From Arthrobacter sp. SLBN-112 (lineage in GTDB: Bacteria; Actinomycetota; Actinomycetes; Actinomycetales; Micrococcaceae), in contig NZ_JAUSXY010000001.1 of NCBI RefSeq assembly GCF_030944625.1, positions 124,001-188,000 on the forward strand: a DNA stretch of 64,000 bases, written 5' to 3'. The notes under the pieces were generated by a model. The model made no database searches, was not told the origin of the DNA, and saw only the letters and a program-made list of their open reading frames with translations. Both the position numbers and the translations under genes were made by a program. Positions 1-64,000 of this stretch are shown here, piece by piece (the first letter of the stretch is position 1; every line of letters starts with the position of its first letter).

Positions 1-6
1 TGCCGG

Positions 7-786
7 CTACAGTGCCGACCAGCCGCCGTCGGACGCGAGGACGGCGCCGTTCACATTGGTGCCGTCGTCACTGAGCAGGAAGGTGATGGACGCGGCGAGC
101 TGGGCAGCGGTGGCGGGCGTCGGGATGTTCGCCTGCATCAGCGGACCCAGCCGCCCTGCCGCCAGCTCCGAGCCCCAGTTCGCCTCGATATTGGTGATGG
201 TGGCACCCGGCGCCACGGTGTTGAAGCGCAGTCCCGAGGGGCCGTACATGACGGCGGAGTTCTTGGTGAGTCCCACCACGGCGTGCTTGGAGGCCGTGTA
301 GGCCGCGCCCGCGGCGGAGCCCCGCAAGCCGGCCTCCGAGGACACGTTCACCACGGATCCGGTGCCTGCCTCCAGCATCAGCGGCACCACGGCACGGGTG
401 AGGCGCATCAGCGCAGTGACATTGACCCGGAAGACCCGCTCCCAGACCTCGTCGTCCATCTCGTGGATGGGAGCGAAGTTGTCCATGATGCCGGCAACGT
501 TGGCCAGCGCATCCACCCTGCCGCCGGCGGCCGCCACCACCGCCGCCACAGCGTCTTCGGTGGAGATATCACCGGCAACGGCAACCAGGTCCAGGCCCGG
601 ATTCCCGGCCACGAGGTCATCCAGCCGTTCCTTGCTGATGTCCGCCGCGATCACCCGGCCGCCTTCCTTGGCGACGCGCAGTGCGGTTGCCAACCCGATG
701 CCCGAGCCTGCGCCGGTGACAATGACGGTCCTCCCTGCGAACCTGCCCGCGGTTGTGGTTTCCTGCCATGCAGCTTCGTTGCCCAT
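7..786 (-). CDS. SDR family NAD(P)-dependent oxidoreductase
   Basis: Classical short-chain dehydrogenase/reductase of 259 residues, a soluble NAD(P)-dependent enzyme acting on an alcohol or ketone. The cofactor motif TGAGSGIG is at residues 24-31, NVAG at 96-99, and the catalytic set is Ser149/Ser150, Tyr163 and Lys167 (YTASK). The C-terminus ends with the common FLLSDD and DGG signatures. I start at the ATG at 784-786 because GGAAGGA lies just upstream; a longer reading to 831 runs into a hairpin and lacks a ribosome site. The gene is complete (stop at 7-9). The hairpin upstream suggests it is transcribed separately from the small gene before it. The substrate cannot be told from sequence. 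Confidence 0.9.
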   Translation of the reverse strand: MGNEAAWQETTTAGRFAGRTVIVTGAGSGIGLATALRVAKEGGRVIAADISKERLDDLVAGNPGLDLVAVAGDISTEDAVAAVVAAAGGRVDALANVAGIMDNFAPIHEMDDEVWERVFRVNVTALMRLTRAVVPLMLEAGTGSVVNVSSEAGLRGSAAGAAYTASKHAVVGLTKNSAVMYGPSGLRFNTVAPGATITNIEANWGSELAAGRLGPLMQANIPTPATAAQLAASITFLLSDDGTNVNGAVLASDGGWSAL

Positions 787-830
787 GATGTTCCTTCCAA
801 CAGAGATGTGGAGCACTGCCTTCCCAAGCA

Positions 831-866
831 CTGATGGCCGGCATCGAAAACGATGCCGGCCATCAG
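831..866 (-). terminator. 16-bp perfect hairpin between two minus-strand genes
   Basis: ctgatggccggcatcg (831-846) and its exact complement (851-866) enclose an AAAA loop. It lies just past the stop of the small gene at 880-1227 and before the SDR gene, so it probably ends transcription of the former. No T-run follows on the minus strand, so termination would rely on the stem alone. Confidence 0.6.
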
Positions 867-879
867 CCAGGTTTCCGGG

Positions 880-1227
880 CTACAGCCGGTCGGTCCGGTC
901 CTCGCCGCCCTTGTGGCCGGTCCCGCGAAGGTTCTCCTGGACCTTGCCGAACAAATCCTTGATGGTGGATTCCGCGTTGGAGATGACGTCCACGGGAACG
1001 TAGACCTCATGGGTCACCGGCAGATCGTACTCATCCTTCAAATGCGTGCCGTTTCCCACCCCGGTCAGGGAGATGTAAACCATGGCTTCCGTCCGCGCGA
1101 TTCCTGCGAGCTTGCCGAAGACCACCGTGAAGTCGTTCGGCTGGAAGCTGATTGTCTGCCCGATGTGGCTGCGGCCCAGTTCACCGGCGGTGACTGCCTT
1201 TTCCGACTGGCTTCCGGTGTAGTCCAT
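880..1227 (-). CDS. conserved hypothetical protein, 115 residues
   Basis: Small soluble protein of unknown function. The ATG at 1225-1227 is preceded by GAAGGAG at good spacing, so I prefer it to the 21-residue longer reading. The N-terminal two thirds look beta-rich (IGQTISFQPNDFTVVFGKLAGI, then AMVYISLTGVGNGTHLK), followed by VPVDVISNAESTIKDLF and a polar, charged tail ending in DRTDRL. There is no signal peptide or membrane segment. It is separated from the neighbouring SDR gene by a strong hairpin. I do not recognise the family. Confidence 0.75.
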   Translation of the reverse strand: MDYTGSQSEKAVTAGELGRSHIGQTISFQPNDFTVVFGKLAGIARTEAMVYISLTGVGNGTHLKDEYDLPVTHEVYVPVDVISNAESTIKDLFGKVQENLRGTGHKGGEDRTDRL

Positions 1228-1450
1228 GAACTTCTCCTTCGATCGCCGACGCTTACGCAGGCAGTCTAACCCCGGCCTTGGCCATGGCACACGGCCCCGC
1301 TGGATGGCCGCACAAGGCCGCTGGAGGCATGCACAAAGAAGTGCCGGCGTGCGTGGTCACTCCTCCATTGAGCCGGACGGCAACGCCCCTGTTTGATGGC
1401 TTCATGGGGCGGCAGTTGCCGCCGCAGCCAAGCCGTGCAAAGGAATGCCC

Positions 1451-1669
1451 GTGACTTCAATGACGAGCCGCGTAAAAAGCCCTGTCCGCTGGGACCCGGT
1501 AGAGATCGGCGACCCGGTGGAACTCAGAGGGAACGGCCGGGCGGCCTTCAGCGGCGTGGTGGATGAGAAGACTGACGACGGCGACATCGTGTGGGTGACC
1601 GCGCCCGCGGGCGGCCGCCGGCTGTTCCACATCGCAGACGGCTTAGACCTGGCAGGGGTGCCGGCATGA
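1451..1669 (+). CDS. small hypothetical protein, 72 residues
   Basis: Short soluble protein. I start at the GTG at 1451 because AAAGGA (1439-1444) lies six bases before it; the ATG at 1445 is too close to that site. The sequence carries WDPVEIGDPVELR, FSGVVDEKTDDGDIVWV and GGRRLFHIADG, which reads as a small beta-barrel-like fold with alternating hydrophobic positions. Its stop overlaps the ATG of a 17-codon Cys-rich reading frame in an ATGA arrangement. Function unknown. A hairpin follows at 1782-1806. Confidence 0.6.
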   Translation: MTSMTSRVKSPVRWDPVEIGDPVELRGNGRAAFSGVVDEKTDDGDIVWVTAPAGGRRLFHIADGLDLAGVPA

Positions 1670-1719
1670 CAGAGTGCCCCGAGGACTGCCCCTACTGCAC
1701 CGGGCCGGAAACGGACTGA
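1666..1719 (+). CDS. possible 17-residue Cys-rich microprotein
   Basis: A reading frame coding MTECPEDCPYCTGPETD starts at an ATG that overlaps the stop of the preceding gene (ATGA). It has three cysteines spaced CxxxCxxC in 17 residues, a pattern that can bind metal. Translational coupling is plausible, but the frame is short enough to be chance. No family is known to me. Confidence 0.25.
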   Translation: MTECPEDCPYCTGPETD

Positions 1720-1781
1720 CAGTTGCCGGTTCCCGGCCGGGGTGCGCTGCCGCCGCATGGCATCCCGCGGGAGCCCTTCAG

Positions 1782-1806
1782 TGCCCGGATCATCACGATC
1801 CGGGCA
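1782..1806 (+). terminator. 10-bp hairpin
   Basis: tgcccggatc (1782-1791), loop atcac, then the exact complement gatccgggca (1797-1806). It lies between the small gene ending at 1669 and the lipoprotein gene starting at 1871 and may end transcription of the former. No clear T-run follows. Confidence 0.45.
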
Positions 1807-1870
1807 TCAAATTGCCGCCAAGGCATGTGGCATCGTTGACGCGGGCAACCGGTACGGCGAAGGTGGTGCC

Positions 1871-2527
1871 ATGAGGTCTCAGATAATTTCCCAGGCGTTT
1901 GCCATGACGACGGCGGCCGCAGCGGCAGCGCTGTTGCTCACCGCGTGCGGTCCAAGCCAGCCGCAGTCCCAGACGACGACGGCGCCCGGCACCGGGCAGG
2001 CCAGCCAGTTACCCACATCGTCGGCATCCACCGCTCCGCCGGCGTCCTCCGCACCTGCCACGACGCCGCCGGAATCCCCCGCCCCCGGCACCACCGCCGC
2101 GGGCGCGCCTGCCCTGTGCAAGGCGGCCGGACTCACGGCGGCCACCGACGCCACCGGCGGCGGCGCGGCGGGCAGTGTCTACATGAAGCTCAACCTCACC
2201 AACAAGGGCACCGAACCCTGCGTACTCAAGGGTTTCGCCGGCGTCTCCCTGGTGGCGGACGCTGCCGGGGCCCCGATCGGGGCCCCGGCCACACGGGATG
2301 ATTCCGCACCAGTGGTTGATGTACTGCTGGCTCCCGGCCAGACCGGCACCGCTGTGCTGCGCTACACCCAGGCGGCCAACTACATGGACTGCTCGCAGGT
2401 GGATGCCGCCGGGTACCGGGTCTACCCGCCCGAAGACACTGACTCCCTGTTCCTCCCGCAGCCCACCAAGGCCTGCAGCAACGAGCAGATCACCCTGCTC
2501 TCCATTGGGGCGTTCCAGCCGGCCTGA
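1871..2527 (+). CDS. DUF4232 domain-containing lipoprotein
   Basis: Exported lipoprotein of 218 residues. The N-terminus has a basic start, a hydrophobic Ala/Leu stretch and a lipobox ending LLLTAC, so the cysteine near residue 25 should be lipidated. A Pro/Ser/Thr/Ala-rich linker of about 55 residues follows, then a DUF4232-type domain (starting near ALCKAAGLTA, with TNKGTEPCVLKGFAGVSLV and the late VYPPEDTDSLFLPQP). Three or four cysteines in the domain may pair. The ATG at 1871 follows GAAGGTGG. Such proteins sit on the outer face of the actinobacterial membrane; the domain's role is unknown. Confidence 0.85.
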   Translation: MRSQIISQAFAMTTAAAAAALLLTACGPSQPQSQTTTAPGTGQASQLPTSSASTAPPASSAPATTPPESPAPGTTAAGAPALCKAAGLTAATDATGGGAAGSVYMKLNLTNKGTEPCVLKGFAGVSLVADAAGAPIGAPATRDDSAPVVDVLLAPGQTGTAVLRYTQAANYMDCSQVDAAGYRVYPPEDTDSLFLPQPTKACSNEQITLLSIGAFQPA

Positions 2528-2627
2528 CCGGGCGCAACCTCCCGAAGAGCTGACAGCGGCCCGGCGACCACGCCGGGCCGCTGCGTCCCCGAAAGCCGGT
2601 GTCGGTGCCTTGGGGCATGATGGAGGC

Positions 2628-5600
2628 ATGAACCAGGAACAGCGCCCTGCCGGCAGCGCTTCGGGCGCCGCTGCGCCCATGGGCCAGTTCAGCCGCGCCA
2701 CCCGGGACTGGTTCCTGGGCGCCTTTTCTGAACCGACACCCGCGCAGGCCGGGGCCTGGACTGCCATCTCGTCAGGTTCGCACGCACTGGTGGTGGCGCC
2801 AACCGGCTCCGGCAAGACCCTCGCCGCCTTCCTGTGGGCCCTGGACCGCCTCCTCAGCACGGCACCGGCGCCCCCTGACCCCGCCGCGGAAGCGCCGGCC
2901 AAAGGGAAGCGGTCCCGCGAACCCAAACGCAAAACCCGCGTCCTCTACATTTCGCCCCTCAAGGCATTGGGCGTTGACGTGGAACGCAACCTCCGCTCGC
3001 CGCTGATCGGCATCACGCAAACAGCCAAGCGGCTGGGGCTTCCCGCACCGCTGATCACCGTGGGGGTCCGGTCCGGGGACACCCCGGCCGCGGACCGCCG
3101 GTCCCTGCTGAGCAACCCGCCGGACATCCTCATCACCACCCCCGAATCGCTGTTCCTCATGCTTACCTCCAGGGCCCGCGAAACCCTCACCGAGGTGGAC
3201 ACCATCATCATCGACGAAGTCCACGCCGTCGCCGGAACCAAGCGCGGCGCCCACCTTGCGGTGTCCTTGGAGCGGCTGGACGCGCTGCTGCCCAAACCTG
3301 CGCAGCGCATCGGGCTTTCCGCCACCGTGGAGCCGCGGGAACTCGTGGCCCAGTTCCTGGCCGGTTCGGCCCCCGTGGAGATCGTCGCGCCACCGGCCAG
3401 CAAGAACTGGGACCTGACGGTGTCGGTGCCGGTGGAGGACATGTCGGACCTGCAGGGCGCTGCGGGGGCGTTCGACTCCGGCCCCGCTTCCGGGCTGCAG
3501 CCACAGGCATCCATTTGGCCGCATGTCGAGGAAAAGATCGTTGACCTGGTGCTGGCCAACCAGTCCACCATCGTGTTCGCGAATTCCCGGCGGCTCGCCG
3601 AACGCCTCACCGCCCGGCTCAACGAAATCTACGCCGAACGCCAGTTGGTGGCCGTGGGCGGCGGCTGGGACGACGCCGCTCCGGAAGGGCTCGACGCCGG
3701 GCCGGGCACCCCGTGGGGACCGTCGTCGGGCATTCCCGCTTCAACGGCCACGCCCGCGCACATGATGGCGCAGGCGGGCAGCTCCGCCGGGGCTGATCCG
3801 GTACTGGCGCGCGCCCACCACGGTTCTGTTTCCAAGGACCAGCGGGCGCTGATCGAGGACGACCTCAAATCCGGGCGCCTGCGGTGCGTGGTGGCCACGT
3901 CCTCGCTGGAGCTTGGCATCGACATGGGTGCCGTGGACCTGGTGGTGCAGGTCGAGTCGCCACCGTCGGTGGCAAGCGGCCTGCAGCGGGTGGGCCGCGC
4001 CGGCCACCAGGTGGGCGAGGTCTCCCAGGGCGTCCTGTTCCCCAAGCACCGGGCGGACCTGGTCCATACCGCCATCACCGTGGAGCGGATGCTGGACGGC
4101 AAGATCGAGCGCCTTGCCATCCCGGCCAACCCGCTGGACATCCTGGCCCAGCAGACCGTGGCGGCAACGGCCCTGGGCAGCATCGATGTGGAGGAATGGT
4201 TCAGCACCGTGCGCCGCTCCGCTCCGTTCGCGTCCCTCCCCCGGTCCGCGTTCGAGGCCACCCTCGACCTGCTGGCGGGACGGTACCCGTCCGACGAATT
4301 CGCCGAGCTCCGCCCGAGGATCATCTGGGACCGGAACGCAGGCACCATCGAGGGCCGTCCCGGCGCGCAGCGGCTGGCCGTCACGTCCGGTGGAACCATC
4401 CCGGACCGCGGCCTGTTCGGCGTCTACATCATCGGCACCGAGGCGGAAGGTTCGGCGTCCCCGGCCGAGGACGGCAAACCTGCACGCGTCCCCAAGGGCG
4501 GCCGGCGCGTGGGCGAGCTGGACGAGGAAATGGTCTACGAGTCCCGGGTGGGGGACGTCTTTGCCCTGGGTGCCACGAGCTGGAAGATCGAGGACATCAC
4601 GCACGACCGCGTCCTGGTCTCCCCCGCGTTCGGGCAGCCGGGCAAGCTGCCGTTCTGGAAGGGCGACTCCCTGGGACGCCCCGTGGACCTGGGCCGCGCC
4701 CTGGGCGCGTTCGTCCGCGAACTCTCTGCGTCCGATCCCGGCCCGGCCACCGAGCGCTGCAAAGCCAGCGGCCTGGACGACTACGCTGCCAACAACCTCA
4801 TCCAGTACCTCAGCGAACAGAAGCAGGCCACCGAGGTGGTTCCCAGCGACACCACGCTGGTGGTGGAGCGGTTCCACGACGAACTGGGCGACTGGCGCGT
4901 GATCCTGCACAGCCCGTTCGGCATGCCCGTCCATGCGCCGTGGGCCCTCGCTGTCGGGCAGCGGCTGCACCAGCGGTACGGGCTGGACGGCTCCGCCATG
5001 GCGGCCGACGACGGCATCGTCCTGCGGGTGCCCATGATGGAGGACGAGCCGCCGGGCGCCGAACTCTTCCTTTTCGACCCCGAGGAGCTGGAGCAGATCG
5101 TCACCGCTGAGGTGGGCGGCAGCGCGCTCTTCGCCTCCCGCTTCCGCGAGTGCGCGGCCCGCGCGCTCCTGCTGCCCCGGCAGACCCCCGGCAAGCGGCA
5201 GCCGCTCTGGCAGCAGCGCCAGCGGTCGGCACAGCTGCTGGACGTGGCCAGGAAGTACCCCACGTTCCCCATCGTGCTCGAAACGGTGCGCGAGTGCTTG
5301 CAGGACGTCTACGATCTGCCGGCGTTGAAGGACATCGCCGCCTCCGTGGAGCGGCGCGAACTGCGGATTGTGGAGACCACCACCCAACAACCCTCGCCGT
5401 TCGCCAAGTCCCTGCTCTTCGGCTATGTTGCCCAGTTCCTCTACGAGGGCGATTCCCCGCTCGCGGAACGCCGCGCCGCCGCCCTGGCCCTGGACTCCAC
5501 GCTCCTCAACGAACTGCTGGGCCGGGTGGAACTGCGCGAACTGCTGGACGCCAAGGTCATCGAGGCCACCGAACGCGAGCTGCAGCGGCTCACCGCCGAC

Positions 5601-7700
5601 CGGCGTGCGCGGGGCATGGAGGGAGTGGCCGATCTCCTGCGCCTGCTGGGCCCGCTCGCGCCGGAAGAGGCAGCCGCGCGGTTGCAGGGCACCGCCCCGG
5701 CAGTTGAGCCGGTCGAAACCGCCCCGGCGGCTGAACTCGCCGAAATCACCCCGGTGGTTGAGCCTGTCGAAACCGGGCAGCCCGACATCCCCGCCACCGT
5801 TGTCGAAGCGGCCGCCCACCTTGCCGCCCTGCAGCGGGCCAATCGCGCCATCAAGGTCAACATCGGAGGATCTGAGCGGTTCGCGGCCGTCGAGGATGCC
5901 GCGCGGCTCCGGGATGCCATCGGCGTGCCGCTGCCCATGGGCGTCCCGTTGGCCTTCATCGAGCCGGTTGCCGATCCGCTGGGCGATCTCGTCTCCCGGT
6001 ACGCCCGGACGCATGGTCCGTTCACCGCAGCCGAGGCTGCCAGCCGGCTGGGCCTGGGCGTGGCCGTGGTGGGCACGGCACTGAAACGCCTGGCAGCGGA
6101 CGGACGCGTTGTGGAGGGCGAGTTCCGGCCCCACGTCACGCCTCCGGACGCCCCTCCGCAGGAGCCGGCCGGGCAGGAAACCGAGCCGGCGGACCACAGG
6201 CAGCCGGCGGATGACCTTGCACCACACGCCGCCTCCGCACCTGACGTTCAGCACGCCATCGCCAGCGAATGGTGCGATGCCGAGGTGCTGCGCAAGCTCC
6301 GCCGCCGTTCCCTGGCCGCGCTGCGCGCCGAAGTGGAGCCGGTGGACGCCGCAGCCTATGGGCGCTTCCTGCCTGCATGGCAGCACGTCAGGACCCCGGG
6401 CGGCGGGCGCGGCCAGCCCTCGCTGCGGGGCCTGGACGGGATCATCACCGCCATCGACCAGCTCTCCGGGGTCCCCGTTCCCGCGTCGGCCTGGGAGCCA
6501 CTGGTCCTGGCGAGCCGGGTATCGAACTACCAGCCCGCCATGCTGGACGAACTCATGGCAGCAGGTGAAGTCCTCTGGTCGGGCGCCGGATCATTGCCTG
6601 GCAACGACGGCTGGATCAGCCTCCACCTGGCTGATTCCGCGGAACTGACGCTCAATCCTGCCCCCGACTTTGAACCCGGGGACGCAGGCCGGCGCCTCCT
6701 GGACCATTTGCGGAACAACGGTGGCGGGTACTTCTTCCGGCAGTTGACCGAAGTGGCCGGCGGCATGGACGCCGTCCTCAGCGACCAGGAGGTGGTCACC
6801 GCGCTGTGGGAGCTCGCATGGGCCGGCAGGATTACCGGCGACACGTTCGCACCGGTCCGGTCCCTGATCGCCGGGGGGCACACAGCGCACCGGCAGGTGG
6901 CTCGTGCACCGCGTGCGCGGGCACCCCGGCTGAGCCGGCTGGGCCGCTCCCACGGTACGGGCCTGATGGGTTCTCCAGGGCTGGCCGGCGGACGGTACGG
7001 AACACAGGGCGCCGCCACCCCGCCTACGGCTGTCGGCCGCTGGTCCGCCCTTCCCGAGCCCGAACTCGATGCCACCATCCACGCCCGCGCCACCGCCGAG
7101 CTCCTGCTGGACCGCTATGGCGTGGTCACCAGGGGCTCGGTCATGGCCGAACAAATCCTGGGCGGCTTCGGGCTCATGTACAAGGTGCTGGCCCGGCTGG
7201 AGGAGGCCGGCCGGTGCCGCCGCGGCTACTTCATCGAGCACCTCGGCGCCGCCCAGTTCGCCGTTCCCGCCACCGTGGACCGACTGCGTTCCTACTCGGA
7301 GGACACGCAACTGGCCAAGGCGGAGCCGGTAGCGCTGGCCCTCGCAGCCACCGATCCTGCCAATCCCTTCGGCGCAGCCCTCCCATGGCCTGCACTGCGG
7401 GACGACGCCGGCACCGGGCACCGTCCCGGCCGGAAGGCGGGTGCGCTGGTAGTGCTGGTGGACGGTGCGTTGGTGCTGTACGTGGAACGCGGCGGGAAGA
7501 CCTTGCTGGTGTTCAGCGATGACGACGCCGTCCTGGCGGCCGCCGGGGCCGCCCTTGTAGGGGTAGTCACCCGGGGAGCCGTTGACAAACTGATTATGGA
7601 GAAGGTGAACGGGCAGGGAATCCTGGATACCCCCGTTGCCGCCGCTCTCAGCGCCGCCGGCGCCTACTCCACGCCGAAGGGATTGAGGATCCGTGCCTGA
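2628..7700 (+). CDS. lhr: ATP-dependent helicase Lhr (superfamily 2)
   Basis: Very large SF2 DNA helicase of 1,690 residues, the long actinobacterial form. Walker A APTGSGKT is at 57-64, the DEVH box at 196-199, GLSATVE follows, and motif VI QRVGRAGH is at 453-460. The Lhr-specific winged-helix and beta-barrel parts follow, then a long C-terminal domain. Inserted loops are visible: one in the helicase core near the text LDAGPGTPWGPSSG, and a Pro/Glu-rich linker around residues 1020-1055 containing two VEPVET copies derived from a dispersed repeat. Lhr is a 3'-to-5' translocase of DNA repair and in mycobacteria is DNA-damage inducible. The start at 2628 has GGAGG only one base away, so the true start is uncertain. 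The next gene, a DNA glycosylase, overlaps by 8 bases. Confidence 0.95.
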   Translation: MNQEQRPAGSASGAAAPMGQFSRATRDWFLGAFSEPTPAQAGAWTAISSGSHALVVAPTGSGKTLAAFLWALDRLLSTAPAPPDPAAEAPAKGKRSREPKRKTRVLYISPLKALGVDVERNLRSPLIGITQTAKRLGLPAPLITVGVRSGDTPAADRRSLLSNPPDILITTPESLFLMLTSRARETLTEVDTIIIDEVHAVAGTKRGAHLAVSLERLDALLPKPAQRIGLSATVEPRELVAQFLAGSAPVEIVAPPASKNWDLTVSVPVEDMSDLQGAAGAFDSGPASGLQPQASIWPHVEEKIVDLVLANQSTIVFANSRRLAERLTARLNEIYAERQLVAVGGGWDDAAPEGLDAGPGTPWGPSSGIPASTATPAHMMAQAGSSAGADPVLARAHHGSVSKDQRALIEDDLKSGRLRCVVATSSLELGIDMGAVDLVVQVESPPSVASGLQRVGRAGHQVGEVSQGVLFPKHRADLVHTAITVERMLDGKIERLAIPANPLDILAQQTVAATALGSIDVEEWFSTVRRSAPFASLPRSAFEATLDLLAGRYPSDEFAELRPRIIWDRNAGTIEGRPGAQRLAVTSGGTIPDRGLFGVYIIGTEAEGSASPAEDGKPARVPKGGRRVGELDEEMVYESRVGDVFALGATSWKIEDITHDRVLVSPAFGQPGKLPFWKGDSLGRPVDLGRALGAFVRELSASDPGPATERCKASGLDDYAANNLIQYLSEQKQATEVVPSDTTLVVERFHDELGDWRVILHSPFGMPVHAPWALAVGQRLHQRYGLDGSAMAADDGIVLRVPMMEDEPPGAELFLFDPEELEQIVTAEVGGSALFASRFRECAARALLLPRQTPGKRQPLWQQRQRSAQLLDVARKYPTFPIVLETVRECLQDVYDLPALKDIAASVERRELRIVETTTQQPSPFAKSLLFGYVAQFLYEGDSPLAERRAAALALDSTLLNELLGRVELRELLDAKVIEATERELQRLTADRRARGMEGVADLLRLLGPLAPEEAAARLQGTAPAVEPVETAPAAELAEITPVVEPVETGQPDIPATVVEAAAHLAALQRANRAIKVNIGGSERFAAVEDAARLRDAIGVPLPMGVPLAFIEPVADPLGDLVSRYARTHGPFTAAEAASRLGLGVAVVGTALKRLAADGRVVEGEFRPHVTPPDAPPQEPAGQETEPADHRQPADDLAPHAASAPDVQHAIASEWCDAEVLRKLRRRSLAALRAEVEPVDAAAYGRFLPAWQHVRTPGGGRGQPSLRGLDGIITAIDQLSGVPVPASAWEPLVLASRVSNYQPAMLDELMAAGEVLWSGAGSLPGNDGWISLHLADSAELTLNPAPDFEPGDAGRRLLDHLRNNGGGYFFRQLTEVAGGMDAVLSDQEVVTALWELAWAGRITGDTFAPVRSLIAGGHTAHRQVARAPRARAPRLSRLGRSHGTGLMGSPGLAGGRYGTQGAATPPTAVGRWSALPEPELDATIHARATAELLLDRYGVVTRGSVMAEQILGGFGLMYKVLARLEEAGRCRRGYFIEHLGAAQFAVPATVDRLRSYSEDTQLAKAEPVALALAATDPANPFGAALPWPALRDDAGTGHRPGRKAGALVVLVDGALVLYVERGGKTLLVFSDDDAVLAAAGAALVGVVTRGAVDKLIMEKVNGQGILDTPVAAALSAAGAYSTPKGLRIRA
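5695..5777 (+). repeat. two in-frame copies of a GGTTGAGCCTGTCGAAACC element inside lhr
   Basis: The sequence gttgagccggtcgaaacc (5703-5720) and gttgagcctgtcgaaacc (5757-5774) are read in frame as VEPVET (residues 1026-1031 and 1044-1049). The second copy matches the intergenic copy at 18724-18752 over about 24 bases in inverse orientation. Between the two lies a diverged stretch read as AELAEIT, which may be a third, decayed copy. Confidence 0.75.
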
Positions 7701-8523
7701 GGGTGATTCCGTCTGGCGGGCCGCCCGTCAGCTGCACCAGGCCCTCGCAGGGCAGACGTTGCTTGCCTCTGACTTCCGGGTGCCGCGGTTTGCCACGTTG
7801 AACCTCGCCGGGTGGACGGTCAAGGAGGTGGTCCCCCGCGGCAAGCACCTGCTGATGCGGGTGGTGGGCCCGGAGGACAAACGGCTGACCATCCACTCGC
7901 ACCTGAAGATGGAAGGCGCCTGGCAGGTCTATCCGCCCGGCGGAAGGTGGCGGAAGCCCGGCTTCACTGCCCGGTGCGTGCTCCGGACCGCCGCCGCTGA
8001 CGCCGTCGGCTTCTCCCTGGGCATCGTGGAAGTGGTGGCCACGGCCGACGAAGACTCCATTGTGGGATTCCTCGGTCCGGACCTCCTGGGTCCGGACTGG
8101 GACCTGGATGAAGCCGAACGCCGCGTCCGGTCCCGTCCGGAGGTGCCGATCGGCGTGGCGCTGCTGGACCAACGGAATCTCGCGGGCATCGGCAACATCT
8201 ACCGCTGCGAGGCGTGCTTCCTGTCCGGCGTGCACCCCGCCACCCCGGTAGCTGAAGTTGCGGACGTGCGGACCATGATGACCGACGCCAAGCAGCTCCT
8301 GGAGGTCAACCTGGGCCCGGGGCGCCGCGTTACGGTCCTCAATGCCCGTGGCCTCCCGGTGGGCAGGATGGCCGGCAGGCCCGGCTACTGGGTTTATGGC
8401 GGGGAGCGCCGGCCATGCCTCAAATGCGGCACTCCCATCCAGCGCGGAGTCCTGGGCAAACCCAACGGGGAGGAGGAGCGGGACATCTACTTCTGCCCCA
8501 AGTGCCAGCCAGCGCCCGCCTGA
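7693..8523 (+). CDS. nei: Fpg/Nei family DNA glycosylase (Nei2-like)
   Basis: Base-excision repair glycosylase/AP lyase of 276 residues. After Met removal the N-terminal PEGD motif supplies the catalytic Pro and Glu. The central helix-two-turn-helix region is NLAGIGNIYRCEACFLSGVHP and the C-terminal zinc finger is CLKCGTPIQ...YFCPKCQ (C-x2-C-x~20-C-x2-C). The opening MPEGDSVWRAA resembles endonuclease VIII-like Nei2 of actinobacteria, which acts on oxidised pyrimidines. The GTG start is preceded by GAGGA and overlaps the lhr stop by 8 bases, so the two are translationally coupled. The lhr-nei order is also found in mycobacteria and points to a shared DNA repair role. Confidence 0.92.
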   Translation: MPEGDSVWRAARQLHQALAGQTLLASDFRVPRFATLNLAGWTVKEVVPRGKHLLMRVVGPEDKRLTIHSHLKMEGAWQVYPPGGRWRKPGFTARCVLRTAAADAVGFSLGIVEVVATADEDSIVGFLGPDLLGPDWDLDEAERRVRSRPEVPIGVALLDQRNLAGIGNIYRCEACFLSGVHPATPVAEVADVRTMMTDAKQLLEVNLGPGRRVTVLNARGLPVGRMAGRPGYWVYGGERRPCLKCGTPIQRGVLGKPNGEEERDIYFCPKCQPAPA

Positions 8524-8563
8524 CACCGAAAGCCGGCCTGACAACAGCAGGGATTGCCGGCAC

Positions 8564-9184
8564 TCAGCAGTTGGCGGGAGCCGGCTTGCTTGCCGCTTCC
8601 GGCGCCGCTGCGGGAACCATGAAGCGCGGCAGCAGCACGTGGACCAGGGGGCCGATGGCCAGGGCATAGACCACCGTGCCCACGCCCACCGAGCCGCCCA
8701 GCAGCCAGCCGACGGCCAGCACGGTCACCTCGATGAGCGTGCGGGACAGCCTGACAGACCAGCCGGTGCGGCGGGCAAGTCCCGTCATCAGCCCGTCCCG
8801 CGCGCCAGGACCGAAGCGTGCCCCGATGTAGCAGGCGGAGGCGATGCCGTTCAGCACGATGGCCCCGGCGAGGAGGCCGATCTGGCCGGCCAGGAGGGAG
8901 ACCGGCGGGATCAGCGCCAGTCCGATGTCCGCAAACACTCCCACCAGCACGGCATTGCACAGCGTGCCGAAGCCGGGCCACTGGCGCAGCGGAATCCAGA
9001 GGAGCAGCACCAGGAAACTCACAATGACGACCACCACGCCGATGCTCAGCCCGGTCCGGTTGGCCACGCCCTGGTGGAACACATCCCAGGGGTCCAGGCC
9101 CAGGCCGGCGCGGATGAACATGGCCAGCGAGATGCCATACATGGTGAGGCCGGTGAAGAGCTGGAGGAGTCTGCGGGTCATCAT
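8564..9184 (-). CDS. YczE/YyaS/YitT family membrane protein
   Basis: Integral membrane protein of about 206 residues with five or so hydrophobic segments (FTGLTMYGISLAMFI near the start, then GVVVVIVSFLVLLLW, GLLAGAIVLNGIASACY, TVLAVGWLLGG and VVYALAIGPLVHVLL). The GxGLDPWDVFHQG and GPGARDGLMTG motifs are typical of the YczE-like family. An alternative start is at 9196. Such genes are commonly divergent from a MocR regulator, as here, and the regulator is thought to control them; a vitamin B6 or amino-acid transport role has been suggested for some pairs but the substrate here is unknown. The shared 60-base intergenic region carries a clear operator-like repeat. Confidence 0.85.
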   Translation of the reverse strand: MMTRRLLQLFTGLTMYGISLAMFIRAGLGLDPWDVFHQGVANRTGLSIGVVVVIVSFLVLLLWIPLRQWPGFGTLCNAVLVGVFADIGLALIPPVSLLAGQIGLLAGAIVLNGIASACYIGARFGPGARDGLMTGLARRTGWSVRLSRTLIEVTVLAVGWLLGGSVGVGTVVYALAIGPLVHVLLPRFMVPAAAPEAASKPAPANC

Positions 9185-9204
9185 GAAAACAACCATTCCA
9201 CGCA

Positions 9205-9243
9205 ACTGGCATTGGAATACATAGCCAGTTTGAGATACTGGCT
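9205..9243. promoter_or_regulatory. MocR operator candidate (three ACTGGC half-sites)
   Basis: An inverted repeat AGCCAGT (9223-9229) / ACTGGCT (9237-9243) with a 7-base spacer ends three bases before the mocR start. A third half-site ACTGGC (9205-9210) repeats the right arm 32 bases upstream, that is three helical turns, towards the yczE start. MocR proteins bind such mixes of direct and inverted repeats in divergent intergenic regions. Functional role is inferred. Confidence 0.6.
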
Positions 9244-9245
9244 CT

Positions 9246-10724
9246 ATGGCTGTCCTCACCCCCCAGGCTTTGTCCCGCCTCCTTGGCCCGTGGAACAGCG
9301 GAACCGGGCCGGCCTACCGCGAGCTTGCGGATGTGGTGCGGCTCCTGATCCTGGACGGCCGGATCGCGCTGGACACCGCCCTGCCCAGCGAGCGCTCGCT
9401 CTGCTCCGCCCTGGGGGTCAGCCGGACAACCGTCACGGCGGCGTACTCCAGCCTCAGGGACCAGGGCTACCTGAGCACCGGCCAGGGCAGCCGCGGTAAA
9501 ACCCGCATCCCCGAACTGACCCCCTTCGGCCCGGCACTCTTCGGTCCCCAGCCCCAGTCCACCGTCCCGCTGGCGGCACCGGGCCTGGCCGCCCCCGAAG
9601 GACTGATCGATCTTGCGTATTCCGCACTGCCTGCCAGCGGCGAAGTGGTGCACCGGGCCTTCGCTGCGGCACTGACGGAGCTCCCGGCCCTGCTCCCGGG
9701 GTTTGGCTACGACGCGTTGGGCCTGCTGCCGTTGCGCCAGGCGGTTGCAGACCGGTACACGGCTGCCGGAGTGCCTACGCAGCCGGGGCAGATCATGGTA
9801 ACTTCCGGAGCCCAGCATGCCTTGACCATCATCATCCGCACCCTGGCCGACCGGCAGGACAGGATCCTGGTGGAACACCCCAGCTATCCCCACGCGTTGG
9901 ATGCCATCCGTTCCGCCCGATGCCGCCCTGTCCCGGTGGCCTTCGCCGAGTCCGGCTGGGACCTGCCGGCCCTCGAATCGACCCTGGTCCAGCAGCGGCC
10001 CAAGCTTGCCTACCTGGTGCCGGACTTCCACAACCCCACCGGCATGATCATGCCCGACGAACAACGCCGCCGCCTGACCCGCGCGGCAGCCGCATCCGGA
10101 ACAGTGCTGGTGGCGGATGAAACACTCCGGGACCTCAACCTCGACGGTATCGCCACCACTCCGCTGGCCGGCTTCAGCAGCACGGTGGTATCCATCGGCT
10201 CGCTGAGCAAGTCGCACTGGGGCGGCCTGCGCACCGGGTGGATCCGGGCATCGGAACCGATGATCCAGCGCTTCGCCGCAGCGCGCACCACACTGGACCT
10301 GGGCGGGCCCGTCATGGAGCAACTGGCCGCCGCCCACTTGGTGCGGGCACTCGAGGAGCCGCTGCCTGCACTCTTGCACAGGCTGCGCCGCAACCGGTCA
10401 ACACTGCTCGCCCTCCTGGCGGAGCACCTGCCTGCCTGGCAGACGATGCCGCCGGCCGGCGGCCTCTCGGTCTGGTGCAAGCTTCCCGCCCCCATCAGTA
10501 CGGCCCTGACGGTCCTGGCACCGGAATATGGCATCAGGCTCGCGGCCGGACCCCGGTTCGGGATCGGCGGCGCGTTCGAACGCAACCTGCGCCTGCCGTT
10601 CACCCTCGCACCGGACAAACTCGAGACGGCGGTCCTGGGACTCCGGGCCGCCCAGGACCGGCTGGACGCCGCTCCCCAGCTTCGCCGGTCACTGACCCAC
10701 GCCCCCGCCGTCGCAATAGCCTGA
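9246..10724 (+). CDS. MocR family transcriptional regulator (GntR HTH fused to PLP aminotransferase-like domain)
   Basis: Regulator of 492 residues. Residues 15-85 form a GntR winged helix (YRELADVVRLLILDG...LPSERSLCSALGVSRTTVTAAY...GYLSTGQGS). From about residue 110 there is a type-I aminotransferase fold: SGAQHALTII, DFHNPTG, and SIGSLSKSHWGG with the PLP-binding Lys at residue 322. MocR proteins sense PLP or an amino compound and control an adjacent gene, here very likely the divergent yczE. No ribosome site precedes the ATG, which lies three bases after an inverted repeat, so a leaderless mRNA and autoregulation are plausible. A hairpin follows the gene. Confidence 0.92.
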   Translation: MAVLTPQALSRLLGPWNSGTGPAYRELADVVRLLILDGRIALDTALPSERSLCSALGVSRTTVTAAYSSLRDQGYLSTGQGSRGKTRIPELTPFGPALFGPQPQSTVPLAAPGLAAPEGLIDLAYSALPASGEVVHRAFAAALTELPALLPGFGYDALGLLPLRQAVADRYTAAGVPTQPGQIMVTSGAQHALTIIIRTLADRQDRILVEHPSYPHALDAIRSARCRPVPVAFAESGWDLPALESTLVQQRPKLAYLVPDFHNPTGMIMPDEQRRRLTRAAAASGTVLVADETLRDLNLDGIATTPLAGFSSTVVSIGSLSKSHWGGLRTGWIRASEPMIQRFAAARTTLDLGGPVMEQLAAAHLVRALEEPLPALLHRLRRNRSTLLALLAEHLPAWQTMPPAGGLSVWCKLPAPISTALTVLAPEYGIRLAAGPRFGIGGAFERNLRLPFTLAPDKLETAVLGLRAAQDRLDAAPQLRRSLTHAPAVAIA

Positions 10725-10738
10725 CCCGGGGCCACCGG

Positions 10739-10800
10739 AATCGCCGGAGGTGTGCGTAACCGCCGGAGCGGTACGGCGACGCCGCACCGTTCCGGCGATT
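10739..10800. terminator. branched hairpin between convergent genes
   Basis: aatcgccgga (10739-10748) pairs with tccggcgatt (10791-10800); inside it cgccggagcggt pairs with accgttccggcg with one mismatch. It sits between the convergent mocR and SRPBCC genes and probably ends transcription in both directions. Confidence 0.6.
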
Positions 10801-10824
10801 GGGCGGCCAAACGGGAGTCCGGGG

Positions 10825-11517
10825 CTACGCGTACACGCGCTCCAGGAAGCCGCCCCACGCCTTGGCCGTGGTCTCGGAGTCGCCGGCGCCGCTGAAGTCG
10901 TGCACCGTCATGCCCACCGGGGCGCCGAAGGCGTTGCGGCCGAAGAAACGGTACAGGGCGTCCTGGGTACGCAGGCCCAGGAAGTGCTCATTCGAAAAGT
11001 CCACCTCGCCCGTCAGCCGCCCCACGGCGTTGAGCTCCACGTCAACCGTAGCCCCCTGCCCGGCGGATCCCAGGCCCAGCGCTTCACGCAGCCGGGCGAA
11101 CCCGTCCGGGACCCGCGAGGCCGCGGGGGCCTGGATGTCGGTGAACACCACAGGACGGCCGTCGAAGTACTGCAGGTATTGGCCCAGCGTGTGCAGGTAG
11201 AACCCGGTATGCCGGCTGGCGCCGTCGTACTGCTCATCCCAGTTGTCGGCAAAGATGCCGCTGTGGACGTAGTGCAGGCGTGCGCGGCCACCGTCCAGCG
11301 GTTCCAACACGTATTCCAGCTGGTTGAACCAGCCGTCCGGGCCCTCCATCCTGGATACCAGGTGGCTGGGGTACTCCTCCACGGTCCTGACGGCCGGCCA
11401 CTGGTCCGTGGGGAACATCCACGCCGGGGTCCCGGAGGTGACGGCTTCCCACACCCGCTCTGGCGTGCCGGGAAGCTCAGAGTCGTAAACGATTTCGAAA
11501 TTGCGCTTATTGTTCAT
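10825..11517 (-). CDS. SRPBCC/AHSA1-like START-fold protein
   Basis: Soluble protein of 230 residues with an Activator-of-Hsp90-ATPase-1-like START fold at the N-terminus: FEIVYDSELPGTPERVWEAVT begins the first strand and helix, then WFNQLEYVLEPLDGGRARLHYVHSG, then the long helix HTGFYLHTLGQYLQYF. The second half (about 120-230) resembles another lipid- or ligand-binding half ending WGGFLERVYA. The gene overlaps the upstream HTH regulator by 4 bases (ATGA type), a common actinobacterial pairing in which an ArsR-like repressor controls an SRPBCC protein. The ligand is unknown. Confidence 0.85.
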   Translation of the reverse strand: MNNKRNFEIVYDSELPGTPERVWEAVTSGTPAWMFPTDQWPAVRTVEEYPSHLVSRMEGPDGWFNQLEYVLEPLDGGRARLHYVHSGIFADNWDEQYDGASRHTGFYLHTLGQYLQYFDGRPVVFTDIQAPAASRVPDGFARLREALGLGSAGQGATVDVELNAVGRLTGEVDFSNEHFLGLRTQDALYRFFGRNAFGAPVGMTVHDFSGAGDSETTAKAWGGFLERVYA

Positions 11518-12137
11518 TTGTCCTGTTCCTTGCCTGGAGTGGGTTCGTTGGTTTTGGTTTCTTTAAGAGCGGGGTGCAGGGCCACCACCAGCCGGTGCCG
11601 CCGCCCCTGGGGTGATCCGGCGTCGTGGTACTTGTCCACCAGCCGGGTGACCTCCACGCCGAGCTCCTCGGCGAAGGCGGCCCGTTCGGCGGCGGTGCGG
11701 AAGGTAATCTCGCCGTCGATGGCGAACGTTGCCAGTTTCTGCCGGGCAGCGGCCGCGCCGGCTATCAGCTTTCCCACCTCCTGGACCATCCGGCCGGCGA
11801 GCGCCAGCAGCCAGAATGCGGAGAAGCGGTCTGAGAACCGACGCGGGTCCGGGGACACCGAGGCCAGCGCGGACGGCGAGATCAGGTAGGAGGCTGCAGT
11901 GGCCTGGAGGACCCGTTCAGTGACGTTGCCCTTACGGCGTTCCTCCACCAGGTCCACCAGGCCATGCCGCTCCAGCGCCTTGAGGTGGTAGTTAACCTTT
12001 TGCCTGGGCAGGCCCACGCGGGCCGCCAGCTGCGTTGCGGAGCCGGGCCGGACCAGTTCCCGCAGAATGCTGGTGCGGATAGGATCCAGTGATGCTTCGG
12101 CTGCGGCCGGGTCTTCGATGACGGCGATTTCCTCCAT
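11514..12137 (-). CDS. ArsR-like winged-helix transcriptional regulator
   Basis: DNA-binding protein of about 207 residues. The winged helix spans roughly residues 10-80: DPIRTSILRELVRPGSATQLAARVGLPRQKVNYHLKALERHGLV, with the recognition helix at LPRQKVNYHLKAL. The C-terminal half is helical and ends in a charged tail. I use the ATG at 12135-12137; the longer TTG start at 12173 would run through the promoter. The GGAGG before the ATG is only one base away, the same tight spacing as at lhr. Upstream are a TTGACA box and a palindrome over the -10, so autorepression is likely. The 4-base overlap couples it to the SRPBCC gene. Confidence 0.85.
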   Translation of the reverse strand: MEEIAVIEDPAAAEASLDPIRTSILRELVRPGSATQLAARVGLPRQKVNYHLKALERHGLVDLVEERRKGNVTERVLQATAASYLISPSALASVSPDPRRFSDRFSAFWLLALAGRMVQEVGKLIAGAAAARQKLATFAIDGEITFRTAAERAAFAEELGVEVTRLVDKYHDAGSPQGRRHRLVVALHPALKETKTNEPTPGKEQDK

Positions 12138-12143
12138 GCCTCC

Positions 12144-12173
12144 ATTGTCGTTACCGACAACTTTTATTGTCAA
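12144..12173 (-). promoter_or_regulatory. promoter with overlapping operator for the HTH/SRPBCC operon
   Basis: On the minus strand TTGACA (12168-12173) and GACAAT (12144-12149) are 18 bases apart. A palindrome TTGTCG-gtaa-CGACAA (12145-12160) covers the -10 region, the right place for a repressor to block RNA polymerase. The 8-mer TAAAAGTT also occurs twice nearby. Confidence 0.6.
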
Positions 12174-12254
12174 GAACTTTTATATCGTCGGAGATTCAAG
12201 GCCGCCCCGGTCCCGGGATGGCCGGCGATGAGCCCCCGGTAGAATGGGCCGGTG

Positions 12255-13217
12255 ATGCAATCCCCCCTCCCCGTGCGCGACGGCGTCAACGCCACCCGCC
12301 TGCGGCTGCCGGATGAGGGCCCGTGGGACACCGCGATGGACTACATGATGCACCGCTGGGGACACATCGATCCGCAAGGCATCGAGGACCGGTTCGACGC
12401 TGGCGAGATCGTGGGCGAGGGCGGCATCCCCTTGGACCGCTCCACCCCGCTGCGGGACCACACGTTCATCTGGTACTACCGCACACTGCCGCCGGAGACC
12501 CGGCTGCCCGTGGAACTGAGCATCCTGCACCAGGACCACCACCTGCTGGTGGTGGACAAACCGCACTTCCTGCCCACCACTCCCGGCGGCACCTACATCC
12601 AGGAGTCCGCCCTGGTCCGGTTGCGGAACCAGCTGGACCTGCCGGACCTGATCCCCATGCACCGGCTGGACCGCATGACCGCCGGGGTCCTGCTCTTCTC
12701 CACCAACCCGCAGACCCGGGGCAAGTACCAGGTGCTTTTCGAGAAACGGCAGGTGCAGAAGGAGTACGAGTGCGTCTCCGCCGCAGAGCCCGCGCCTGGG
12801 CAACCCGCCGTCGACTTTCCCGTGGTGGTCCGCAACCGGATGACCAAGTCCCGCAGCTACCTGCTGGCGGAAGTCATCGACGGCGAGCCGAACGCGGAGA
12901 CCAGGATCGAGCGGCTGGAAACGTTCGACGGCGACCCCTCCCTGGGTGCCACCGGGAGGCCGGTGCGCCTGGCCAGGTACCGGCTGGAACCGCACACCGG
13001 CAAGACCCACCAGCTGCGGGTTCACATGGCCTCATTGGGGCTGGGAATCGTGAACGACGCCTTCTACCCGGACCTGCTGGACAAAGCTCCGGACGACTAC
13101 GCCAAGCCCCTCCAGCTTCTGGCCCGCGGCATCCGGTTCGTGGATCCGATCTCCGGCCGGCCCGTGGAATACCGGAGCGCCCTGGAACTCAGCGAGGCTG
13201 CCCGAGCACGTCCCTGA
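12255..13217 (+). CDS. RluA family RNA pseudouridine synthase
   Basis: Enzyme of 320 residues that isomerises uridine to pseudouridine in rRNA or tRNA. The catalytic signature HRLDRMTAGVLLF contains the key Asp; LSILHQDHHLLVVDKPHFLPTTP is the preceding family motif and TGKTHQLRVHMASLGLGIVND the C-terminal one. There is no clear S4 domain, only a short region with GEIVGEGG at the place where one may have been. A GTG three bases earlier (12252) is an alternative start. The 3' end overlaps the convergent macrodomain gene by 29 bases. The target site cannot be assigned. Confidence 0.9.
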   Translation: MQSPLPVRDGVNATRLRLPDEGPWDTAMDYMMHRWGHIDPQGIEDRFDAGEIVGEGGIPLDRSTPLRDHTFIWYYRTLPPETRLPVELSILHQDHHLLVVDKPHFLPTTPGGTYIQESALVRLRNQLDLPDLIPMHRLDRMTAGVLLFSTNPQTRGKYQVLFEKRQVQKEYECVSAAEPAPGQPAVDFPVVVRNRMTKSRSYLLAEVIDGEPNAETRIERLETFDGDPSLGATGRPVRLARYRLEPHTGKTHQLRVHMASLGLGIVNDAFYPDLLDKAPDDYAKPLQLLARGIRFVDPISGRPVEYRSALELSEAARARP

Positions 13218-13719
13218 ACGCCGCTTCAACCTCGGCCGTGTGCAGCACGAACTCCACCAGCTCCAGGCCGCTGGCCGGGTGTGAAGCCTGGAAACCCGCC
13301 ATCGCGTCCCTGGCCGCCTGCGCTACTGCCTCCGCACCCCAACCGTAAGCTCCGGCACCCACAGCGGGAAAGGCCAGGTCCCTGGCACCCAGGCTGTCCG
13401 CCAGCCGCAGGCTTTCGCTGAAGCAGGAGACCAGGAGGGCCCGGTTGGTCTGCCCGGCATGCCGGTTTGGCCCCACCGTGTGGATGACCCAGCGGGCCGG
13501 CAACCGGAACCCCGCCGTGGCAACAGCGGCGCCTGTCTGCAGGCCGTGCGGCAGGTCAGTTGTCCGCAGCTCCCGGCAAGCTGCCAACAGTTCCGGACCG
13601 GCTGCCAGGTGCAGCGCCCCGTCCACTCCCCCACCGCCAAGCAGCGACGAATTCGCGGCGTTAACCACCGCGTCGACCCGCCGCTGCGTAATGTCGCCCC
13701 GCAGAACCGTGATCCGCAT
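13189..13719 (-). CDS. macrodomain protein, O-acetyl-ADP-ribose deacetylase-like
   Basis: Single macrodomain of 176 residues of the MacroD/YmdB type. GDITQRRVDAVVNAANSSLLGGGGVDGALHLAAG gives the ADP-ribose binding loop, with the catalytic-type Asn and Asp (NAANSSLLGGGGVDG); the second loop is FPAVGAGAYGWG. Such enzymes remove ADP-ribose from acidic residues or deacetylate O-acetyl-ADP-ribose. The gene is convergent with the pseudouridine synthase (29-base overlap) and divergent from a DedA gene 34 bases away. No partner ART or NADAR gene is nearby, so a housekeeping role is the simplest reading. Confidence 0.92.
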   Translation of the reverse strand: MRITVLRGDITQRRVDAVVNAANSSLLGGGGVDGALHLAAGPELLAACRELRTTDLPHGLQTGAAVATAGFRLPARWVIHTVGPNRHAGQTNRALLVSCFSESLRLADSLGARDLAFPAVGAGAYGWGAEAVAQAARDAMAGFQASHPASGLELVEFVLHTAEVEAAFRDVLGQPR

Positions 13720-13753
13720 GCCGCCAGTTTCCCAAGTGCGGTACCTTGTGGCA

Positions 13754-14377
13754 ATGGACTTCGGCGGCGCAGACAGCTGGGGGGCGGCCCTCTATTTCTG
13801 GGTCATCCCGCTGGTGGTCGGTGACGCCATTTTCCCCCCCATTCCGTCTGAGATGGTGGTGATTACCGGGGGTGCGCTGTCCGCCGATGGCCGGGCCAAC
13901 GTGTTCCTGGTATTTTTGCTCGCAGCGGTGGCATCCTGGCTGGGCGACATGGTGGTCTTCCACCTGTTCCGCCGACGGCTGAGCCACGTGCTGGACCGTT
14001 GGAAATGGGGCCGCCGGGTCCACGCCGGCATCCATGCGGCGCTGGCCAAAGCCGGGCGCTCGTCCACCTACGGCACCATCATCGGGGCCCGGTTCATCCC
14101 AGGGGGCCGGCTTGCCACATCGGCAGCGTCCGGGATCGCAAACGTCTCCGTGCGCGGGTTCGGCCTCTGCGCCGGGCTGGGAGCAGTCCTTTGGGCAAGC
14201 TGGCTGGTGGGGCTGGGATACTTCACCGGTTCAACCACCAAGCTGCCGTTTTGGGCCAGCTCGCTGATCGGCGTGGCGGTGGGCCTGGTGATCGGCGCCG
14301 TCGTGGGGCTCATCGTCACCCGCCGGCGCGGCGACCGGTCCCCGGTGGAGGACGAACCCATTCCGGACGCAGGCTAG
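13754..14377 (+). CDS. DedA/VTT family membrane protein
   Basis: Membrane protein of about 207 residues of the DedA (SNARE-associated, VTT) superfamily, now regarded as lipid scramblase or lipid-carrier transporters. YFWVIPLVVGDAIFPPIPSEMVVITGGAL is the signature re-entrant region, followed by FLVFLLAAVASWLGDMVVFHLFR, then GARFIPGGRLATSAASGI with the conserved Arg-x-Ile-Pro-Gly motif, and two C-terminal membrane helices. The start is uncertain: no strong ribosome site, with GTG codons upstream. The 3' end overlaps the convergent small gene by 4 bases. Confidence 0.88.
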   Translation: MDFGGADSWGAALYFWVIPLVVGDAIFPPIPSEMVVITGGALSADGRANVFLVFLLAAVASWLGDMVVFHLFRRRLSHVLDRWKWGRRVHAGIHAALAKAGRSSTYGTIIGARFIPGGRLATSAASGIANVSVRGFGLCAGLGAVLWASWLVGLGYFTGSTTKLPFWASSLIGVAVGLVIGAVVGLIVTRRRGDRSPVEDEPIPDAG

Positions 14378-14679
14378 ACGGGCAGCCACTTGCCGCGGCT
14401 GCGCCGCAGCACGCTGAGCGAACCTGTCAGCGCAACGCGTTCGACGGCGTCGCGCATCATGGCCGCGGACTCCACCGCCTGCCGGTTCTCGCCGCTGTAT
14501 TCGCTCGCCTCCACGAGGAACCGAAGGTTAAGCTGCGGCACCCCGCCGGCAAGCTGCAGCTGGTGCGCTTCCACGTGGTGGCGGGTGCCCAGCGCCTCCA
14601 CGGCCGCGTCCATGACGGACTCGGGCGGATTCCCCGGACGCAGCCCGGTGATCTTGAGGCGGGTCTGGAAGGAAGGCAT
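14374..14679 (-). CDS. hypothetical protein, 101 residues
   Basis: Small soluble protein. It begins MPSFQTRLKITGLRPGNPPESVMDAAVEAL and ends AMMRDAVERVALTGSLSVLRRSRGKWLPV, a pattern of strand-helix-strand-helix that recalls a small ferredoxin-like fold. GGAGGG lies just before the ATG at 14677-14679. It is downstream of ppc on the same strand but separated from it by a repeat array with a strong hairpin, so it is probably expressed from its own promoter. Family not recognised. Confidence 0.7.
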   Translation of the reverse strand: MPSFQTRLKITGLRPGNPPESVMDAAVEALGTRHHVEAHQLQLAGGVPQLNLRFLVEASEYSGENRQAVESAAMMRDAVERVALTGSLSVLRRSRGKWLPV

Positions 14680-14696
14680 GCCCTCCACCCTATCCA

Positions 14697-14896
14697 AACC
14701 CCCGCTCGCATCCGACGGTTTAAACGCAACCCCCGCTCACATCCGGCACTTTAAGCAGCAACCCCCGCTCACTCTCTTCGGAAGAGTGAGCGGGGGTTGC
14801 TGTTAGAACTGCGAAAAGTGAGCGCGCGTCGCAGGAAAAGCCGCCAAAAGTGAGCGCGCGTCGCAGGAAAAGCCGCCAAAGGTGAGCGGGCGTTTC
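14697..14896. repeat. mirrored 32-base repeat array 1
   Basis: Three forward units of about ACCCCCGCTCAC start at 14698, 14729 and 14761, then four inverted units GTGAGCGSGSGT start at 14786, 14818, 14850 and 14882. Inverted units are exactly 32 bases apart; the last forward and first inverted starts are 25 apart with a 13-base centre. Two complete 32-base units (14814-14845 and 14846-14877) are identical. The array lies directly downstream of ppc, whose last codons touch the last unit. Confidence 0.9.
14756..14802. terminator. 20-bp perfect hairpin at the centre of repeat array 1
   Basis: The arms at 14756-14775 and 14783-14802 are exact complements around a 7-base loop. It lies downstream of the ppc stop on the minus strand and would stop readthrough into the small gene at 14679. 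Confidence 0.65.
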
Positions 14897-17703
14897 TAGC
14901 CGGTGTTACGGAGGCCTGCGGCAACGCCGTTGACGGTGATGAGCATGGCCCGCTGGAGGCGCTCGTCGATCTCGGCTCCGCTGATTTCCGCCTCGGTCCG
15001 GATGCGGCGCATCAGTTCCACCTGCAGGTAGCTGATGGGATCCAGGTACTGGTCGCGGATCTCCAGGGAACGTTTCAGCGTGGGCTGGGCGTCCAGGAGC
15101 AGGTTCTCCCCGGTGAGCCTGCGGACCTCGGCCACCGTGAGCTCGTACTCCTCCCGGATGGTGCGGAACAGGTGGTGCAGTTCCTCCGGCACCAGGGTGG
15201 ACACGTAGTAGCCGGCGATGTCCATGTCCGTCTTTGCGAGGGTCATCTCGACGTTGGACAGCACGGACCGGAAGAAGTTCCAGTGGTCCATCATCTCCAC
15301 CAGCTGGGCGGAGTGTCCCGCCTCCCGGGCGGCCTTGAGCCCGGAGCCCACGCCGAACCAGCCGGGCACGATCTGCCGCGACTGCGTCCAGCCGAACACC
15401 CACGGGATGGCCCGCAGTCCGCCGAGCCCTGCACCCGAATCCGGACGCTTGGACGGGCGGGAGCCGATGTTGAGCGAGCCGAGCTGCTCCACCGGGGTGG
15501 ACGCCATGAAGTACGCGGGCAGGTCCGGGTGGTCGATCAGCTTCCGGTACCGGTCAAACGCGGCATCCGAGATGGCTTCCATGACGTGTCCGTAACGCTC
15601 CCGCTGGTCCTCCGAGGTCCGGGGGTTGCGGTGCAGGGCCGAACCCTGCAGCACCGCGGCCAGCGAGAGCTCCAGGTTCTCCCGGGCAAGCTCCGGCAGC
15701 GAGTACTTGTCCGAGATGACCTCGCCCTGCTCCGTGAACTTGATCTCGCCTTCCAGGACGCCGTTGGGCTGGGCCAGGATGGCGTCATACGTGGGCCCGC
15801 CGCCGCGGCCCACGGAACCGCCGCGGCCGTGGAACAGGCGGACGCGCACGCCGTGCTTGGCGGCGATATCGCGCAGCTTCCGCTGGGTCTTGTGGATTTC
15901 CCACTGGCTGGTCATCACGCCGGATTCCTTATTCGAATCCGAGTAGCCCAGCATCACTTCCTGGACGTCGCCGCGCAGCCGCACCAGTTCCCGGTAGGAG
16001 GGATCGGACAGCAGCTGGTCGACGATCTCGGCTGAGGCCCGCAGTTCCTCCACGGTCTCCAGCAGCGGCGCGAACCCGAGCTTGGCGTAGGGCTTGTCAC
16101 CGAAGAGGTTCACCAATCCGGCTTCGCGGGCCAGCACCGCGGCGGCGAGGACGTCGTCGGCGCCGCGGGTCATGGAGATGATGTAGGTTTCGATGACGTC
16201 CGGGCCGTACATGCGCAGGGCCCGGCGGATCTCGCGGAAGACGTCGTACGTGCCGTCCGCGGCGCCGTCGAGCTTGATCGGGTGGCCGGAGAGCGGACGG
16301 CGGGACGCCAGCTCGGAGCCCAGCACCTCGAAGCGTTCCTCGCGGCTGAGCTCCGCGTAGCGGAGGCCGGGGCCGCCGATCCGGTCCATCAGCTGCCCGA
16401 CGGCGTCGTGGTGGTGGTCGGCGTGTTCGCGGATGTCCAGGGTGGCCAGGTGGAGTCCGAAGGAGGCGATGGCGCGGCGGACCCGGGCCAGGGAGCCGTC
16501 CGCGGCCAGGGCCGCGGAGTGGTTCCGCAGCGAGAGTTCCAGCAGGTGCAGGTCTGCCATGAGTTCATCGGTAGCGTTGTAGTCACGCCCGTGCTCGTGG
16601 TTTGAGTTCACCGCCACCCGCTTGCCGGTGTTGATGAGCTTGGCCTTGATGCAGGTCAGCTTCAGCCGGTAGGGCTCCTGCGCATTCAGTTCCAGGACCC
16701 GCTTGTCCAGGCCGGGCAGGTTCTTCAGGTCCGTGTCGATTGACTCGAGCAGCGCCTGGTCGGCACCGGCCAGGGCCGTGGAGTTGGACAGGACGGAGAT
16801 CAGTTCATCGATCATGCCGATGCTGATCCGGATGGCGCTCTGGTTCTGGATCTGCAGGATCTCCCGGGTCACGGCCGCGGTGACGTTCGGGTTGCCGTCG
16901 CGGTCACCGCCAATCCAGGAACCGAACCGGATGGGCGCGTCCTTGGCCGCCAGGCTGACGCCGTGCTCGCCCAGGAGGTCGGCGAGTTCGGACAGCATGT
17001 GCGGCATGGCGTCAGTGAGGATGCCGCCCAGGTAGTAGATGGCGTTGCGGGCCTCATCCACGGGCGTGGGCCGGACCTGCCGCAGTTCGTCGGTCTGCCA
17101 CATCTGGTCGATGATCTCGGCCAGCTGCCGGTCCTGCCGGCGCCGCGCCGTGGACCCCTCTGCGGTGGACCGGGACAGGACGTCGGAGATCTTGCGGATC
17201 TTGTCCAGGACCGAACGGCGGGAAGCTTCGGTGGGGTGCGCGGTGAAGATCGGGCGGACGTCCAGCCCGTTGACTACCTCCTGCAGGACGTCCGGGCCCG
17301 CCTGCTCGGCGATGTCAGCCACGGTCTTGGCCAGCCAGCCGTCCTTTTCCGCCCGATTGCGCAGGCCGCGGACCCGGTGGACCTGCTCAGCGGCGTTCGC
17401 CAGATGGAAATAGAACGCGAAGGCACGCACCAGATCGGTTGCCTGCTCGATGGGCAGGGAGCCGAGCAGCTCGCGGACCTGGGCGACGACGTCGTGCGCG
17501 CTCCAAGGCCCGGTGGCGTCCGCGCCGCCACGTGCGGCTTCCTTGGATTCTTTGGTCAGCAGCCGGACCTGTTCCACGAGGTTCAGGAGTTCGGGCCCGT
17601 GCTGGCGGACCAGGGACTCTCCCAGCAGGGTGGAAACGCGGCGGACGTCCGCGCGCAGTTCGGAGGCGAGATCGGATTCGGGAGGTGTTGCAGTGTGAGC
17701 CAT
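14896..17703 (-). CDS. ppc: phosphoenolpyruvate carboxylase
   Basis: Cytosolic anaplerotic enzyme of 935 residues, full length, fixing bicarbonate onto PEP to give oxaloacetate. The first catalytic motif [12 protein letters not shown] has its His at residue 156; [16 protein letters not shown] and [19 protein letters not shown] carry the other active-site residues; the C-terminus ends [12 protein letters not shown] as is usual for the family, where it forms part of the active site and the allosteric aspartate site. The ATG at 17703 is supported by the start of homology. The array of 32-base repeats begins at its stop. Together with aceA/aceB and poxB in this window it belongs to the PEP-pyruvate-oxaloacetate node. 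Confidence 0.97.
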
Positions 17704-17894
17704 GGAAGCTATCTTTCGAGGGTTTCGGACTTGGCTCGTACACTGCGCTGGATACTGTGAGCCACGTTACTAGCTAAAGATGCTACCCCCGGTGCGGCGC
17801 CGCAGTGGAATCTGTCTCAAAAGATGTCAGCACCGGCGGAATGAACGCGAAATACGGGTGGTTGTAGCGTGGGCACACGCAACCGGAAGGAACC

Positions 17895-18725
17895 ATGTCC
17901 ACCACCACTGCAGCCAAAGTTGAGCGCTGGCAGCGCTTCCGCACCAACCGGGACAAGGCGCTGGCGACCCCGTACGGCTGGCTCACCCTCACCTCCTTCC
18001 AGTGGCTCGAAGACTCACCCGCCGCCGTCGACCTCGCCCCGGGCCTGTGGTCCACTGACGGCACGGGCACGACGGCGGTCCTCACCGCGGTCCCGGCGGA
18101 CGGGCTGACGCTGGTGGAGACGGGGGAAAAGGTGGACGGCACCGTGTCCGCCGTCCTCGCGGACGAGGAGTCGCTGATGTGGGTGCAGTTCGGCGGCCCG
18201 GACGGGGACCAGGTGGTGGTGGAACTGGCCATGCGCGGCGGGCGGTATGCGATCCGCACACGGGACTCGGCCTCGCCGGTGTTGACGGATTTCGATGCCG
18301 TGCCCACCTATCCGTACAACCAGGAGTGGGAAGTGACGGGCCGGTTCGTGCCCTACCCGGAGCCGGTGGACGTGCCGATCGGCACCGCAAATCCGCTGGT
18401 GGACGGCGTGCACCGCAGCGTGGGTGAGGTGGTCTTCGGCCTGCCAGGCAGCAGCCACGAGTTCCGGCTCCAGGCCGAAGAGGAAAAGCTGGGCGCCCTG
18501 ACCGTCACCTTCCACGACGAAACGAACGGCGACACCACGGACGACTGGCGCAAGCTCTCGCTGCCCCGGCCCCGCCCGGACGGCTCCGTGGTGCTGGACT
18601 TCAACCGTGCCATCAACTACCCGAGCGCCTTCACGCCCTACGGCACCTGCCCGATGCCGGTGAAGAACAACAGCCTGGACATCCGCGTGGAGGCCGGCGA
18701 GAAGCAGCCCTACCCGGGCGCGTGA
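17895..18725 (+). CDS. DUF1684 domain-containing protein
   Basis: Soluble protein of 276 residues. The DUF1684 signature is clear: an early WLTLTSFQWLED, a mid GGRYAIRTRDSASPVL, EVTGRFVPYP, and the strongly conserved end VLDFNRAINYPSAFTPYGTCPMP followed by KNNSLDIRVEAGEK. There is no signal peptide. The ATG at 17895 has GGAAGGAACC before it. It is divergent from ppc and convergent with an acyl-CoA dehydrogenase; a dispersed repeat element lies at its 3' end. The family is widespread in actinobacteria with no established reaction. Confidence 0.88.
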   Translation: MSTTTAAKVERWQRFRTNRDKALATPYGWLTLTSFQWLEDSPAAVDLAPGLWSTDGTGTTAVLTAVPADGLTLVETGEKVDGTVSAVLADEESLMWVQFGGPDGDQVVVELAMRGGRYAIRTRDSASPVLTDFDAVPTYPYNQEWEVTGRFVPYPEPVDVPIGTANPLVDGVHRSVGEVVFGLPGSSHEFRLQAEEEKLGALTVTFHDETNGDTTDDWRKLSLPRPRPDGSVVLDFNRAINYPSAFTPYGTCPMPVKNNSLDIRVEAGEKQPYPGA

Positions 18726-18770
18726 CCGGTTTCGACAGGCTCAACCACCCGGGACCGGCTCAACCGCCGA
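18724..18770. repeat. intergenic copy of the GGTTGAGCCTGTCGAAACC element plus a partial copy
   Basis: Reading on the minus strand, a full copy (complement of 18724-18752) is preceded by a truncated copy, ggttgagcc (complement of 18757-18765). The TGA inside the truncated copy is the stop codon of the acyl-CoA dehydrogenase. The element thus fills the whole gap between two convergent genes. The full copy matches the in-frame copy within lhr at 5749-5777. Confidence 0.75.
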
Positions 18771-19968
18771 AGGCCGACACTCCGGTGATGGCCCGGCCCA
18801 CGATCAGGGTGTTGACCTCGAAGGAGCCCTCGTAGGTGTAGATGGCCTCGGCGTCAGCGAAGATCTTGGCCATCCGGTAGTCGGTGACAATGCCGTTCCC
18901 GCCCAGGATGGATCGGCCCAGCGCCACGGTTTCGCGCATTCGGGCGCTGAGGTAGGACTTGGCCAGCGCCACCTGCGGCATGCCGGCGGTACCCTGGTCT
19001 TGGAGCCTGGCGATCCCGGCCATCATTCCCATGCTGGCCACGGCGTTGCCCAGCATGGTCACCAGCTGTTGCTGGATCAGCTGGAAGTGTGCCAGCGGCC
19101 GGCCGAACTGGTGGCGCTCCACGGCGTACTGCCGGGCTACGTCGAACGCTGCCAGTTGCTGGCCCACCGTCTGCCAGGCCACCATGATCCGCGAACTGCG
19201 CAGCAGCTCCTTGGTGTCTTCGAAGCTGCTGATGCCGCCGAAGCGGTCCGTTTCCGGTACCCGGACGTCACGGAACACGATGTCCGCGTTCTGGACGGTC
19301 CGCAGCGCGATCTTGTTCTCGATCCTGCTCCGGCTGACGCCCGGCAGCGACGCGTCCACGATGAAGCCCCGGACCGAGCCGTCGGCTTCGTCGCGCGCCC
19401 AGACCAGCATGTAGTCGCAGAACGTCCCGTTGCCGATCCAGCGTTTGGCGCCGTTGAGCACCCAGGTGTCGCCGGCGTCGTCCGCTTCTCCGGTGCCGGA
19501 CGATATCCGCCGGGCGCGTGTCTCCATGCCGCCGGCGACGTCGGATCCGTGCAGGGGTTCGGTGAGGGCGAAGGCGCCGGTGATCCGCAGGTCCGAGGCG
19601 TCGGCCAGCAGCCGGCGCTTCTGGTCCGGCGAGCCGAAGGCGTGCAGGGACTCGACGAACAGGTCGTGGTGGACCAGGAAGAACGTGGCCAGGGACGTAT
19701 CCACGCGCGTCATTTCCGCGATGACCAGTCCGGCGAACAAGTGGCTGTAGCCGCGGTGCGCCGGCGTGCTGAGTTCCAGGGCGGCCAGCTTGGGCAGGAT
19801 ATGGGCCGGGAACTCGGCTTTGTTCCACCAGTCGGCGGCGTACGGCGCCACCTCGGCTGCCAGGAAGTCCCGCAGCTCCGCCAGCTTGTTCCGTTCAGCC
19901 TGGCCCAGCATGGATTCGACGGCGAAGAAGTCCGCCGCCGGCAGGTCCGTGATGTCCGGGGCGCTCAT
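18760..19968 (-). CDS. acyl-CoA dehydrogenase (glutaryl-CoA dehydrogenase-like)
   Basis: FAD-dependent dehydrogenase of 402 residues that introduces an alpha-beta double bond into an acyl-Co[19 protein letters not shown] is the flavin-binding motif of the middle domain, [17 protein letters not shown] follows, [15 protein letters not shown] is in the C-terminal helical domain, and the catalytic Glu is in [21 protein letters not shown]. This last motif is nearest to glutaryl-CoA-type enzymes, but the substrate is not certain. It overlaps the upstream SDR gene by 4 bases, forming an operon for fatty-acid or branched-chain amino-acid breakdown. Its TGA stop lies in a repeat element. Confidence 0.9.
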
Positions 19969-20759
19969 CGCGGCCCCATCCGGATGGCGCCGTCCAGGCG
20001 GATGGTCTCCCCGTTCAGCATGGCGTTGTCCACGATGTGCGCCACCAGATTGGCGTATTCCGCCGGCTTTCCCAGCCGGGACGGGTGCGGTACCTGGGCG
20101 CCCAGGGAGTCCTGGGCTTCCTGCGGCAAGCCGGCCATCATGGGCGTCTCAAAGATGCCGGGGGCAATGGTGACCACCCGGACCAGCGAGCGCGCCAGTT
20201 CCCGGGCGATAGGCAGCGTCATGGCGGCCACCGCGCCCTTGGAGGCAGAGTAGGCAGGCTGGCCGATCTGCCCTTCGAAGGCCGCCACTGACGCTGTGTT
20301 GATGATGACGCCGCGCTCCGGGCCGCCCACCGGGGTGGCGACGGGTTCGGTGTCCACCATGGCCTCGGCCGCCAGCCGCAGCACGTTGAACGTGCCGACC
20401 AGGTTGACCTGGATGACGCGGCTGAATGCTTCCAGCGGCAGGACGCCGTCGCGGCCCAGGACCTTTCCGGGGGTGGCAATTCCCGCGCAGTTCACCACGA
20501 TCCGCAGCGGGCCCAGTCCGGCGGCTGTTGCGACGGCGGCCCGCACCTCGGCCTCGCCGGTCACGTCGGCGGCGGCGAAGACGGCGGACTGGCCGGCCTG
20601 GGCGCGGCCGTTGAGTTCCTCTGCCGCCGCCTGGCCGTCCGAAGAAGCCAGATCCAGGAGCACCACGGAGGCGCCGTCGTCGAACAACCTGCGGGCGGTG
20701 GCCGCTCCCAACCCGGAGGCACCCCCTGTCACGAGGGCGACGCTGCCTTTGATGTCCAT
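19965..20759 (-). CDS. SDR family 3-hydroxyacyl-CoA dehydrogenase (HSD10/HADH2-like)
   Basis: NAD-dependent short-chain dehydrogenase of 264 residues. GGASGLG of the cofactor site is near residues 12-18, NCAGIATPG follows, then [25 protein letters not shown] with catalytic Ser, Tyr and Lys. The long insertion [18 protein letters not shown] and the ending [18 protein letters not shown] are typical of type-2 3-hydroxyacyl-CoA dehydrogenases. AAGGAGGATGT before the ATG at 20757-20759 decides the start. It leads a two-gene operon with the acyl-CoA dehydrogenase, giving two steps of beta-oxidation. A palindrome upstream suggests control by a TetR-type regulator not encoded next to it. Confidence 0.9.
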
Positions 20760-20807
20760 ACATCCTCCTTGATGCGTGTGCCCCGGACGCGGCGCGGCCT
20801 CGAGCAA

Positions 20808-20827
20808 CAGTTAATGAATGTTAACTG
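20808..20827 (-). promoter_or_regulatory. palindromic operator candidate upstream of the beta-oxidation operon
   Basis: CAGTTAA (20808-20814) and TTAACTG (20821-20827) are exact complements around TGAATG. This AT-rich 20-bp palindrome stands out in GC-rich surroundings about 50 bases before the SDR start, and has the form bound by TetR-type fatty-acid degradation repressors. The regulator is not identified. Confidence 0.55.
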
Positions 20828-20891
20828 AAATACGGCGCCGCCGCACTCACCCTTCCGGCCGGGCTCCGATGCCGCCACTAGGGTGGACGGC

Positions 20892-22103
20892 ATGACCTCC
20901 AGCAGCACGCCCTTGACCGCCTGGCAGGACAGGGCGGACCATGCAGCCCGCTCCGTGACCGGGCTGTTCGGCCGGAAACTGTTGTTCCTGCCCGGAACCC
21001 ATCTTGCTGCCGTGGTGTGGCAGGGCAGGCGCCAGGCCGGGCTGCTGCCCCCGTGGCACTACTGGTGGCAGGCGCATTACGTGGACTGCCTGGTGGACGC
21101 CGGGCTGCGGGAGCTTGGCGGCGGAGCGACCCCCGCGGCGCGGTTCAACGGGCCGGACCAGCCCAGCGCGGGGCACCTGGCCTCGCGACTGGTGACCGGC
21201 ATGAGGCTCCGCAATGCCCTGACGTTCGTGAACGGCTACTACGACGACATGGCATGGCTGGCACTGGCGGCCCTTCGGCTGGACAGGCTGGCCGAAGAGG
21301 CCCGCCGCCCGGGCCGCCGGCGCAATGCCCGGGTACGTGCCTCGCTGACGCCGCAGTTCGATGCCGCCTGCACCGACGACCTGGGCGGCGGGACGTTCTG
21401 GAGCAAGAAGCGTGACTTCAAGAACACCCCGGCCACGGCTCCCGTGGCGCTGTTCTACGCCCGCACCGGCCGGCGCGGCAAGGCCCAGTCCCTGCTGGAC
21501 TGGCTGGACGCCACGCTCTTCGATCCGGGCCAGGGCCTCTACCTTGATGGTGCGCGGCCGGGCCCCGCCGGGGACGTGCTGGTGGAACGGTCGCTGTACA
21601 CCTACAACCAGGGCCCTGTGCTGGGTGCCCTGCTGGAGCTGGGCGGTGATTCCAACCTCGCCCGGGCTGCTGCGGTGGTGGATTCGGTGCGGCGGTTGCT
21701 GACGGTCCCGGCAGGCGGAGGCGGGACTGCCGCGGGCACAGTGCTGCGCTGCGAGGGGACGGGCGACGGCGGCCTCTTCACCGGGATCCTCTGCCGGTAC
21801 CTTGCGCTTGCGGCGGCAGACCGGCGGCTTCCCGAGGCCACCCGCGCCACGGCCGCTGCGCTGGTGCTGGACACGGCCGGGGCGCTCTGGTCCGGCCGGC
21901 GCCCGGTGCACGCCGGTGAAGCCAAAGCGCCATTGGAGGGCAGGAGCATCTTCTCCGTGCACGCTGCCCAACCCGCGGACCGGACGTATCCGCCGGGCGC
22001 CCCGGTGGAGCTCGCCACCCAACTGCAGGCCTGGATGGCGCTGGAGGCGGCGGCCGCGGTGATGTCCGCCGACCCCGCCGCCGTCCCTCCGGCGCTTTCC
22101 TAG
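20892..22103 (+). CDS. glycoside hydrolase family 76 protein
   Basis: Protein of 403 residues of the (alpha/alpha)6-barrel GH76 family, whose members cleave alpha-1,6-mannan. The active-site Asp pair is in NGYYDDMAWLALAAL; YTYNQGPVLGALLEL and RCEGTGDGGLFTGILCRYLA are further family motifs. No signal peptide or membrane segment is visible, so it would act inside the cell on imported or endogenous manno-oligosaccharide or cell-envelope glycan. I use the ATG at 20892; a GTG at 20883 is possible. It is convergent with a GH32 gene. Confidence 0.85.
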   Translation: MTSSSTPLTAWQDRADHAARSVTGLFGRKLLFLPGTHLAAVVWQGRRQAGLLPPWHYWWQAHYVDCLVDAGLRELGGGATPAARFNGPDQPSAGHLASRLVTGMRLRNALTFVNGYYDDMAWLALAALRLDRLAEEARRPGRRRNARVRASLTPQFDAACTDDLGGGTFWSKKRDFKNTPATAPVALFYARTGRRGKAQSLLDWLDATLFDPGQGLYLDGARPGPAGDVLVERSLYTYNQGPVLGALLELGGDSNLARAAAVVDSVRRLLTVPAGGGGTAAGTVLRCEGTGDGGLFTGILCRYLALAAADRRLPEATRATAAALVLDTAGALWSGRRPVHAGEAKAPLEGRSIFSVHAAQPADRTYPPGAPVELATQLQAWMALEAAAAVMSADPAAVPPALS

Positions 22104-22109
22104 CCGGCG

Positions 22110-22150
22110 GGCGCCTGACGGGAAGGCCCGGGCCCTGACGGGCAGGCGCC
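22110..22150. terminator. hairpin between convergent glycosidase genes
   Basis: ggcgcctg (22110-22117) pairs with caggcgcc (22143-22150); the inside holds a GC-rich palindrome and two copies of cctgacggg. It fills the gap between the GH76 and GH32 genes. Confidence 0.5.
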
Positions 22151-22154
22151 GCGC

Positions 22155-23783
22155 TCAGCGGATGCCGGCCAGCGGCGTGACCGTTCCCGCCTTGAGCGTC
22201 AGGGGCGCGTCGGCCGCGAGCCGGGCTTCTTTCGGACCTGCAGGCGGGAAAACCAGGGACGTCAGGGACTGTCCGTCCACAAAGACCTCCACCGAGGACC
22301 GATCCACGTACGCAGTCAGCTGCACGGTCCCGCCGGCGGGGCGTGCCTCCACCGAGCGGGCCTGGCGGTACTCGCCACCGCCTTCGGAGGCCGCCTTTCC
22401 CTGGCCGCCGGCCACGGCGTCCCCGTCCCGGGTGACGAAGGCCCGGCCGGCGGCGAAGTCGTAGCCGATGGTCGCGTACGTGGTGCCGCCGCTTTGCAGG
22501 AGCAGGGTGGCTTTCCCGGTGCCGTCCGCGGGCTTTTCCAGCTCGACGTCGGCTTTGAATGCTCCGCTGTCCGGGATGGTCAGGGTCCGGCCGGCCTGCA
22601 GCGAGCCGGCGGGCACCTGGGCAGGCGCCCCTTCCAGGGACTGGAGCGCGGGGGTGGGCGATTGCACCAGGGCGGGGCGGCCGGTTTCGGAGGTGAGCCG
22701 CATATCGCGCACCACCGAGGCGGCCCCGAACCAGCCGTCGGTGGGCAACTGCCGGGCGTAGGCCCAGTTGTTCATCCAGCCGATGGCGTGCCGGGATGCC
22801 TTCCGTTCGTCCTCGCTTTGGCGTGGATCATCCCAGGTGACTGCCGCGTAGAAGTCGGCCCCGCCGTCGAGCCACTGGTGGCCGCCGTTCGCCGTGAAGG
22901 CCTTGCCGTCGAACCCGCCGGTCCAGTAGGCCAGGCCCGTGGTGCGGCCCTCCCCGGAACCGTTGGCGCTCGCGGCCAGGACCCAGGTGCGTTTGGCGGG
23001 GTCGCCGTCGATGTCCAGCTGGAAGAAGTCCGGGCACTCCAGGATTCCCAGCCCGTCCTGCTCGAATCCTGACACATAGGTCCACCGCTTGAGGTCAAGG
23101 GAGGTATAGAACCCGATCTTGGAGCCCTCGGCAAGGAGCATCAGCCACTGGTTGCTGGCGTCGTCGCGGACAATGCGCGGGTCCCGCCAATGTTCGGCGC
23201 CGGGGTTTTCCATCACCGGGTTCTGTCCGTAGCTCTGGAAGCTGTAGCCCTTGTCCGTGGAATAGAACAGGGACTGGCGCTGCACGCCGTCGTGCTGCTG
23301 GGTGAGCACCGCGATGACCGCCCCCTTGCCAAAGCCTGCGGTGCCCTCCGTGTCCACCACGGCGGAGCCGGTCTCGATGTCCCCCAGGCCGTTACGGAAC
23401 TTGGGGATCGCCACGCCCTCGTTCTTCCAGTGCACCAGGTCGGTGCTGGTGGCGTGGAACCACTCGGTGCCGTTCCCCTCCGGATAGTCGGCGTTGTACA
23501 GGTAGTAGTAGTGCCAGAGCCCGTCCAGGAAGAAGGGCCGCTGCGGATCGTTCATCCAGCGCTGGTCCGGGGTGAGGTGGTAGGCCGGCCGGTATCCGCC
23601 CTGGTCAGCCTGGGGCGCCTGTGTGCCTGAAGGTGCCGTGGATGCTGCCCCGCCAGGCTGTCCTTCGACCGTCCGGGTGTTCCCGGCGATCACCAGGGAC
23701 GCCGCCACCAGGAGCACGGCAACGGCCGCGGCTGCCCACAGAAGGGGCCGGCGCCGAAGGGCGGCATAAATTTTGGGGAGCAT
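22155..23783 (-). CDS. glycoside hydrolase family 32 protein, membrane-anchored beta-fructosidase
   Basis: Fructan or sucrose hydrolase of 542 residues (levanase/exo-inulinase type). Residues 12-33 (PLLWAAAAVAVLLVAASLVIAG) are an uncleaved signal or membrane anchor, so the enzyme faces outside. The catalytic set is the nucleophile Asp79 in WMNDPQ, the RDP motif in HWRDPRIVRD, and the acid/base Glu in LGILECPDFF. A five-bladed propeller is followed by a C-terminal beta-sandwich with YVDRSSVEVFVDGQ. No transporter gene is beside it. The start has a weak ribosome site and a GC-rich hairpin lies 30 bases upstream. Confidence 0.92.
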   Translation of the reverse strand: MLPKIYAALRRRPLLWAAAAVAVLLVAASLVIAGNTRTVEGQPGGAASTAPSGTQAPQADQGGYRPAYHLTPDQRWMNDPQRPFFLDGLWHYYYLYNADYPEGNGTEWFHATSTDLVHWKNEGVAIPKFRNGLGDIETGSAVVDTEGTAGFGKGAVIAVLTQQHDGVQRQSLFYSTDKGYSFQSYGQNPVMENPGAEHWRDPRIVRDDASNQWLMLLAEGSKIGFYTSLDLKRWTYVSGFEQDGLGILECPDFFQLDIDGDPAKRTWVLAASANGSGEGRTTGLAYWTGGFDGKAFTANGGHQWLDGGADFYAAVTWDDPRQSEDERKASRHAIGWMNNWAYARQLPTDGWFGAASVVRDMRLTSETGRPALVQSPTPALQSLEGAPAQVPAGSLQAGRTLTIPDSGAFKADVELEKPADGTGKATLLLQSGGTTYATIGYDFAAGRAFVTRDGDAVAGGQGKAASEGGGEYRQARSVEARPAGGTVQLTAYVDRSSVEVFVDGQSLTSLVFPPAGPKEARLAADAPLTLKAGTVTPLAGIR

Positions 23784-23812
23784 GGTTCATCGATCCGTCG
23801 CTGAACGCACAA

Positions 23813-23841
23813 GTGCCGTCCCCCGGGATGGGGAACGGCAC
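23813..23841 (-). terminator. hairpin upstream of the GH32 gene
   Basis: gtgccgt (23813-23819) plus a C-run pairs with a G-run and acggcac (23835-23841), with one bulged A. It lies 70 bases after the stop of the YdeI-like gene and 30 before the GH32 start; it may terminate the former or structure the leader of the latter. Confidence 0.45.
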
Positions 23842-23913
23842 CAGCGCAAGTGAACCGTCAATTTTACCCGGCGGCCCGTCCGGAACCGAATCCGAGGCGT
23901 TTTGTGGCCGGCG

Positions 23914-24516
23914 CTAGTCCCGGCCCGCCGGGCGCTTCTTTTGCGGATACGGCGTCTCTCCCCGTGCCAGCATGTCCACGAATCCCGCGATCCGGCGTTC
24001 CCGGGTGGCTGCCTGCTTGGCCGTGTTGGTCCGGAACACCAGGGCGAACAGGTTGGTCTTGGTCAGGACATCGAACATCTCCTGCGCGGCCGGGTTCGCG
24101 GCGATCGCTGCCGCCAGGTCGGGGGGAACCTCCACGTCGGCCTGCCCGCCGTAGGCCGCTTCCCAGCGGCCGTCCGCCTTGGCCGCCGCAACTGCCGCCC
24201 TGCCGGCGTCGGTCATTTTTCCCGCTTCCTCCAGCCGGGCGATATGCCCTACGTTCCGGGCCGACCAGACGCTGCGGGGACGCCGCGGCGTCCACCGCTG
24301 GAACGAGCTTTCATCATCGCGGCGCCGGAGCTGCCCGTCGATCCAGCCAAAGCACAGCGCCTCATCCAGGGCCGCCGGGTAGTCAAGGGCCGTCACCGTG
24401 CCGCCCTTCTTGTGCAGCACCAGCCAGACGCCCGGGCTGGTGCTGTGGTTCTCTTCCAGCCAGGCACGCCAGGCGGCAGCGTCGGGCACCAGCAGTTCCT
24501 CGAGGTCATCGGCCAT
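23914..24516 (-). CDS. YdeI/OmpD-associated family protein
   Basis: Soluble protein of 200 residues. The pattern WRAWLEENHSTSPGVWLVLHKK, then ALDEALCFGWIDGQ, then RWTPRRPRSVWSARN and GKMTDAGRAAV is that of the YdeI (bacteriocin-protection, YdeI/OmpD-associated) family, whose fold carries a conserved core of aromatic residues and whose function is not settled. The C-terminal stretch RERRIAGFVDMLARGETPYPQ is the usual ending. No partner gene suggests a role. Confidence 0.85.
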   Translation of the reverse strand: MADDLEELLVPDAAAWRAWLEENHSTSPGVWLVLHKKGGTVTALDYPAALDEALCFGWIDGQLRRRDDESSFQRWTPRRPRSVWSARNVGHIARLEEAGKMTDAGRAAVAAAKADGRWEAAYGGQADVEVPPDLAAAIAANPAAQEMFDVLTKTNLFALVFRTNTAKQAATRERRIAGFVDMLARGETPYPQKKRPAGRD

Positions 24517-24626
24517 GGCCTAATTCTGCCGGGAAAACGCCCTGCCACAAGCCCGCTGTGCAGCCGGGAATCACGTGGCATCATGGCCATACAGCAGCAA
24601 ACCCACCCAGCACCAAGGACAACGCC

Positions 24627-25355
24627 ATGCTCCGAGTCCGCCCCGTCCATTTCACCTCCCGCACCGAGTCCTGGGAGCAGCTCCTCACCATCCTGGGGAT
24701 GGTGAGGACAGAGGACGACGACGGGTGGCAGGTCTTCGATTCGGCGTCCGGCCGCCTGGCGCTGCACGCCGCCGAGGCCGGATCGGAGCGGGACGGCCGC
24801 ACCGTGTTTGCGGTGGAGGTCGGCGACGTCGCCGAATTCGCCCGCCGCACCAACGCCTCGGCGCAGGACGAGGCAACCGCGCCGGCCGACCTCGTCACCG
24901 CCGACCACGGCGAAGCCTGCCGCATCAGCGCGCCGGACGGATTCAGCTTCCTGGCTGACAAGGCACCCCACGGCGCCCAGTGCGCCGACGCGGATCCTGC
25001 CCTGGCCGTCGTCGCCGTCTGGTACACCGCAGATCCGGAGGCCGCCGTTCGCACCATGCTGCATATCGGGGCGCGGCCACGGCCCGTTCCCGACGACGAC
25101 GACACCGCCGACTTCACGGCCAAGAACGGCGGCATCCTGCTGGTGCGGACGGCGTCGGGGCCGTCCCGTTCCGGCCTGGGCTTCGAGTACAGCGGCCCGC
25201 TGGAACCGTTGCGCGAGCGCCTCGTGGCCGCCGGGATCGCCGCCGGCCTCACCGAGGAGGCCTTCGGAAGCACCCTCCACGTGGCCAATCCGGACGCGGC
25301 CGCCCCCAACGCGCCCGCCACCGTCTGGATCTCGGAGCGCCGCCCCATGGGGTAG
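24627..25355 (+). CDS. VOC family protein (two glyoxalase-like domains)
   Basis: Soluble protein of 242 residues with two vicinal-oxygen-chelate modules: residues 1-115 (FTSRTESWEQLLTILGMV as the first strand and helix, FSFLADK at the end) and about 120-235 (VVAVWYTADPEAAVRTMLHIGA, GILLVRTASG, LGFEYSGPLEPLRERL). The metal-ligand pattern of active glyoxalases is not obvious, so it may bind a ligand rather than catalyse. AAGGAC precedes the ATG at 24627. A Nudix-like gene follows 9 bases later and is probably co-transcribed. Confidence 0.8.
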   Translation: MLRVRPVHFTSRTESWEQLLTILGMVRTEDDDGWQVFDSASGRLALHAAEAGSERDGRTVFAVEVGDVAEFARRTNASAQDEATAPADLVTADHGEACRISAPDGFSFLADKAPHGAQCADADPALAVVAVWYTADPEAAVRTMLHIGARPRPVPDDDDTADFTAKNGGILLVRTASGPSRSGLGFEYSGPLEPLRERLVAAGIAAGLTEEAFGSTLHVANPDAAAPNAPATVWISERRPMG

Positions 25356-25364
25356 AACTTAACC

Positions 25365-25904
25365 ATGAACGTGCGCACACCTGACCCGAATCCCGGCTGG
25401 CTCTCCGAAGAAGACCTCTTTGAGGCGCGCGGGCGGCTGCCCATGGTGTACGTGGAGGCAGTTCCGGTCAGGCTGGATCCGCTGGGCTACGTCAACGAGG
25501 TGGGAACGCTGCTGCAGGCGGACGCCGACGGGACCATGGTGCGCTCCCTGGTGTCCGGCCGGGTCATCTACCGTGAAACCATCCGTGCCGCGCTGCTGCG
25601 GCACATGGAAAAGGACCTGGGCCCACTCGCTTTCCCGCAGCTGCCCCTCAGCCCGGTGCCGTTCACGGTGGCCGAATACTTCCCGGCACCGTCCCAGACC
25701 GGGTTCACCGACGAGCGGCAACACGCCGTAGCGCTGGCCTACATCATCCCGGTCACGGGCGAGTGCGAGCCCCGCCAGGACGCCCTGGAACTGACCTGGA
25801 TGACCCCGGAAGAAGTGCTCAGCCCGGGCGTCCAGATGGAGTTTTCGGGCGGCCGCGGCGGCCTCATCCGGCAGGCCCTGGCGTTCGCAGGTGTGGGCTT
25901 CTGA
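25365..25904 (+). CDS. DUF4916/Nudix-like family protein
   Basis: Soluble protein of 179 residues of an actinobacterial family related to Nudix hydrolases. NPGWLSEEDLFEARGRLPMVYVEAVPVRLD is the usual opening. The classical Nudix box GxxxxxExxxxxxxREUxEExGU is degenerate: VSGRVIYRETIRAALLRHMEKDLG keeps only the Arg-Glu part, so pyrophosphatase activity is not assured. The later QHAVALAYIIPVTGE and LELTWMTPEEVL match Nudix strands and the terminal helix. It follows the VOC gene by 9 bases. Confidence 0.8.
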   Translation: MNVRTPDPNPGWLSEEDLFEARGRLPMVYVEAVPVRLDPLGYVNEVGTLLQADADGTMVRSLVSGRVIYRETIRAALLRHMEKDLGPLAFPQLPLSPVPFTVAEYFPAPSQTGFTDERQHAVALAYIIPVTGECEPRQDALELTWMTPEEVLSPGVQMEFSGGRGGLIRQALAFAGVGF

Positions 25905-25992
25905 AACCCCCGCCGGGACGTGGGGGTCCCCGGTTTTAGGCGCCCGCCTTTGTAGACTGTAGGGCGGACCGCAAGAGAACTTAAGGACTCCC

Positions 25993-27012
25993 ATGACCGA
26001 AACACCAGCCGCCAGGCACCACCGTGAACAGCAGGCTGGATCTCTGACCACCGGCAACCACATCCTCCTTCCGGACGGCCAGCGCACCGCCGAAATCGAC
26101 CAGGTGGAGCTTGAGCGGGACGACTTCGGCTCCCCTGCCCTGGTACTGGCGAGCCTGTCCGGCGGCGGAAGGCTGCGGGTCGCCGTGGGCACTACGGTTA
26201 CCGTTGTGGATGGAACGCACGACGACGTCACACAGCTTCCGCTGCCGGCGGACCTTCCAGAGGCCGCACCCTTGATGGAGGCCGGGACCGCGCCGGAGCA
26301 GCCGGCCGCCGGGACGGGCCCCCTTGCGGTGGCGCCCGCCGTCGTCCTCCCCCCGCTGCCGCCTGTGCCGCCCGCCGTGAACGGGCCCAGCGAGGAGGAA
26401 CTCGCGCTCATCCCGGCACCGAACGGCACGCCCGAATCCGTGGTGGAAGCCGCGGCGGAAGCGCACCCCGACGCGGAGGGCGTCCTGCTCCTGGCCGACC
26501 GGCTCTCCAAAGGGGTCAACTTCAAATCCGGCAGCTGCCTGAAGGACCTCAGCGACCTCGCGCACGAACTCTTCGTCACGCTCAAGGACGCTGACGGCGC
26601 CCTGTCCGTCGCGGACCTGCTCACCGTGCTGCCGTACGACGGAAACCCGGGGCGGTGGTCCTCGGTGGAAGCATCCCTGGCACTGGCCAGCTACATTTGC
26701 CGGCAGGACGGCCAGGACAAGCGCGCAGAGGTCTACGAGAAACTGATCCGCACCCCGGAAAACCAGGAAACGGATGCGTTCAAGGCGCGGATGGCCGCCA
26801 AGGTACGGCAACGCTCGCTCAATGAGCCCAACCTGTACGACAAGGAAATCTTCCGCTCCATCGACAACTCCAACCACGACGCCGAACGCGAATGGCGGCT
26901 CCTGCGACTGGAATCCCTGCTGTTCCTGCGCGCCCATGGCGGCTCGGAAACCATCGGCATGACAGAACTTGAACGGCGCATCAGCAACGAGCTGGAGGCC
27001 GTCCGCGCCTGA
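25993..27012 (+). CDS. conserved hypothetical protein with beta-rich N-terminus and helical C-terminus
   Basis: Protein of 339 residues, not recognised with certainty (it resembles the DUF6707 group of Micrococcales). Residues 17-75 are beta-rich (HILLPDGQRTAEIDQVEL, LVLASLSGGGRLRVAVG). Residues 85-140 are a Pro/Ala-rich linker. From 147 on it is helical and charged, with repeated short helices (LSVADLLTVLPYDGNPGRW, SLALASYICRQDGQDKRAEVYEKLI, REWRLLRLESLLFLRAHGG) that recall TPR-like packing. There is no signal peptide. A clear TTAAGGA site precedes the ATG. Neighbours give no hint of function. Confidence 0.75.
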   Translation: MTETPAARHHREQQAGSLTTGNHILLPDGQRTAEIDQVELERDDFGSPALVLASLSGGGRLRVAVGTTVTVVDGTHDDVTQLPLPADLPEAAPLMEAGTAPEQPAAGTGPLAVAPAVVLPPLPPVPPAVNGPSEEELALIPAPNGTPESVVEAAAEAHPDAEGVLLLADRLSKGVNFKSGSCLKDLSDLAHELFVTLKDADGALSVADLLTVLPYDGNPGRWSSVEASLALASYICRQDGQDKRAEVYEKLIRTPENQETDAFKARMAAKVRQRSLNEPNLYDKEIFRSIDNSNHDAEREWRLLRLESLLFLRAHGGSETIGMTELERRISNELEAVRA

Positions 27013-27084
27013 TGCCCGCGGCACCTCTCCGGTGGTAAAAATTCCCCCTACCCGGGGCGTGGCCGGAGTTGTACATTCGGGGCT

Positions 27085-27813
27085 ATGACCAACAATCTCA
27101 GCGTAGTGATCAACGCCGACGCGCCGCAGGTCTGGACCATGCTGCGTGAACCGTCCAAGGTGGCCCAGTGGCACGGCTGGCAGGCCGAGGACCTGGAGTC
27201 CGAGATCAAGCAGATCTACTTCTCCGGCGACGAACAGGAATCCGCGGACCACACCAGCCTCACCGTGCACGGCGGGGACACGTTCGAACTCCACCCAGTG
27301 CCCGAAGGTACCAGGGTCAGCATCACCCGCGGGGCACTGGACCACGATTCCGAGTGGGCGGCCTGGGACGAGGACATCACCCAAGGGTGGCTGACGTTCC
27401 TGCAGCAGCTCCGCTTTGCCCTGGAACGCCACCCGCACGGCAAGCGGCACACCCTGTTCCTGCACCTGACGGACGGGAAGGGCTCCGCCATCGAAAAACT
27501 CGGGTTGGCAGACCTCCCGGCCCCGGGCGAGCCGTATCAGATCACCCTGGATACCGGCGAGGACATCAGCGGCAAGGTCTGGTACCGGACCAGCCACCAG
27601 GTGGGCCTCACCGTGCACGGTTACGCCGAGCACGGCGAAGGGCTGCTGGTGGTAGCTGACCACCCTGCCATCAAGGACGTCCGCGCAGAGGGCGACGGTT
27701 CGATGGTGGTGGTTTCCACTTACGACCTCGGGGCCGGAGCACTCGACGCCGTCCGTTCCGCCTGGGAGTCCTGGCGGTCCGCGAACTATCCCGGATCGGA
27801 GCCCGCCAGCTGA
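27085..27813 (+). CDS. SRPBCC family protein
   Basis: Soluble protein of 242 residues with a START/SRPBCC fold over the first 140: SVVINADAPQVWTMLREPSKVAQWHGW, GDTFELHPVPEGTRVSITRG, and the long helix DITQGWLTFLQQLRFALE. The C-terminal part (about 150-242) is a second START-like half with KVWYRTSHQVGLTVHGYAEHGEG. Such proteins bind hydrophobic ligands. A TACATT hexamer lies seven bases before the start and no ribosome site is seen, so the mRNA may be leaderless. Confidence 0.82.
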   Translation: MTNNLSVVINADAPQVWTMLREPSKVAQWHGWQAEDLESEIKQIYFSGDEQESADHTSLTVHGGDTFELHPVPEGTRVSITRGALDHDSEWAAWDEDITQGWLTFLQQLRFALERHPHGKRHTLFLHLTDGKGSAIEKLGLADLPAPGEPYQITLDTGEDISGKVWYRTSHQVGLTVHGYAEHGEGLLVVADHPAIKDVRAEGDGSMVVVSTYDLGAGALDAVRSAWESWRSANYPGSEPAS

Positions 27814-27832
27814 CGCCCCGGGGTTGACCCTG

Positions 27833-27852
27833 CGCCGGCTCGTTTGCCGGCG
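27833..27852 (+). terminator. 7-bp GC hairpin after the SRPBCC gene
   Basis: cgccggc (27833-27839) and gccggcg (27846-27852) around tcgttt, followed by a mildly T-rich stretch. It lies 20 bases past the SRPBCC stop and 28 before tgt. Confidence 0.5.
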
Positions 27853-27880
27853 TCGTTATGTTTGCTGGCAGACTGGTACG

Positions 27881-29167
27881 GTGCCTGCCAACACTGCCTT
27901 CACCCTGCCTGAAACCCAATCACAGTTCTCCTTCACCGTAGGCACGCGCCTGGCGGAGGCGTGCCCGCCGTCGGCATCCCAGGTTGAGGAAAACGGCGGC
28001 GCGTTCCTGGGGCGCACCGGCACCATCACCACCCCGCACGGCGAGATCCAGACGCCGGCGTTCATCGCCGTCGGCACCAAGGCAACGGTCAAGGCCGTGC
28101 TGCCGGAATCCATGGCGGACCTGGGTGCGCAGGCCCTGCTGGCCAACGCCTACCACCTGTACCTTCAGCCGGGCCCGGACATCCTGGACGAGGCCGGCGG
28201 CCTGGGGGCCTTCATGAACTGGTCCGGCCCCACGTTTACGGACTCGGGCGGGTTCCAGGTGATGAGCCTGGGTTCCGGATTCAAGAAGGTCATCGACATG
28301 AAGTCCGTGGACGCTTCCGGACCTGACGATGCCGTGGCGCCCGGCAAGGAGCGTTTGGCGCACATCGATGACGACGGGGTCTGGTTCAAGAGCCACCTGA
28401 ACGGGGACCGGCACCGCTTCTCCCCCGAGATCTCCATGCAGGTCCAGCACCAAATCGGCGCGGACATCATGTTCGCCTTCGATGAGCTCACCACGCTGCA
28501 GAACTCCCGGCGCTACCAGGAGGAATCCCTCGAACGCACGCGGCTGTGGGCCGTGCGGTGCCTCGAGGAGCACTTCCGCCTGACTGAGGCGCGGACCGGG
28601 AAGCCGTACCAGGCATTGTTCGGCGTGATCCAGGGCGCGCAGTACGAGGACCTGCGCCGGAAGGCCTGCCGGGACCTCGGTGCCATGCCCTTCGACGGCT
28701 TCGGGATCGGCGGGGCCCTGGAGAAGGAGAACCTGGGCACGATCGTCCGCTGGTGCAACGAGGAACTTCCGGAGGACAAGCCGCGCCACCTGCTGGGGAT
28801 CTCCGAGCCGGACGACATCTTCACCGCCATCGAAAACGGCGCCGACACCTTCGACTGCGTCTCCCCCACACGCGTGGCCCGGAACTCGGCCTTTTACACC
28901 CCTTACGGCCGGTTCAACCTGTCGGGAGCCAAGTACAAACGCGATTTCGGGCCGCTGCAGGAGGGCTGCGACTGCTACGCCTGCGCCAACTATTCGCGGG
29001 CCTACATCCACCACCTGTTCAAGGCCAAGGAGATGGTGTCCGCCACCCTGATCTCCATCCACAATGAGCGGTTCGTGATGAAGATGGTGGACGATGCCCG
29101 GCTGGCCATCGAAAACGGCACGTTTTTCGACTTCAAAGCAGAAACACTGGGCCGGTACTACGCCTGA
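27881..29167 (+). CDS. tgt: tRNA-guanine transglycosylase
   Basis: Enzyme of 428 residues that swaps guanine 34 in GUN-anticodon tRNAs for a queuine precursor. The active-site Asp121 is in FTDSGGFQVMSLG; FAFDELTT, LFGVIQGAQY, FDGFGIGG and DTFDCVSPTRVARNSAFYT are family motifs; the zinc ligands are in CDCYACANYSRAYIHH (Cys363, Cys365, Cys368 and a following His). The GTG at 27881 is chosen because homology starts soon after; it lacks a strong ribosome site. No preQ1 synthesis genes (queCDEF) are in the window, so the substrate could be salvaged queuine or preQ1 made elsewhere. Confidence 0.95.
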   Translation: MPANTAFTLPETQSQFSFTVGTRLAEACPPSASQVEENGGAFLGRTGTITTPHGEIQTPAFIAVGTKATVKAVLPESMADLGAQALLANAYHLYLQPGPDILDEAGGLGAFMNWSGPTFTDSGGFQVMSLGSGFKKVIDMKSVDASGPDDAVAPGKERLAHIDDDGVWFKSHLNGDRHRFSPEISMQVQHQIGADIMFAFDELTTLQNSRRYQEESLERTRLWAVRCLEEHFRLTEARTGKPYQALFGVIQGAQYEDLRRKACRDLGAMPFDGFGIGGALEKENLGTIVRWCNEELPEDKPRHLLGISEPDDIFTAIENGADTFDCVSPTRVARNSAFYTPYGRFNLSGAKYKRDFGPLQEGCDCYACANYSRAYIHHLFKAKEMVSATLISIHNERFVMKMVDDARLAIENGTFFDFKAETLGRYYA

Positions 29168-29202
29168 GCGTTACTCCCGGTTGCCTCCGCTATCCTGACC
29201 AA

Positions 29203-29952
29203 ATGCTCATCGAGATCCAGGCCCCAGCAGGCCCTGCCGAAGCCATTGTCGCCCGCCCGTCCACCGGAACAGGCCCGTTCCCCGGCGTGATCCTCTACAT
29301 GGACGCCTTTGGACTGCGCCCCCGCATCGAGGAGATGGCCCAGCGCATCGCCGACTGGGGATACGTGGTGCTGGCGCCGAACGTCTTCTACCGCGACGGA
29401 ACCGTGGACCAGCTCGCCCCGGCCGTTGACATGTCCACGCAGGAAGGCCGGGAAGCGGCCGGCAAGGCAGCGTTCCCGCGGGTCGGCCACCTGACGTCGG
29501 ACAAGGCGCTGCCGGACATCGATGCGTGGGTTGCCGCGCTGGCCGGGCTCGACGACGTTGCCCCCGGACCCATCGGCACAACCGGCTACTGCATGGGCGC
29601 GCGACTCGCTGTCCGCACCGCAACCGCGCACCCTGAGGTGGTGGCGGCCTGCGGCGGCTTCCACGGCGGCGGACTGGCCACTGACGCGCCGGACAGCCCG
29701 CACCTGGGCCTCGGCAACGCACGGGCCCGCTTCGTGTTCGGCCACGCCGACAACGACAGGAGCATGGCCCCTGACGCCGTCGCCCGGCTGGGTGATGCTC
29801 TCCAGGACGCAGGCTTAGAGGCTACTAACGAAATCTACGCCGGAGCGCCCCACGGCTACACCATGGCGGACACCTCCGTCTTCCACCCTGAGGCTACAGA
29901 ACGGCATTTCCGGGAGCTGCGGGCGTTGCTGGACGGGACGCTGAAGGCCTGA
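29203..29952 (+). CDS. dienelactone hydrolase family protein
   Basis: Alpha/beta hydrolase of 249 residues. The nucleophile is Cys130 in TTGYCMGAR, with Asp in GHADND and His in GAPHGYTM, the Cys-Asp-His triad of dienelactone hydrolases. [26 protein letters not shown] is the early family motif. It probably hydrolyses a lactone or small ester in aromatic or related catabolism, but no catabolic genes are adjacent; many bacteria carry such enzymes alone. It follows tgt by 35 bases and precedes the kinase gene by 27, so co-transcription is possible. Confidence 0.88.
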
Positions 29953-29979
29953 GCCGACGCCGGGTGGCAGGATGGTGGC

Positions 29980-30837
29980 ATGACTTCCGTTGCACCTGAC
30001 GCACCCCTGTCCGCCGCCGGCCCCGCCGTCGTCCTCACCATCGCAGGCTCCGAAGCCACCGGCGGCGCCGGCGCCCAGGCTGACCTGAAAACGTTCCAGG
30101 AGCTGGGCGTCTTCGGCATCGCGAACCTGACCTGCATCGTGTCCTTCGACCCCAAGGACAGCTGGAACCACCGCTTTGTACCCGTGGACCAGCAGGTGAT
30201 TGCCCACCAGCTGGAGGCGACGACGGCGGCCTACGGTCCGGCGTCGGGCGCACCATCCGCGCTGGACACGGTGAAGATCGGCATGCTGGGCAGCCCGGCC
30301 ACCATCAGCACTGTGGCCGCCGCGCTGCAGGAGAACAGCTTCGCCAACGTGGTCCTGGACCCGGTGCTGATCTGCAAAGGCCAGGAGCCGGGCCACGCAC
30401 TGGACACGGACCAGGCACTGAAGGCGCAGATCCTGCCGCTGGCCACGTTCGTCACGCCCAACCACTTCGAGGCGGAGTCGCTGTCCGGGCTGGAGATCAC
30501 CGACGTCGAGTCTTTGAAGGCCGCCGCCGTCCGGATCCACGAACTCAGCGGTGCGGCGGTCCTGGCCAAGGGCGGGGTGCGGCTGGAAGGCCGGGACGCC
30601 GTCGACGTCTTCTACGACGGTGAGACCCTGGAAGTCCTCACCGCCCCGAAGGTGGGCGAGGTGGCCGTCTCCGGTGCCGGTTGCTCGCTCGCCGCCGCCG
30701 TGACCGCGGAACTGGCCAAGGGCGCCAGCCCGCTGGAGGCTGCCCGGACCGCCAAGGAGTTCGTCACCGCCGGCATCCGCAACCGCGTCGCCTCCGGCGC
30801 CCCCTTCGACGCGCTGTGGCAGGGCGGCCCCCGGTAG
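29980..30837 (+). CDS. pyridoxine/hydroxymethylpyrimidine kinase (PfkB-like, ThiD/PdxK type)
   Basis: Ribokinase-fold kinase of 285 residues for vitamin B6 or thiamine pyrimidine salvage. [28 protein letters not shown] is the ThiD/PdxK opening, [19 protein letters not shown] and [12 protein letters not shown] follow, [14 protein letters not shown] is the nucleotide-side motif, and the anion hole is [18 protein letters not shown], where a Cys follows the Gly as in the B. subtilis-type pyridoxine kinases. That Cys leans towards PdxK activity, but HMP kinase cannot be excluded. The gene is alone rather than in a thi cluster. Confidence 0.88.
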
Positions 30838-30861
30838 CAGGCGCCGCCCCACTTGGCCGGG

Positions 30862-32610
30862 TCAGCGCCGGGGGATGTTGCGCAGGTTGCTCCGGGCCAT
30901 GCTCACCGCTTCACCGGCTCCACGGTTCAACACCACCTTGGACATGGCGGTGGCGAACCCCAGCACCTGTGACCCGGAGATCTTGGGCGGAATGGACAGC
31001 GCCTTCGGATCGGTGATCAGCTCCACCAGCGAGGGGCCGGGGTGCGCGAAGGCCTCCCGGTATGCCGCCTCGATCTGCGCTGGATCGGTCACGCGCACCG
31101 CGTGGAAGCCCAAGGCCTTGGCCACGGCGGCGTAGTTGGCGTCCGGCACGTCCACGCCGAAGTCCGGCAGCCCATCCACCAGCATTTCGAGCTTGACCAT
31201 GCCCAGGGTGGAGTTGTTGAAGACCACCACGTTGACCGGCAGTTTGTAGGCGGCCAGTGTGATGAGCTCGCCCAGCAGCATGGAAAGGCCGCCGTCGCCG
31301 GAAACCGAGATGACCTGGCGGCCGGGGTTTGCCAGTTGCGCGCCGATAGCGTGCGGGAGGGCGTTCGCCATGGAGCCGTGCAGGAAGGACCCGATCAGGC
31401 GGCGCGTCCCCAGCGGGTTGATGTAGCGGGCGGTCCAGACGTTGCACATGCCGGTGTCCGCAGTGAAGATCGCATTCTCTGCCGCCACCTGGTCCAACAG
31501 GGAGGCCGCGTACTCCGGGTGGATGGGCTGCTTCTTCTCTACTTTGCGGGTGTACGCGCCCACAGCCTTGTTCATCAGCCGGTCGTGCTTCTTGAGCATC
31601 TGGTCCAGGAAGCGGCGGCTCTTCTTGGCCGTCACCAGCGGCAGCAGCGCGCGCAGGGTGGGGAGCACATCGCCGTGGACGGCGATGTCGACGTCGGTCC
31701 GGCGGCCCAACCGCTGCGCCGCCCGGTCCACCTGCGCGGTCCTGGTGTCCGGCAGAAACTGGTCGTACGGGAAGTCAGTACCCAGCAGGATCAACAGGTC
31801 CGCGTCCTCGATCCCCTCGGCCGCAGCGCCATAACCCAGCAGGCCGGTCATCCCGATGTCGAACGGGTTGTCGTACTGGACAAAATCCTTGCCCCGCAGG
31901 GAGTGTCCCACCGGCGCCTTGGCCAGCTCGGCGAGCGCCATCAGCTCTGCGTGCGCGCCCTCCACCCCAGCCCCCGCGAAAATGGCCACCTTGCCGACCT
32001 CGTTGATGGCGTCCGCGAGCGCCTGGACACTCGCGGGGTCCGGCACCAGGCTGGCCGGACGGAACGCGGCAGGCAGTGGCGTGGGTGCGGTGGCTTCCAG
32101 CCCGGCAATGTCACCGGGCAGCGTGACCACCGCGACTCCCCCAAGACCCACGGCGTGCTGGATGGCGCTGTGCATGACGCGGGGCGCCTGCTCGGCGGTG
32201 CTGACCAGTTCCGAGTACACCGAGCATTCGTTGAAGATCCGGTCCGGATGGGTTTCCTGGAAGAAGCTGCTGCCGATCTGTTTGCTGGGGATATGCGAGG
32301 CGATGGCCAGCACGGGCGCGCCGGACCGGTTGGCGTCGTAAAGGCCGTTGATCAGGTGCAGGTTGCCGGGCCCGCAGGACCCCGCGCAGACGGCGAGCTT
32401 CCCGGTGAGCTGTGCCTCGGCGGCTGCGGCAAAGGCGGCCGCTTCCTCATGGCGGACGTGGATCCAATCGATGCCGCCCTTGGCCGCGCCTCCAGTCTGG
32501 CGGACGGCGTCAACGATCGGGTTGAGGCTGTCCCCCACAATCCCGTAGATCCGCTGCACGCCGGCAGCCTGGAGTTGTTCGATGAGCTGGTTCGCAAGTT
32601 CCTTGGCCAT
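30862..32610 (-). CDS. poxB: thiamine-dependent pyruvate dehydrogenase (quinone), PoxB
   Basis: Enzyme of 582 residues that decarboxylates pyruvate to acetate and passes electrons to menaquinone at the membrane. VQRIYGIVGDSLNPIVDAVR and IHVRHEEAAAFAAAAEAQLTGKLAVCAGSCGPGN are the N-terminal TPP-domain motifs (catalytic Glu in HEEAAAF); the central domain binds FAD; GDGGLSMLLGELITLAAYKLPVNVVVFNN is the C-terminal TPP/Mg site. A GGGAG site lies before the ATG at 32608-32610. The TetR gene upstream on the same strand may regulate it. Its product acetate can enter the glyoxylate bypass encoded at 40.9-44.1 kb. Confidence 0.93.
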   Translation of the reverse strand: MAKELANQLIEQLQAAGVQRIYGIVGDSLNPIVDAVRQTGGAAKGGIDWIHVRHEEAAAFAAAAEAQLTGKLAVCAGSCGPGNLHLINGLYDANRSGAPVLAIASHIPSKQIGSSFFQETHPDRIFNECSVYSELVSTAEQAPRVMHSAIQHAVGLGGVAVVTLPGDIAGLEATAPTPLPAAFRPASLVPDPASVQALADAINEVGKVAIFAGAGVEGAHAELMALAELAKAPVGHSLRGKDFVQYDNPFDIGMTGLLGYGAAAEGIEDADLLILLGTDFPYDQFLPDTRTAQVDRAAQRLGRRTDVDIAVHGDVLPTLRALLPLVTAKKSRRFLDQMLKKHDRLMNKAVGAYTRKVEKKQPIHPEYAASLLDQVAAENAIFTADTGMCNVWTARYINPLGTRRLIGSFLHGSMANALPHAIGAQLANPGRQVISVSGDGGLSMLLGELITLAAYKLPVNVVVFNNSTLGMVKLEMLVDGLPDFGVDVPDANYAAVAKALGFHAVRVTDPAQIEAAYREAFAHPGPSLVELITDPKALSIPPKISGSQVLGFATAMSKVVLNRGAGEAVSMARSNLRNIPRR

Positions 32611-32692
32611 GGGTGCAGACTCCCGCGTTTGTGGTGGTGTGCTGACATGGCCCAATATAGTCCGCCCCTGTCCGGCGGCCCGCGTCGGGACC

Positions 32693-33307
32693 CTAACCCA
32701 ATGCGTTCGCCGGCGCTGCCTGAACGTCCGCGAGGAGCGCCCCGGCGAGCAGGGTTGCGGTCCGCACAATGAATGCACGACGCCGGGTGGTGCGGTCAGC
32801 ACCGTTGCCCGCCAGGAGGGTATCGACCTGTGGCAGGACAGGCCAGCCGTCGCAGAGGGTGATGACGGTGATCAGGAGGTCCGCGGCATCCGTGCGGTCA
32901 ATTCCGGGCAGGACATCCAGGACCTGTGCCACCTTGACGGTGCAGTGGTCCGAGCGGGTGGCGCGGCTGACGGTTTCGCCGCCCCGCTCCAGGCCTTCCC
33001 AGAACAGGAGCCGTGGCAGGACACCGTCCGTGGTGTGCCGGTCGAAAAGACGGCCGGCGTACTCGCCGAACGCCGCCGGACCCTCGCCCGTAATGGGCAC
33101 CTCGGTCATGACCCGGATCATTTCGGCGGCCAGGACGGCGTCGAACAGCTCATCCTTCTTGCCGAAGTACTGGTAGATCCGTTCCTTGTTGACGCCGGCG
33201 GCAGCGGCAATGCGGTCCACCCTCGCACCGGCCAGGCCCCTGGCACTGAACTCAGCCGTCGCGGCAGCCAGCAGCAGCTCTTTGGTCCGCTCCGTGTTCC
33301 ATGCCAT
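32693..33307 (-). CDS. TetR family transcriptional regulator
   Basis: Regulator of 204 residues. The helix-turn-helix is residues 8-55: TKELLLAAATAEFSARGLAGARVDRIAAAAGVNKERIYQYFGKKDELFDAVL. The C-terminal ligand domain is helical and includes LLITVITLCDGWPVLPQ. It is divergent from a small membrane protein gene, with two copies of a CAAC-N6-GTTG palindrome in the 98 bases between them, so autoregulation and control of the neighbour are likely. poxB begins 83 bases downstream on the same strand and may share the transcript. Confidence 0.92.
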   Translation of the reverse strand: MAWNTERTKELLLAAATAEFSARGLAGARVDRIAAAAGVNKERIYQYFGKKDELFDAVLAAEMIRVMTEVPITGEGPAAFGEYAGRLFDRHTTDGVLPRLLFWEGLERGGETVSRATRSDHCTVKVAQVLDVLPGIDRTDAADLLITVITLCDGWPVLPQVDTLLAGNGADRTTRRRAFIVRTATLLAGALLADVQAAPANALG

Positions 33308-33327
33308 GACATAAGTCTACGCAATTC

Positions 33328-33341
33328 CAACCAGATAGTTG
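33328..33341. promoter_or_regulatory. TetR operator candidate O1
   Basis: CAAC-cagata-GTTG, 21 bases before the tetR start. It matches the second copy at 33384-33397 at 11 of 14 positions, including both CAAC/GTTG arms. It overlaps a TTGCAA box that could be the -35 of the rightward promoter. Confidence 0.65.
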
Positions 33342-33367
33342 CAATTGCTGGCGGCAGCGTTTATTGT
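33339..33367 (+). promoter_or_regulatory. possible rightward promoter of the small membrane protein gene
   Basis: TTGCAA (33339-33344) and TATTGT (33362-33367) are 17 bases apart, each matching four of six consensus positions, and lie between the two operator copies. Confidence 0.4.
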
Positions 33368-33383
33368 CATTGCAAGTAAAAAG

Positions 33384-33397
33384 CAACTAAACAGTTG
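33384..33397. promoter_or_regulatory. TetR operator candidate O2
   Basis: CAACT-aaac-AGTTG, a perfect 5-bp-arm palindrome nine bases before the ATG of the small membrane protein gene and overlapping its ribosome-site region. It is 56 bases from O1. Confidence 0.65.
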
Positions 33398-33405
33398 GAG
33401 TTTTC

Positions 33406-33726
33406 ATGGACGCGGCTTCCAGGACCACAGCACCAGCAGTTGCCCGAGCGGCAACGTTCCAGCCTCCCCAGTCCGCGGCACCGGCGGCAGCACCCGCTGC
33501 GGTGTCGATCCATGTCCGGGCTGCCATCACCTGGCTGGCAATTTTTCCCCTGGTGGCCGTGGGCATGATGGCCGCCGCTCCCCTGATGGAGAACTGGCAC
33601 CCTGTCTTCCGGGCGATGGCCTTGACCCTGGTGGTGGTGCCCACCGCCGTCTACGTGGTGCTGCCCCGCCTCTTCGCCGTCCACGGCCGGCTGGCCCGGC
33701 GGCGCAGCACCAGCGCCGGAAGCTAG
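33406..33726 (+). CDS. small membrane protein, 106 residues
   Basis: Residues 1-34 are an Ala/Pro-rich cytoplasmic-type tail, then two membrane helices (about 38-57, AAITWLAIFPLVAVGMMAAA, and 68-92, AMALTLVVVPTAVYVVLPRLF), then a basic Arg-rich end. A GGAG site precedes the ATG. The layout resembles two-helix proteins encoded next to TetR regulators, where the TetR controls the membrane protein; the operator pair supports this. The 3' end overlaps the convergent transporter gene by 4 bases. Function unknown. Confidence 0.75.
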   Translation: MDAASRTTAPAVARAATFQPPQSAAPAAAPAAVSIHVRAAITWLAIFPLVAVGMMAAAPLMENWHPVFRAMALTLVVVPTAVYVVLPRLFAVHGRLARRRSTSAGS

Positions 33727-35117
33727 CGTCCGGCACCCACCCGTTCTTCGCCGTCGGCCGCCTTGGAAGTTTCCCAGGCGTGGCCTTGCTCGTCGTCGAG
33801 GTGGGTGGTCTTCTTGTTCTTCAGGGCGAAGATGTAGACCAGCAGGGAGATGCCGATCGCCACGGTGACGTAGGTGAAGAGGAGCTCAACCTGCCCCGCC
33901 TTCTGCAGCGCGGCGCCGATCAGCGGAACCGTGCCGCCGAAGAGGGAGTTGGCGATCGCGTAGCCCAGGCCGACGCCGAGGGCGCGGATGGAAGCCGGGA
34001 ACAGTTCGGCTTTCACCAGTGCGTTGATGGAGGTGTAGCCGCCCACGATCAGCAGGCCGCCCATCATCAGCATGAAGGCCACGAAGGGGTCCTTCGTCCC
34101 GGCGAGCGCGGACATCAGCGGCCATGTGAACAGCACACCGGTGATGCCGAACCAGAGCAGCAGGGGCTTGCGGCCGATCTTGTCGGAGATAATGCCGTAG
34201 ACCGGCTGCAGGAGCATGAAGATGAACAGCGCCCAGAAGTTGATGACGGAGGTGGTTTCCTTGGCGATCCCGCTGGTGGTGTTCATGAAGCTGAGGATGA
34301 AGTTCGTGTAGGTGTAGAACGCCACGGTACCGCCCAGGGTCACGCCGATGCAGACCAGCAGCGCTTTCCAGTGCTTCGTGAAGAGCAGTTTCAGGGAGCC
34401 GGGCTGGGCTTCGCCGGACGCCTTGGCGTTGGCAGCCGCCTCCACCTGGCTGGCCGAGACGGTTTCCTCCATGGAACGCCGCAGCCACATCACCACCAGG
34501 GCCGCCACGCCGCCAATGGCGAACGGGATGCGCCAGCCCCACTCGGTGAGGGCGTTCTTGTCCAGGACGTTCTGCAGGACCACCAGCACCAGCAGCGCCA
34601 GCATCTGTCCGCCGATCAGCGTGACGTACTGGAAGCTGGAGAAGAAGCCGCGCCGCCTGGCGGTGGCTGCCTCGGACATGTAGGTGGCGCTGGTGCCGTA
34701 TTCGCCGCCCACCGAGAAGCCCTGGACCAGGCGCGCCAGCACCAGGAGGACAAGCGCCCAGACGCCGATGACATCCTTGGTGGGCAGGATGGCGATGAAG
34801 AATGAGCCCGCGGACATCATGGTCACGCTCAGCGTCAGTGCCGCCTTCCTGCCTTTGCGGTCGGCGAACCTGCCAAAGAACCAGCTGCCGATGGGCCGCA
34901 TCAGGAAGGTGACGGCAAAGACCGCCATGCCTTCCAGTGCGCCCTGCAGCGGGTCCTTGGAGTTGAAGAAGTGGGGCTGGAAGTACGCCAGGAACGCCGT
35001 GTAGATGTAGACGTCGTACCATTCCACGAGGTTGCCCGCGGAGCCCTTCAGGATGTTGCCCACCGCCCGGCGGGTCTGGGCTGCCTCCGATTGGGGCGCG
35101 GCTTGTTGGGTGCTCAT
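33723..35117 (-). CDS. MHS family MFS transporter (organic acid:proton symporter type)
   Basis: Twelve-helix transporter of 464 residues in the metabolite:H+ symporter (MHS) group with KgtP, ShiA and ProP. GNLVEWYDVYIYTAF is the family's TM1 motif, FLMRPIGSWFFGRFADRKGRKAALT carries the loop 2-3 signature, and RLVQGFSVGGEYGTSATYMSEAA is the TM4-5 motif. AGGAGGAACTCACCG before the ATG is a strong ribosome site. It is divergent from a TctD/TctE-like two-component system with a TAXI binding protein, so an organic acid such as a di- or tricarboxylate is the likely substrate and the regulator its likely controller. Confidence 0.92.
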   Translation of the reverse strand: MSTQQAAPQSEAAQTRRAVGNILKGSAGNLVEWYDVYIYTAFLAYFQPHFFNSKDPLQGALEGMAVFAVTFLMRPIGSWFFGRFADRKGRKAALTLSVTMMSAGSFFIAILPTKDVIGVWALVLLVLARLVQGFSVGGEYGTSATYMSEAATARRRGFFSSFQYVTLIGGQMLALLVLVVLQNVLDKNALTEWGWRIPFAIGGVAALVVMWLRRSMEETVSASQVEAAANAKASGEAQPGSLKLLFTKHWKALLVCIGVTLGGTVAFYTYTNFILSFMNTTSGIAKETTSVINFWALFIFMLLQPVYGIISDKIGRKPLLLWFGITGVLFTWPLMSALAGTKDPFVAFMLMMGGLLIVGGYTSINALVKAELFPASIRALGVGLGYAIANSLFGGTVPLIGAALQKAGQVELLFTYVTVAIGISLLVYIFALKNKKTTHLDDEQGHAWETSKAADGEERVGAGR

Positions 35118-35210
35118 CGGTGAGTTCCTCCTGGTAGTAACCTCGGCCTCCTGCGGCGGAGGACCTCATTCACGGTATGGGTGATCCACCGCACAACCAA
35201 CGCCGAACGG

Positions 35211-35233
35211 ACTTTCCTAACACTTCCTTAGGA
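35211..35233. promoter_or_regulatory. response-regulator binding site candidate
   Basis: Two 11-base near-repeats, ACTTTCCTAAC (35211-35221) and ACTTCCTTAGG (35222-35232), lie head to tail, matching at 7 of 11 positions. The same bases also form an inverted repeat TCCTAA-7-TTAGGA (35215-35233). Tandem 10-11-base repeats are what OmpR/PhoB-type dimers bind. The site is midway between the divergent transporter and regulator genes. Confidence 0.5.
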
Positions 35234-35357
35234 TTCGCCGGCGCCCAGCTCCCCTCCTGCCGGACCTCCGCCGTCGCGCAAATTGCTCCGCCACGCGGTA
35301 GTCTCACGGGGCGGGGATGAACCGGCAACCACAGGAAACGCGGCAAGGAAGATGGCC

Positions 35358-36026
35358 ATGGACGTGCTGATCGTCGAGGATGACGACGCCATGGCCGGCG
35401 CGCTCACGGCCGCCGTCGAAAGCGCCGGGCACCACTCGCAGCGGCTCTCCCGGGGCGCTGACGCGCTGCTCTCGCACCGGAAATTCCAGGTGATCCTGCT
35501 GGACCTGGGGCTTCCGGACATGGACGGCCTGGAGGTGCTGCGGAAGCTCCGGCAGGTCACCGACGTCCCCATCCTGATTTTGACCGCGCGCGACGACGAG
35601 CGCAGCGTGGTGCTCGGCCTCCGTTCCGGCGCGGACGACTACCTGGTCAAGCCGGTCAAGCTGGTGGAGCTGCTTGCCCGGATCGAGGCTGTGACCCGGC
35701 GTGCCGGACGCAGGCGCGGGACGCCGCAGGAGGTCATTGTGCTTGACGACGTAGAGATCGATCTTGCCCGTCGCAGCGCTTCCAAAGCCGGACTGCCTCT
35801 TGCCCTGACCGCCACGGAGTTCGAACTCCTGGCGCTGTTGGCACGCCATGCAGGCTCGGTGGTCACCAGGGAACAGATCCTCGATGCTTTGTGGGGGGAC
35901 GCCTTCCTGGCCTCTTCCCGGTCCCTGGATGTGCACCTCACCGGGTTGCGGGCAAAACTTCAAAAGCCCGGTTTCATCATCAATGTCCGCGGCGTCGGCT
36001 ACCGCGTGGAGGCGGCTGCCCCATGA
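35358..36026 (+). CDS. OmpR/TctD-type response regulator
   Basis: Two-domain response regulator of 222 residues. The receiver has the acidic pocket VEDDD at 7-10, the phospho-acceptor Asp49 in ILLDLGLPDMDG, and the Lys of DDYLVKPVKLVELLARI. The C-terminal winged helix ends LTATEFELLALLARHAGSVVTREQILDALWGD and SRSLDVHLTGLRAKL, as in OmpR/PhoB. AAGGA stands eight bases before the ATG at 35358; the ATG at 35352 is too close. The stop overlaps the kinase start (ATGA), so the pair is translationally coupled. It is divergent from the MHS transporter gene. Confidence 0.93.
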   Translation: MDVLIVEDDDAMAGALTAAVESAGHHSQRLSRGADALLSHRKFQVILLDLGLPDMDGLEVLRKLRQVTDVPILILTARDDERSVVLGLRSGADDYLVKPVKLVELLARIEAVTRRAGRRRGTPQEVIVLDDVEIDLARRSASKAGLPLALTATEFELLALLARHAGSVVTREQILDALWGDAFLASSRSLDVHLTGLRAKLQKPGFIINVRGVGYRVEAAAP

Positions 36027-37471
36027 GGCTGCGGGTCCTGGGCGTCCTCAGCGTGCTGTGCCTGGTGGTGGTTTTCCTGATTTCGGGCACCATCCTGACT
36101 TCCGCCTCCCGGGAGCTGACCCAGGAGCTGCAAATCAACAGGGCAGCGTCCCTGAACCGCCTGGCCCAGGTTGCTTTTGATGCCGCCGACGACGGCGACA
36201 CCGTGCGCCTGCAGCGCGAAATGGATACCTATTCAGGCCTGTACGGCGAGGGGATTGTGGTCCGCGTCCAGCAGGCCACCCTGCGTTCGGGGGACTTGGA
36301 CGCCGGCCGGTCCGACGTGCAGGACGCACTGTCCCTGGCCCGGCTGAACGTGAGCAACACATCCCTGGAACCGCTGGAGCCCTTCGGATCGGGTTCGCAC
36401 GTCATTTTCCGGCCGTTCGGCAGTGCCAGCCAGGTGTTGGGCGCCGTAATCCTGGACGTCCACGCAGATACGGCCCGGCAGAAGCTCCAGCAGCGCTGGC
36501 TCGGCGTCGGCGTTGCCGCCCTCGCACTGGCGGCCGTGCTCCTGGTGGGGGCGGCCAGGGTCACCGGGTGGGTCCTGCGCCCCGTCCTTCGGCTCGATTC
36601 GGCGGTGCACGAGCTGGAGCGGACCGGACGCACCGAACGGCTGCCGGAGGAGGGTCCCCCGGAACTGCGGGAGCTCAGCCGCTCGTTCACTGCGATGGCC
36701 CGGACCGTGAGCGCCAGCATGGAAGCACAACGGCAGCTGATCGCAGACACGTCCCACCAGCTGCGCAACCCCGTGGGCGCGCTCCGGCTGCGGCTGGACC
36801 TGCTCCAGCTTGAGCTGAAGACCGCCCGCGAGCACGACGCCGCCGAACGGGCTGTGGCGGAGCTGGAGCGGGTGGAGGAGATCCTTGACGGGGTTTTGAA
36901 GCTCGCGGCTGCCGAGCACCGGGCCTCCGAAGGTTCCCTCCGGATTGCCGGCAGGCCGCAGGAACACGACGCCGCCCCGCCCATCGACCCGTTCCCCGTC
37001 CTCCAAGGCGAAATCGAACGGGTGGCCCCGCTGGCTGACCAGGCCGGGTGCCGGCTGGTGCTCGCGACGGCACCCCATCCGGCGGCGCTGGTAGCGTGCC
37101 GGGCGGCCGAGCTGGCACAGATGCTGGACGAACTTCTTGGCAACGCCTTCAAGTATGCGCCCGGGGCCACAGTGACCGCCGCGGTGCGGGTGGAAGGGGA
37201 CGCGGTGGTGGTGGAAGTGTCCGACGACGGCCCGGGCCTTTCCGCAGCCGAGCGCGCCTCTGCTGCCACCAGGTTTTGGCGGTCGCCGCGCCATGCCTCG
37301 GTTCCGGGAACAGGGCTGGGCATGACGATTGTGGGTGAGCTTGCCGCAGCCAACGGAGGCCGGCTGGTACTGGCCGACGCCGCCCCGCACGGGTTGTCGG
37401 CCCGGGTCGAGTTCCAGGTGTACACAGACCTGGTCCCTCCCGGGACTCCAGACGGTGGCGACCGTGCCTAG
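36023..37471 (+). CDS. sensor histidine kinase (TctE-like)
   Basis: Membrane kinase of 482 residues. TM1 is about residues 4-25, an extracytoplasmic sensor domain of about 130 residues follows, TM2 is about 156-178, then a HAMP linker. The HisKA phospho-acceptor is His245 in DTSHQLRNPVGALRLRLD, the N box is ELLGNAFKYAPG, G1 is DDGPGLS and G2 GTGLGM. The opening and domain order fit TctE-type kinases that sense tricarboxylates. It is coupled to the response regulator upstream (4-base overlap) and overlaps the TAXI gene downstream by 17 bases, so all three are made together. Confidence 0.93.
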   Translation: MRLRVLGVLSVLCLVVVFLISGTILTSASRELTQELQINRAASLNRLAQVAFDAADDGDTVRLQREMDTYSGLYGEGIVVRVQQATLRSGDLDAGRSDVQDALSLARLNVSNTSLEPLEPFGSGSHVIFRPFGSASQVLGAVILDVHADTARQKLQQRWLGVGVAALALAAVLLVGAARVTGWVLRPVLRLDSAVHELERTGRTERLPEEGPPELRELSRSFTAMARTVSASMEAQRQLIADTSHQLRNPVGALRLRLDLLQLELKTAREHDAAERAVAELERVEEILDGVLKLAAAEHRASEGSLRIAGRPQEHDAAPPIDPFPVLQGEIERVAPLADQAGCRLVLATAPHPAALVACRAAELAQMLDELLGNAFKYAPGATVTAAVRVEGDAVVVEVSDDGPGLSAAERASAATRFWRSPRHASVPGTGLGMTIVGELAAANGGRLVLADAAPHGLSARVEFQVYTDLVPPGTPDGGDRA

Positions 37472-38468
37472 CGCTTCCTCCGCTGCCACGGGCCCCTCCC
37501 GCCGGCTCGTGCTGACGTCGGCTCTCGGCGTCGGACTTGCAGCCTGCCTGGCGCCTGCCCTCAGTGCCTGTACTGCAGGTGACCGGCCGGACCTGCTGAC
37601 GGTGGCCGGCGGCGAACCGGGCGGCTTCTACCTTGAGTTCTCTACGCTCCTGGCGGCTGCGCTGGAGCGCCACGGGGTGGCACGCCATGCAAACGCCGTG
37701 CCCACCGGCGGAAGCCTGGACAATATTGCCGAGCTGCGGGCGGGACGCGCCGCCTTTGCCGTGGCCCTGGCGGATGCTGCAGGCCAGGCCGCGGATGCCG
37801 ACGCAGCCGGGATTGCCGCGGTCGGCAAGGTCTACGAAAACTACGTCCACTGCGTGGTGCGCAAGGACAGCGGCATCAGGGACCTCACCGGGCTCGCGGG
37901 GCGGCGGGTTGCCGTGGGACAGCCCGGGTCGGGCACATCGCTGACCACTCCGCGACTCCTCGAGGCGGCCGGCCTGGGCACCTCGGGAGATGCCGCTGCG
38001 CCCGCAGCCGGAACCGCCGCCGTCGAAAATCTGGGTTTGAATGACGGCATTGCCGCCCTCAAGGCGGGCACCGTCGATGCCTTGTTCTGGTCCGGGGGCG
38101 TTCCGACGGCGGCCATCGCCGCGGCGCAGCAGGAGGTGGCATTGGGGCTGCTGGACCTGTCAGGCCTGCTGCCGGAACTGCGCCGGCGGTACGGGGGCAT
38201 GTACGACCGCGTCCTGATTCCGGAAGGAAGCTACCCGGGTATTCCGGCGGTGTGGACGGTGGGCGCTCCAAACCTGCTCCTGTGCCGAAGGGACCTGGAC
38301 GACGCCACTGTGGAGCGGACTGTGCAACTGCTGGTGCACAACGCCGGTGAGCTCATACCGCAGTCCAGCCTGGGCGTGCAGTTCCTCAGTGCGGAAAGCC
38401 TCATCAATACCGCCGGCGTCCCGCTGCACCCCGCAGCGGCCGACGCCTACCGGGCCCTGCACGGCTGA
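37455..38468 (+). CDS. TAXI family TRAP-type solute-binding lipoprotein
   Basis: Extracytoplasmic binding protein of 337 residues. The signal region has SRRLVLT at 15-21, close to a twin-arginine motif, and a lipobox ending ALSAC with Cys39, so it is probably a Tat-exported lipoprotein. The TAXI fold begins LTVAGGEPGGFYLEFSTLLAAALERHG and continues TGGSLDNIAELRAGRAAFAVALADAA, GRRVAVGQPGSGTSLTTPRLLEAAG, and VDALFWSGGVPTAAI. Normally TAXI proteins feed a TRAP permease (DctQM fusion); none is in this window. Overlap with the kinase gene by 17 bases suggests it presents ligand to the kinase, as proposed for TctC-like and TAXI proteins fused or linked to sensors. GTG start; a second GTG at 37464 is possible. 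Confidence 0.88.
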   Translation: MATVPSASSAATGPSRRLVLTSALGVGLAACLAPALSACTAGDRPDLLTVAGGEPGGFYLEFSTLLAAALERHGVARHANAVPTGGSLDNIAELRAGRAAFAVALADAAGQAADADAAGIAAVGKVYENYVHCVVRKDSGIRDLTGLAGRRVAVGQPGSGTSLTTPRLLEAAGLGTSGDAAAPAAGTAAVENLGLNDGIAALKAGTVDALFWSGGVPTAAIAAAQQEVALGLLDLSGLLPELRRRYGGMYDRVLIPEGSYPGIPAVWTVGAPNLLLCRRDLDDATVERTVQLLVHNAGELIPQSSLGVQFLSAESLINTAGVPLHPAAADAYRALHG

Positions 38469-38474
38469 CCACTA

Positions 38475-38577
38475 ACGCCCGCTCACCTCCTGCACCAAAC
38501 CACCAAACGCCCGCTCACCTCCTGGACCGAATCCAGCAACGCCCCATCACTTTCGTCAGGAAAGTGAGCGCGGGTTG
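38475..38577. repeat. mirrored 32-base repeat array 2
   Basis: Forward units start at 38475, 38507 and 38539 (ACGCCCGCTCAC twice, then ACGCCCCATCAC), exactly 32 bases apart. One inverted unit GTGAGCGCGGGT starts at 38564, 25 bases after the last forward unit, with the 13-base centre tttcgtcaggaaa. The array begins seven bases after the TAXI stop codon and probably acts as its terminator. Confidence 0.88.
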
Positions 38578-38721
38578 CGGGAAAGCCCACCACAAGCGGG
38601 CAGGCATTGGGTCAGGGTTTCGGCTTCTTATCCACATACGCGCTTCCGGCTGTCGCAGGGCTGAGAGTTTCCTCCCTACTGTCTGGAGGACCAGGAGAGC
38701 AGGAAGGAAGCGAGGATCACT

Positions 38722-39228
38722 GTGGGCAGGAACCAGCACCGACGGGCGGGACGAACGAACCATGTGCGGAACCAACCAGGAGACCCTTTTAAAGCCTCCG
38801 CCCCGCGGGTGGCAGTCCCTTCATCGGGCAACGTCCACGAGTTGGAAACCTTGGCCCCGGCCTTCATCTGCTGGTACGTCCAGCGCCCCTTCAGCACAGA
38901 CGTGGAAGAGGTGCTGGCGAGCCTGAAGCTCTTCTTCCGCTTCTACCCTGAGATTGGTGAAAACCGTTCCATCACTGCCCTCGACCCGGCCGAGGTCGCA
39001 GCAAGATTGGCGTCCCTCATCATCCATACCGTCTATGAAGGCATCGTGGCCACCTACTCATTGACGACGTTCCTGCGCTTTCTCCATGATTCCGGCCGGT
39101 GGTCCGGCAACCCGGAATCGTACCGGGCAGTTAACAGCATCCTGACGGGCATCCTCTGCCTGGACACGTGCTCGACACCCGGCGGCGCGGAGACGGCCAC
39201 CGTCGTCACGGCTGCCCCCGCTGACTAG
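38722..39228 (+). CDS. hypothetical protein, 168 residues
   Basis: Soluble protein not assigned to a family. The GTG start is preceded by GCGAGG six bases away. The first 35 residues are basic and polar; the core (40-145) is helical with FICWYVQRPFSTDVEEVLASLKLFFRFYPEIGE, then LIIHTVYEGIVATYSLTTFLRFLHDSGRW and RAVNSILTGILCL; the last 20 residues are Thr/Ala-rich. Codon use matches the neighbours. It follows repeat array 2 and its end overlaps the convergent regulator gene by 4 bases. Confidence 0.65.
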   Translation: MGRNQHRRAGRTNHVRNQPGDPFKASAPRVAVPSSGNVHELETLAPAFICWYVQRPFSTDVEEVLASLKLFFRFYPEIGENRSITALDPAEVAARLASLIIHTVYEGIVATYSLTTFLRFLHDSGRWSGNPESYRAVNSILTGILCLDTCSTPGGAETATVVTAAPAD

Positions 39229-40737
39229 CTCCCCGAGTGGGCCTGCAGGAAGCTGTACACCTCGGTCTCGTCCACGCCAGGGAAGGCTCCCGGGGGCATG
39301 GCGGCCAGCAGGTGCGAGTGCGCCCGCGCCGAGGGCCAGGCGTTGCCGGCCCACTGGTTGGTCAGTTCGGCAGGCGGACGCTTGCAGCAGGTTGGATCCG
39401 GGCAGTTGGAGGTGGCCCGGGCGGTGGTCTCCCGGCCGCGGAACCACTTCACGTGTTGGTAGGGCACCCCAATGCTCAGGGAGAATTCTCCAGCGGCCGA
39501 GCGCTCCGTGCGGGCAGTGCACCAATACGTGCCGGAGGGTGTATCAGTGTACTGGCTGTAGGCGCTGAACTTGTCGGGAACGTCGAACACTGCCCTTGAC
39601 GTCCATGCCTTGCACGACGGCTGGCCCTCAATGGCGCCGGTGTGGTCCTGGGGGAAGTTCACGCCGTCGTTCTCATACGCCTTGTAGATGATGCCGCTCT
39701 GGTGGGTCTTCTGGAAATGCGTGGTGAGGCCCAGGTGCTTGGTGGCCAGGTTGGTGAACCGGTGCGCTGCGGTCTCATAGGAGACGGCGAACGCGTCCCG
39801 GATATCCTCCACCGCGATCTCCTTGGCGGCTTTGGCTTTCTGCAGGAATTCCACCGTGGCCTGCTCGGGCAGGAGCAGGGCGGCGGCAAAGTAATTGGTT
39901 GCCACGCGCTGGGCCAGGAAGTCGCCGTAGTTCTTGGGCGTCTCGTGCCCCAGGACATAATGGCCAAGGGCCTGGAGCAGCACCGAGCGGGGGTCGTGGT
40001 CCTGCCGCTGGCTTTGCGTCAGGTAAATTTTGCGGTTCTTCAAGTCGGTCACGGAACGGGTGGAGTGCGGCAGATCGCCCACATGATGCAGGGTGAAACC
40101 CAGGTGCGCGGCGATGTCCGCGATAACGTGCTGGCTCAGTGGACCGGTGGTGTACCCCACCTCCTTGAGGACCTTCTGGGCCTCCGCTTCATATTCGGGA
40201 AAATAGTTCCCCCGCTCCCGCATCATGGCCCGCAGTTCGCCGTTGGCCCGCCGGGCTTCCTCGGGGGTGGCCACCTGCTCGTTCATCTTCCGCTCGAGCT
40301 CGTGCAGCAGCCCCACCTGGGCTTCCAGCACATCCACCGGCAGCCGCGAACTGATGCGGATCCTGGGCAGGCCCAACGACTCGTACAGCGGTCCGCGCTG
40401 GTACCGCTCCAGCTCGATTTCAAGGGCGGCACGGCGGCTGGGCGGCTCGGCCCCCAGCAGTTGGTCGATGCTGACATTGAGCGCCCCCGCGAGGGTGCTG
40501 CAGCAGGGTCAGTTTCGGTTCACGCTTACCGTTTTCGATCAGGCTGAGCTGGCTTGGAGCGGTGCCGACGGCGGCGCTCAGGTCATCGAGCGTCAGCCCG
40601 GCTTGTTTGCGCAGATGGCGGACACGGCGGCCCAAGGCGATGACGTCCAGTTCCGCCACGGCGGTGGACGGCGGCTGCGAAACGTCCCGGTTCCAGCTTG
40701 AAGGTGACATTTCTGAAGAATACGGGAAGAAGTGCAT
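39225..40737 (-). pseudogene. short-chain fatty acyl regulator (XRE HTH + ImmA/IrrE-like + DUF2083), frameshifted
   Basis: Regulator of the RamB/ScfR group that controls acetate and glyoxylate genes. The N-terminal XRE domain (IALGRRVRHLRKQAGLTLDDLSAAVGTAPSQLSLIENG) is in one frame from the ATG at 40737; near 40500 the frame is lost after KLTLL, and the rest continues in another frame as STLAGALNVSIDQLLG, then ELERKMNEQ..., the IrrE-like SVLLQALGHYVLGHE, and a Cys-rich C-terminal DUF2083 region with PDPTCC. The full span is 1,513 bases, 3n+1, which fits one added base. Restored it would code for about 503 residues. It is divergent from aceA. The break may be a consensus error. Confidence 0.85.
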
Positions 40738-40748
40738 TTCTTTCCATA

Positions 40749-40764
40749 CTTTCTATCTAGAAAG
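40749..40764. promoter_or_regulatory. operator candidate between the fatty-acyl regulator and aceA
   Basis: CTTTCTA-tc-TAGAAAG, 7-bp perfect arms with a 2-base centre. Further GAAAG or GAAAAG words follow at 40771, 40780 and 40797, and CTTTC lies just upstream, so the 150-base region carries a cluster of the same half-site. A site for the divergent regulator is the simplest reading. Confidence 0.55.
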
Positions 40765-40886
40765 GGCGTTGAAAGTGCTGAAAAGTAGTGGCTACGGAAA
40801 GAAACACCGCACCGGATAGGCCGGTGGGAACCTCAACGACGCGGTTCCCACCTACTCCCTCCGGAGCTCAATCAAGGAGATCAACG

Positions 40887-42203
40887 ATGACTGCAGCATT
40901 TGAGCCCACCCAGCAGACGCCCGAACAGCAGGCCGCCGCCCTGGAGCTCGAGTGGGCCGCCAACCCCCGCTGGGAAGGTGTGACCCGGGACTACTCAGCT
41001 TCCGACGTCGTCCGTCTCCGGGGCCGTGTCTCCGAAGAGCACACCCTGGCCCGCCGCGGATCGGAGAAGCTGTGGAAGCAGCTCACCGAGGAGCACAAGG
41101 AAGGCAAGTACACCAATGCCCTGGGTGCCCTCACCGGCAACCAGGCCGTGCAGCAGGTCAAGGCCGGCCTCCGCGCCATCTACCTCTCCGGCTGGCAGGT
41201 CGCCGCGGACGCCAACAACTCCGGCCACACCTACCCGGACCAGTCCCTCTACCCGGCCAACTCGGTGCCCACCGTGGTCCGTCGCATCAACAACGCCCTG
41301 CTCCGGGCCGACCAGATCGAATTCTCGGAGGGCATCCAGACCGTCGAGGACTGGATGGTCCCCATCGTTGCTGACGCAGAGGCCGGCTTCGGCGGACCCC
41401 TCAACGCCTACGAACTGATGAAGTCCATGATCCAGGCCGGCGCATCGGGTGTTCATTGGGAGGACCAGCTCGCCTCGGAAAAGAAATGCGGCCACCTCGG
41501 AGGCAAGGTGCTCATCCCCACCCAGCAGCATGTTCGCACCCTGAACGCCGCCCGCCTGGCCGCCGACGTCGCCGGTACCCCCACCGTGGTCATCGCCCGC
41601 ACCGACGCCGAGGCTGCAACCCTGATCACCTCGGACGTGGACGAACGGGACCAGGAATTCATCACCGGCGAGCGCACGGCGGAAGGCTTCTACGAGGTCC
41701 GCAACGGCATCGAACCCTGCATCGCCCGCGCCAAGGCCTACGCCCCCTACTCGGACCTCATCTGGATGGAAACCGGAACCCCGGACCTGGAGCTGGCCCG
41801 CAAGTTCGCCGAATCGGTCAAGGCCGAGTTCCCGGACCAGATGCTCTCCTACAACTGCTCGCCGTCCTTCAACTGGCGCAAGCACCTGGACGACACCACC
41901 ATCGCCAAGTTCCAGCGCGAACTCGGCGCCATGGGCTTCACCTTCCAGTTCATCACCCTGGCCGGCTTCCATGCCCTGAACTACTCGATGTTCGACCTCG
42001 CCCACGGCTACGCCCGGGAAGGCATGAGCGCCTACGTCGAGCTCCAGGAAAAGGAATTCGCCTCCGAATCCCGCGGCTACACCGCCACCAAGCACCAGCG
42101 CGAAGTCGGCACCGGCTACTTCGACACCATCTCCACGGCGCTCAACCCGAACGCGTCGACCTTGGCCCTCGTGGGATCCACCGAAGAGGGCCAGTTCCAC
42201 TAG
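40887..42203 (+). CDS. aceA: isocitrate lyase
   Basis: First enzyme of the glyoxylate bypass, 438 residues, splitting isocitrate into glyoxylate and succinate. The catalytic Cys201 is in the signature [19 protein letters not shown]; upstream [12 protein letters not shown] holds the Mg ligands, and [14 protein letters not shown] with [20 protein letters not shown] are further conserved parts. AAGGAGATCAACG precedes the ATG, deciding the start over an upstream in-frame ATG. Length matches the short bacterial form. It is divergent from the fatty-acyl regulator and followed by aceB after a strong terminator, so the two bypass genes can be separately transcribed. Confidence 0.97.
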
Positions 42204-42268
42204 TAACTTACGACGGCGGTTGTCGCCTCCGGCCTTCGGACCGGTATCGCTCTGCCTGCTATTCCCCA

Positions 42269-42310
42269 CGTCCCGGTTTGGGCCTCGCTGAGCGAGGCCA
42301 GACCGGGACG
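42269..42310 (+). terminator. strong rho-independent terminator after aceA
   Basis: Outer arms cgtcccggt (42269-42277) and accgggacg (42302-42310) enclose inner arms ggcctcgc (42281-42288) and gcgaggcc (42292-42299) with a TGA loop. CCCCTTTTA follows shortly after. It lies 66 bases after the aceA stop. Confidence 0.8.
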
Positions 42311-42423
42311 CAGGGCCCCTTTTACGCAGGCTGCCGCCACACCGGCTCCTCGGCCTCGTGCCTCAGTCGCCACCCCGCCGCCACCCGCCGTCGAACTTCC
42401 CTTTCGTCTTTAAGGAGACTGAA

Positions 42424-44076
42424 ATGAACAGCTTCACTGACAGTTTTACGATCAACGGCATTACTTTGACCGCGCAGCCGATTTGCCGGCAGGACGAGGT
42501 TCTTACTCCGGATGCTCTCGAGTTCGTTGCTCGTCTGCACCGGGCCACCGCCGAGCGGCGGCAGGAGCTGCTCCAGGCACGGCGCACACGGCGGGCTGAC
42601 ATCGCCGCCGGCGCCGACCCCCGATTCCTCCGGGAGACCGAGGAAATCCGCAACGATCCGTCCTGGCGGGTCGCTCCCCCGGCCCCCGGCCTGGAGGATC
42701 GCCGGGTGGAGATCACGGGCCCGGTGGACAAGAAGATGACCATCAACGCACTGAACTCGGGCGCCAAGGTGTGGCTGGCTGACATGGAGGATTCCTCCAC
42801 CCCAACGTGGCGGAACGTCATCAAGGGCCAGCTGAACCTCACCGACGCCCTGGAACGCCGGATCGACTTCACGTCCGAAGAGGGCAAGGAATACAAGCTG
42901 CGCCCGGCCGGCGAGCTGCCCACCATCGTGGTCCGGCCCCGCGGCTGGCACCTGCCGGAAAAGCACATGCTCATCGACGGCACGCCCATCGCCGGCGGCA
43001 TCGTGGACTTCGGCCTGTTCTTCTTCCACAACGCCCGCCGCCTGCTGGCCCAGGGCAAGGGTCCGTACTTCTACCTGCCCAAGATCGAGAACCACCTCGA
43101 AGCCAGGCTGTGGAACGACATCTTCATCCTGGCCCAGGACCTGCTCGGCATCCCGCAGGGCACCATCCGCGCCACCGTGCTGATTGAAACCATCACAGCC
43201 GCTTTCGAAATGGAGGAGATCCTTTACGAACTGCGGGACCACGCCTCAGGCCTGAACGCCGGCCGCTGGGACTACATCTTCTCCCTGATCAAGAACTTCC
43301 GCACCCGCGGCCCCCGCTTCGTCCTCCCGGACCGCGGCCAGGTCACCATGACCCAGCCCTTCATGCGCGCCTACACCGAACAGCTGGTCCGGGCCTGCCA
43401 CAAGCGCGGTGCCATGGCCATCGGCGGCATGGCCGCAGCGGTCCCCAACCGCAAGGACCCGGAAGCCAACGCCAACGCACTGGAGAAGGTCCGCGCCGAC
43501 AAGACCCGCGAGGCCAACGACGGCTTCGACGGTTCCTGGGTGGCCCACCCCGACCTGGTCCCCGTGTGCCAGGAAGTGTTCGACGGCGTCCTGGGCGCCA
43601 AGCCCAACCAGCTGGACCGGCTCCGCGAGGACGTCACCCCGGACGACCGCGCCCTGATCGACGTGGCCGCCACCACCGGCACCATCACCGAACAGGGCAT
43701 CCGGAACAACATCGAAGTGGGCATCCGCTACATCGAGTCCTGGCTCCGCGGCAACGGCGCCGTTGCCATCCACAACCTCATGGAAGACGCCGCCACCGCC
43801 GAGATCTCCCGGTCCCAGCTGTGGCAGTGGATTTACGCCCGGGCCATCACCGACCACGGCGAGATCATCAGCCACGAATGGATCGAGGAACTCCTGGACG
43901 AGGAATACGCCAGGCTGGAACGCTTCGACGGCGACCGGTTCGAGGACGCCCGCGATATTTTCGAGGAAGTCACGCTCAGCCGTGAGTTCCCGTCCTTCCT
44001 CACCCTCCCCGCCTACGCCAGCTACCTCACCGAGGCCCGCGAGAAGGCCACCGTCGAGGAGTTGGCAGCCGCCTGA
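42424..44076 (+). CDS. aceB: malate synthase A
   Basis: Second glyoxylate-bypass enzyme, 550 residues, condensing glyoxylate with acetyl-CoA to malate. It is isoform A by length and by motifs: [69 protein letters not shown], and [34 protein letters not shown] precedes the ATG at 42424. The gap of 220 bases to aceA contains a terminator, so a separate promoter is likely in 42311-42410. Repeat array 3 follows about 95 bases after its stop. Confidence 0.97.
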
Positions 44077-44171
44077 CCCATCGGGAACTTCCGTCCGCCG
44101 GGCCGGCACGCCCTCCGCAACAGGCCCCCCGAAATCCGGGGCGCCGGCCCGGCGACGGAGCACCACCCCAC

Positions 44172-44304
44172 ACGCCCGCTCATCTGATGCGGGAAAACCC
44201 AAAACGCCCGCTCACTTTCCTAAAGAAAGTGAGCGGGCGTCCTCGTAATTCCTGCAAAAAGTGAGCGGGCGTCCCCGTAATTCCTGCGATAAGTGAGCGG
44301 GGGT
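44172..44304. repeat. mirrored 32-base repeat array 3
   Basis: Forward units ACGCCCGCTCAY start at 44172 and 44204; inverted units GTGAGCGGGCGT (last one GTGAGCGGGGGT) start at 44229, 44261 and 44293. All same-orientation units are 32 bases apart and the two orientations are 25 apart, with the 13-base centre tttcctaaagaaa. The separators cctcgtaattcctgcaaaaa and ccccgtaattcctgcgataa are near-identical. The array lies between convergent aceB and an MFS gene. Confidence 0.9.
44204..44240. terminator. 16-bp perfect hairpin at the centre of repeat array 3
   Basis: acgcccgctcactttc (44204-44219), loop ctaaa, and the exact complement (44225-44240). It is placed to terminate both aceB and the convergent MFS gene. 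Confidence 0.7.
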
Positions 44305-44343
44305 TGAGGAAGGGGCAGAGAGCGTCCGACGGCGGCAGCCGGC

Positions 44344-45537
44344 TTAGCGGCCCTTCGGCACCTTCCGGACGGACAGGGTGGTGCTGGCAAAGAAGGTCAG
44401 CACGGAGGCCAGGATGACCAGCAGGGCCGGCGTCCACGAGCCGGCCGTGTCGTGGACGAAGCCCACCAGCGGCGGGGCCACGGCGGCGAGGCAGTAGCCA
44501 AGGCCCTGGACGGTGGCGGACATCCGGCCGGCGGAGGCCTGGTCGCGGGCCAGCTTGATGATGGCGATGAAGATCAGGGTGATGCCGCCGCCCTGGGCAA
44601 TTCCGCCGGATGTGGACCACAGCCACCACAGCTGCGGCAGGACCAGGAGCCCCACGGGAACGGCAAGCCACAACGTCCCCAAGGTGACCGCCACCGCCGT
44701 CGTACTCATGTATTTGGCGGCAAAGGGAACGCCGAGGCCGCCCACGATGGCCAGGATCTGGAAGATCGAGGACGCGGCGCCGGCCTGGGCGGCATTCATC
44801 CCCAGTTCGTCGTGGAGGTAGCTGGGCAGCCATGCCGTGACGCCGTAGTAGGAGAATGCCTGGCCGCCGAATCCGGCCGTGAGCCCGAACGTGGTCCAGC
44901 CGGAACCGGCCGCCCGTGCCAGGGGTTGGTCCCCGCCGTCGTCCCCCTCGGGCAGGAATGCTGTCCGCGGCCCCACGGCCAGGACCCAGACCACCACGGC
45001 GGCGACGGCCAGGACGGCGACAGCGGCCAGTGCCAGCCTCCACCCCGTCACGACCGCCAGCGGGGCCATGGCCACCGAGGTCAGGAACGACCCGATATTC
45101 AACGCTGCCGTGTAGATCCCCATGGCGGTCCCCTGCCGGCGCGGCGCGAAATCGCGGCGGATGATCAGGGGCACCGCAATGTTGCCCACCGTGATGGCCA
45201 CCCCGATCAGCACTGTGCCGGCCACCACCAGTACCGGGCCGCCGGCGGAGCGGACCAGCACTCCGGCCAGCACCCCCAGGATGGTCAGCGTGACGGCGAA
45301 CTCCGCCCCGAACCTCCGCGCCGCCAGGGAGGCCAGCGGAGCAGCGAGCGAGAAGCAGAGCACGGGGATGCTGGTCAGCAAGCCGAGCAGGACGGGCGAG
45401 AAGTGCAGTTCTGCCTGCATGAGGTCCACGAGGGGCGCGACCGCCACGAAGGGACCCCGAAGGTTCAGGGCCAGCAGGCCGATGCAGGCCAGCAGGATCC
45501 AGCTCTTGGGCATGCGGGAAAGGACGCCGCCGCTCAC
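44344..45537 (-). CDS. MFS transporter, CynX/NimT-like
   Basis: Twelve-helix major facilitator of about 397 residues. LLALNLRGPFVAVAPLVDLMQAELHFSP is the opening typical of the CynX/NimT (cyanate or nitroimidazole) group; GNIAVPLIIRRDFAPRRQGTAMGIYTAALNIGSFL is the mid signature, and WLPSYLHDELGMNAAQAGAASSIFQ begins the second half. The start is uncertain: GTG at 45537 or ATG at 45513; no clear ribosome site, and a longer reading would overlap the divergent dehydrogenase gene. The substrate is not predictable. Confidence 0.85.
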   Translation of the reverse strand: MSGGVLSRMPKSWILLACIGLLALNLRGPFVAVAPLVDLMQAELHFSPVLLGLLTSIPVLCFSLAAPLASLAARRFGAEFAVTLTILGVLAGVLVRSAGGPVLVVAGTVLIGVAITVGNIAVPLIIRRDFAPRRQGTAMGIYTAALNIGSFLTSVAMAPLAVVTGWRLALAAVAVLAVAAVVVWVLAVGPRTAFLPEGDDGGDQPLARAAGSGWTTFGLTAGFGGQAFSYYGVTAWLPSYLHDELGMNAAQAGAASSIFQILAIVGGLGVPFAAKYMSTTAVAVTLGTLWLAVPVGLLVLPQLWWLWSTSGGIAQGGGITLIFIAIIKLARDQASAGRMSATVQGLGYCLAAVAPPLVGFVHDTAGSWTPALLVILASVLTFFASTTLSVRKVPKGR

Positions 45538-45680
45538 AGGGACAACATCGGGAATGGGCTTGGATTCATCACCCTCATTGCTATCACGCCGCGCGTGCCC
45601 CGGGTTCCAGGCGCCCTCCCGGGAGGCCCTGCCATACGATGAACGTGACCTTGGACGAATGGACACCGCAAAGGACCACC

Positions 45681-46640
45681 ATGACGCACCGGCTTGCCAT
45701 CCTTGATGACTACCAGGACGTGGCCCGCGGCTTCGCCGACTTCGCGGCGCTGGAGGCTGCGGGCGTCACCGTCACTTCGTACCGGGAGCCCTTCGCTTCC
45801 CGCCACGCCCTGGTCTCCGCGTTGGCCGACGCCAGCATGGTCATCGCCATGCGGGAGCGGACCGCGTTCCCGCGTGAGGTGTTCGAGGAGCTTCCGGCCC
45901 TTCAACTGCTGGTGACCACGGGCATGGCCAACGCCGCCATCGACGTCGCGGCGGCAACCGAGCACGGGGTCACCGTGTGCGGCACGCCCGGCTCGCCCAC
46001 CGCCGCCCCGGAGCTGACCTGGGCCCTGCTGCTGGCAATCGCCCGGCACCTGCCGGCCGAGGAAAACTCGCTGCGCGCCGGTACCTGGCAGTCCACCGTG
46101 GGCTTTGAGCTGGCCGGGAAGACCCTGGGCATCGTGGGGCTGGGCAAGATCGGCCGGCGGGTGGCAGCGTACGGGCAGGCGTTCGGGATGGACGTGGTGG
46201 CGTGGAGCCGGAACCTGACGGCGGAGTCCGCAGCGGAAGCCGGCGCGCGCCTGGTCTCCAAGAAGGAATTGTTCGCCACCGCCGACGTCGCAACCCTCCA
46301 CCTGCGGCTCTCCCCGCGCTCCGAAAACATCGTGGGCGAGGAGGAACTGCGGCTGCTCGGCCCCGAGGGCATCCTGGTGAACACGGCACGCGGCCCCCTG
46401 GTTGACCAGGACGCCCTCCTCAGGGCGCTGACCGAGGGGTGGATCCGCGGCGCCGCCCTGGACGTCTTCGACCAGGAACCGCTGCAGGCCGGGCACCCGC
46501 TCCTGGGCGCACCCAACACGGTGCTCTCGCCCCACCTGGGCTACGTCACGCAGGAAAGCTACCGGCAGTTCTACGGCGGAGCCGTCGAGGACATCACCGC
46601 GTGGCTGGCCGGCTCCGCCATCCGCACCATCACCGCCTGA
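45681..46640 (+). CDS. D-2-hydroxyacid dehydrogenase family protein
   Basis: NAD-dependent dehydrogenase of 319 residues. The Rossmann motif is GKTLGIVGLGKIGRRVAAYGQAFGM; the catalytic Arg is in ILVNTARGPLVDQDALL, a Glu follows in FDQEPLQAGHPL, and the His is in LSPHLGYVT. PGSPTAAPELTWALLLAIARHL is the usual helix before the cofactor domain. AAGGACCACC before the ATG at 45681 decides the start. It likely reduces a 2-keto acid or oxidises a D-2-hydroxy acid; specificity is unknown. A GNAT gene follows 15 bases later, probably in the same transcript. Confidence 0.9.
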   Translation: MTHRLAILDDYQDVARGFADFAALEAAGVTVTSYREPFASRHALVSALADASMVIAMRERTAFPREVFEELPALQLLVTTGMANAAIDVAAATEHGVTVCGTPGSPTAAPELTWALLLAIARHLPAEENSLRAGTWQSTVGFELAGKTLGIVGLGKIGRRVAAYGQAFGMDVVAWSRNLTAESAAEAGARLVSKKELFATADVATLHLRLSPRSENIVGEEELRLLGPEGILVNTARGPLVDQDALLRALTEGWIRGAALDVFDQEPLQAGHPLLGAPNTVLSPHLGYVTQESYRQFYGGAVEDITAWLAGSAIRTITA

Positions 46641-46655
46641 GCCGGGAGGAACCCC

Positions 46656-47189
46656 ATGGCCCACACCATCCGGACAGCAACAGCGGACGACGCCGGCCGG
46701 CTGGCCGCGCTGGCGGCCGTCACCTTCCCGCTGGCGTGCCCGCCGTCGTCGTCACCGTCCGACATTGCCGCGCACCTGGCCAACACGCTCAGCGAAGAAC
46801 ACTTCAAGGGTTATCTCGCGGATCCGGACACCACCATCCTGGTCATCGACGCCGACGGCCCGCTCACCGGCTACAGCCTGCTGGTGGACCGGCCCGCCGC
46901 GGACCCGGACGTGTCCTCCGCGCTGACGCTGGTCCCGTCCGTGGAGATCAGCAAATGCTACGTCCACCCGGATTACCACGGGCTGGGCGCTGCCGCTGAG
47001 CTCATGCACGCGAGCCTCGAGGCGGCGGCCGCAACCGGTGCGGCCGGAGCCTGGCTGGGCGTCAACAGCCAGAACGCCCGGGCCATCCGTTTCTACGAAA
47101 AGTCCGGTTTCCGCAACGTGGGAACCAAGTCCTTCCGGCTGGGAAGCACGGTGGAACACGACTTCGTGCTGGAACGGCCCCTCCGTTAA
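46656..47189 (+). CDS. GNAT family N-acetyltransferase
   Basis: Acetyltransferase of 177 residues. Opening TIRTATADDAGRLAALAAVTFP, then VEISKCYVHPDYHGLGAAAELMHASLE with the acetyl-CoA motif (R/Q-x-x-G-x-G/A form HGLGAA), then GVNSQNARAIRFYEKSGFRNVGTKSF, which is the C-terminal motif. CGGGAGGAACCCC precedes the ATG. The substrate is unknown. It follows the dehydrogenase gene closely. A hairpin overlaps its stop codon. Confidence 0.9.
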   Translation: MAHTIRTATADDAGRLAALAAVTFPLACPPSSSPSDIAAHLANTLSEEHFKGYLADPDTTILVIDADGPLTGYSLLVDRPAADPDVSSALTLVPSVEISKCYVHPDYHGLGAAAELMHASLEAAAATGAAGAWLGVNSQNARAIRFYEKSGFRNVGTKSFRLGSTVEHDFVLERPLR

Positions 47190-47195
47190 GGGGCC
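47176..47195 (+). terminator. hairpin overlapping the GNAT stop codon
   Basis: ggcccc (47176-47181) and ggggcc (47190-47195) around tccgttaa, which contains the stop codon. The next gene is convergent. Confidence 0.45.
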
Positions 47196-47248
47196 AAGAC
47201 CCCGGCGTTGGAGGCGCCTTGCAAGTGGAGCCCGGTCAGTCTTCCTCC

Positions 47249-49417
47249 TTAGTTGAGCCTGGGGACACCGGGGCCGGCGGCTGCCGCCTCCAACGGGTAG
47301 GCAAGTGGCGGCCGTGGTTCGGCCACGAGCTTCAGTCCGGGCGGGAGACCTTCGATGGTGCCGGTGGATCCGGTGGCCTTGATGGTCACCCGGCTCGAGT
47401 CCAGCAGGACGTTTTCCGCCCGGAACGTGCCCACTGTTTCCGGCAGGATCGGAGCCAGGTGAACCACCCCCCGGGTGAAGACGGGGTCGAACCGCAACAG
47501 AATCCGCGCCAGTTGCACCGGCGCCGCCGCAGCCCAGGCCTGGGGCGAACATGCCGTGGGATACGGAACCGGGCCGGGGTACTCGCCACGGTCGAACCCG
47601 CAAAACAGCTCCGGCAGCCGGCCATCAAAGTGCCGGGCCGCGTCGAGTATTCCCAAGGCCACCCTCCTCGCCTCGTCCACGAACCCGTACCGCATCAGCC
47701 CGGTGGCCACCAGCGCGGTGTCGTGTGGCCACACTGAGCCGTTGTGGTAGCTGACGGGGTTGTAGGCGCCCATGTCGGAGGCCAGCGTGCGGATGCCCCA
47801 GCCGGTGAACATCTGCGGGGACATCAGGTTTTCCATGACGGACTCAGCTTTGTCTTCGTCCACAATGCCCGTCCACAGGCAGTGGCCGATGTTGGACGTC
47901 AACGCGTCAACGTGCCGCTTGTCCTTGTCCAGAGCCACGGCAAAGTAGCCCTTGTCCGGCAGCCAGAACTTCTTGTTGAACTCCTCCTTGAAAGCTGCCG
48001 CCTTGTCTGCCCAGTGCTTTTCCAGAACAGAATCGCCGCTCCAGTGGGCCAGCAACGATCTGCCCAGGTACGCGGCGTAGACATATGCCTGGACCTCGCA
48101 GAGAGCGATCGGAGCTTCGGCGATGGTCCCGTCGGCGAAGTTGATCCCGTCCCAGGAGTCCTTCCAGCCCTGGTTCACCAGGCCATGGTCGTTGGGCCGG
48201 AGGTATTCCACGAAACCGTCTCCATCGCGGTCGCCGTATTTTTCGATCCACTCCAGCGCCCGGTCCGCGTGCGCCAGCAGCGGCTGGATCGCTTCCCGGG
48301 ACAGCCCCCACCGGCTCAGCTCGCCAAGGGTCGCCACGAAGAGCGGGGTGGCATCGGCCGTTCCGTAGTAGGCCGTTCCCCCCAGCGACAGTCCTGCGGT
48401 GACGCCCAGCCGGACCTCATGGGGGATGCGGCCGGGTTCCTCTTCGGAATCCACATCCACTTTCTTGCCCTGGATCCCGGCCAGGGTTTGGAGCGTGCCC
48501 AGGGCGAGGTTGGGGTTGACCATCATGCTCATGTAGGAGGTGAGCAGCGAGTCCCGCCCGAACAGCGCCATGAACCATGGGGCCCCCGCCGCCACCGCGG
48601 CGCGATCGGGATGGTGGGCATCGAAGATCCGGAGTGCACCAAGGTCACTTTGGCTGCGGTTGAGCACGTTCTGGAAGCTGGTGTCCTCGATGCTGATCCG
48701 CGGAACGTTCTCTTCCCAAGCCAGCTGGCGCCGCACGCCCTCACGGTGGTGCGGGAGTTGCCCTTCGGTGAAGGGCTTTTCCGGTGCTTCCCCATTGACC
48801 AGCGGCACCACGATGACGCTGGTGCTCCATTTGCCGCGGGCCGGAACAGTGACGTTGAACCGGAGCCCGTCGGTGCCCACCTCAGCACCCCGGGCCCCGA
48901 TGGCGGATCCCCGCTGCTGGCCATGGCGCGACGCTTCTATGATGAGCTTTCCATCCACCACGGTGCGGGTGGTGTCATCGGGGCCTGTTGTCCGGCCGCC
49001 TTTCACTTCGAAGAGGTCGGCCTGATCCGCGTCCATGAGCAGTTCGATGGTGCACTGAACGGGTTCCGCTGCGAAGTTCTCCAGGGTGATGTCGTCCTGC
49101 AGGCCCGGTCCGATGTGGCGGACCTGGCGGACCACCAGTGGACTGTCGAACCGGCCTCCCGGCCAGGTTGCGCGGCCAACGAATGTTGCTTCGAACGGCT
49201 GCGGCTTCTGGGCTGAAAGCGGTTCGCGGCGCGAGCCGTTGATGCGCAGTACCCAGCCCGAAACAATCCGGGTGTCCTGGTAGAACGCGCCGTTCGTGCC
49301 GCCGTCGGCACTGATGTCGCCGGTTCCCGCCGAGATACAAAACGAAGAACCCTCCAGGACGGTGACGGCACCCACGTCGGAGCCGGAGGCCTCATTGTCT
49401 TCGTTCCAGGCGGTCAT
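47249..49417 (-). CDS. glycogen debranching N-terminal domain / amylo-alpha-1,6-glucosidase-like protein
   Basis: Protein of 722 residues. The first 200 residues form the glycogen-debranching N-terminal domain (VTVLEGSSFCISAGTGDI, GAFYQDTRIVSGWVLRING). From about 270 there is an (alpha/alpha)6 glucosidase barrel: APWFMALFGRDSLLTSYMSM, GDRDGDGFVEYLRPNDHGLVNQGWKDSWD with candidate acidic catalytic residues, and NGSVWPHDTALVATGLMRYG. No signal peptide is seen. It follows a GT4 glycosyltransferase gene by 59 bases on the same strand; this pairing occurs in many soil bacteria and suggests synthesis and trimming of a storage or stress glucan. The actual glycan is not known. Confidence 0.88.
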   Translation of the reverse strand: MTAWNEDNEASGSDVGAVTVLEGSSFCISAGTGDISADGGTNGAFYQDTRIVSGWVLRINGSRREPLSAQKPQPFEATFVGRATWPGGRFDSPLVVRQVRHIGPGLQDDITLENFAAEPVQCTIELLMDADQADLFEVKGGRTTGPDDTTRTVVDGKLIIEASRHGQQRGSAIGARGAEVGTDGLRFNVTVPARGKWSTSVIVVPLVNGEAPEKPFTEGQLPHHREGVRRQLAWEENVPRISIEDTSFQNVLNRSQSDLGALRIFDAHHPDRAAVAAGAPWFMALFGRDSLLTSYMSMMVNPNLALGTLQTLAGIQGKKVDVDSEEEPGRIPHEVRLGVTAGLSLGGTAYYGTADATPLFVATLGELSRWGLSREAIQPLLAHADRALEWIEKYGDRDGDGFVEYLRPNDHGLVNQGWKDSWDGINFADGTIAEAPIALCEVQAYVYAAYLGRSLLAHWSGDSVLEKHWADKAAAFKEEFNKKFWLPDKGYFAVALDKDKRHVDALTSNIGHCLWTGIVDEDKAESVMENLMSPQMFTGWGIRTLASDMGAYNPVSYHNGSVWPHDTALVATGLMRYGFVDEARRVALGILDAARHFDGRLPELFCGFDRGEYPGPVPYPTACSPQAWAAAAPVQLARILLRFDPVFTRGVVHLAPILPETVGTFRAENVLLDSSRVTIKATGSTGTIEGLPPGLKLVAEPRPPLAYPLEAAAAGPGVPRLN

Positions 49418-49476
49418 GCAAGGACTCCCTTACTCACGCGGATTGCTGCCGGGGAGCCGAAAGGCCGCCCGCCCCC

Positions 49477-50538
49477 TTAACGATTCTGGTGCACCGGCGT
49501 GGTAACCGGAACCCCTCCCGGCAATCTCCCGGCCAGCAGGTCGTCAAAGAGCCTGAGGTGCTGTGCCACCATCCGTTGGGCACTGAACCGTTCCTCCACT
49601 GATGCCCGGCAACGTTCCCTGCTTAGGCCGGGGGCAGCCTCAAGGAAGCCTGGCAGTTCCTCCAGCTGCCCCAGGAAGCCCGTGCGGCCGTGCTCCACGA
49701 TCTCGGGGGCTGAGCCGATCCTCGTCCCGATGACGGGAGTCCCGGTGGCCAAGGCCTCGATCATCACCAGGCCGAAGGGTTCTGACCATTGGATGGGGTT
49801 CAGGAAGGCCGCAGCCTCACCCATCAGACGGTACTTGGCGGCATCGTCGACTTCCCCCACGAAGTCCTCGTTGGGTCCGAGCATCGGCTCGATGACCTCC
49901 CGGAAATAGCGGATCTCGTCCGGCTCCTTCATCTTGACGGCGATCTTCAGGTGCATACCGGCACGCCGGGCAATCGTAATGGCCTCCAGCAGCCCCTTGT
50001 CATGGCACGCGCGCCCCACGAAACACAGGTACCCGCCACGTCCGCTGCCAACAGGGACCGCGGAAACGTCCATTCCATGATGGATCACCTGGGTGACGGG
50101 GACTTCTGGAGCATGGGACGCCTGGTCACGGGAGATCGCCACGATGGCCACATTCCGCGCCATGGCCCGGTACAGGTCCTCGGCCTCCTTGTGGAGGGGG
50201 CCATGGATGGTGGTGACCACCGGGACGTTGGCGGGACGGCCGGCATAGAGCGGGCCCGCCAACGTATGGTCGTGAATGATGTCCACGTCCTGCAGCCCCT
50301 TGTAGGCGCGGATCACATGGCTGAGTTCGGACATGGTCAAGCCGAGATCGTCCCGGGACGCAGGCCGCATTCCCGGTACCAACGGAGCAGGACAGGTACT
50401 TTCGGTTGGCGCGGCGAGCAGTACCTCGTGGCCGGCGGCCAGAAAGCCCCGCGCCAAGGTGTCCACAACCCTTTCGATTCCTCCGTAAGTGACCGGAGGA
50501 ATGGGAATCCATGGCCCCGCAATAAGTCCAATTCGCAT
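49477..50538 (-). CDS. glycosyltransferase family 4 protein
   Basis: GT-B fold retaining glycosyltransferase of 353 residues. The N-terminal acceptor domain has IPPVTYGGIERVVDTLARGFLAAGHEV, and VDIIHDHTLAGPLYA; the C-terminal donor domain has YLCFVGRACHDKGLLEAITIAR and the E-x7-E signature region PFGLVMIEALATGTPVIGTRIGSAPEIVEHG. GGAGG precedes the ATG at 50536-50538. It is cytosolic or membrane-associated and leads a two-gene operon with the debranching-like enzyme. Confidence 0.9.
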   Translation of the reverse strand: MRIGLIAGPWIPIPPVTYGGIERVVDTLARGFLAAGHEVLLAAPTESTCPAPLVPGMRPASRDDLGLTMSELSHVIRAYKGLQDVDIIHDHTLAGPLYAGRPANVPVVTTIHGPLHKEAEDLYRAMARNVAIVAISRDQASHAPEVPVTQVIHHGMDVSAVPVGSGRGGYLCFVGRACHDKGLLEAITIARRAGMHLKIAVKMKEPDEIRYFREVIEPMLGPNEDFVGEVDDAAKYRLMGEAAAFLNPIQWSEPFGLVMIEALATGTPVIGTRIGSAPEIVEHGRTGFLGQLEELPGFLEAAPGLSRERCRASVEERFSAQRMVAQHLRLFDDLLAGRLPGGVPVTTPVHQNR

Positions 50539-50749
50539 ATCTGGCCTCCAAGGAACGAGGCCCGAGCTCCCCAGCCGCCAGGCACATCCCACCGCGGGAC
50601 ATGCAGGTCCCGTGGTCTTCTAAGTTTGTGGCGTCTGCTTCACCAACTCTGACTATTGCCCACGATTGCTCCGCCCACAAGACCCCTTTGTGGGATATCT
50701 CATAGCGGCCGGCCGGAATGGCAACCCCTGCCGGCCGGTTATGCAGACC

Positions 50750-51448
50750 ATGAAGATTGAGATCTGGTCCGACGTCGCCTGCCCGTGGTGCTTCATTGGC
50801 AAGCGCCGCTTTGAGGCTGCCCTGGCGTCCTTCCCGCACCGGGATGCCGTTGATGTCGTGTGGCGGAGCTACCAGTTGGATCCCGGCCTGCCGGATCACT
50901 TCGATGGCACCGAGTTGGAATACCTGAGCAGCCGCAAGGGGATGCCGGCCCAGCAGGTCTCGCAAATGTTCGAGCATGTGGCGCAGCAGGCCAAGGACGA
51001 GGGCCTGGACTACCGCTTCGACAAGGTGGTGGTGGCCAACAGTTTCACGGCACACCGGCTGATCCACCTCGCTTCCGCCCACGGCAAGCAGGACGCGGCC
51101 AAGGAGCGCCTGCTCAGCGACCACTTTGAGCATGGCAAGGACATCGGCAGCCGGGAGTACTTGGCCGGCCTGGGCCGGGAGTTGGGCCTCCCGGACAACG
51201 AGGTGGACGAACTGTTCACCACTGACAAGTACTCGGACGCTGTCCGGTCCGATTTCCGGGAAGGCCAGTCCCTGGGTATCAGCGGTGTCCCGTTCTTTGT
51301 CATCGACCGCAAATTCGGGCTGTCCGGCGCCCAGCCCGCAGAGACGTTCACCCGTGCGCTCAACCAGGCGTGGCAGGAAGCGAACCCGTTGGTGCTTGTC
51401 AATTCCGCCGAGGCCGGGGCCTGCGGGCCGGACGGCTGCGCAATCTAG
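50750..51448 (+). CDS. DsbA family FrnE-like thiol oxidoreductase
   Basis: Cytosolic thioredoxin-fold oxidoreductase of 232 residues. The active site CPWC is at Cys11-Cys14 (MKIEIWSDVACPWCFIGKRRFE) and the cis-Pro is in GISGVPFFVIDRKFGLSGAQPAE. The helical insertion between is typical of FrnE, which reshuffles disulfides during oxidative stress. The end CGPDGC adds a Cys-x4-Cys pair near the C-terminus. Starts at 50741 and 50750 are possible; neither has a strong ribosome site, and two ccggccgg words (50709 and 50731) could fold just upstream. A TetR gene follows 35 bases later. Confidence 0.9.
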   Translation: MKIEIWSDVACPWCFIGKRRFEAALASFPHRDAVDVVWRSYQLDPGLPDHFDGTELEYLSSRKGMPAQQVSQMFEHVAQQAKDEGLDYRFDKVVVANSFTAHRLIHLASAHGKQDAAKERLLSDHFEHGKDIGSREYLAGLGRELGLPDNEVDELFTTDKYSDAVRSDFREGQSLGISGVPFFVIDRKFGLSGAQPAETFTRALNQAWQEANPLVLVNSAEAGACGPDGCAI

Positions 51449-51459
51449 GGCTTTTTACT

Positions 51460-51480
51460 GACACATCGCGGTAAAGTGTC
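51460..51480 (+). promoter_or_regulatory. operator candidate before a TetR gene
   Basis: GACAC (51460-51464) and GTGTC (51476-51480) are inverted with an 11-base spacer and end three bases before the tetR ATG. An autoregulatory site at a nearly leaderless start is plausible. Confidence 0.45.
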
Positions 51481-51483
51481 TGC

Positions 51484-52170
51484 ATGCCCAGGATTTCAGC
51501 GGCCAGCAACGCCGAACAACGCGCTGACACCCAGCGCCGTATCCTCACAGCCTTCGGCGAGCTCCTCTTCACCCACGGCCTTCCCGGGTTGACCATGACG
51601 GACGTGGCCCGGCACGCAGGGGTGGGCCGTACCGCCGTCTACAACTACTACGCGGATATCGAAGAACTATTGATTTCGTACGCGCTGGAGGAGACGGAGA
51701 AGTTCCTCACGGAGCTGCGCGACTCGCTGGGCCGCCTGGAGAACCCGGTGGAACGGCTGGCCCTGTACGTCCGCGCCCAGGTGGTTGACCTCAGCCGCCG
51801 CCACCTCCCGCCCGGACCGGCCATGGGGGCGGTGCTGTCGCCGTCGTCCTTTGCAAAACTCTCAGACCATGTCAGCGAGCTCAGCACCCTGCTGCAGGGG
51901 ATCCTTCGTGATGGCATGGAGCAGGGCTACCTGCCGGTGGCTGACGTGGGGCAGCAGGCCCAGTTGATCCTGGGCACACTGTCCTCCAGTGCCGCCAGGG
52001 GCAGCGATGAACCTGCCGAGCTGGAAGCGCGCGTGGCCAGGACTGTGCGGTTCATCCAGTTGGGGGCCGGGGCAAGGTTCGACGACGGGGGGCAGCCACT
52101 GCCCGTGGCCGGCCTTCCGGCGGCAGCCGGCCAAGGCGTGATCAGCGCGCCGGGACGGCTGCCGGCGTAA
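51484..52170 (+). CDS. TetR family transcriptional regulator
   Basis: Regulator of 228 residues. The helix-turn-helix spans about 15-62: ADTQRRILTAFGELLFTHGLPGLTMTDVARHAGVGRTAVYNYYADIEELLISYAL. The C-terminal domain is helical up to about residue 190; the last 30 residues are Gly/Pro/Ala-rich and probably disordered. It lies just downstream of the FrnE gene and may control it or itself. There is no ribosome site at the ATG. The end overlaps the convergent LytR_C gene by 29 bases. Confidence 0.9.
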   Translation: MPRISAASNAEQRADTQRRILTAFGELLFTHGLPGLTMTDVARHAGVGRTAVYNYYADIEELLISYALEETEKFLTELRDSLGRLENPVERLALYVRAQVVDLSRRHLPPGPAMGAVLSPSSFAKLSDHVSELSTLLQGILRDGMEQGYLPVADVGQQAQLILGTLSSSAARGSDEPAELEARVARTVRFIQLGAGARFDDGGQPLPVAGLPAAAGQGVISAPGRLPA

Positions 52171-52816
52171 CGGGAAGCTTGTTGGTGTCGGCCGTGCGGC
52201 GGCTTTCCCTGGGGCAGCCTAGTGTGCCGGGGGTCTGGTCCACCAGCTCAGCCGGGACAAGCGCTGCGAAGTCATGGGCCAGGATCACGTCCACGCTGGC
52301 GTCGGTCCTGCTGTCCTGGAAGTAGTCGGACCCCGGCACATTGCGCTGCACCGTGAAGGCGGCGGCCTGCCCGGCCGCACCAGAGACCACCGCTGCAACG
52401 CCCCGGTAGCCGGCGTTGACGTTCGATACGTTGCCCACCGCGAACTTCCGCGCCAGGAACTCATCCGCCACGGAGCGGGCCAGGCCGGCCCGGGTGGTGG
52501 AGTTGTAGACGTTGAGGTTGACCTTGTCATTGGGCGTGTAATCGAACACCGCAGCAGGGCACGACGACACAGGCTTCTGGCTCGGCTCGGCCGTCGGCAC
52601 CTTCAGCCGCCCGTTAATGATGGCCAGGGCAACGATGATGGCGGCGGCGATCATCCCCATTAACAGGACCAGCACCACACCGTGCAGAACGCGGCGGCGG
52701 ACCCGGGCCGTTTCGTCGGCGTCTTTGGCCGCTTCCATCGCAGCCCGCAGCTCGGCGCCGGACACCACACGGTGGCCGTGCAGGACGCTGAGGTCCTTCC
52801 GCCCGCGGCTAGCCAT
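52142..52816 (-). CDS. LytR C-terminal domain membrane protein
   Basis: Bitopic membrane protein of 224 residues. A charged cytoplasmic N-terminus of about 42 residues is followed by one membrane helix (VLHGVVLVLLMGMIAAAIIVALAII, about 43-67), then an outside LytR_C domain: VNLNVYNSTTRAGLARSVADEFLARKFAVGNVSNVN and DVILAHDFAALV. The domain accompanies cell-wall LytR-CpsA-Psr enzymes in other proteins; alone it may bind wall polymers. It overlaps the small upstream gene by 8 bases, so the two are translated together. Confidence 0.88.
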   Translation of the reverse strand: MASRGRKDLSVLHGHRVVSGAELRAAMEAAKDADETARVRRRVLHGVVLVLLMGMIAAAIIVALAIINGRLKVPTAEPSQKPVSSCPAAVFDYTPNDKVNLNVYNSTTRAGLARSVADEFLARKFAVGNVSNVNAGYRGVAAVVSGAAGQAAAFTVQRNVPGSDYFQDSRTDASVDVILAHDFAALVPAELVDQTPGTLGCPRESRRTADTNKLPVTPAAVPAR

Positions 52817-53111
52817 CGAGCACCAGGACCCGGGCGTGGATCGCGGTGCGCTGGTGCAGTGCCGTCCGGACCGCGCGGTGCAGGCCGTCCTCCAGGTAAA
52901 GGGTTCCCTGGTACTGCACCACGTGCGGGAACAAGTCGCCGAAGAATGTGGAGTCTTCGGCCAGCAACGCTTCGAGGTCCAGCGTGCGTTTGGTGGTCAC
53001 CAGTTCGTCCAGCCGGACCGGCCGCGGCGGCAGCGACGCCCACTGTTTCGGGGTGCTGTAACCATGGTCGGGGTAAGGGCGGCCCTCGCCCACAGCTTTG
53101 AATATCACCAT
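52809..53111 (-). CDS. small conserved protein with ParB-like motif, 100 residues
   Basis: Soluble protein conserved in actinobacteria next to LytR_C genes. It starts MVIFKAVGEGRPYPDHGYSTPKQW and has VRLDELVTTKRTLDLEALL, then LFPHVVQYQGTLYLEDGLHRAVRTALHQRTAIHARVLVLDG. The last part resembles the DGxHR-A turn-helix-strand of ParB/sulfiredoxin-like folds. It is sometimes named a VapB-type antitoxin in databases, but I see no toxin partner. A TACTGT word lies just before the start and there is no ribosome site, so the mRNA may be leaderless. Function unknown. Confidence 0.75.
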   Translation of the reverse strand: MVIFKAVGEGRPYPDHGYSTPKQWASLPPRPVRLDELVTTKRTLDLEALLAEDSTFFGDLFPHVVQYQGTLYLEDGLHRAVRTALHQRTAIHARVLVLDG

Positions 53112-53245
53112 GCAACAGTAGGCACCGCGCCGCCCCAGCGAAAGTATCCCGGCGGTCCGGCGCCAGGTTGTAGCCAAACAGTGACCATCCGTCACATCGC
53201 TCCGTTCCCGGGCAACGGGGCGGTTCCTGCTGACAGAATGGAACC

Positions 53246-54175
53246 ATGACCGCATCCGAGTCCCCTGCCATGTCCACACCCGGAACCCGCCTGCCTTCCA
53301 CGCCCCCGCTGGCGCTGCTGCTGGATGTGGACGGGCCGGTGGCAAGCCCGGTGACGCGCGACGTGAAGCCGGACATCATCCTTGACCTGGTGGCACTCGC
53401 AGCGGCCGGAATTCCCGTCGTCTTCAACACCGGCCGCTCGGACGCGTTCATCCGCGAACAGGTCATGGAACCGATGATCGCCGCCGGGATCCCGGCTGGA
53501 ACGGTCATCCACGCCGTTTGCGAAAAGGGGGCCGTATGGTTCAGTTACACCTCCACCGGGCCCGGCCCCATCCACGTGGACAGGGAGCTGGCCGTGCCCG
53601 CAGCGTACGGCGATGACGTCCGGCGCCTGGTGGCGGAGGATTACGCCGCCCACATGTTCTTTGACGAAACCAAACGGGCCATGGTCTCGGTGGAGCAGCA
53701 CATCGACGTGCCCAGCGCCGATTACCTGGCCGAGCAGAAACTGTTCGACGCTGACGCCATGGAGCTCATGGGCCGGCACGGCCTGGGCGTCGTGCGGCTG
53801 GACCACCATGCGCCCAATTCCGACGACGAAGTGGACTACCGGGTGGATCCCACCATCATCTCCACGGACATCGAGTCCGTGCGGCTGGGCAAGGACCTCG
53901 GCGCGAGCCGCGCGGTGGAACTGCTGGCCGCCGAAGGCATCACTCCGCAGGCCTGGCGGACGGTGGGCGATTCCCGGACCGACTATGCGATGGCCGACTG
54001 GCTGCACCACAACGACCACCCGGTCAAGCACGTTGACGTCCGGCCCGCGGATGGCGTGCCCAGCAAGCCCTACCCGGTTCTTACGGCAGCGGACCTGGGG
54101 CTGGAAACCACGGTGATCCACGACGACGCCGGCGGCGCTTTCCTGCGTGCCTGGCGGGAGGCACTGGGCGCCTGA
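53246..54175 (+). CDS. HAD family hydrolase
   Basis: Haloacid-dehalogenase phosphatase of 309 residues, Cof/sucrose-phosphatase-like. Motif I is LALLLDVDGPVASPV with the nucleophile Asp and the general acid Asp two positions on; motif II is the Thr of VVFNTGRSD; Lys of RLGKDLGASRAVELL and motif IV WRTVGDSRTDYAMADWL complete the site. A cap domain sits between. It precedes a Stealth phosphotransferase gene by 50 bases, which suggests a joint role in a sugar-phosphate polymer or its precursor, though this is inference. Confidence 0.88.
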   Translation: MTASESPAMSTPGTRLPSTPPLALLLDVDGPVASPVTRDVKPDIILDLVALAAAGIPVVFNTGRSDAFIREQVMEPMIAAGIPAGTVIHAVCEKGAVWFSYTSTGPGPIHVDRELAVPAAYGDDVRRLVAEDYAAHMFFDETKRAMVSVEQHIDVPSADYLAEQKLFDADAMELMGRHGLGVVRLDHHAPNSDDEVDYRVDPTIISTDIESVRLGKDLGASRAVELLAAEGITPQAWRTVGDSRTDYAMADWLHHNDHPVKHVDVRPADGVPSKPYPVLTAADLGLETTVIHDDAGGAFLRAWREALGA

Positions 54176-54224
54176 GCCCCTGCCGCGGCGGTCCGAAACC
54201 TGCTGTTACCACGGCAGGACTATC

Positions 54225-55862
54225 ATGCAGGTAAGAAAGCTTACTTCGACCACCACGGAGACAACCATTACAGAAGCACCGGTCCAGGACGAGGTCTACT
54301 ACGGCGGCCAAGCGTCCGTGGAGGAACAATTTCACGCTGAGATCACGTCGGCGGCGGCGGAGCAGCGGCTCAGGCACCGCCCCGACGTCATCCGGCACAA
54401 GGGCCGATACGCCCTGATCAACGACACCAGGACCCCTTACCAGGCCATGGTGGAAGACCTGCTGTTCCTGCGCAACGTCCTGGCGAACGCGGGCCTCGCC
54501 TACCTCCTGGTCCGCGGCAACAACGACCGGCCCGTGGTGGCGCTGGACTGGAAGAACCGGAAGAAACTCCGCGGGGCCCTGGTGGAGGCCTGCCGGGACG
54601 AGCCCTTCTACTCCATGACCGTGGATGCCAAGAAGAAGACCTCCGTCCTGGTGGCCGACGGTGAGCTGTCCTCCAACCGGCAGGCACGGATCTTCCGCCT
54701 GTACCGCCCGCGGGTGGAACCGGTGGGCGGTTTCGAATTCGGCGCGTCCGCCGGCGTCCAGATCGAGCTGTGGTCCTTCGAAGGCGAGGAACTGATCCTC
54801 CCCATCGAGAACTCCCTGACCCGCCGGACCATGCTGCGGCAGGACGCTGTCCGCGGCACCGTGGAACGCTACGGCCACACCTGGCCCACCATCGAGAACA
54901 TGTTTGCCGACCATGCCAGCGACATCAGCTTCGACATCGACCTGGTCTTTTCCTGGGTGGACGGAAGCTCTTCGGAATACATTGCCGCCCGCCGCGCGCA
55001 ACAGCAGGGCGTGGTCCTTGGCGAAGGCGACGACCACGAGGCCCGGTTCCGGCAGATCAATGAACTGAAGTACGCACTGCGCTCCGTATACATGTTCGCC
55101 CCGTGGATCCGCCGCATCTTCATCGCCACGGACTCCCCCGCTCCCGCCTGGCTGGCAGAGCACCCGTCCGTCACGATCGTCCGCAGCGAAGAGTTCTTTG
55201 CCGATTCCTCCGTGCTGCCCACGCACAATTCCCAGGCAGTCGAATGCCAGCTGCACCACATCGAGGGGTTGTCCGAGCACTTCCTCTACTCCAACGACGA
55301 CATGTTCTTTGGCCGGCCGGTAGGCCCGGACATGTTCTTCACCCCTGGCGGCATCACCAAGTTCATCGAGGCCGAAACCAGGATCGGCCTCGGCGAGAAC
55401 GCCGCGGAGCGCAGCGGGTTTGAAAACGCCGCCCGGGTCAACCGCAAGCTCCTCTGGAACCGGTTCGGCCGGATCACCACCCGCCACCTGGAGCACACCG
55501 CGGCTCCCCTGCGGCGCAGCCTCGTAGCCCAGATGGAGGAGGAGTTCCCGGAAGAGTTCCGGAAGACGGCGGCAAGCAGGTTCCGCGCGGCCGACAACAT
55601 TTCCGTCACCAACTCGTTCTACCACTACTACGCCCTGCTGACGGGGCGCGCCGTCACGCAGACAGCCGCGAAGGTGCGCTACGTGGACACCACCATGCGG
55701 GCGGGGCTGAACTACCTGCCGAAGCTCCTCGCCAAGCGGAACATGGACTTCTTCTGCCTGAACGACGGGAGTTTCCCCGAAGTCAGTGCCGACGAGCGCG
55801 CAGAAGCCGTGACCGGCTTCCTGGAAAAGTACTTCCCCATCAAGGCGCCCTGGGAAAAGTAA
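54225..55862 (+). CDS. Stealth family sugar-phosphotransferase
   Basis: Protein of 545 residues in the Stealth family, whose members link hexose-1-phosphates into capsule-like polymers and are related to human GlcNAc-1-phosphotransferase. CR1 is FDIDLVFSWVDGSS; CR2 runs through ARFRQINELKYALRSVYMFAPWIRRIFIATDS; the following QAVECQLHHIEGLSEHFLYSNDDMFFG is the strongly conserved catalytic region; CR3 is near TRHLEHTAAPLRRS; CR4 near the C-terminus includes FFCLNDGSF. An N-terminal extension of about 220 residues precedes CR1. AGGAC precedes the ATG at 54225. It probably modifies the cell envelope. A perfect terminator follows. Confidence 0.92.
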   Translation: MQVRKLTSTTTETTITEAPVQDEVYYGGQASVEEQFHAEITSAAAEQRLRHRPDVIRHKGRYALINDTRTPYQAMVEDLLFLRNVLANAGLAYLLVRGNNDRPVVALDWKNRKKLRGALVEACRDEPFYSMTVDAKKKTSVLVADGELSSNRQARIFRLYRPRVEPVGGFEFGASAGVQIELWSFEGEELILPIENSLTRRTMLRQDAVRGTVERYGHTWPTIENMFADHASDISFDIDLVFSWVDGSSSEYIAARRAQQQGVVLGEGDDHEARFRQINELKYALRSVYMFAPWIRRIFIATDSPAPAWLAEHPSVTIVRSEEFFADSSVLPTHNSQAVECQLHHIEGLSEHFLYSNDDMFFGRPVGPDMFFTPGGITKFIEAETRIGLGENAAERSGFENAARVNRKLLWNRFGRITTRHLEHTAAPLRRSLVAQMEEEFPEEFRKTAASRFRAADNISVTNSFYHYYALLTGRAVTQTAAKVRYVDTTMRAGLNYLPKLLAKRNMDFFCLNDGSFPEVSADERAEAVTGFLEKYFPIKAPWEK

Positions 55863-55888
55863 GTCCGGGCACGAATGCCCGGACTTAC
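55859..55888 (+). terminator. 13-bp perfect hairpin after the Stealth gene
   Basis: gtaagtccgggca (55859-55871), loop CGAA, and the exact complement (55876-55888). The stem includes the stop codon. It separates the gene from a convergent phosphodiesterase gene. Confidence 0.75.
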
Positions 55889-55917
55889 CGACTGACTCTC
55901 CCCGGGACCCGCAGCTA

Positions 55918-56847
55918 CTAGTTCCGGCTGCTCACTCCCTGCTTGGTGCTGCGGCGCTGCTTGGCGGTTTCCGGGATCCGGACTCCGGCAGCTTCCAGGC
56001 GCCGGGCGGTTTCCTCAGGCGAGACGTACTCACCCACAGTGGCCGCATGGCCCATCGGCACCACAGAGTGCACAATCGTGTGCTCGTACACGTGCACCAG
56101 GTTGAAGGCCTGGCCGCCGTCCTGCCCGCGGGTGCCTCCCACCGGAACGTTGAGGTCTTGGGTGTAGCAGGAGGCGGAAGCGACCGAGACCGGGACGCCG
56201 GCGAAACTGGCCGTGGTGGAGTAATGCAGGTGGCCGGCCAGGATGGTGCGGACGTCAGAGTTACGGACCACCGCTGCCAGCGAGGCTTGGTCGCGCAGTT
56301 CCACCAGTACCGAAAGATCGAGTACCGACGGGACCGGCGGGTGGTGAAGCGCCAGGATGGTTCCGTCCGGGGCAGGCGTTTCCAGCTGCCGCGCCAGCCA
56401 CTCCAGCTGCCCGGCACTCAGCTCGCCGTGGTGGAACCCGGGGACGGTGGTGTCCAGGGTGATGACGCGCAACCCGTTGATGAAATAGCTGTGGTCCACC
56501 GGTTCATCGGTGCCGGGCTGGTCCAGCAGGCCCCGGCGGAAGTTTGCGCGGTCGTCATGGTTTCCCATGGCCCAGATCACCTTGGCGCCGAGCTCCTCGC
56601 ACGCAGGGTCCACGATGGCCCGCAGTTTCACATACGCTTCGGGATCGCCCTTGTCCGCAAGGTCGCCCGTGAAAATCACTGCCTCCGGCCTGGCGCCGGA
56701 CGCTTTGACTTCCTCGAAGAGCTGGATGAGGCGTGCTTCGCTGTCGACGGTTCCGTAGAGGGGTTCTGGACCTCCCAACAGGTGGGGATCGCTCAAGTGG
56801 AGTAGGAAGTGGCGTGGCCGGGGATGCTCGGCCTCGATGTGCTCCAT
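55918..56847 (-). CDS. CpdA-type 3',5'-cyclic-nucleotide phosphodiesterase (metallophosphoesterase)
   Basis: Class III phosphodiesterase of 309 residues with a binuclear metal site. The ligands are in [49 protein letters not shown] and [11 protein letters not shown], the full CpdA/Icc pattern. It should hydrolyse cAMP or a related cyclic nucleotide; other phosphoester substrates are possible for this family. The 309-residue length agrees with actinobacterial members such as Rv0805. An AT-rich promoter region lies upstream. Confidence 0.88.
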
Positions 56848-56895
56848 TGCTACCTCTATGGTCGGTGGGAAGCCGTTCTTCCCTTGTACCCTTCA

Positions 56896-56925
56896 GTAAT
56901 ATTTATCCAATCAGACATTTGGCAA
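56896..56925 (-). promoter_or_regulatory. promoter candidate for the phosphodiesterase gene
   Basis: On the minus strand TTGCCA (56920-56925) and TATTAC (56896-56901) are 18 bases apart in an unusually AT-rich stretch, about 50 bases before the gene. Confidence 0.45.
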
Positions 56926-56954
56926 ACTTGGGGTGAATCGCCGGAGCTGATGTG

Positions 56955-56986
56955 GAAAAAATAAAAAGAACTGCGCTTCTGCAGAC
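56955..56986 (-). terminator. terminator after the glutathione peroxidase gene
   Basis: On the minus strand a short CTGC/GCAG stem is followed by TTCTTTTTATTTTTT, the longest T-run in the window. It lies 22 bases after the stop of the peroxidase gene. Confidence 0.6.
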
Positions 56987-57008
56987 TTAATTCGGCCGGC
57001 CCGGCCTT

Positions 57009-57521
57009 TCAGCCCAGCGCTTCCTCGATCGCTTCGATGACCTTGGGCGAATCCGACTCGACGGTGGGACCGAACCTGGCCATGACAGTGCCGTCACGGC
57101 CCACCAGGAACTTCTCGAAATTCCATTTCACCATCCCGGGCAGCAAACCGTTCCGGAACTTGGTCAGCTCGGAATACAGCAGGTGCTGGTTCCGGCCACG
57201 GACGTCCGCCTTGGCAGTCAGTGGGAACGTAACCCCGAAGTTGCGCTCGCAGAACTCCGCGATTTCGCTGTCCGTTCCGGGCTCCTGGCCGGCGAACTGG
57301 TTGCACGGGACACCCAGGATCTCGAACCCGCGCTCGCGGAACTTTCCGTAGAGGGCCTCCAGGCCGGCGTACTGGGGCGTGAAGCCGCAGTTGGAGGCGA
57401 CGTTGACCACCAACACGACTTTTCCCCTGAATTGGCCGAAACTCGTCCTGGTGCCGTCATTGAGGTGCAGCGGGATCGGGTAGAGGGGTGCCGGGCGCCG
57501 TGTCTGCGGAAGGAAGCTCAT
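57009..57521 (-). CDS. glutathione peroxidase family protein (thiol peroxidase)
   Basis: Peroxidase of 170 residues reducing hydroperoxides. The peroxidatic Cys45 is in NVASNCGFTPQY; the Gln of GVPCNQFAGQEP and the Trp of VKWNFEKFLV complete the catalytic group. Cys91 in IAEFCERNFG is at the place of the resolving Cys in thioredoxin-dependent GPx, so thioredoxin or mycoredoxin is a more likely reductant than glutathione, which actinobacteria lack. The ATG at 57519-57521 gives the family's normal length; its ribosome site is weak. Confidence 0.9.
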   Translation of the reverse strand: MSFLPQTRRPAPLYPIPLHLNDGTRTSFGQFRGKVVLVVNVASNCGFTPQYAGLEALYGKFRERGFEILGVPCNQFAGQEPGTDSEIAEFCERNFGVTFPLTAKADVRGRNQHLLYSELTKFRNGLLPGMVKWNFEKFLVGRDGTVMARFGPTVESDSPKVIEAIEEALG

Positions 57522-57578
57522 ACGGGGAATTCGTTGCCGTCGGCACGGTGTACGGGTCCGGACCAAAAATTCCTTGGC

Positions 57579-57872
57579 CTACGACGTCGTCGGGGCGGGT
57601 GTGGGCTCGAGCGTGGTCGGAGCCGGTGCCGGCTCGAGCGTCGTGGGGGCAGGCGCCGGCTCGAGCGTCGTCGGTGCAGGCGCCGGGTCAATCGTCGTCG
57701 GGACGGGTGCCGGCTCGACCGTCGTGGGGGCAGGCGCCGGCTCGACCGTCGTCGGTGCAGGCGCCGGCTCAACCGTCGTCGGTGCAGGCGCCGGCTCGAC
57801 CGTCGTCGGTGCAGGCGCCGGCTCAACCGTCGTCGGTGCAGGCGCCGGCTCAACCGTCGTCGGAGCAGGCGC
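57579..57872 (-). repeat. 27-base tandem repeats coding EPAPAPTTV units
   Basis: About eleven 27-base units code for nine-residue repeats, EPAPAPTTV near the start changing to EPAPAPTTL and a final EPTPAPTTS before the stop. They form the C-terminal end of the M23 peptidase. Near-identity of neighbouring units points to recent slippage or unequal exchange. Confidence 0.85.
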
Positions 57873-59073
57873 CGGAGCTGGCTCAGTGGGTGCGGGAGTC
57901 GGATCAGCCGGTAACGGCGACGGCGACGGATCAGTGGGTGTGGCAGTTGGATCCGTCGGTGACGGCGACGGGGACGCCGTCGGGACGCTGGGTGCAGGGT
58001 CGGACGATGGCGACGGCGCACCGGGCGAAGGCGCTGCAGCCGCCGGCGGGGCCGACGTCGTCAACTGCCCATTGGACGTTGGCAGGACGGTGCCGTATTG
58101 CTCCGTGGCAGGCAGCAGCGGCGACGGCACGGGCGATGCTTCCAGGCCGGCGGCCGGGGACGTGCCGCGGTCCACCAGGAGCGGGATGGTCCAGCTGATC
58201 CTGCCGTCGGACAACCCCGGGCCGGGACCGTAGGAAACCATGCCGGCGGGAAGCGCTTGGCCCAGGGCGCGGAGCTGCAGGAAGTTCCAGTTCAACGGAT
58301 TGGTGTAGCGGCCGTTCTGGATGGTCTCGAAGTGCAGGTGGCAGCCCGTGGACCAGCCGGTGGTTCCCACGCGGGCGATGACCTGGCCCACCTGCACCCG
58401 GTCCCCGGTGTGGACGCCAATGGACTCAAGGTGGTTGTAGGTGGTGATGAGGCCGTCGCCGTGATCGATCTCCACCCGGTTGCCACCGCCCCCAGGGATG
58501 CCATCCTGCAGCCCGGACCACCCCGGCGTCGGCCGCATAGACAGGGGTTCCGCAGGCGGCCGCATAGTCCTGGCCAAGGTGGAAGTCCCCCGCCGTCCCA
58601 CTGAGTGGACTCACCCGGAAACCGAAGGGCGAGCTCGGAACGAGCAACTGGAGCGGTGCCATCAGGTAGCCTGCCGGTGGCCGGCCCACACCTGCCGGTC
58701 CGACTGTCAGGCCGGTCGATGGATCCTGGAAACCGCCGATCGCCGCATGCGGGAAAGCCAGGGTGGCATGTGGATCGGAGGCGATCGCCGGCGGAAGGGA
58801 CCCGGCACCAACCTGGTCCGAGGCCGGCGCCTCAGGGTTGCCTTGCACCGGCCGGGTGTTGTCAGCCCCGACCGCCCCGACCGACGCCGCGGCACCGGGA
58901 GTCCCGGTCCGGTCCACCGCCCCGGCCAACCGGACCGGCCCCGCTGAATCGATGGAAAGATTGACCGCATAGACGGAAGCCGCGAGCACACCGGCAGCCG
59001 CCAGGGCACGGGCCATGTGGGGGAATGTACGCTGGACCGGTTTGCTGTTACCGGGCACCCAATGCTTGCCCAT
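57579..59073 (-). pseudogene. M23 family metallopeptidase with Pro/Thr repeat tail, frameshifted
   Basis: Secreted or anchored murein endopeptidase. It starts at the ATG 59071-59073 (GGAG eight bases before) with a membrane segment (MARALAAAGVLAASVYAVNL). The peptidase domain begins [47 protein letters not shown] in one frame and continues [24 protein letters not shown], then [15 protein letters not shown] in another. The zinc ligands (His and Asp of HLGQDY, His of HLHF) are thus split between frames. The break is at a run of five G on the minus strand (58489-58493); with four the frame is restored. The span is 1,495 bases, 3n+1. The C-terminus is Pro/Ser/Thr-rich with 27-base repeats. Confidence 0.85.
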
Positions 59074-59260
59074 TGATTCACTCCAGGACGGGGCGTGCCG
59101 CACGTTGTCTCGACGGTACGTCCCATGGGACCACAGCTCAGTCCGCCGGGGAACCCTGGAGCAGGACAATGCGGGTTTTTTGTGGGTCGTCAGGGGTGGG
59201 GTGGCGCCTGCTCCCTGCTCCGAAGACTGACGCGCTCGCCGAAATGGGCAAGAATGGCTC

Positions 59261-60197
59261 ATGCGCAATGCCCTTCGTACGTGGCGGGATGAAATCAAGA
59301 AGACGTTCTCCGGGAACGCCGACGCACCGCCGGAATGGTCGCTGCGGCTCGCGGAGGGCGACGACGCCGGCTACCACTTGCCGGGTTCGGCGGTGTGGGC
59401 GGTGCACGGCTCCATGTCACCCATCGTGGGGGGAATCCGGACGCTGCTGATGCAGTCGCTCCATCCCGGGGCCTTGGCAGGCGTACACGAGCACTCCAAT
59501 TTCCGCGAGGATCCCCTCCGCCGGCTGGCCAATACCATCCGCTGGATTTTCACGGTGACCTACGGTTCCACGGCTGCCGCAGAAGAGGCATCACGGCGCG
59601 TCCGCCGCCTCCATGAGCCGGTGCAAGGCAGCTACCAGGACAACGACGGCGCGGCACGCGCGTACAGCGCCAACGATCCAGGGCTGGCGGCCTGGATCCA
59701 CATCGCCTTTACGGACGGGTTCCTGGCCGCCCACAAAATCTGGGGCGGCCCCATCCCCGGCGGAGAGGATGCGTATGTCCGCGAGTGGGCCCAGGCCGGC
59801 CGGCTCATGGGCGTGCAGGATCCGCCGGTCAGCGGGGCGCAGATGCGCAGCCAGTTGGACGCCTGGTATGAGCAGGGCGAACTGCGGGCAGACAGCCGGG
59901 TAAAGGAAACGGTGGAGTTCATCCGCAACGCTCCCCTCCATCCCCTTTTGAGGCCGGGCTACCGCGTCTTGTTTGCCGGTGCCGTCTACAGTTTTGGAGC
60001 CCCGGTACCGCCGGATGCTGGGCCTTACTGTTCCACGGCTGGGTCCCTTCCCCTTGCCGGTGAGGCTGGCAACGAAGGTGGTGCTCGGCGTCGTCCATCT
60101 CGCCCTTGGCGGCCTTCGCAGGCGCAAGGGTCCCAGCGAATCAGCTGCCCTGGAGCGGCTGGGGCGCCTGGGCGAACCCGCCGCGGATTTGGCCTGA
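59261..60197 (+). pseudogene. MpaB/DUF2236 family oxygenase-like protein, frameshifted near the 3' end
   Basis: Soluble alpha-helical heme-type protein of the latex-clearing-protein/MpaB (DUF2236) family. GSAVWAVHGSMSPIVGGIRTLLMQSLHPGALAGVHEHSNFREDPLRRL contains the conserved Arg and His region, and ANDPGLAAWIHIAFTDGFLAAH the next motif. The main frame runs to 60238 but after GAVYS its sequence is unlike the family; one base less in the T-run at 59992-59995 would give LEPRYRRMLGL, then PVRLATKVVLGVVHLALGG and end at 60197. The span is 937 bases, 3n+1. The correct product is therefore about 311 residues. Divergent from the M23 gene. Confidence 0.82.
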
Positions 60198-60244
60198 CCT
60201 GCCGCCCGCCATCCCATGGGGAACGCCTCGTGGATTAAACGGAA

Positions 60245-60278
60245 GAACCCGGTCCTGGCAGCTGCCAGGACCGGGTTC
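60245..60278. terminator. 34-bp palindrome between the MpaB-like gene and tRNA-Ser
   Basis: gaacccggtcctggca (60245-60260) and its exact complement (60263-60278) with a GC centre. It lies between convergent transcripts and probably terminates both. Confidence 0.75.
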
Positions 60279-60286
60279 CCAACCGG

Positions 60287-60371
60287 CGGAGAATGGGGGA
60301 TTTGAACCCCCGAGGGCGTTAACCCAACACGCGTTCCAGGCGTGCGCCATAGGCCGCTAGGCGAATTCTCC
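60287..60371 (-). tRNA. tRNA-Ser (anticodon GGA)
   Basis: The minus strand folds as a class II tRNA: acceptor GGAGAAT pairs with ATTCTCC, the anticodon loop CTGGAAC has anticodon GGA flanked by a CACGC/GCGTG stem, a long variable arm (GTTGGGTTAACGCCC) follows, and the T arm has GGGGGTTCAAATCCCCC. The discriminator base is G and CCA is not encoded. It reads UCC and UCU serine codons. Confidence 0.95.
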
Positions 60372-60758
60372 AACTGCTTCTGAATCAAAAGCAGGTACCA
60401 GATTACCTGAACTTTTCCGCATCGCCCAATTGGCCCGGGCAGGGGCTGTTTTCGAACGTGCCCGGCAGGACCCTCAGGGCCCGCCAGGCCCCGTCCCTGA
60501 CCCGGCAATGGACGCCCCCAACGCGCCCATTCCGTGTTGCTGCACCGTTGAGCTGCCGGGTCCGGTTCGTTCAGCCAGGCCACGCAGCTCACAATCTTGA
60601 GATTGCCCCAATCGGTGTATATACAAATGATCGTGGGTGGCCGGTGGATAAGCAATGGAATTCCATGACCTGACCGACGTTTTCCGCTCCGCGCCACTGC
60701 TGTCACAGTGGCGGATGGCCGATTCGAGTCGCGCCGTATGTTCAGGTAAAGTGTTTGA
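60372..60758. other. intergenic region with no supported gene
   Basis: This 387-base stretch lies between divergent tRNA-Ser and SRP RNA genes. I see no coding frame with family features. It holds two short palindromes, CAATCT-tg-AGATTG (60592-60605) and ATGGAATTCCAT (60655-60666), in a locally AT-rich part, and TAAAGT (60747-60752) about seven bases before the SRP RNA, which may be its -10 box. Confidence 0.6.
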
Positions 60759-60850
60759 CGGCCCCTCATGTGGCGTCATCCTGTTGAACTCCCCCAGGAC
60801 CGGAAGGTAGCAAGGGTAAATGGGCTCTGGCGGGTGCATGGGGGGTCTTT
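60759..60850 (+). ncRNA. ffs: signal recognition particle RNA (small bacterial type)
   Basis: The conserved SRP domain IV core is present: CTGTTGAACT, then CCCAGGACCGGAAGGTAGCAAGGGT, with the GGAAGG-type tetraloop and the AGCA internal loop bound by Ffh. The 5' end GGCCCCTCATG pairs with the 3' end CATGGGGGGTC, closing a single long hairpin of about 92 bases. Ends are estimated. The gene lies just upstream of dnaX, a common actinobacterial order. Confidence 0.93.
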
Positions 60851-60904
60851 ACTATTCCCCCACAGGGCGGCAGGATGTCAGCCCGGATTGGTAGGGTTTT
60901 CTCT

Positions 60905-63900
60905 GTGACAGTTACTACCGCCCTGTACCGCAGATACCGTCCCGACTCGTTCGCTGACGTTATCGGGCAGGAGCATGTCACCGAACCGTTGATGACGGCT
61001 TTGCGTAAGAACCGCGTCAACCACGCCTACCTTTTCTCCGGCCCCAGGGGCTGCGGCAAGACCACCTCCGCCCGTATCCTGGCGCGCTGCCTCAACTGCG
61101 CCGAGGGCCCCACCGACAACCCGTGCGGAACCTGCCCCAGCTGTGTGGAACTGGCCCGCGGCGGCTCGGGTTCCCTCGACGTCATCGAGATCGATGCCGC
61201 GAGCCATGGCGGCGTGGACGACGCCAGGGACCTCCGGGAGCGCGCCACCTACGCCCCGGTTCGGGACCGGTACAAGATCTTCATCATCGACGAAGCCCAC
61301 ATGGTCACCTCCGCTGGGTTCAACGCCCTCCTGAAGATCGTTGAGGAGCCGCCGGAACACATCAAGTTCATCTTCGCCACCACGGAGCCGGACAAGGTCA
61401 TCGGCACCATCCGCTCCCGGACGCACCACTACCCGTTCCGGCTGGTGCCGCCCGAGCCACTGATGGCGTACCTTGAGCTCCTTTGCCGCCAGGAGAACGT
61501 TCCTGTGGCTCCCGGCGTCCTGTCACTGGTCATCCGCGCCGGCGGCGGATCTGTCCGTGACTCCCTGTCCGTCCTGGATCAACTCATGGCAGGGGCCGGG
61601 CCCAACGGGCTGGACTATGAACTCGCCGTCGCACTGCTCGGCTACACCCACGCCTCGCTGCTGGACGACGTCGTGGAGGCCGTAGCCGCCTCTGACGCCG
61701 CAACGGTCTTCCGTGCCGTGGACCGCGTGATCCAGACAGGCCATGATCCGCGGCGGTTCGTGGAAGACCTGCTGGAGCGTTTCCGCGACCTCATCATTGT
61801 CCAGGCCATGCCGGAAAGCGCCCATGCCATCCTGCGCGGCATGCCGGCGGACCAGATCGCCCGGCTGCAGAACCAGGCGCACAACCTGGGTGCCGCGGAG
61901 CTCTCGCGGGCAGCAGACGTCACCAACACGGCCCTGACCGAGATGACGGGAGCCACGTCGCCGCGGCTGCATCTTGAGCTGCTGTGCGCCCGGATCCTCC
62001 TGCCCAGCTCCGAGCAGAACGAACGCGGCATGGCAGCACGGATCGACAGGGTGGAGCGGCGCCTCAACTATGCCGGGAACGACGTCGGTGCTGCCGCCCC
62101 GGCCACGCCGGCAGCGGCAGCACCGCCGGCGCCGTCAGCACCGGCGGCTCCAGTCCCCGCACCTGCGCCTTCAGTCCCTGCACAGGTGCCCAGCGGCGCG
62201 GCTTCCGGTCCCGCCTCACCCAGCCCGCGGCCTGCCCAGGAAGCGGTAGCGCCCGAGCCCCGGCCTGGCCGGGACACGCCGGACCAGTCAACGAGCGCTA
62301 CGGCGGCCGCGCCGGCCGCCCGCCCGCAGGAACCCGAACAGGCCACTCCAGCTCATGCCGGGCCTGCCGCACCCACGGTGGCGGCCCCTTCCCCAGGACC
62401 GTCCTCCTCCGCAGGACCGGAATCCGGGAACAGCCAGGGCGCCCCGCCCGCTCCGGATTCCCGCATGTCCTTCACTCCCCCACGGGTAAGCACCAACGAC
62501 TGGCCTGTGGAGGAACCCGGGCGCGGTAAAGCGCCTCAGACGCCCACCGCGGCAGCGGCCCCCCACGCAACGCCGACGACGCCCCAAGAAGAACCGGCAC
62601 GGTCCGCCCCGGCAGCTCCTCCGGCGATGGGCGACGTTGAAGTCCTTCGCAGGGCCTGGCCTGATGTCCTGCAGACCCTGTCGAAGATCAAGCGCAGCAC
62701 CTGGGCCTTGGTAGAGCCCAACGCCCAGGTCAGTGCCTTCGACGGCAGTATCCTGACCCTCTCCTTCACCACGTCGGGACTCGCCGGGGCCTTCGGCCGG
62801 GCGGACCATTCCGACAATCTGCGCCAGGCCATCCACAAGACGGTTGGCATCGACCTGCAGATCAACGCGGTTGCCGGCGGCGCCAGCCAGGCGAGCTCTG
62901 AGCCAAACCCAAAAGTGCCGGCCAGCCCGGTGGTTCCGGCCACTTCAGCTGACGTTGCCTGGGGACTTGCTCCCGCTCCCGCCGAATCACCTGCGGGCAC
63001 GGCAGCCAAGGCTGCCGCCGCTACGCCCGCACCTGCACAGGCTGCACCTGGAGCTGCACCGGCACCGGCACCTGTATCCGCTCCTCCCGAGGCCGCACTT
63101 GCGCCGGCACCTGTAACGGCTCATACACCTGCCTCCGTACCGGCCCAGGCCGCAACGGCTTCGGCACCTTCGCCCGCAGACGCCGCAGCCGCTCCCTCCG
63201 CCGATGACAAGCAGCGCAGGGAGGCCATCCGGCCGGCATCCGAAGGCGACGGAGCCCCGGGCAAGGCGTCCGGGCCCGAAGTTGCGCAGTCCTCCTTCCC
63301 TTCCTCGGGCGGGGACTACTCCTACTCCGACGACGATTGGGGCCCGCCGCGGGACGAGGATGCTCCGCCGCTGGATGAAGAACCCCCCGTGGACTGGGAA
63401 CCTTCGGCACGTGCGGGCAGCCCCGCCGCACCGCCGGCCACCTCTGCCGGCAGGGGCCTGCCCGCCAGCAGCATCCGCACGGAAGCCGCGCGGAACGAGG
63501 GGCCCGCCACAGCCCCGGCCGGCGCCGCCGGAAACGGAGAGGCCCCACCTGCCGGCGCCGCCGGACACGGAGGGGCCCTACCTGCCGGCGCCGCGCACGA
63601 TCCTTGGGCCCGGGCCGTGGAGCAGGCCCCCGGCGTCTGGGTGGTCGGAGACAAGAGCAACGTTGGTGCACCGCCCGTCGGTGCTTCCGCGGACGAATCG
63701 CCGGCTTCCCCGGCCCCGGCTCCGCGTTACGAACCGGCGACCGTCCAAGTGCCGCCTACCATCCCGGCCTCTGCGACAAGGACACCGGACGAGGCGGACT
63801 GGGGTGTGGGAACGGTTACCCACAGCAGCCGTGAGGACTCTGTCCGGGTAACGTACCAGCCGGCACCGGCCCAGCCCGCACCGGAGCCCGAACTCGCCAT

Positions 63901-64000
63901 GGCATCAGCCGGGCCCGCTACGGCTGCCCCGTCCCGGCCACAGGCTCCCGCGGCCGCACCGTCAGCCGGAAGGCCTGAAACGCGGCAGAGCCTCTACCAG
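60905..64000 (+). CDS. dnaX: DNA polymerase III subunit gamma/tau, 3' end missing
   Basis: Clamp-loader ATPase; the frame is open from the GTG at 60905 to the window edge, 1,032 codons without a stop. Residues 1-360 are the conserved AAA+ part: ALYRRYRPDSFADVIGQEHV, Walker A GPRGCGKT at 46-53, a Cys4-type zinc module (CLNCAEGPTDNPCGTCPSC), IIDEAHMVTSAGFNALLKIVEEPP and a sensor region RSRTHHYPF. From about 390 the sequence is Ala/Pro-rich, interrupted by a folded island near 575-655 (VEVLRRAWPDVLQTLSKIKRSTWALVEPNAQVSAF), the tau domain III/V-like part, then another long Ala/Pro/acidic stretch. The tail is longer than usual. recR normally follows outside the window. Confidence 0.95.
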   Translation, partial: MTVTTALYRRYRPDSFADVIGQEHVTEPLMTALRKNRVNHAYLFSGPRGCGKTTSARILARCLNCAEGPTDNPCGTCPSCVELARGGSGSLDVIEIDAASHGGVDDARDLRERATYAPVRDRYKIFIIDEAHMVTSAGFNALLKIVEEPPEHIKFIFATTEPDKVIGTIRSRTHHYPFRLVPPEPLMAYLELLCRQENVPVAPGVLSLVIRAGGGSVRDSLSVLDQLMAGAGPNGLDYELAVALLGYTHASLLDDVVEAVAASDAATVFRAVDRVIQTGHDPRRFVEDLLERFRDLIIVQAMPESAHAILRGMPADQIARLQNQAHNLGAAELSRAADVTNTALTEMTGATSPRLHLELLCARILLPSSEQNERGMAARIDRVERRLNYAGNDVGAAAPATPAAAAPPAPSAPAAPVPAPAPSVPAQVPSGAASGPASPSPRPAQEAVAPEPRPGRDTPDQSTSATAAAPAARPQEPEQATPAHAGPAAPTVAAPSPGPSSSAGPESGNSQGAPPAPDSRMSFTPPRVSTNDWPVEEPGRGKAPQTPTAAAAPHATPTTPQEEPARSAPAAPPAMGDVEVLRRAWPDVLQTLSKIKRSTWALVEPNAQVSAFDGSILTLSFTTSGLAGAFGRADHSDNLRQAIHKTVGIDLQINAVAGGASQASSEPNPKVPASPVVPATSADVAWGLAPAPAESPAGTAAKAAAATPAPAQAAPGAAPAPAPVSAPPEAALAPAPVTAHTPASVPAQAATASAPSPADAAAAPSADDKQRREAIRPASEGDGAPGKASGPEVAQSSFPSSGGDYSYSDDDWGPPRDEDAPPLDEEPPVDWEPSARAGSPAAPPATSAGRGLPASSIRTEAARNEGPATAPAGAAGNGEAPPAGAAGHGGALPAGAAHDPWARAVEQAPGVWVVGDKSNVGAPPVGASADESPASPAPAPRYEPATVQVPPTIPASATRTPDEADWGVGTVTHSSREDSVRVTYQPAPAQPAPEPELAMASAGPATAAPSRPQAPAAAPSAGRPETRQSLYQ

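Follow-up and report, generated by a model that had tools for sequence, protein, structure and literature searches.

Mirrored 32-bp repeat arrays behind gene ends in Arthrobacter and a nuclease gene flanked by the same repeats

Three mirrored repeat arrays with 32-bp spacing lie in the 64-kb stretch of Arthrobacter sp. SLBN-112 (G000) DNA analysed here (the window). They are probably gene-less, dispersed members of a repeat family whose partner is a nuclease gene flanked by two arrays, the whole resembling a REP/RAYT system.

Results

Three mirrored arrays in the window

Every unit of the three arrays is found where the original prediction had placed it. Same-strand 12-mers (≤ 2 mismatches) exactly 32 bp apart form nine pairs in the window, against a mean of 0.01 and a maximum of 1 in 100 dinucleotide shuffles, and minus/plus pairs 25 bp apart occur three times versus zero in the shuffles. 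The 12-mer by itself, at ≤ 2 mismatches, is not rare (23 in the window; shuffle mean 16, maximum 26); the signal in the window is the spacing rather than the frequency of the 12-mer. Genome-wide, the 12-mer is in excess as predicted, AGTGAGCGGGCGT with ≤ 1 mismatch occurring 59 times versus once for the reversed control. Some of the geometry is looser than had been claimed. The exact 32-base period holds for the inverted units of array 1, but the first step of that array is 31 (14698 to 14729); the third unit of array 2 is ACGCCCCATCAC, a different dialect; and the 25-base centre step, present in all three window arrays, is elsewhere the commonest class of centre but not universal. A spacing of 32 bp corresponds to three helical turns, consistent with its being fixed.

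The arrays lie just past gene ends, as predicted: array 1 is 2 bp from a stop codon, array 2 is 6 bp past its gene, and array 3 is 95 and 39 bp from two convergent stops. The gene reading into array 1 encodes a putative phosphoenolpyruvate carboxylase (ppc), so named from its sequence. Gene calls are from a custom-built gene finder, with approximate start positions. The features are:

14374..14688, minus strand: gene beyond array 1, same strand as ppc, without a Pfam match
14698..14740, plus strand: array 1, ACGC..TCAC-oriented units at 14698 and 14729 (step 31); the third such unit sits in the centre hairpin
14761..14797, no strand: array 1 centre, units 14761-14772 and 14786-14797, gap 13; the RNA folds into a 21-bp stem with a 5-nt loop
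14818..14893, minus strand: array 1, inverted units at 14818, 14850 and 14882; last base 2 bp from the ppc stop
14896..17703, minus strand: ppc-like gene, reads into array 1
37509..38468, plus strand: NMT1-like substrate-binding protein gene, stops 6 bp ahead of array 2
38475..38518, plus strand: array 2, units at 38475 and 38507
38539..38575, no strand: array 2 centre, units 38539-38550 (dialect CCCA) and 38564-38575; hairpin imperfect
42424..44076, plus strand: malate synthase gene, convergent with the MFS gene
44172..44183, plus strand: array 3, outer unit
44204..44240, no strand: array 3 centre hairpin, units 44204-44215 and 44229-44240; 16-bp stem, 5-nt loop
44261..44304, minus strand: array 3, inverted units at 44261 and 44293
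44344..45537, minus strand: MFS transporter gene, stop 39 bp from array 3

Rfam at gathering thresholds gave no match at the window arrays, and the relaxed matches there, for the most part microRNA models, were far under their cut-offs. Elsewhere in the window, Rfam identifies a small SRP RNA (60757-60853) and a tRNA (60287-60371). The interval from the malate synthase stop to array 3 contains a GC-rich palindromic sequence, ACTTCCGTCCGCCGGGCCGGCACGCCC...GCCGGCCCGGCGACGGAG (approximately 44085-44160); this sequence is kept in most relatives compared, has no Rfam match at gathering thresholds and is possibly a structured 3'UTR element.

A repeat family widespread in the genus, with genome-specific dialects

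The SLBN-112 genome has 17 arrays, counted by hand from genome-wide matches. Several are one-sided; those holding both kinds of unit have the ACGC..TCAC units on the left and the inverted units on the right every time. The region 3' of ppc was compared in 30 genomes, that of SLBN-112 among them, with classes assigned partly by eye: ACGCCCGCTCAC arrays are found in 3, ACGCTCTCTCAC or close forms in 9, ACGCTCCCTCAC in 1 and one long hairpin (D) in 11, while 6 have none of these forms. This comparison gives a general unit, ACGC-NNNN-TCAC-N-T, in which the four middle bases are a genome-specific ‘dialect’. The unit ACGCNNNNTCACNT by itself is no palindrome and has no GTAG tag.

A strict pattern of two general units 32 bp apart without mismatch is present in 176 of 206 genus genomes (reversed controls, 0). 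At family level 34 of 325 genomes have it, spread over 2 of 32 genera, and at order level 8 of 297, spread over 2 of 94 genera. In the samples searched, the family extends outside the genus to only one sister genus. Of the 206 genus genomes, 49 contain the CCGC form (≤ 1 mismatch), and one genome classed as array-free (G029) has one CCGC-pattern match. A GTDB scan with the CCGC form found at least 120 stretches; 79 of the 80 listed are from Arthrobacter, Pseudarthrobacter or Paenarthrobacter and the remaining one is from a Rubrivivax MAG. Viral contigs contain the CCGC pair 0 times and the general pair once, no sign of viral carriage or a phage origin. Judged from titles and abstract starts among the literature matches listed, no description of these arrays was found, nor anything joining DUF559 genes (see below) with repeats.

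The tetramer is mostly coherent within a genome: TCTC accounts for 46 of 49 units in G066 and for 23 of 24 in G165, and CCGG for 52 of 82 in G059, whereas G102 and G002 each have a mixture of two related tetramers. Across eight genomes with other dialects, 75-100% of the units have T13. At positions 22-25, cases consisting of A/T alone are AAAA or TTTT more often than expected (24 of 54, 44% versus 12.5%). In 170 arrays from relatives, transitions are minus-to-plus in 100 cases and plus-to-minus in 11; of 468 same-strand steps, 428 are exactly 32. Among 363 pairs of neighbouring units, 80 have spacers that differ at ≥ 9 of 20 positions (mean 55%), while the tetramers of these 80 differ at 10% and the fixed letters at 6% of positions; the fixed letters are partly selected by the search pattern, the tetramer is free of that selection. 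The 12-mers are conserved while the spacers diverge, which places the constraint on unit and spacing.

Position relative to genes

The units are polar, and the ACGC side usually faces a stop codon. Outer ACGC ends point toward a stop in 145 cases versus a start in 55, with a median stop gap of 16 nt; this count is from 212 arrays, leaving out 59 near locus ends or without a flanking gene, 15 with distant genes and 4 with overlap. Eight further genomes give 63 versus 21, with a median gap of 17. Mirrored arrays lie between convergent genes in 36 cases, codirectional in 30 and divergent in 2; intergenic regions of ≥ 30 bp in the same loci number 128, 308 and 123 respectively. Orthologous gene ends carry arrays repeatedly among relatives.

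Array centres and the malate synthase/MFS site

In 105 centres from relatives and SLBN-112, the gap is 13 (step 25) in 36 and 4-6 in 26, the others being longer or different; in SLBN-112 itself, steps of 36-37 also occur and one array is divided by a separate hairpin. Inner units are identical in 37 of 40 centres with a gap of 8-15. In the 31 non-redundant hairpins (of 67), three positions outside the motif are Watson-Crick paired in 19, 22 and 24, compared with null means of 10.7, 9.8 and 17.2 (maxima 19, 19 and 23). Gap-13 centres are true palindromes. At gaps of 3-6, inner units are identical in 14 of 27, some of them related copies, and pairing is not constrained.

The arrays that relatives have at the malate synthase/MFS site can be aligned with array 3 but bear CCGC, CCGA, TCTC or GCGC. 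The other dialect is found on both hairpin arms and in the outer units, and the spacers are recognisably similar in several; judging from these alignments, the dialect has changed in place within homologous arrays. In five relatives (G011, G017, G025, G029 and G161; L334-L361) a long hairpin, GCGAGATGGCATTT...AAATGCCATCTCGC, replaces the array; a partner gene for this hairpin was not found in 1.85 Mb of fetched DNA. A simple scan for U-tract terminators gave none at the centres of arrays 1 and 2. The position of the arrays and their hairpin centres fit a putative terminator role.

A nuclease gene between arrays

Clustering of array-adjacent genes identified a DUF559 gene that lies between two arrays in several species. 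The protein (approximately 318 residues) combines an AbiEi-like DNA-binding region (residues ~3-199) with a Vsr/I-Bth0305I-like nuclease domain at its C-terminus (~204-307). Its predicted structure, a better model that superseded a first one (pLDDT 55.7), has the nuclease fold with the invariant E, D, H and D residues as well as an AbiEi-like fold. The Pfam AbiEi_4 match is under its cut-off, and Foldseek alone on the model gave no match at E ≤ 0.001.

The ortholog search covered 41 chosen genomes, 20 array-bearing and 21 without a strict-pattern match. An ortholog (≥ 62%) is present in 19 of the 20 versus 1 of the 21 (G226), counts that are not independent because the genomes are related to each other. 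Arrays in the genome's own dialect lie on both sides of 18 of the 19 orthologs; in G149 only the left side has one. Within the fetched stretch, the neighbours are ino1 and fhs in 15, fhs only in 3 and neither in 1, and most array-flanked copies therefore represent one orthologous site. G201 has many arrays, yet no ortholog above 54% was found. In SLBN-112, a frame break near residue 225 disrupts the gene (C1:2163260-2164211, between arrays 2163089-2163198 and 2164281-2164390), and the copy in G127 is in two pieces. Arrays are many in both genomes despite the broken copies, so the gene is not needed for array persistence.

Flanks were read in 11 of the 21 genomes without a strict-pattern match. 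The G226 ortholog (62%), in a genome with no ACGC..TCAC array, has, by eye, a different 32-spaced motif at its flanks. Ten array-less genomes have a 52-57% homolog flanked by D hairpins, 8 of them at the ino1-fhs site; one in-frame stop was counted in 6 of the 10. D hairpins (L322-L331 and the genus list) have a near-fixed 51-52 nt between the searched ends, with variable, self-complementary cores, and strict matches to D occur in 32 of 204 genus genomes.

A perfect DnaA box (TGTGGATAA) is located 46-65 nt upstream of 44 of 50 nuclease-family genes (L362-L411) versus 2 of 459 controls, which may link expression of the family to the initiation of replication. Links between protein residues and dialect are weak, and none of the residues follows dialect clearly. 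T112 is a lead only; sets of related genomes give equally many such columns. D48, TCTC-specific among 18 sequences, was rejected as the dialect residue, as it is also found in the CCGC genome G000.

Many paralogs have hairpins of their own

Twenty paralogs were selected from those found in six array-bearing genomes, and none has ACGC..TCAC arrays within 700 bp. Their left and right flanks are alike (E ≤ 1e-8) in 12 of 20, against 0 of 250 control genes, the other 8 being below threshold; under the same test a single gene passes among 20 that are array-flanked, and a single one among 10 that are D-flanked, where the repeats are short or divergent. A hairpin finder, run without controls, locates hairpins on at least one side of all 20 paralogs and on both sides of 13. 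The flanking hairpin sequences differ between paralog groups. Within the 1.85 Mb of fetched DNA (non-random), hairpins D, H52 and H38a are also found away from family genes (40, 3 and 7 times), four other types exclusively beside family genes, and the malate-synthase-site hairpin exclusively away from them.

Discussion

In the system that we regard as probable, the AbiEi-like part of the nuclease would read the unit in the dialect of its genome and the nuclease domain would nick or cut at units or hairpin centres. Repair after cutting could then spread and homogenise the units. Repeats would be retained at places where they do no harm or are of use, just past stop codons, and there the central hairpin might act as a bidirectional terminator. 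A more far-reaching version is possible, and we offer it tentatively: a second, HUH-independent repeat-enzyme system in which several AbiEi-Vsr nucleases, timed by the DnaA box, would each read, nick and maintain their own gene-end palindrome. Very-short-patch-like conversion would rewrite the 12-mers in place, such that a change in protein specificity would rewrite the dialect of the whole genome while the spacers stay.

The arrays could instead serve the host as terminators or insulators, a sequence-specific protein (the AbiEi-like one or another) forming a polar roadblock behind genes on the 32-bp-spaced units, comparable to the use that phages make of stoperators, and the hairpin serving as terminator; nuclease activity would then be incidental and the arrays round the gene a means of autoregulation. 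The polarity and closeness to stops, the orientation of genes around mirrored arrays relative to intergenic regions in general, the recurrence at orthologous gene ends and the pairing of gap-13 centres past the motif all argue for this, as do the gap 4-6 centres, which hold spacing without holding pairing. By itself, however, it leaves unexplained that every paralog group is flanked by a hairpin of its own; moreover the U-tract scan was negative at the centres of arrays 1 and 2 and one-sided arrays lack the hairpin, and we consider this reading unlikely, if far from negligible. Bracketing of the nuclease gene might also be a coincidence of gene ends at one conserved site, since any gene tends to adjoin gene-end repeats. 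The neighbourhood of ino1 and fhs in 15 of the 19 array-flanked copies, and of fhs in three more, is as expected from this, but no control gene reached the flank similarity of the 12 paralogs, D hairpins are found at 0 of 441 control genes, and G149 (arrays), G080 and G191 (D hairpins) retain their repeats without ino1 or fhs in the fetched stretch, which makes coincidence improbable.

An element acting in RNA, with unpaired C-rich sense units to which Rho or a sequence-specific RNA-binding protein would bind ahead of the hairpin, would agree with the weaker folding of sense 44-mers than of their complements (mean -6.2 versus -10.8 kcal/mol) and with the unremarkable degree of structure in the sense part of array 1 (z 0.36). 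A spacing of exactly 32 nt between units, with the spacer sequence free to vary, lacks an obvious reason in RNA, however, and genome-coherent dialects would be odd for Rho. Watson-Crick covariation is absent within units: 149 non-redundant 32-mers have no excess beyond that expected from homopolymer runs. Nor does the spacer form an RNA hairpin with the unit, as the tetramer pairs with it no better than with exchanged spacers. We therefore judge an RNA-level role very improbable. That the arrays are REP/BIME elements mobilised by a RAYT (Y1 HUH) transposase, as originally suggested, is hardly credible. The REP-like half of that suggestion holds as an analogy (dispersed gene-end repeats, palindromic centres, a gene bracketed by its own repeats), but the likeness to RAYT mobilisation is in layout only: Y1_Tnp (PF01797) was not found in G000 and is present in 1 of 121 genus genomes, which at the sensitivity of the Pfam model contradicts the RAYT half.

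The probable repeat-nuclease system shares features with several known ones. DNA uptake sequences have dialects, and their inverted pairs can occur at gene ends, as here; they are present in thousands of copies, largely within genes, whereas the present units are far fewer, arrayed and at gene ends. As in REP/REPIN-RAYT systems, dispersed extragenic palindromic repeats accompany one enzyme gene flanked by its own repeat family, and the position of that gene mostly at one site recalls RAYTs, described in the accessible text of the sources as single-copy and vertically inherited (PMC3733652, PMC8049555). The enzyme, in contrast, is AbiEi-like plus Vsr-like and not a Y1 HUH transposase; the repeat unit, a 12-mer whose middle bases are specific to each genome, forms 32-bp arrays, and no hairpin with a GTAG or CGTC tag was recognised as the unit. 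CGTC-tagged REPs, in the portion of PMC3733652 available, lack a dedicated transposase and are named from Proteobacteria, Chlorobi, Bacteroidetes, Spirochaetes and Thermotogae; they are similar in being palindromic repeats without a known Y1-type partner and, as far as that text goes, differ in sequence and phyla. Stoperators of cluster A mycobacteriophages are, in the accessible text, short asymmetric intergenic sites oriented with transcription, with motifs that vary between related genomes (PMC6550527, PMC9283540). The Arthrobacter units are likewise asymmetric, oriented and variable by genome, a likeness at the level of the sites; they are chromosomal, arrayed at 32 bp and have hairpin centres. 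Compared with Vsr and the EDxHD homing endonuclease I-Bth0305I (PDB 3r3p, 1cw0), the predicted nuclease is fused to an AbiEi-like region and has no intron or coding target. It differs from the AbiEi antitoxin of the AbiE type IV toxin-antitoxin system (PDB 6y8q) in its sub-threshold AbiEi_4 match and its nuclease domain; the neighbouring genes identified for most copies are ino1 and fhs.

Repeats of the REP type occur widely, and repeat families for which no enzyme is known are presented as an open question in the text available of PMC3733652. The REP/RAYT layout is now seen with another, unrelated enzyme superfamily. Since genome-specific dialects can be paired with protein sequences, a recognition code, homogenisation and the terminator role are directly testable. 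The association also suggests a role for some genes annotated merely as DUF559 or ‘very-short-patch-repair endonuclease’. Nuclease-family matches number up to 13 per genome (G065), with 11 in G012:C1 and 1 to 3 in others.
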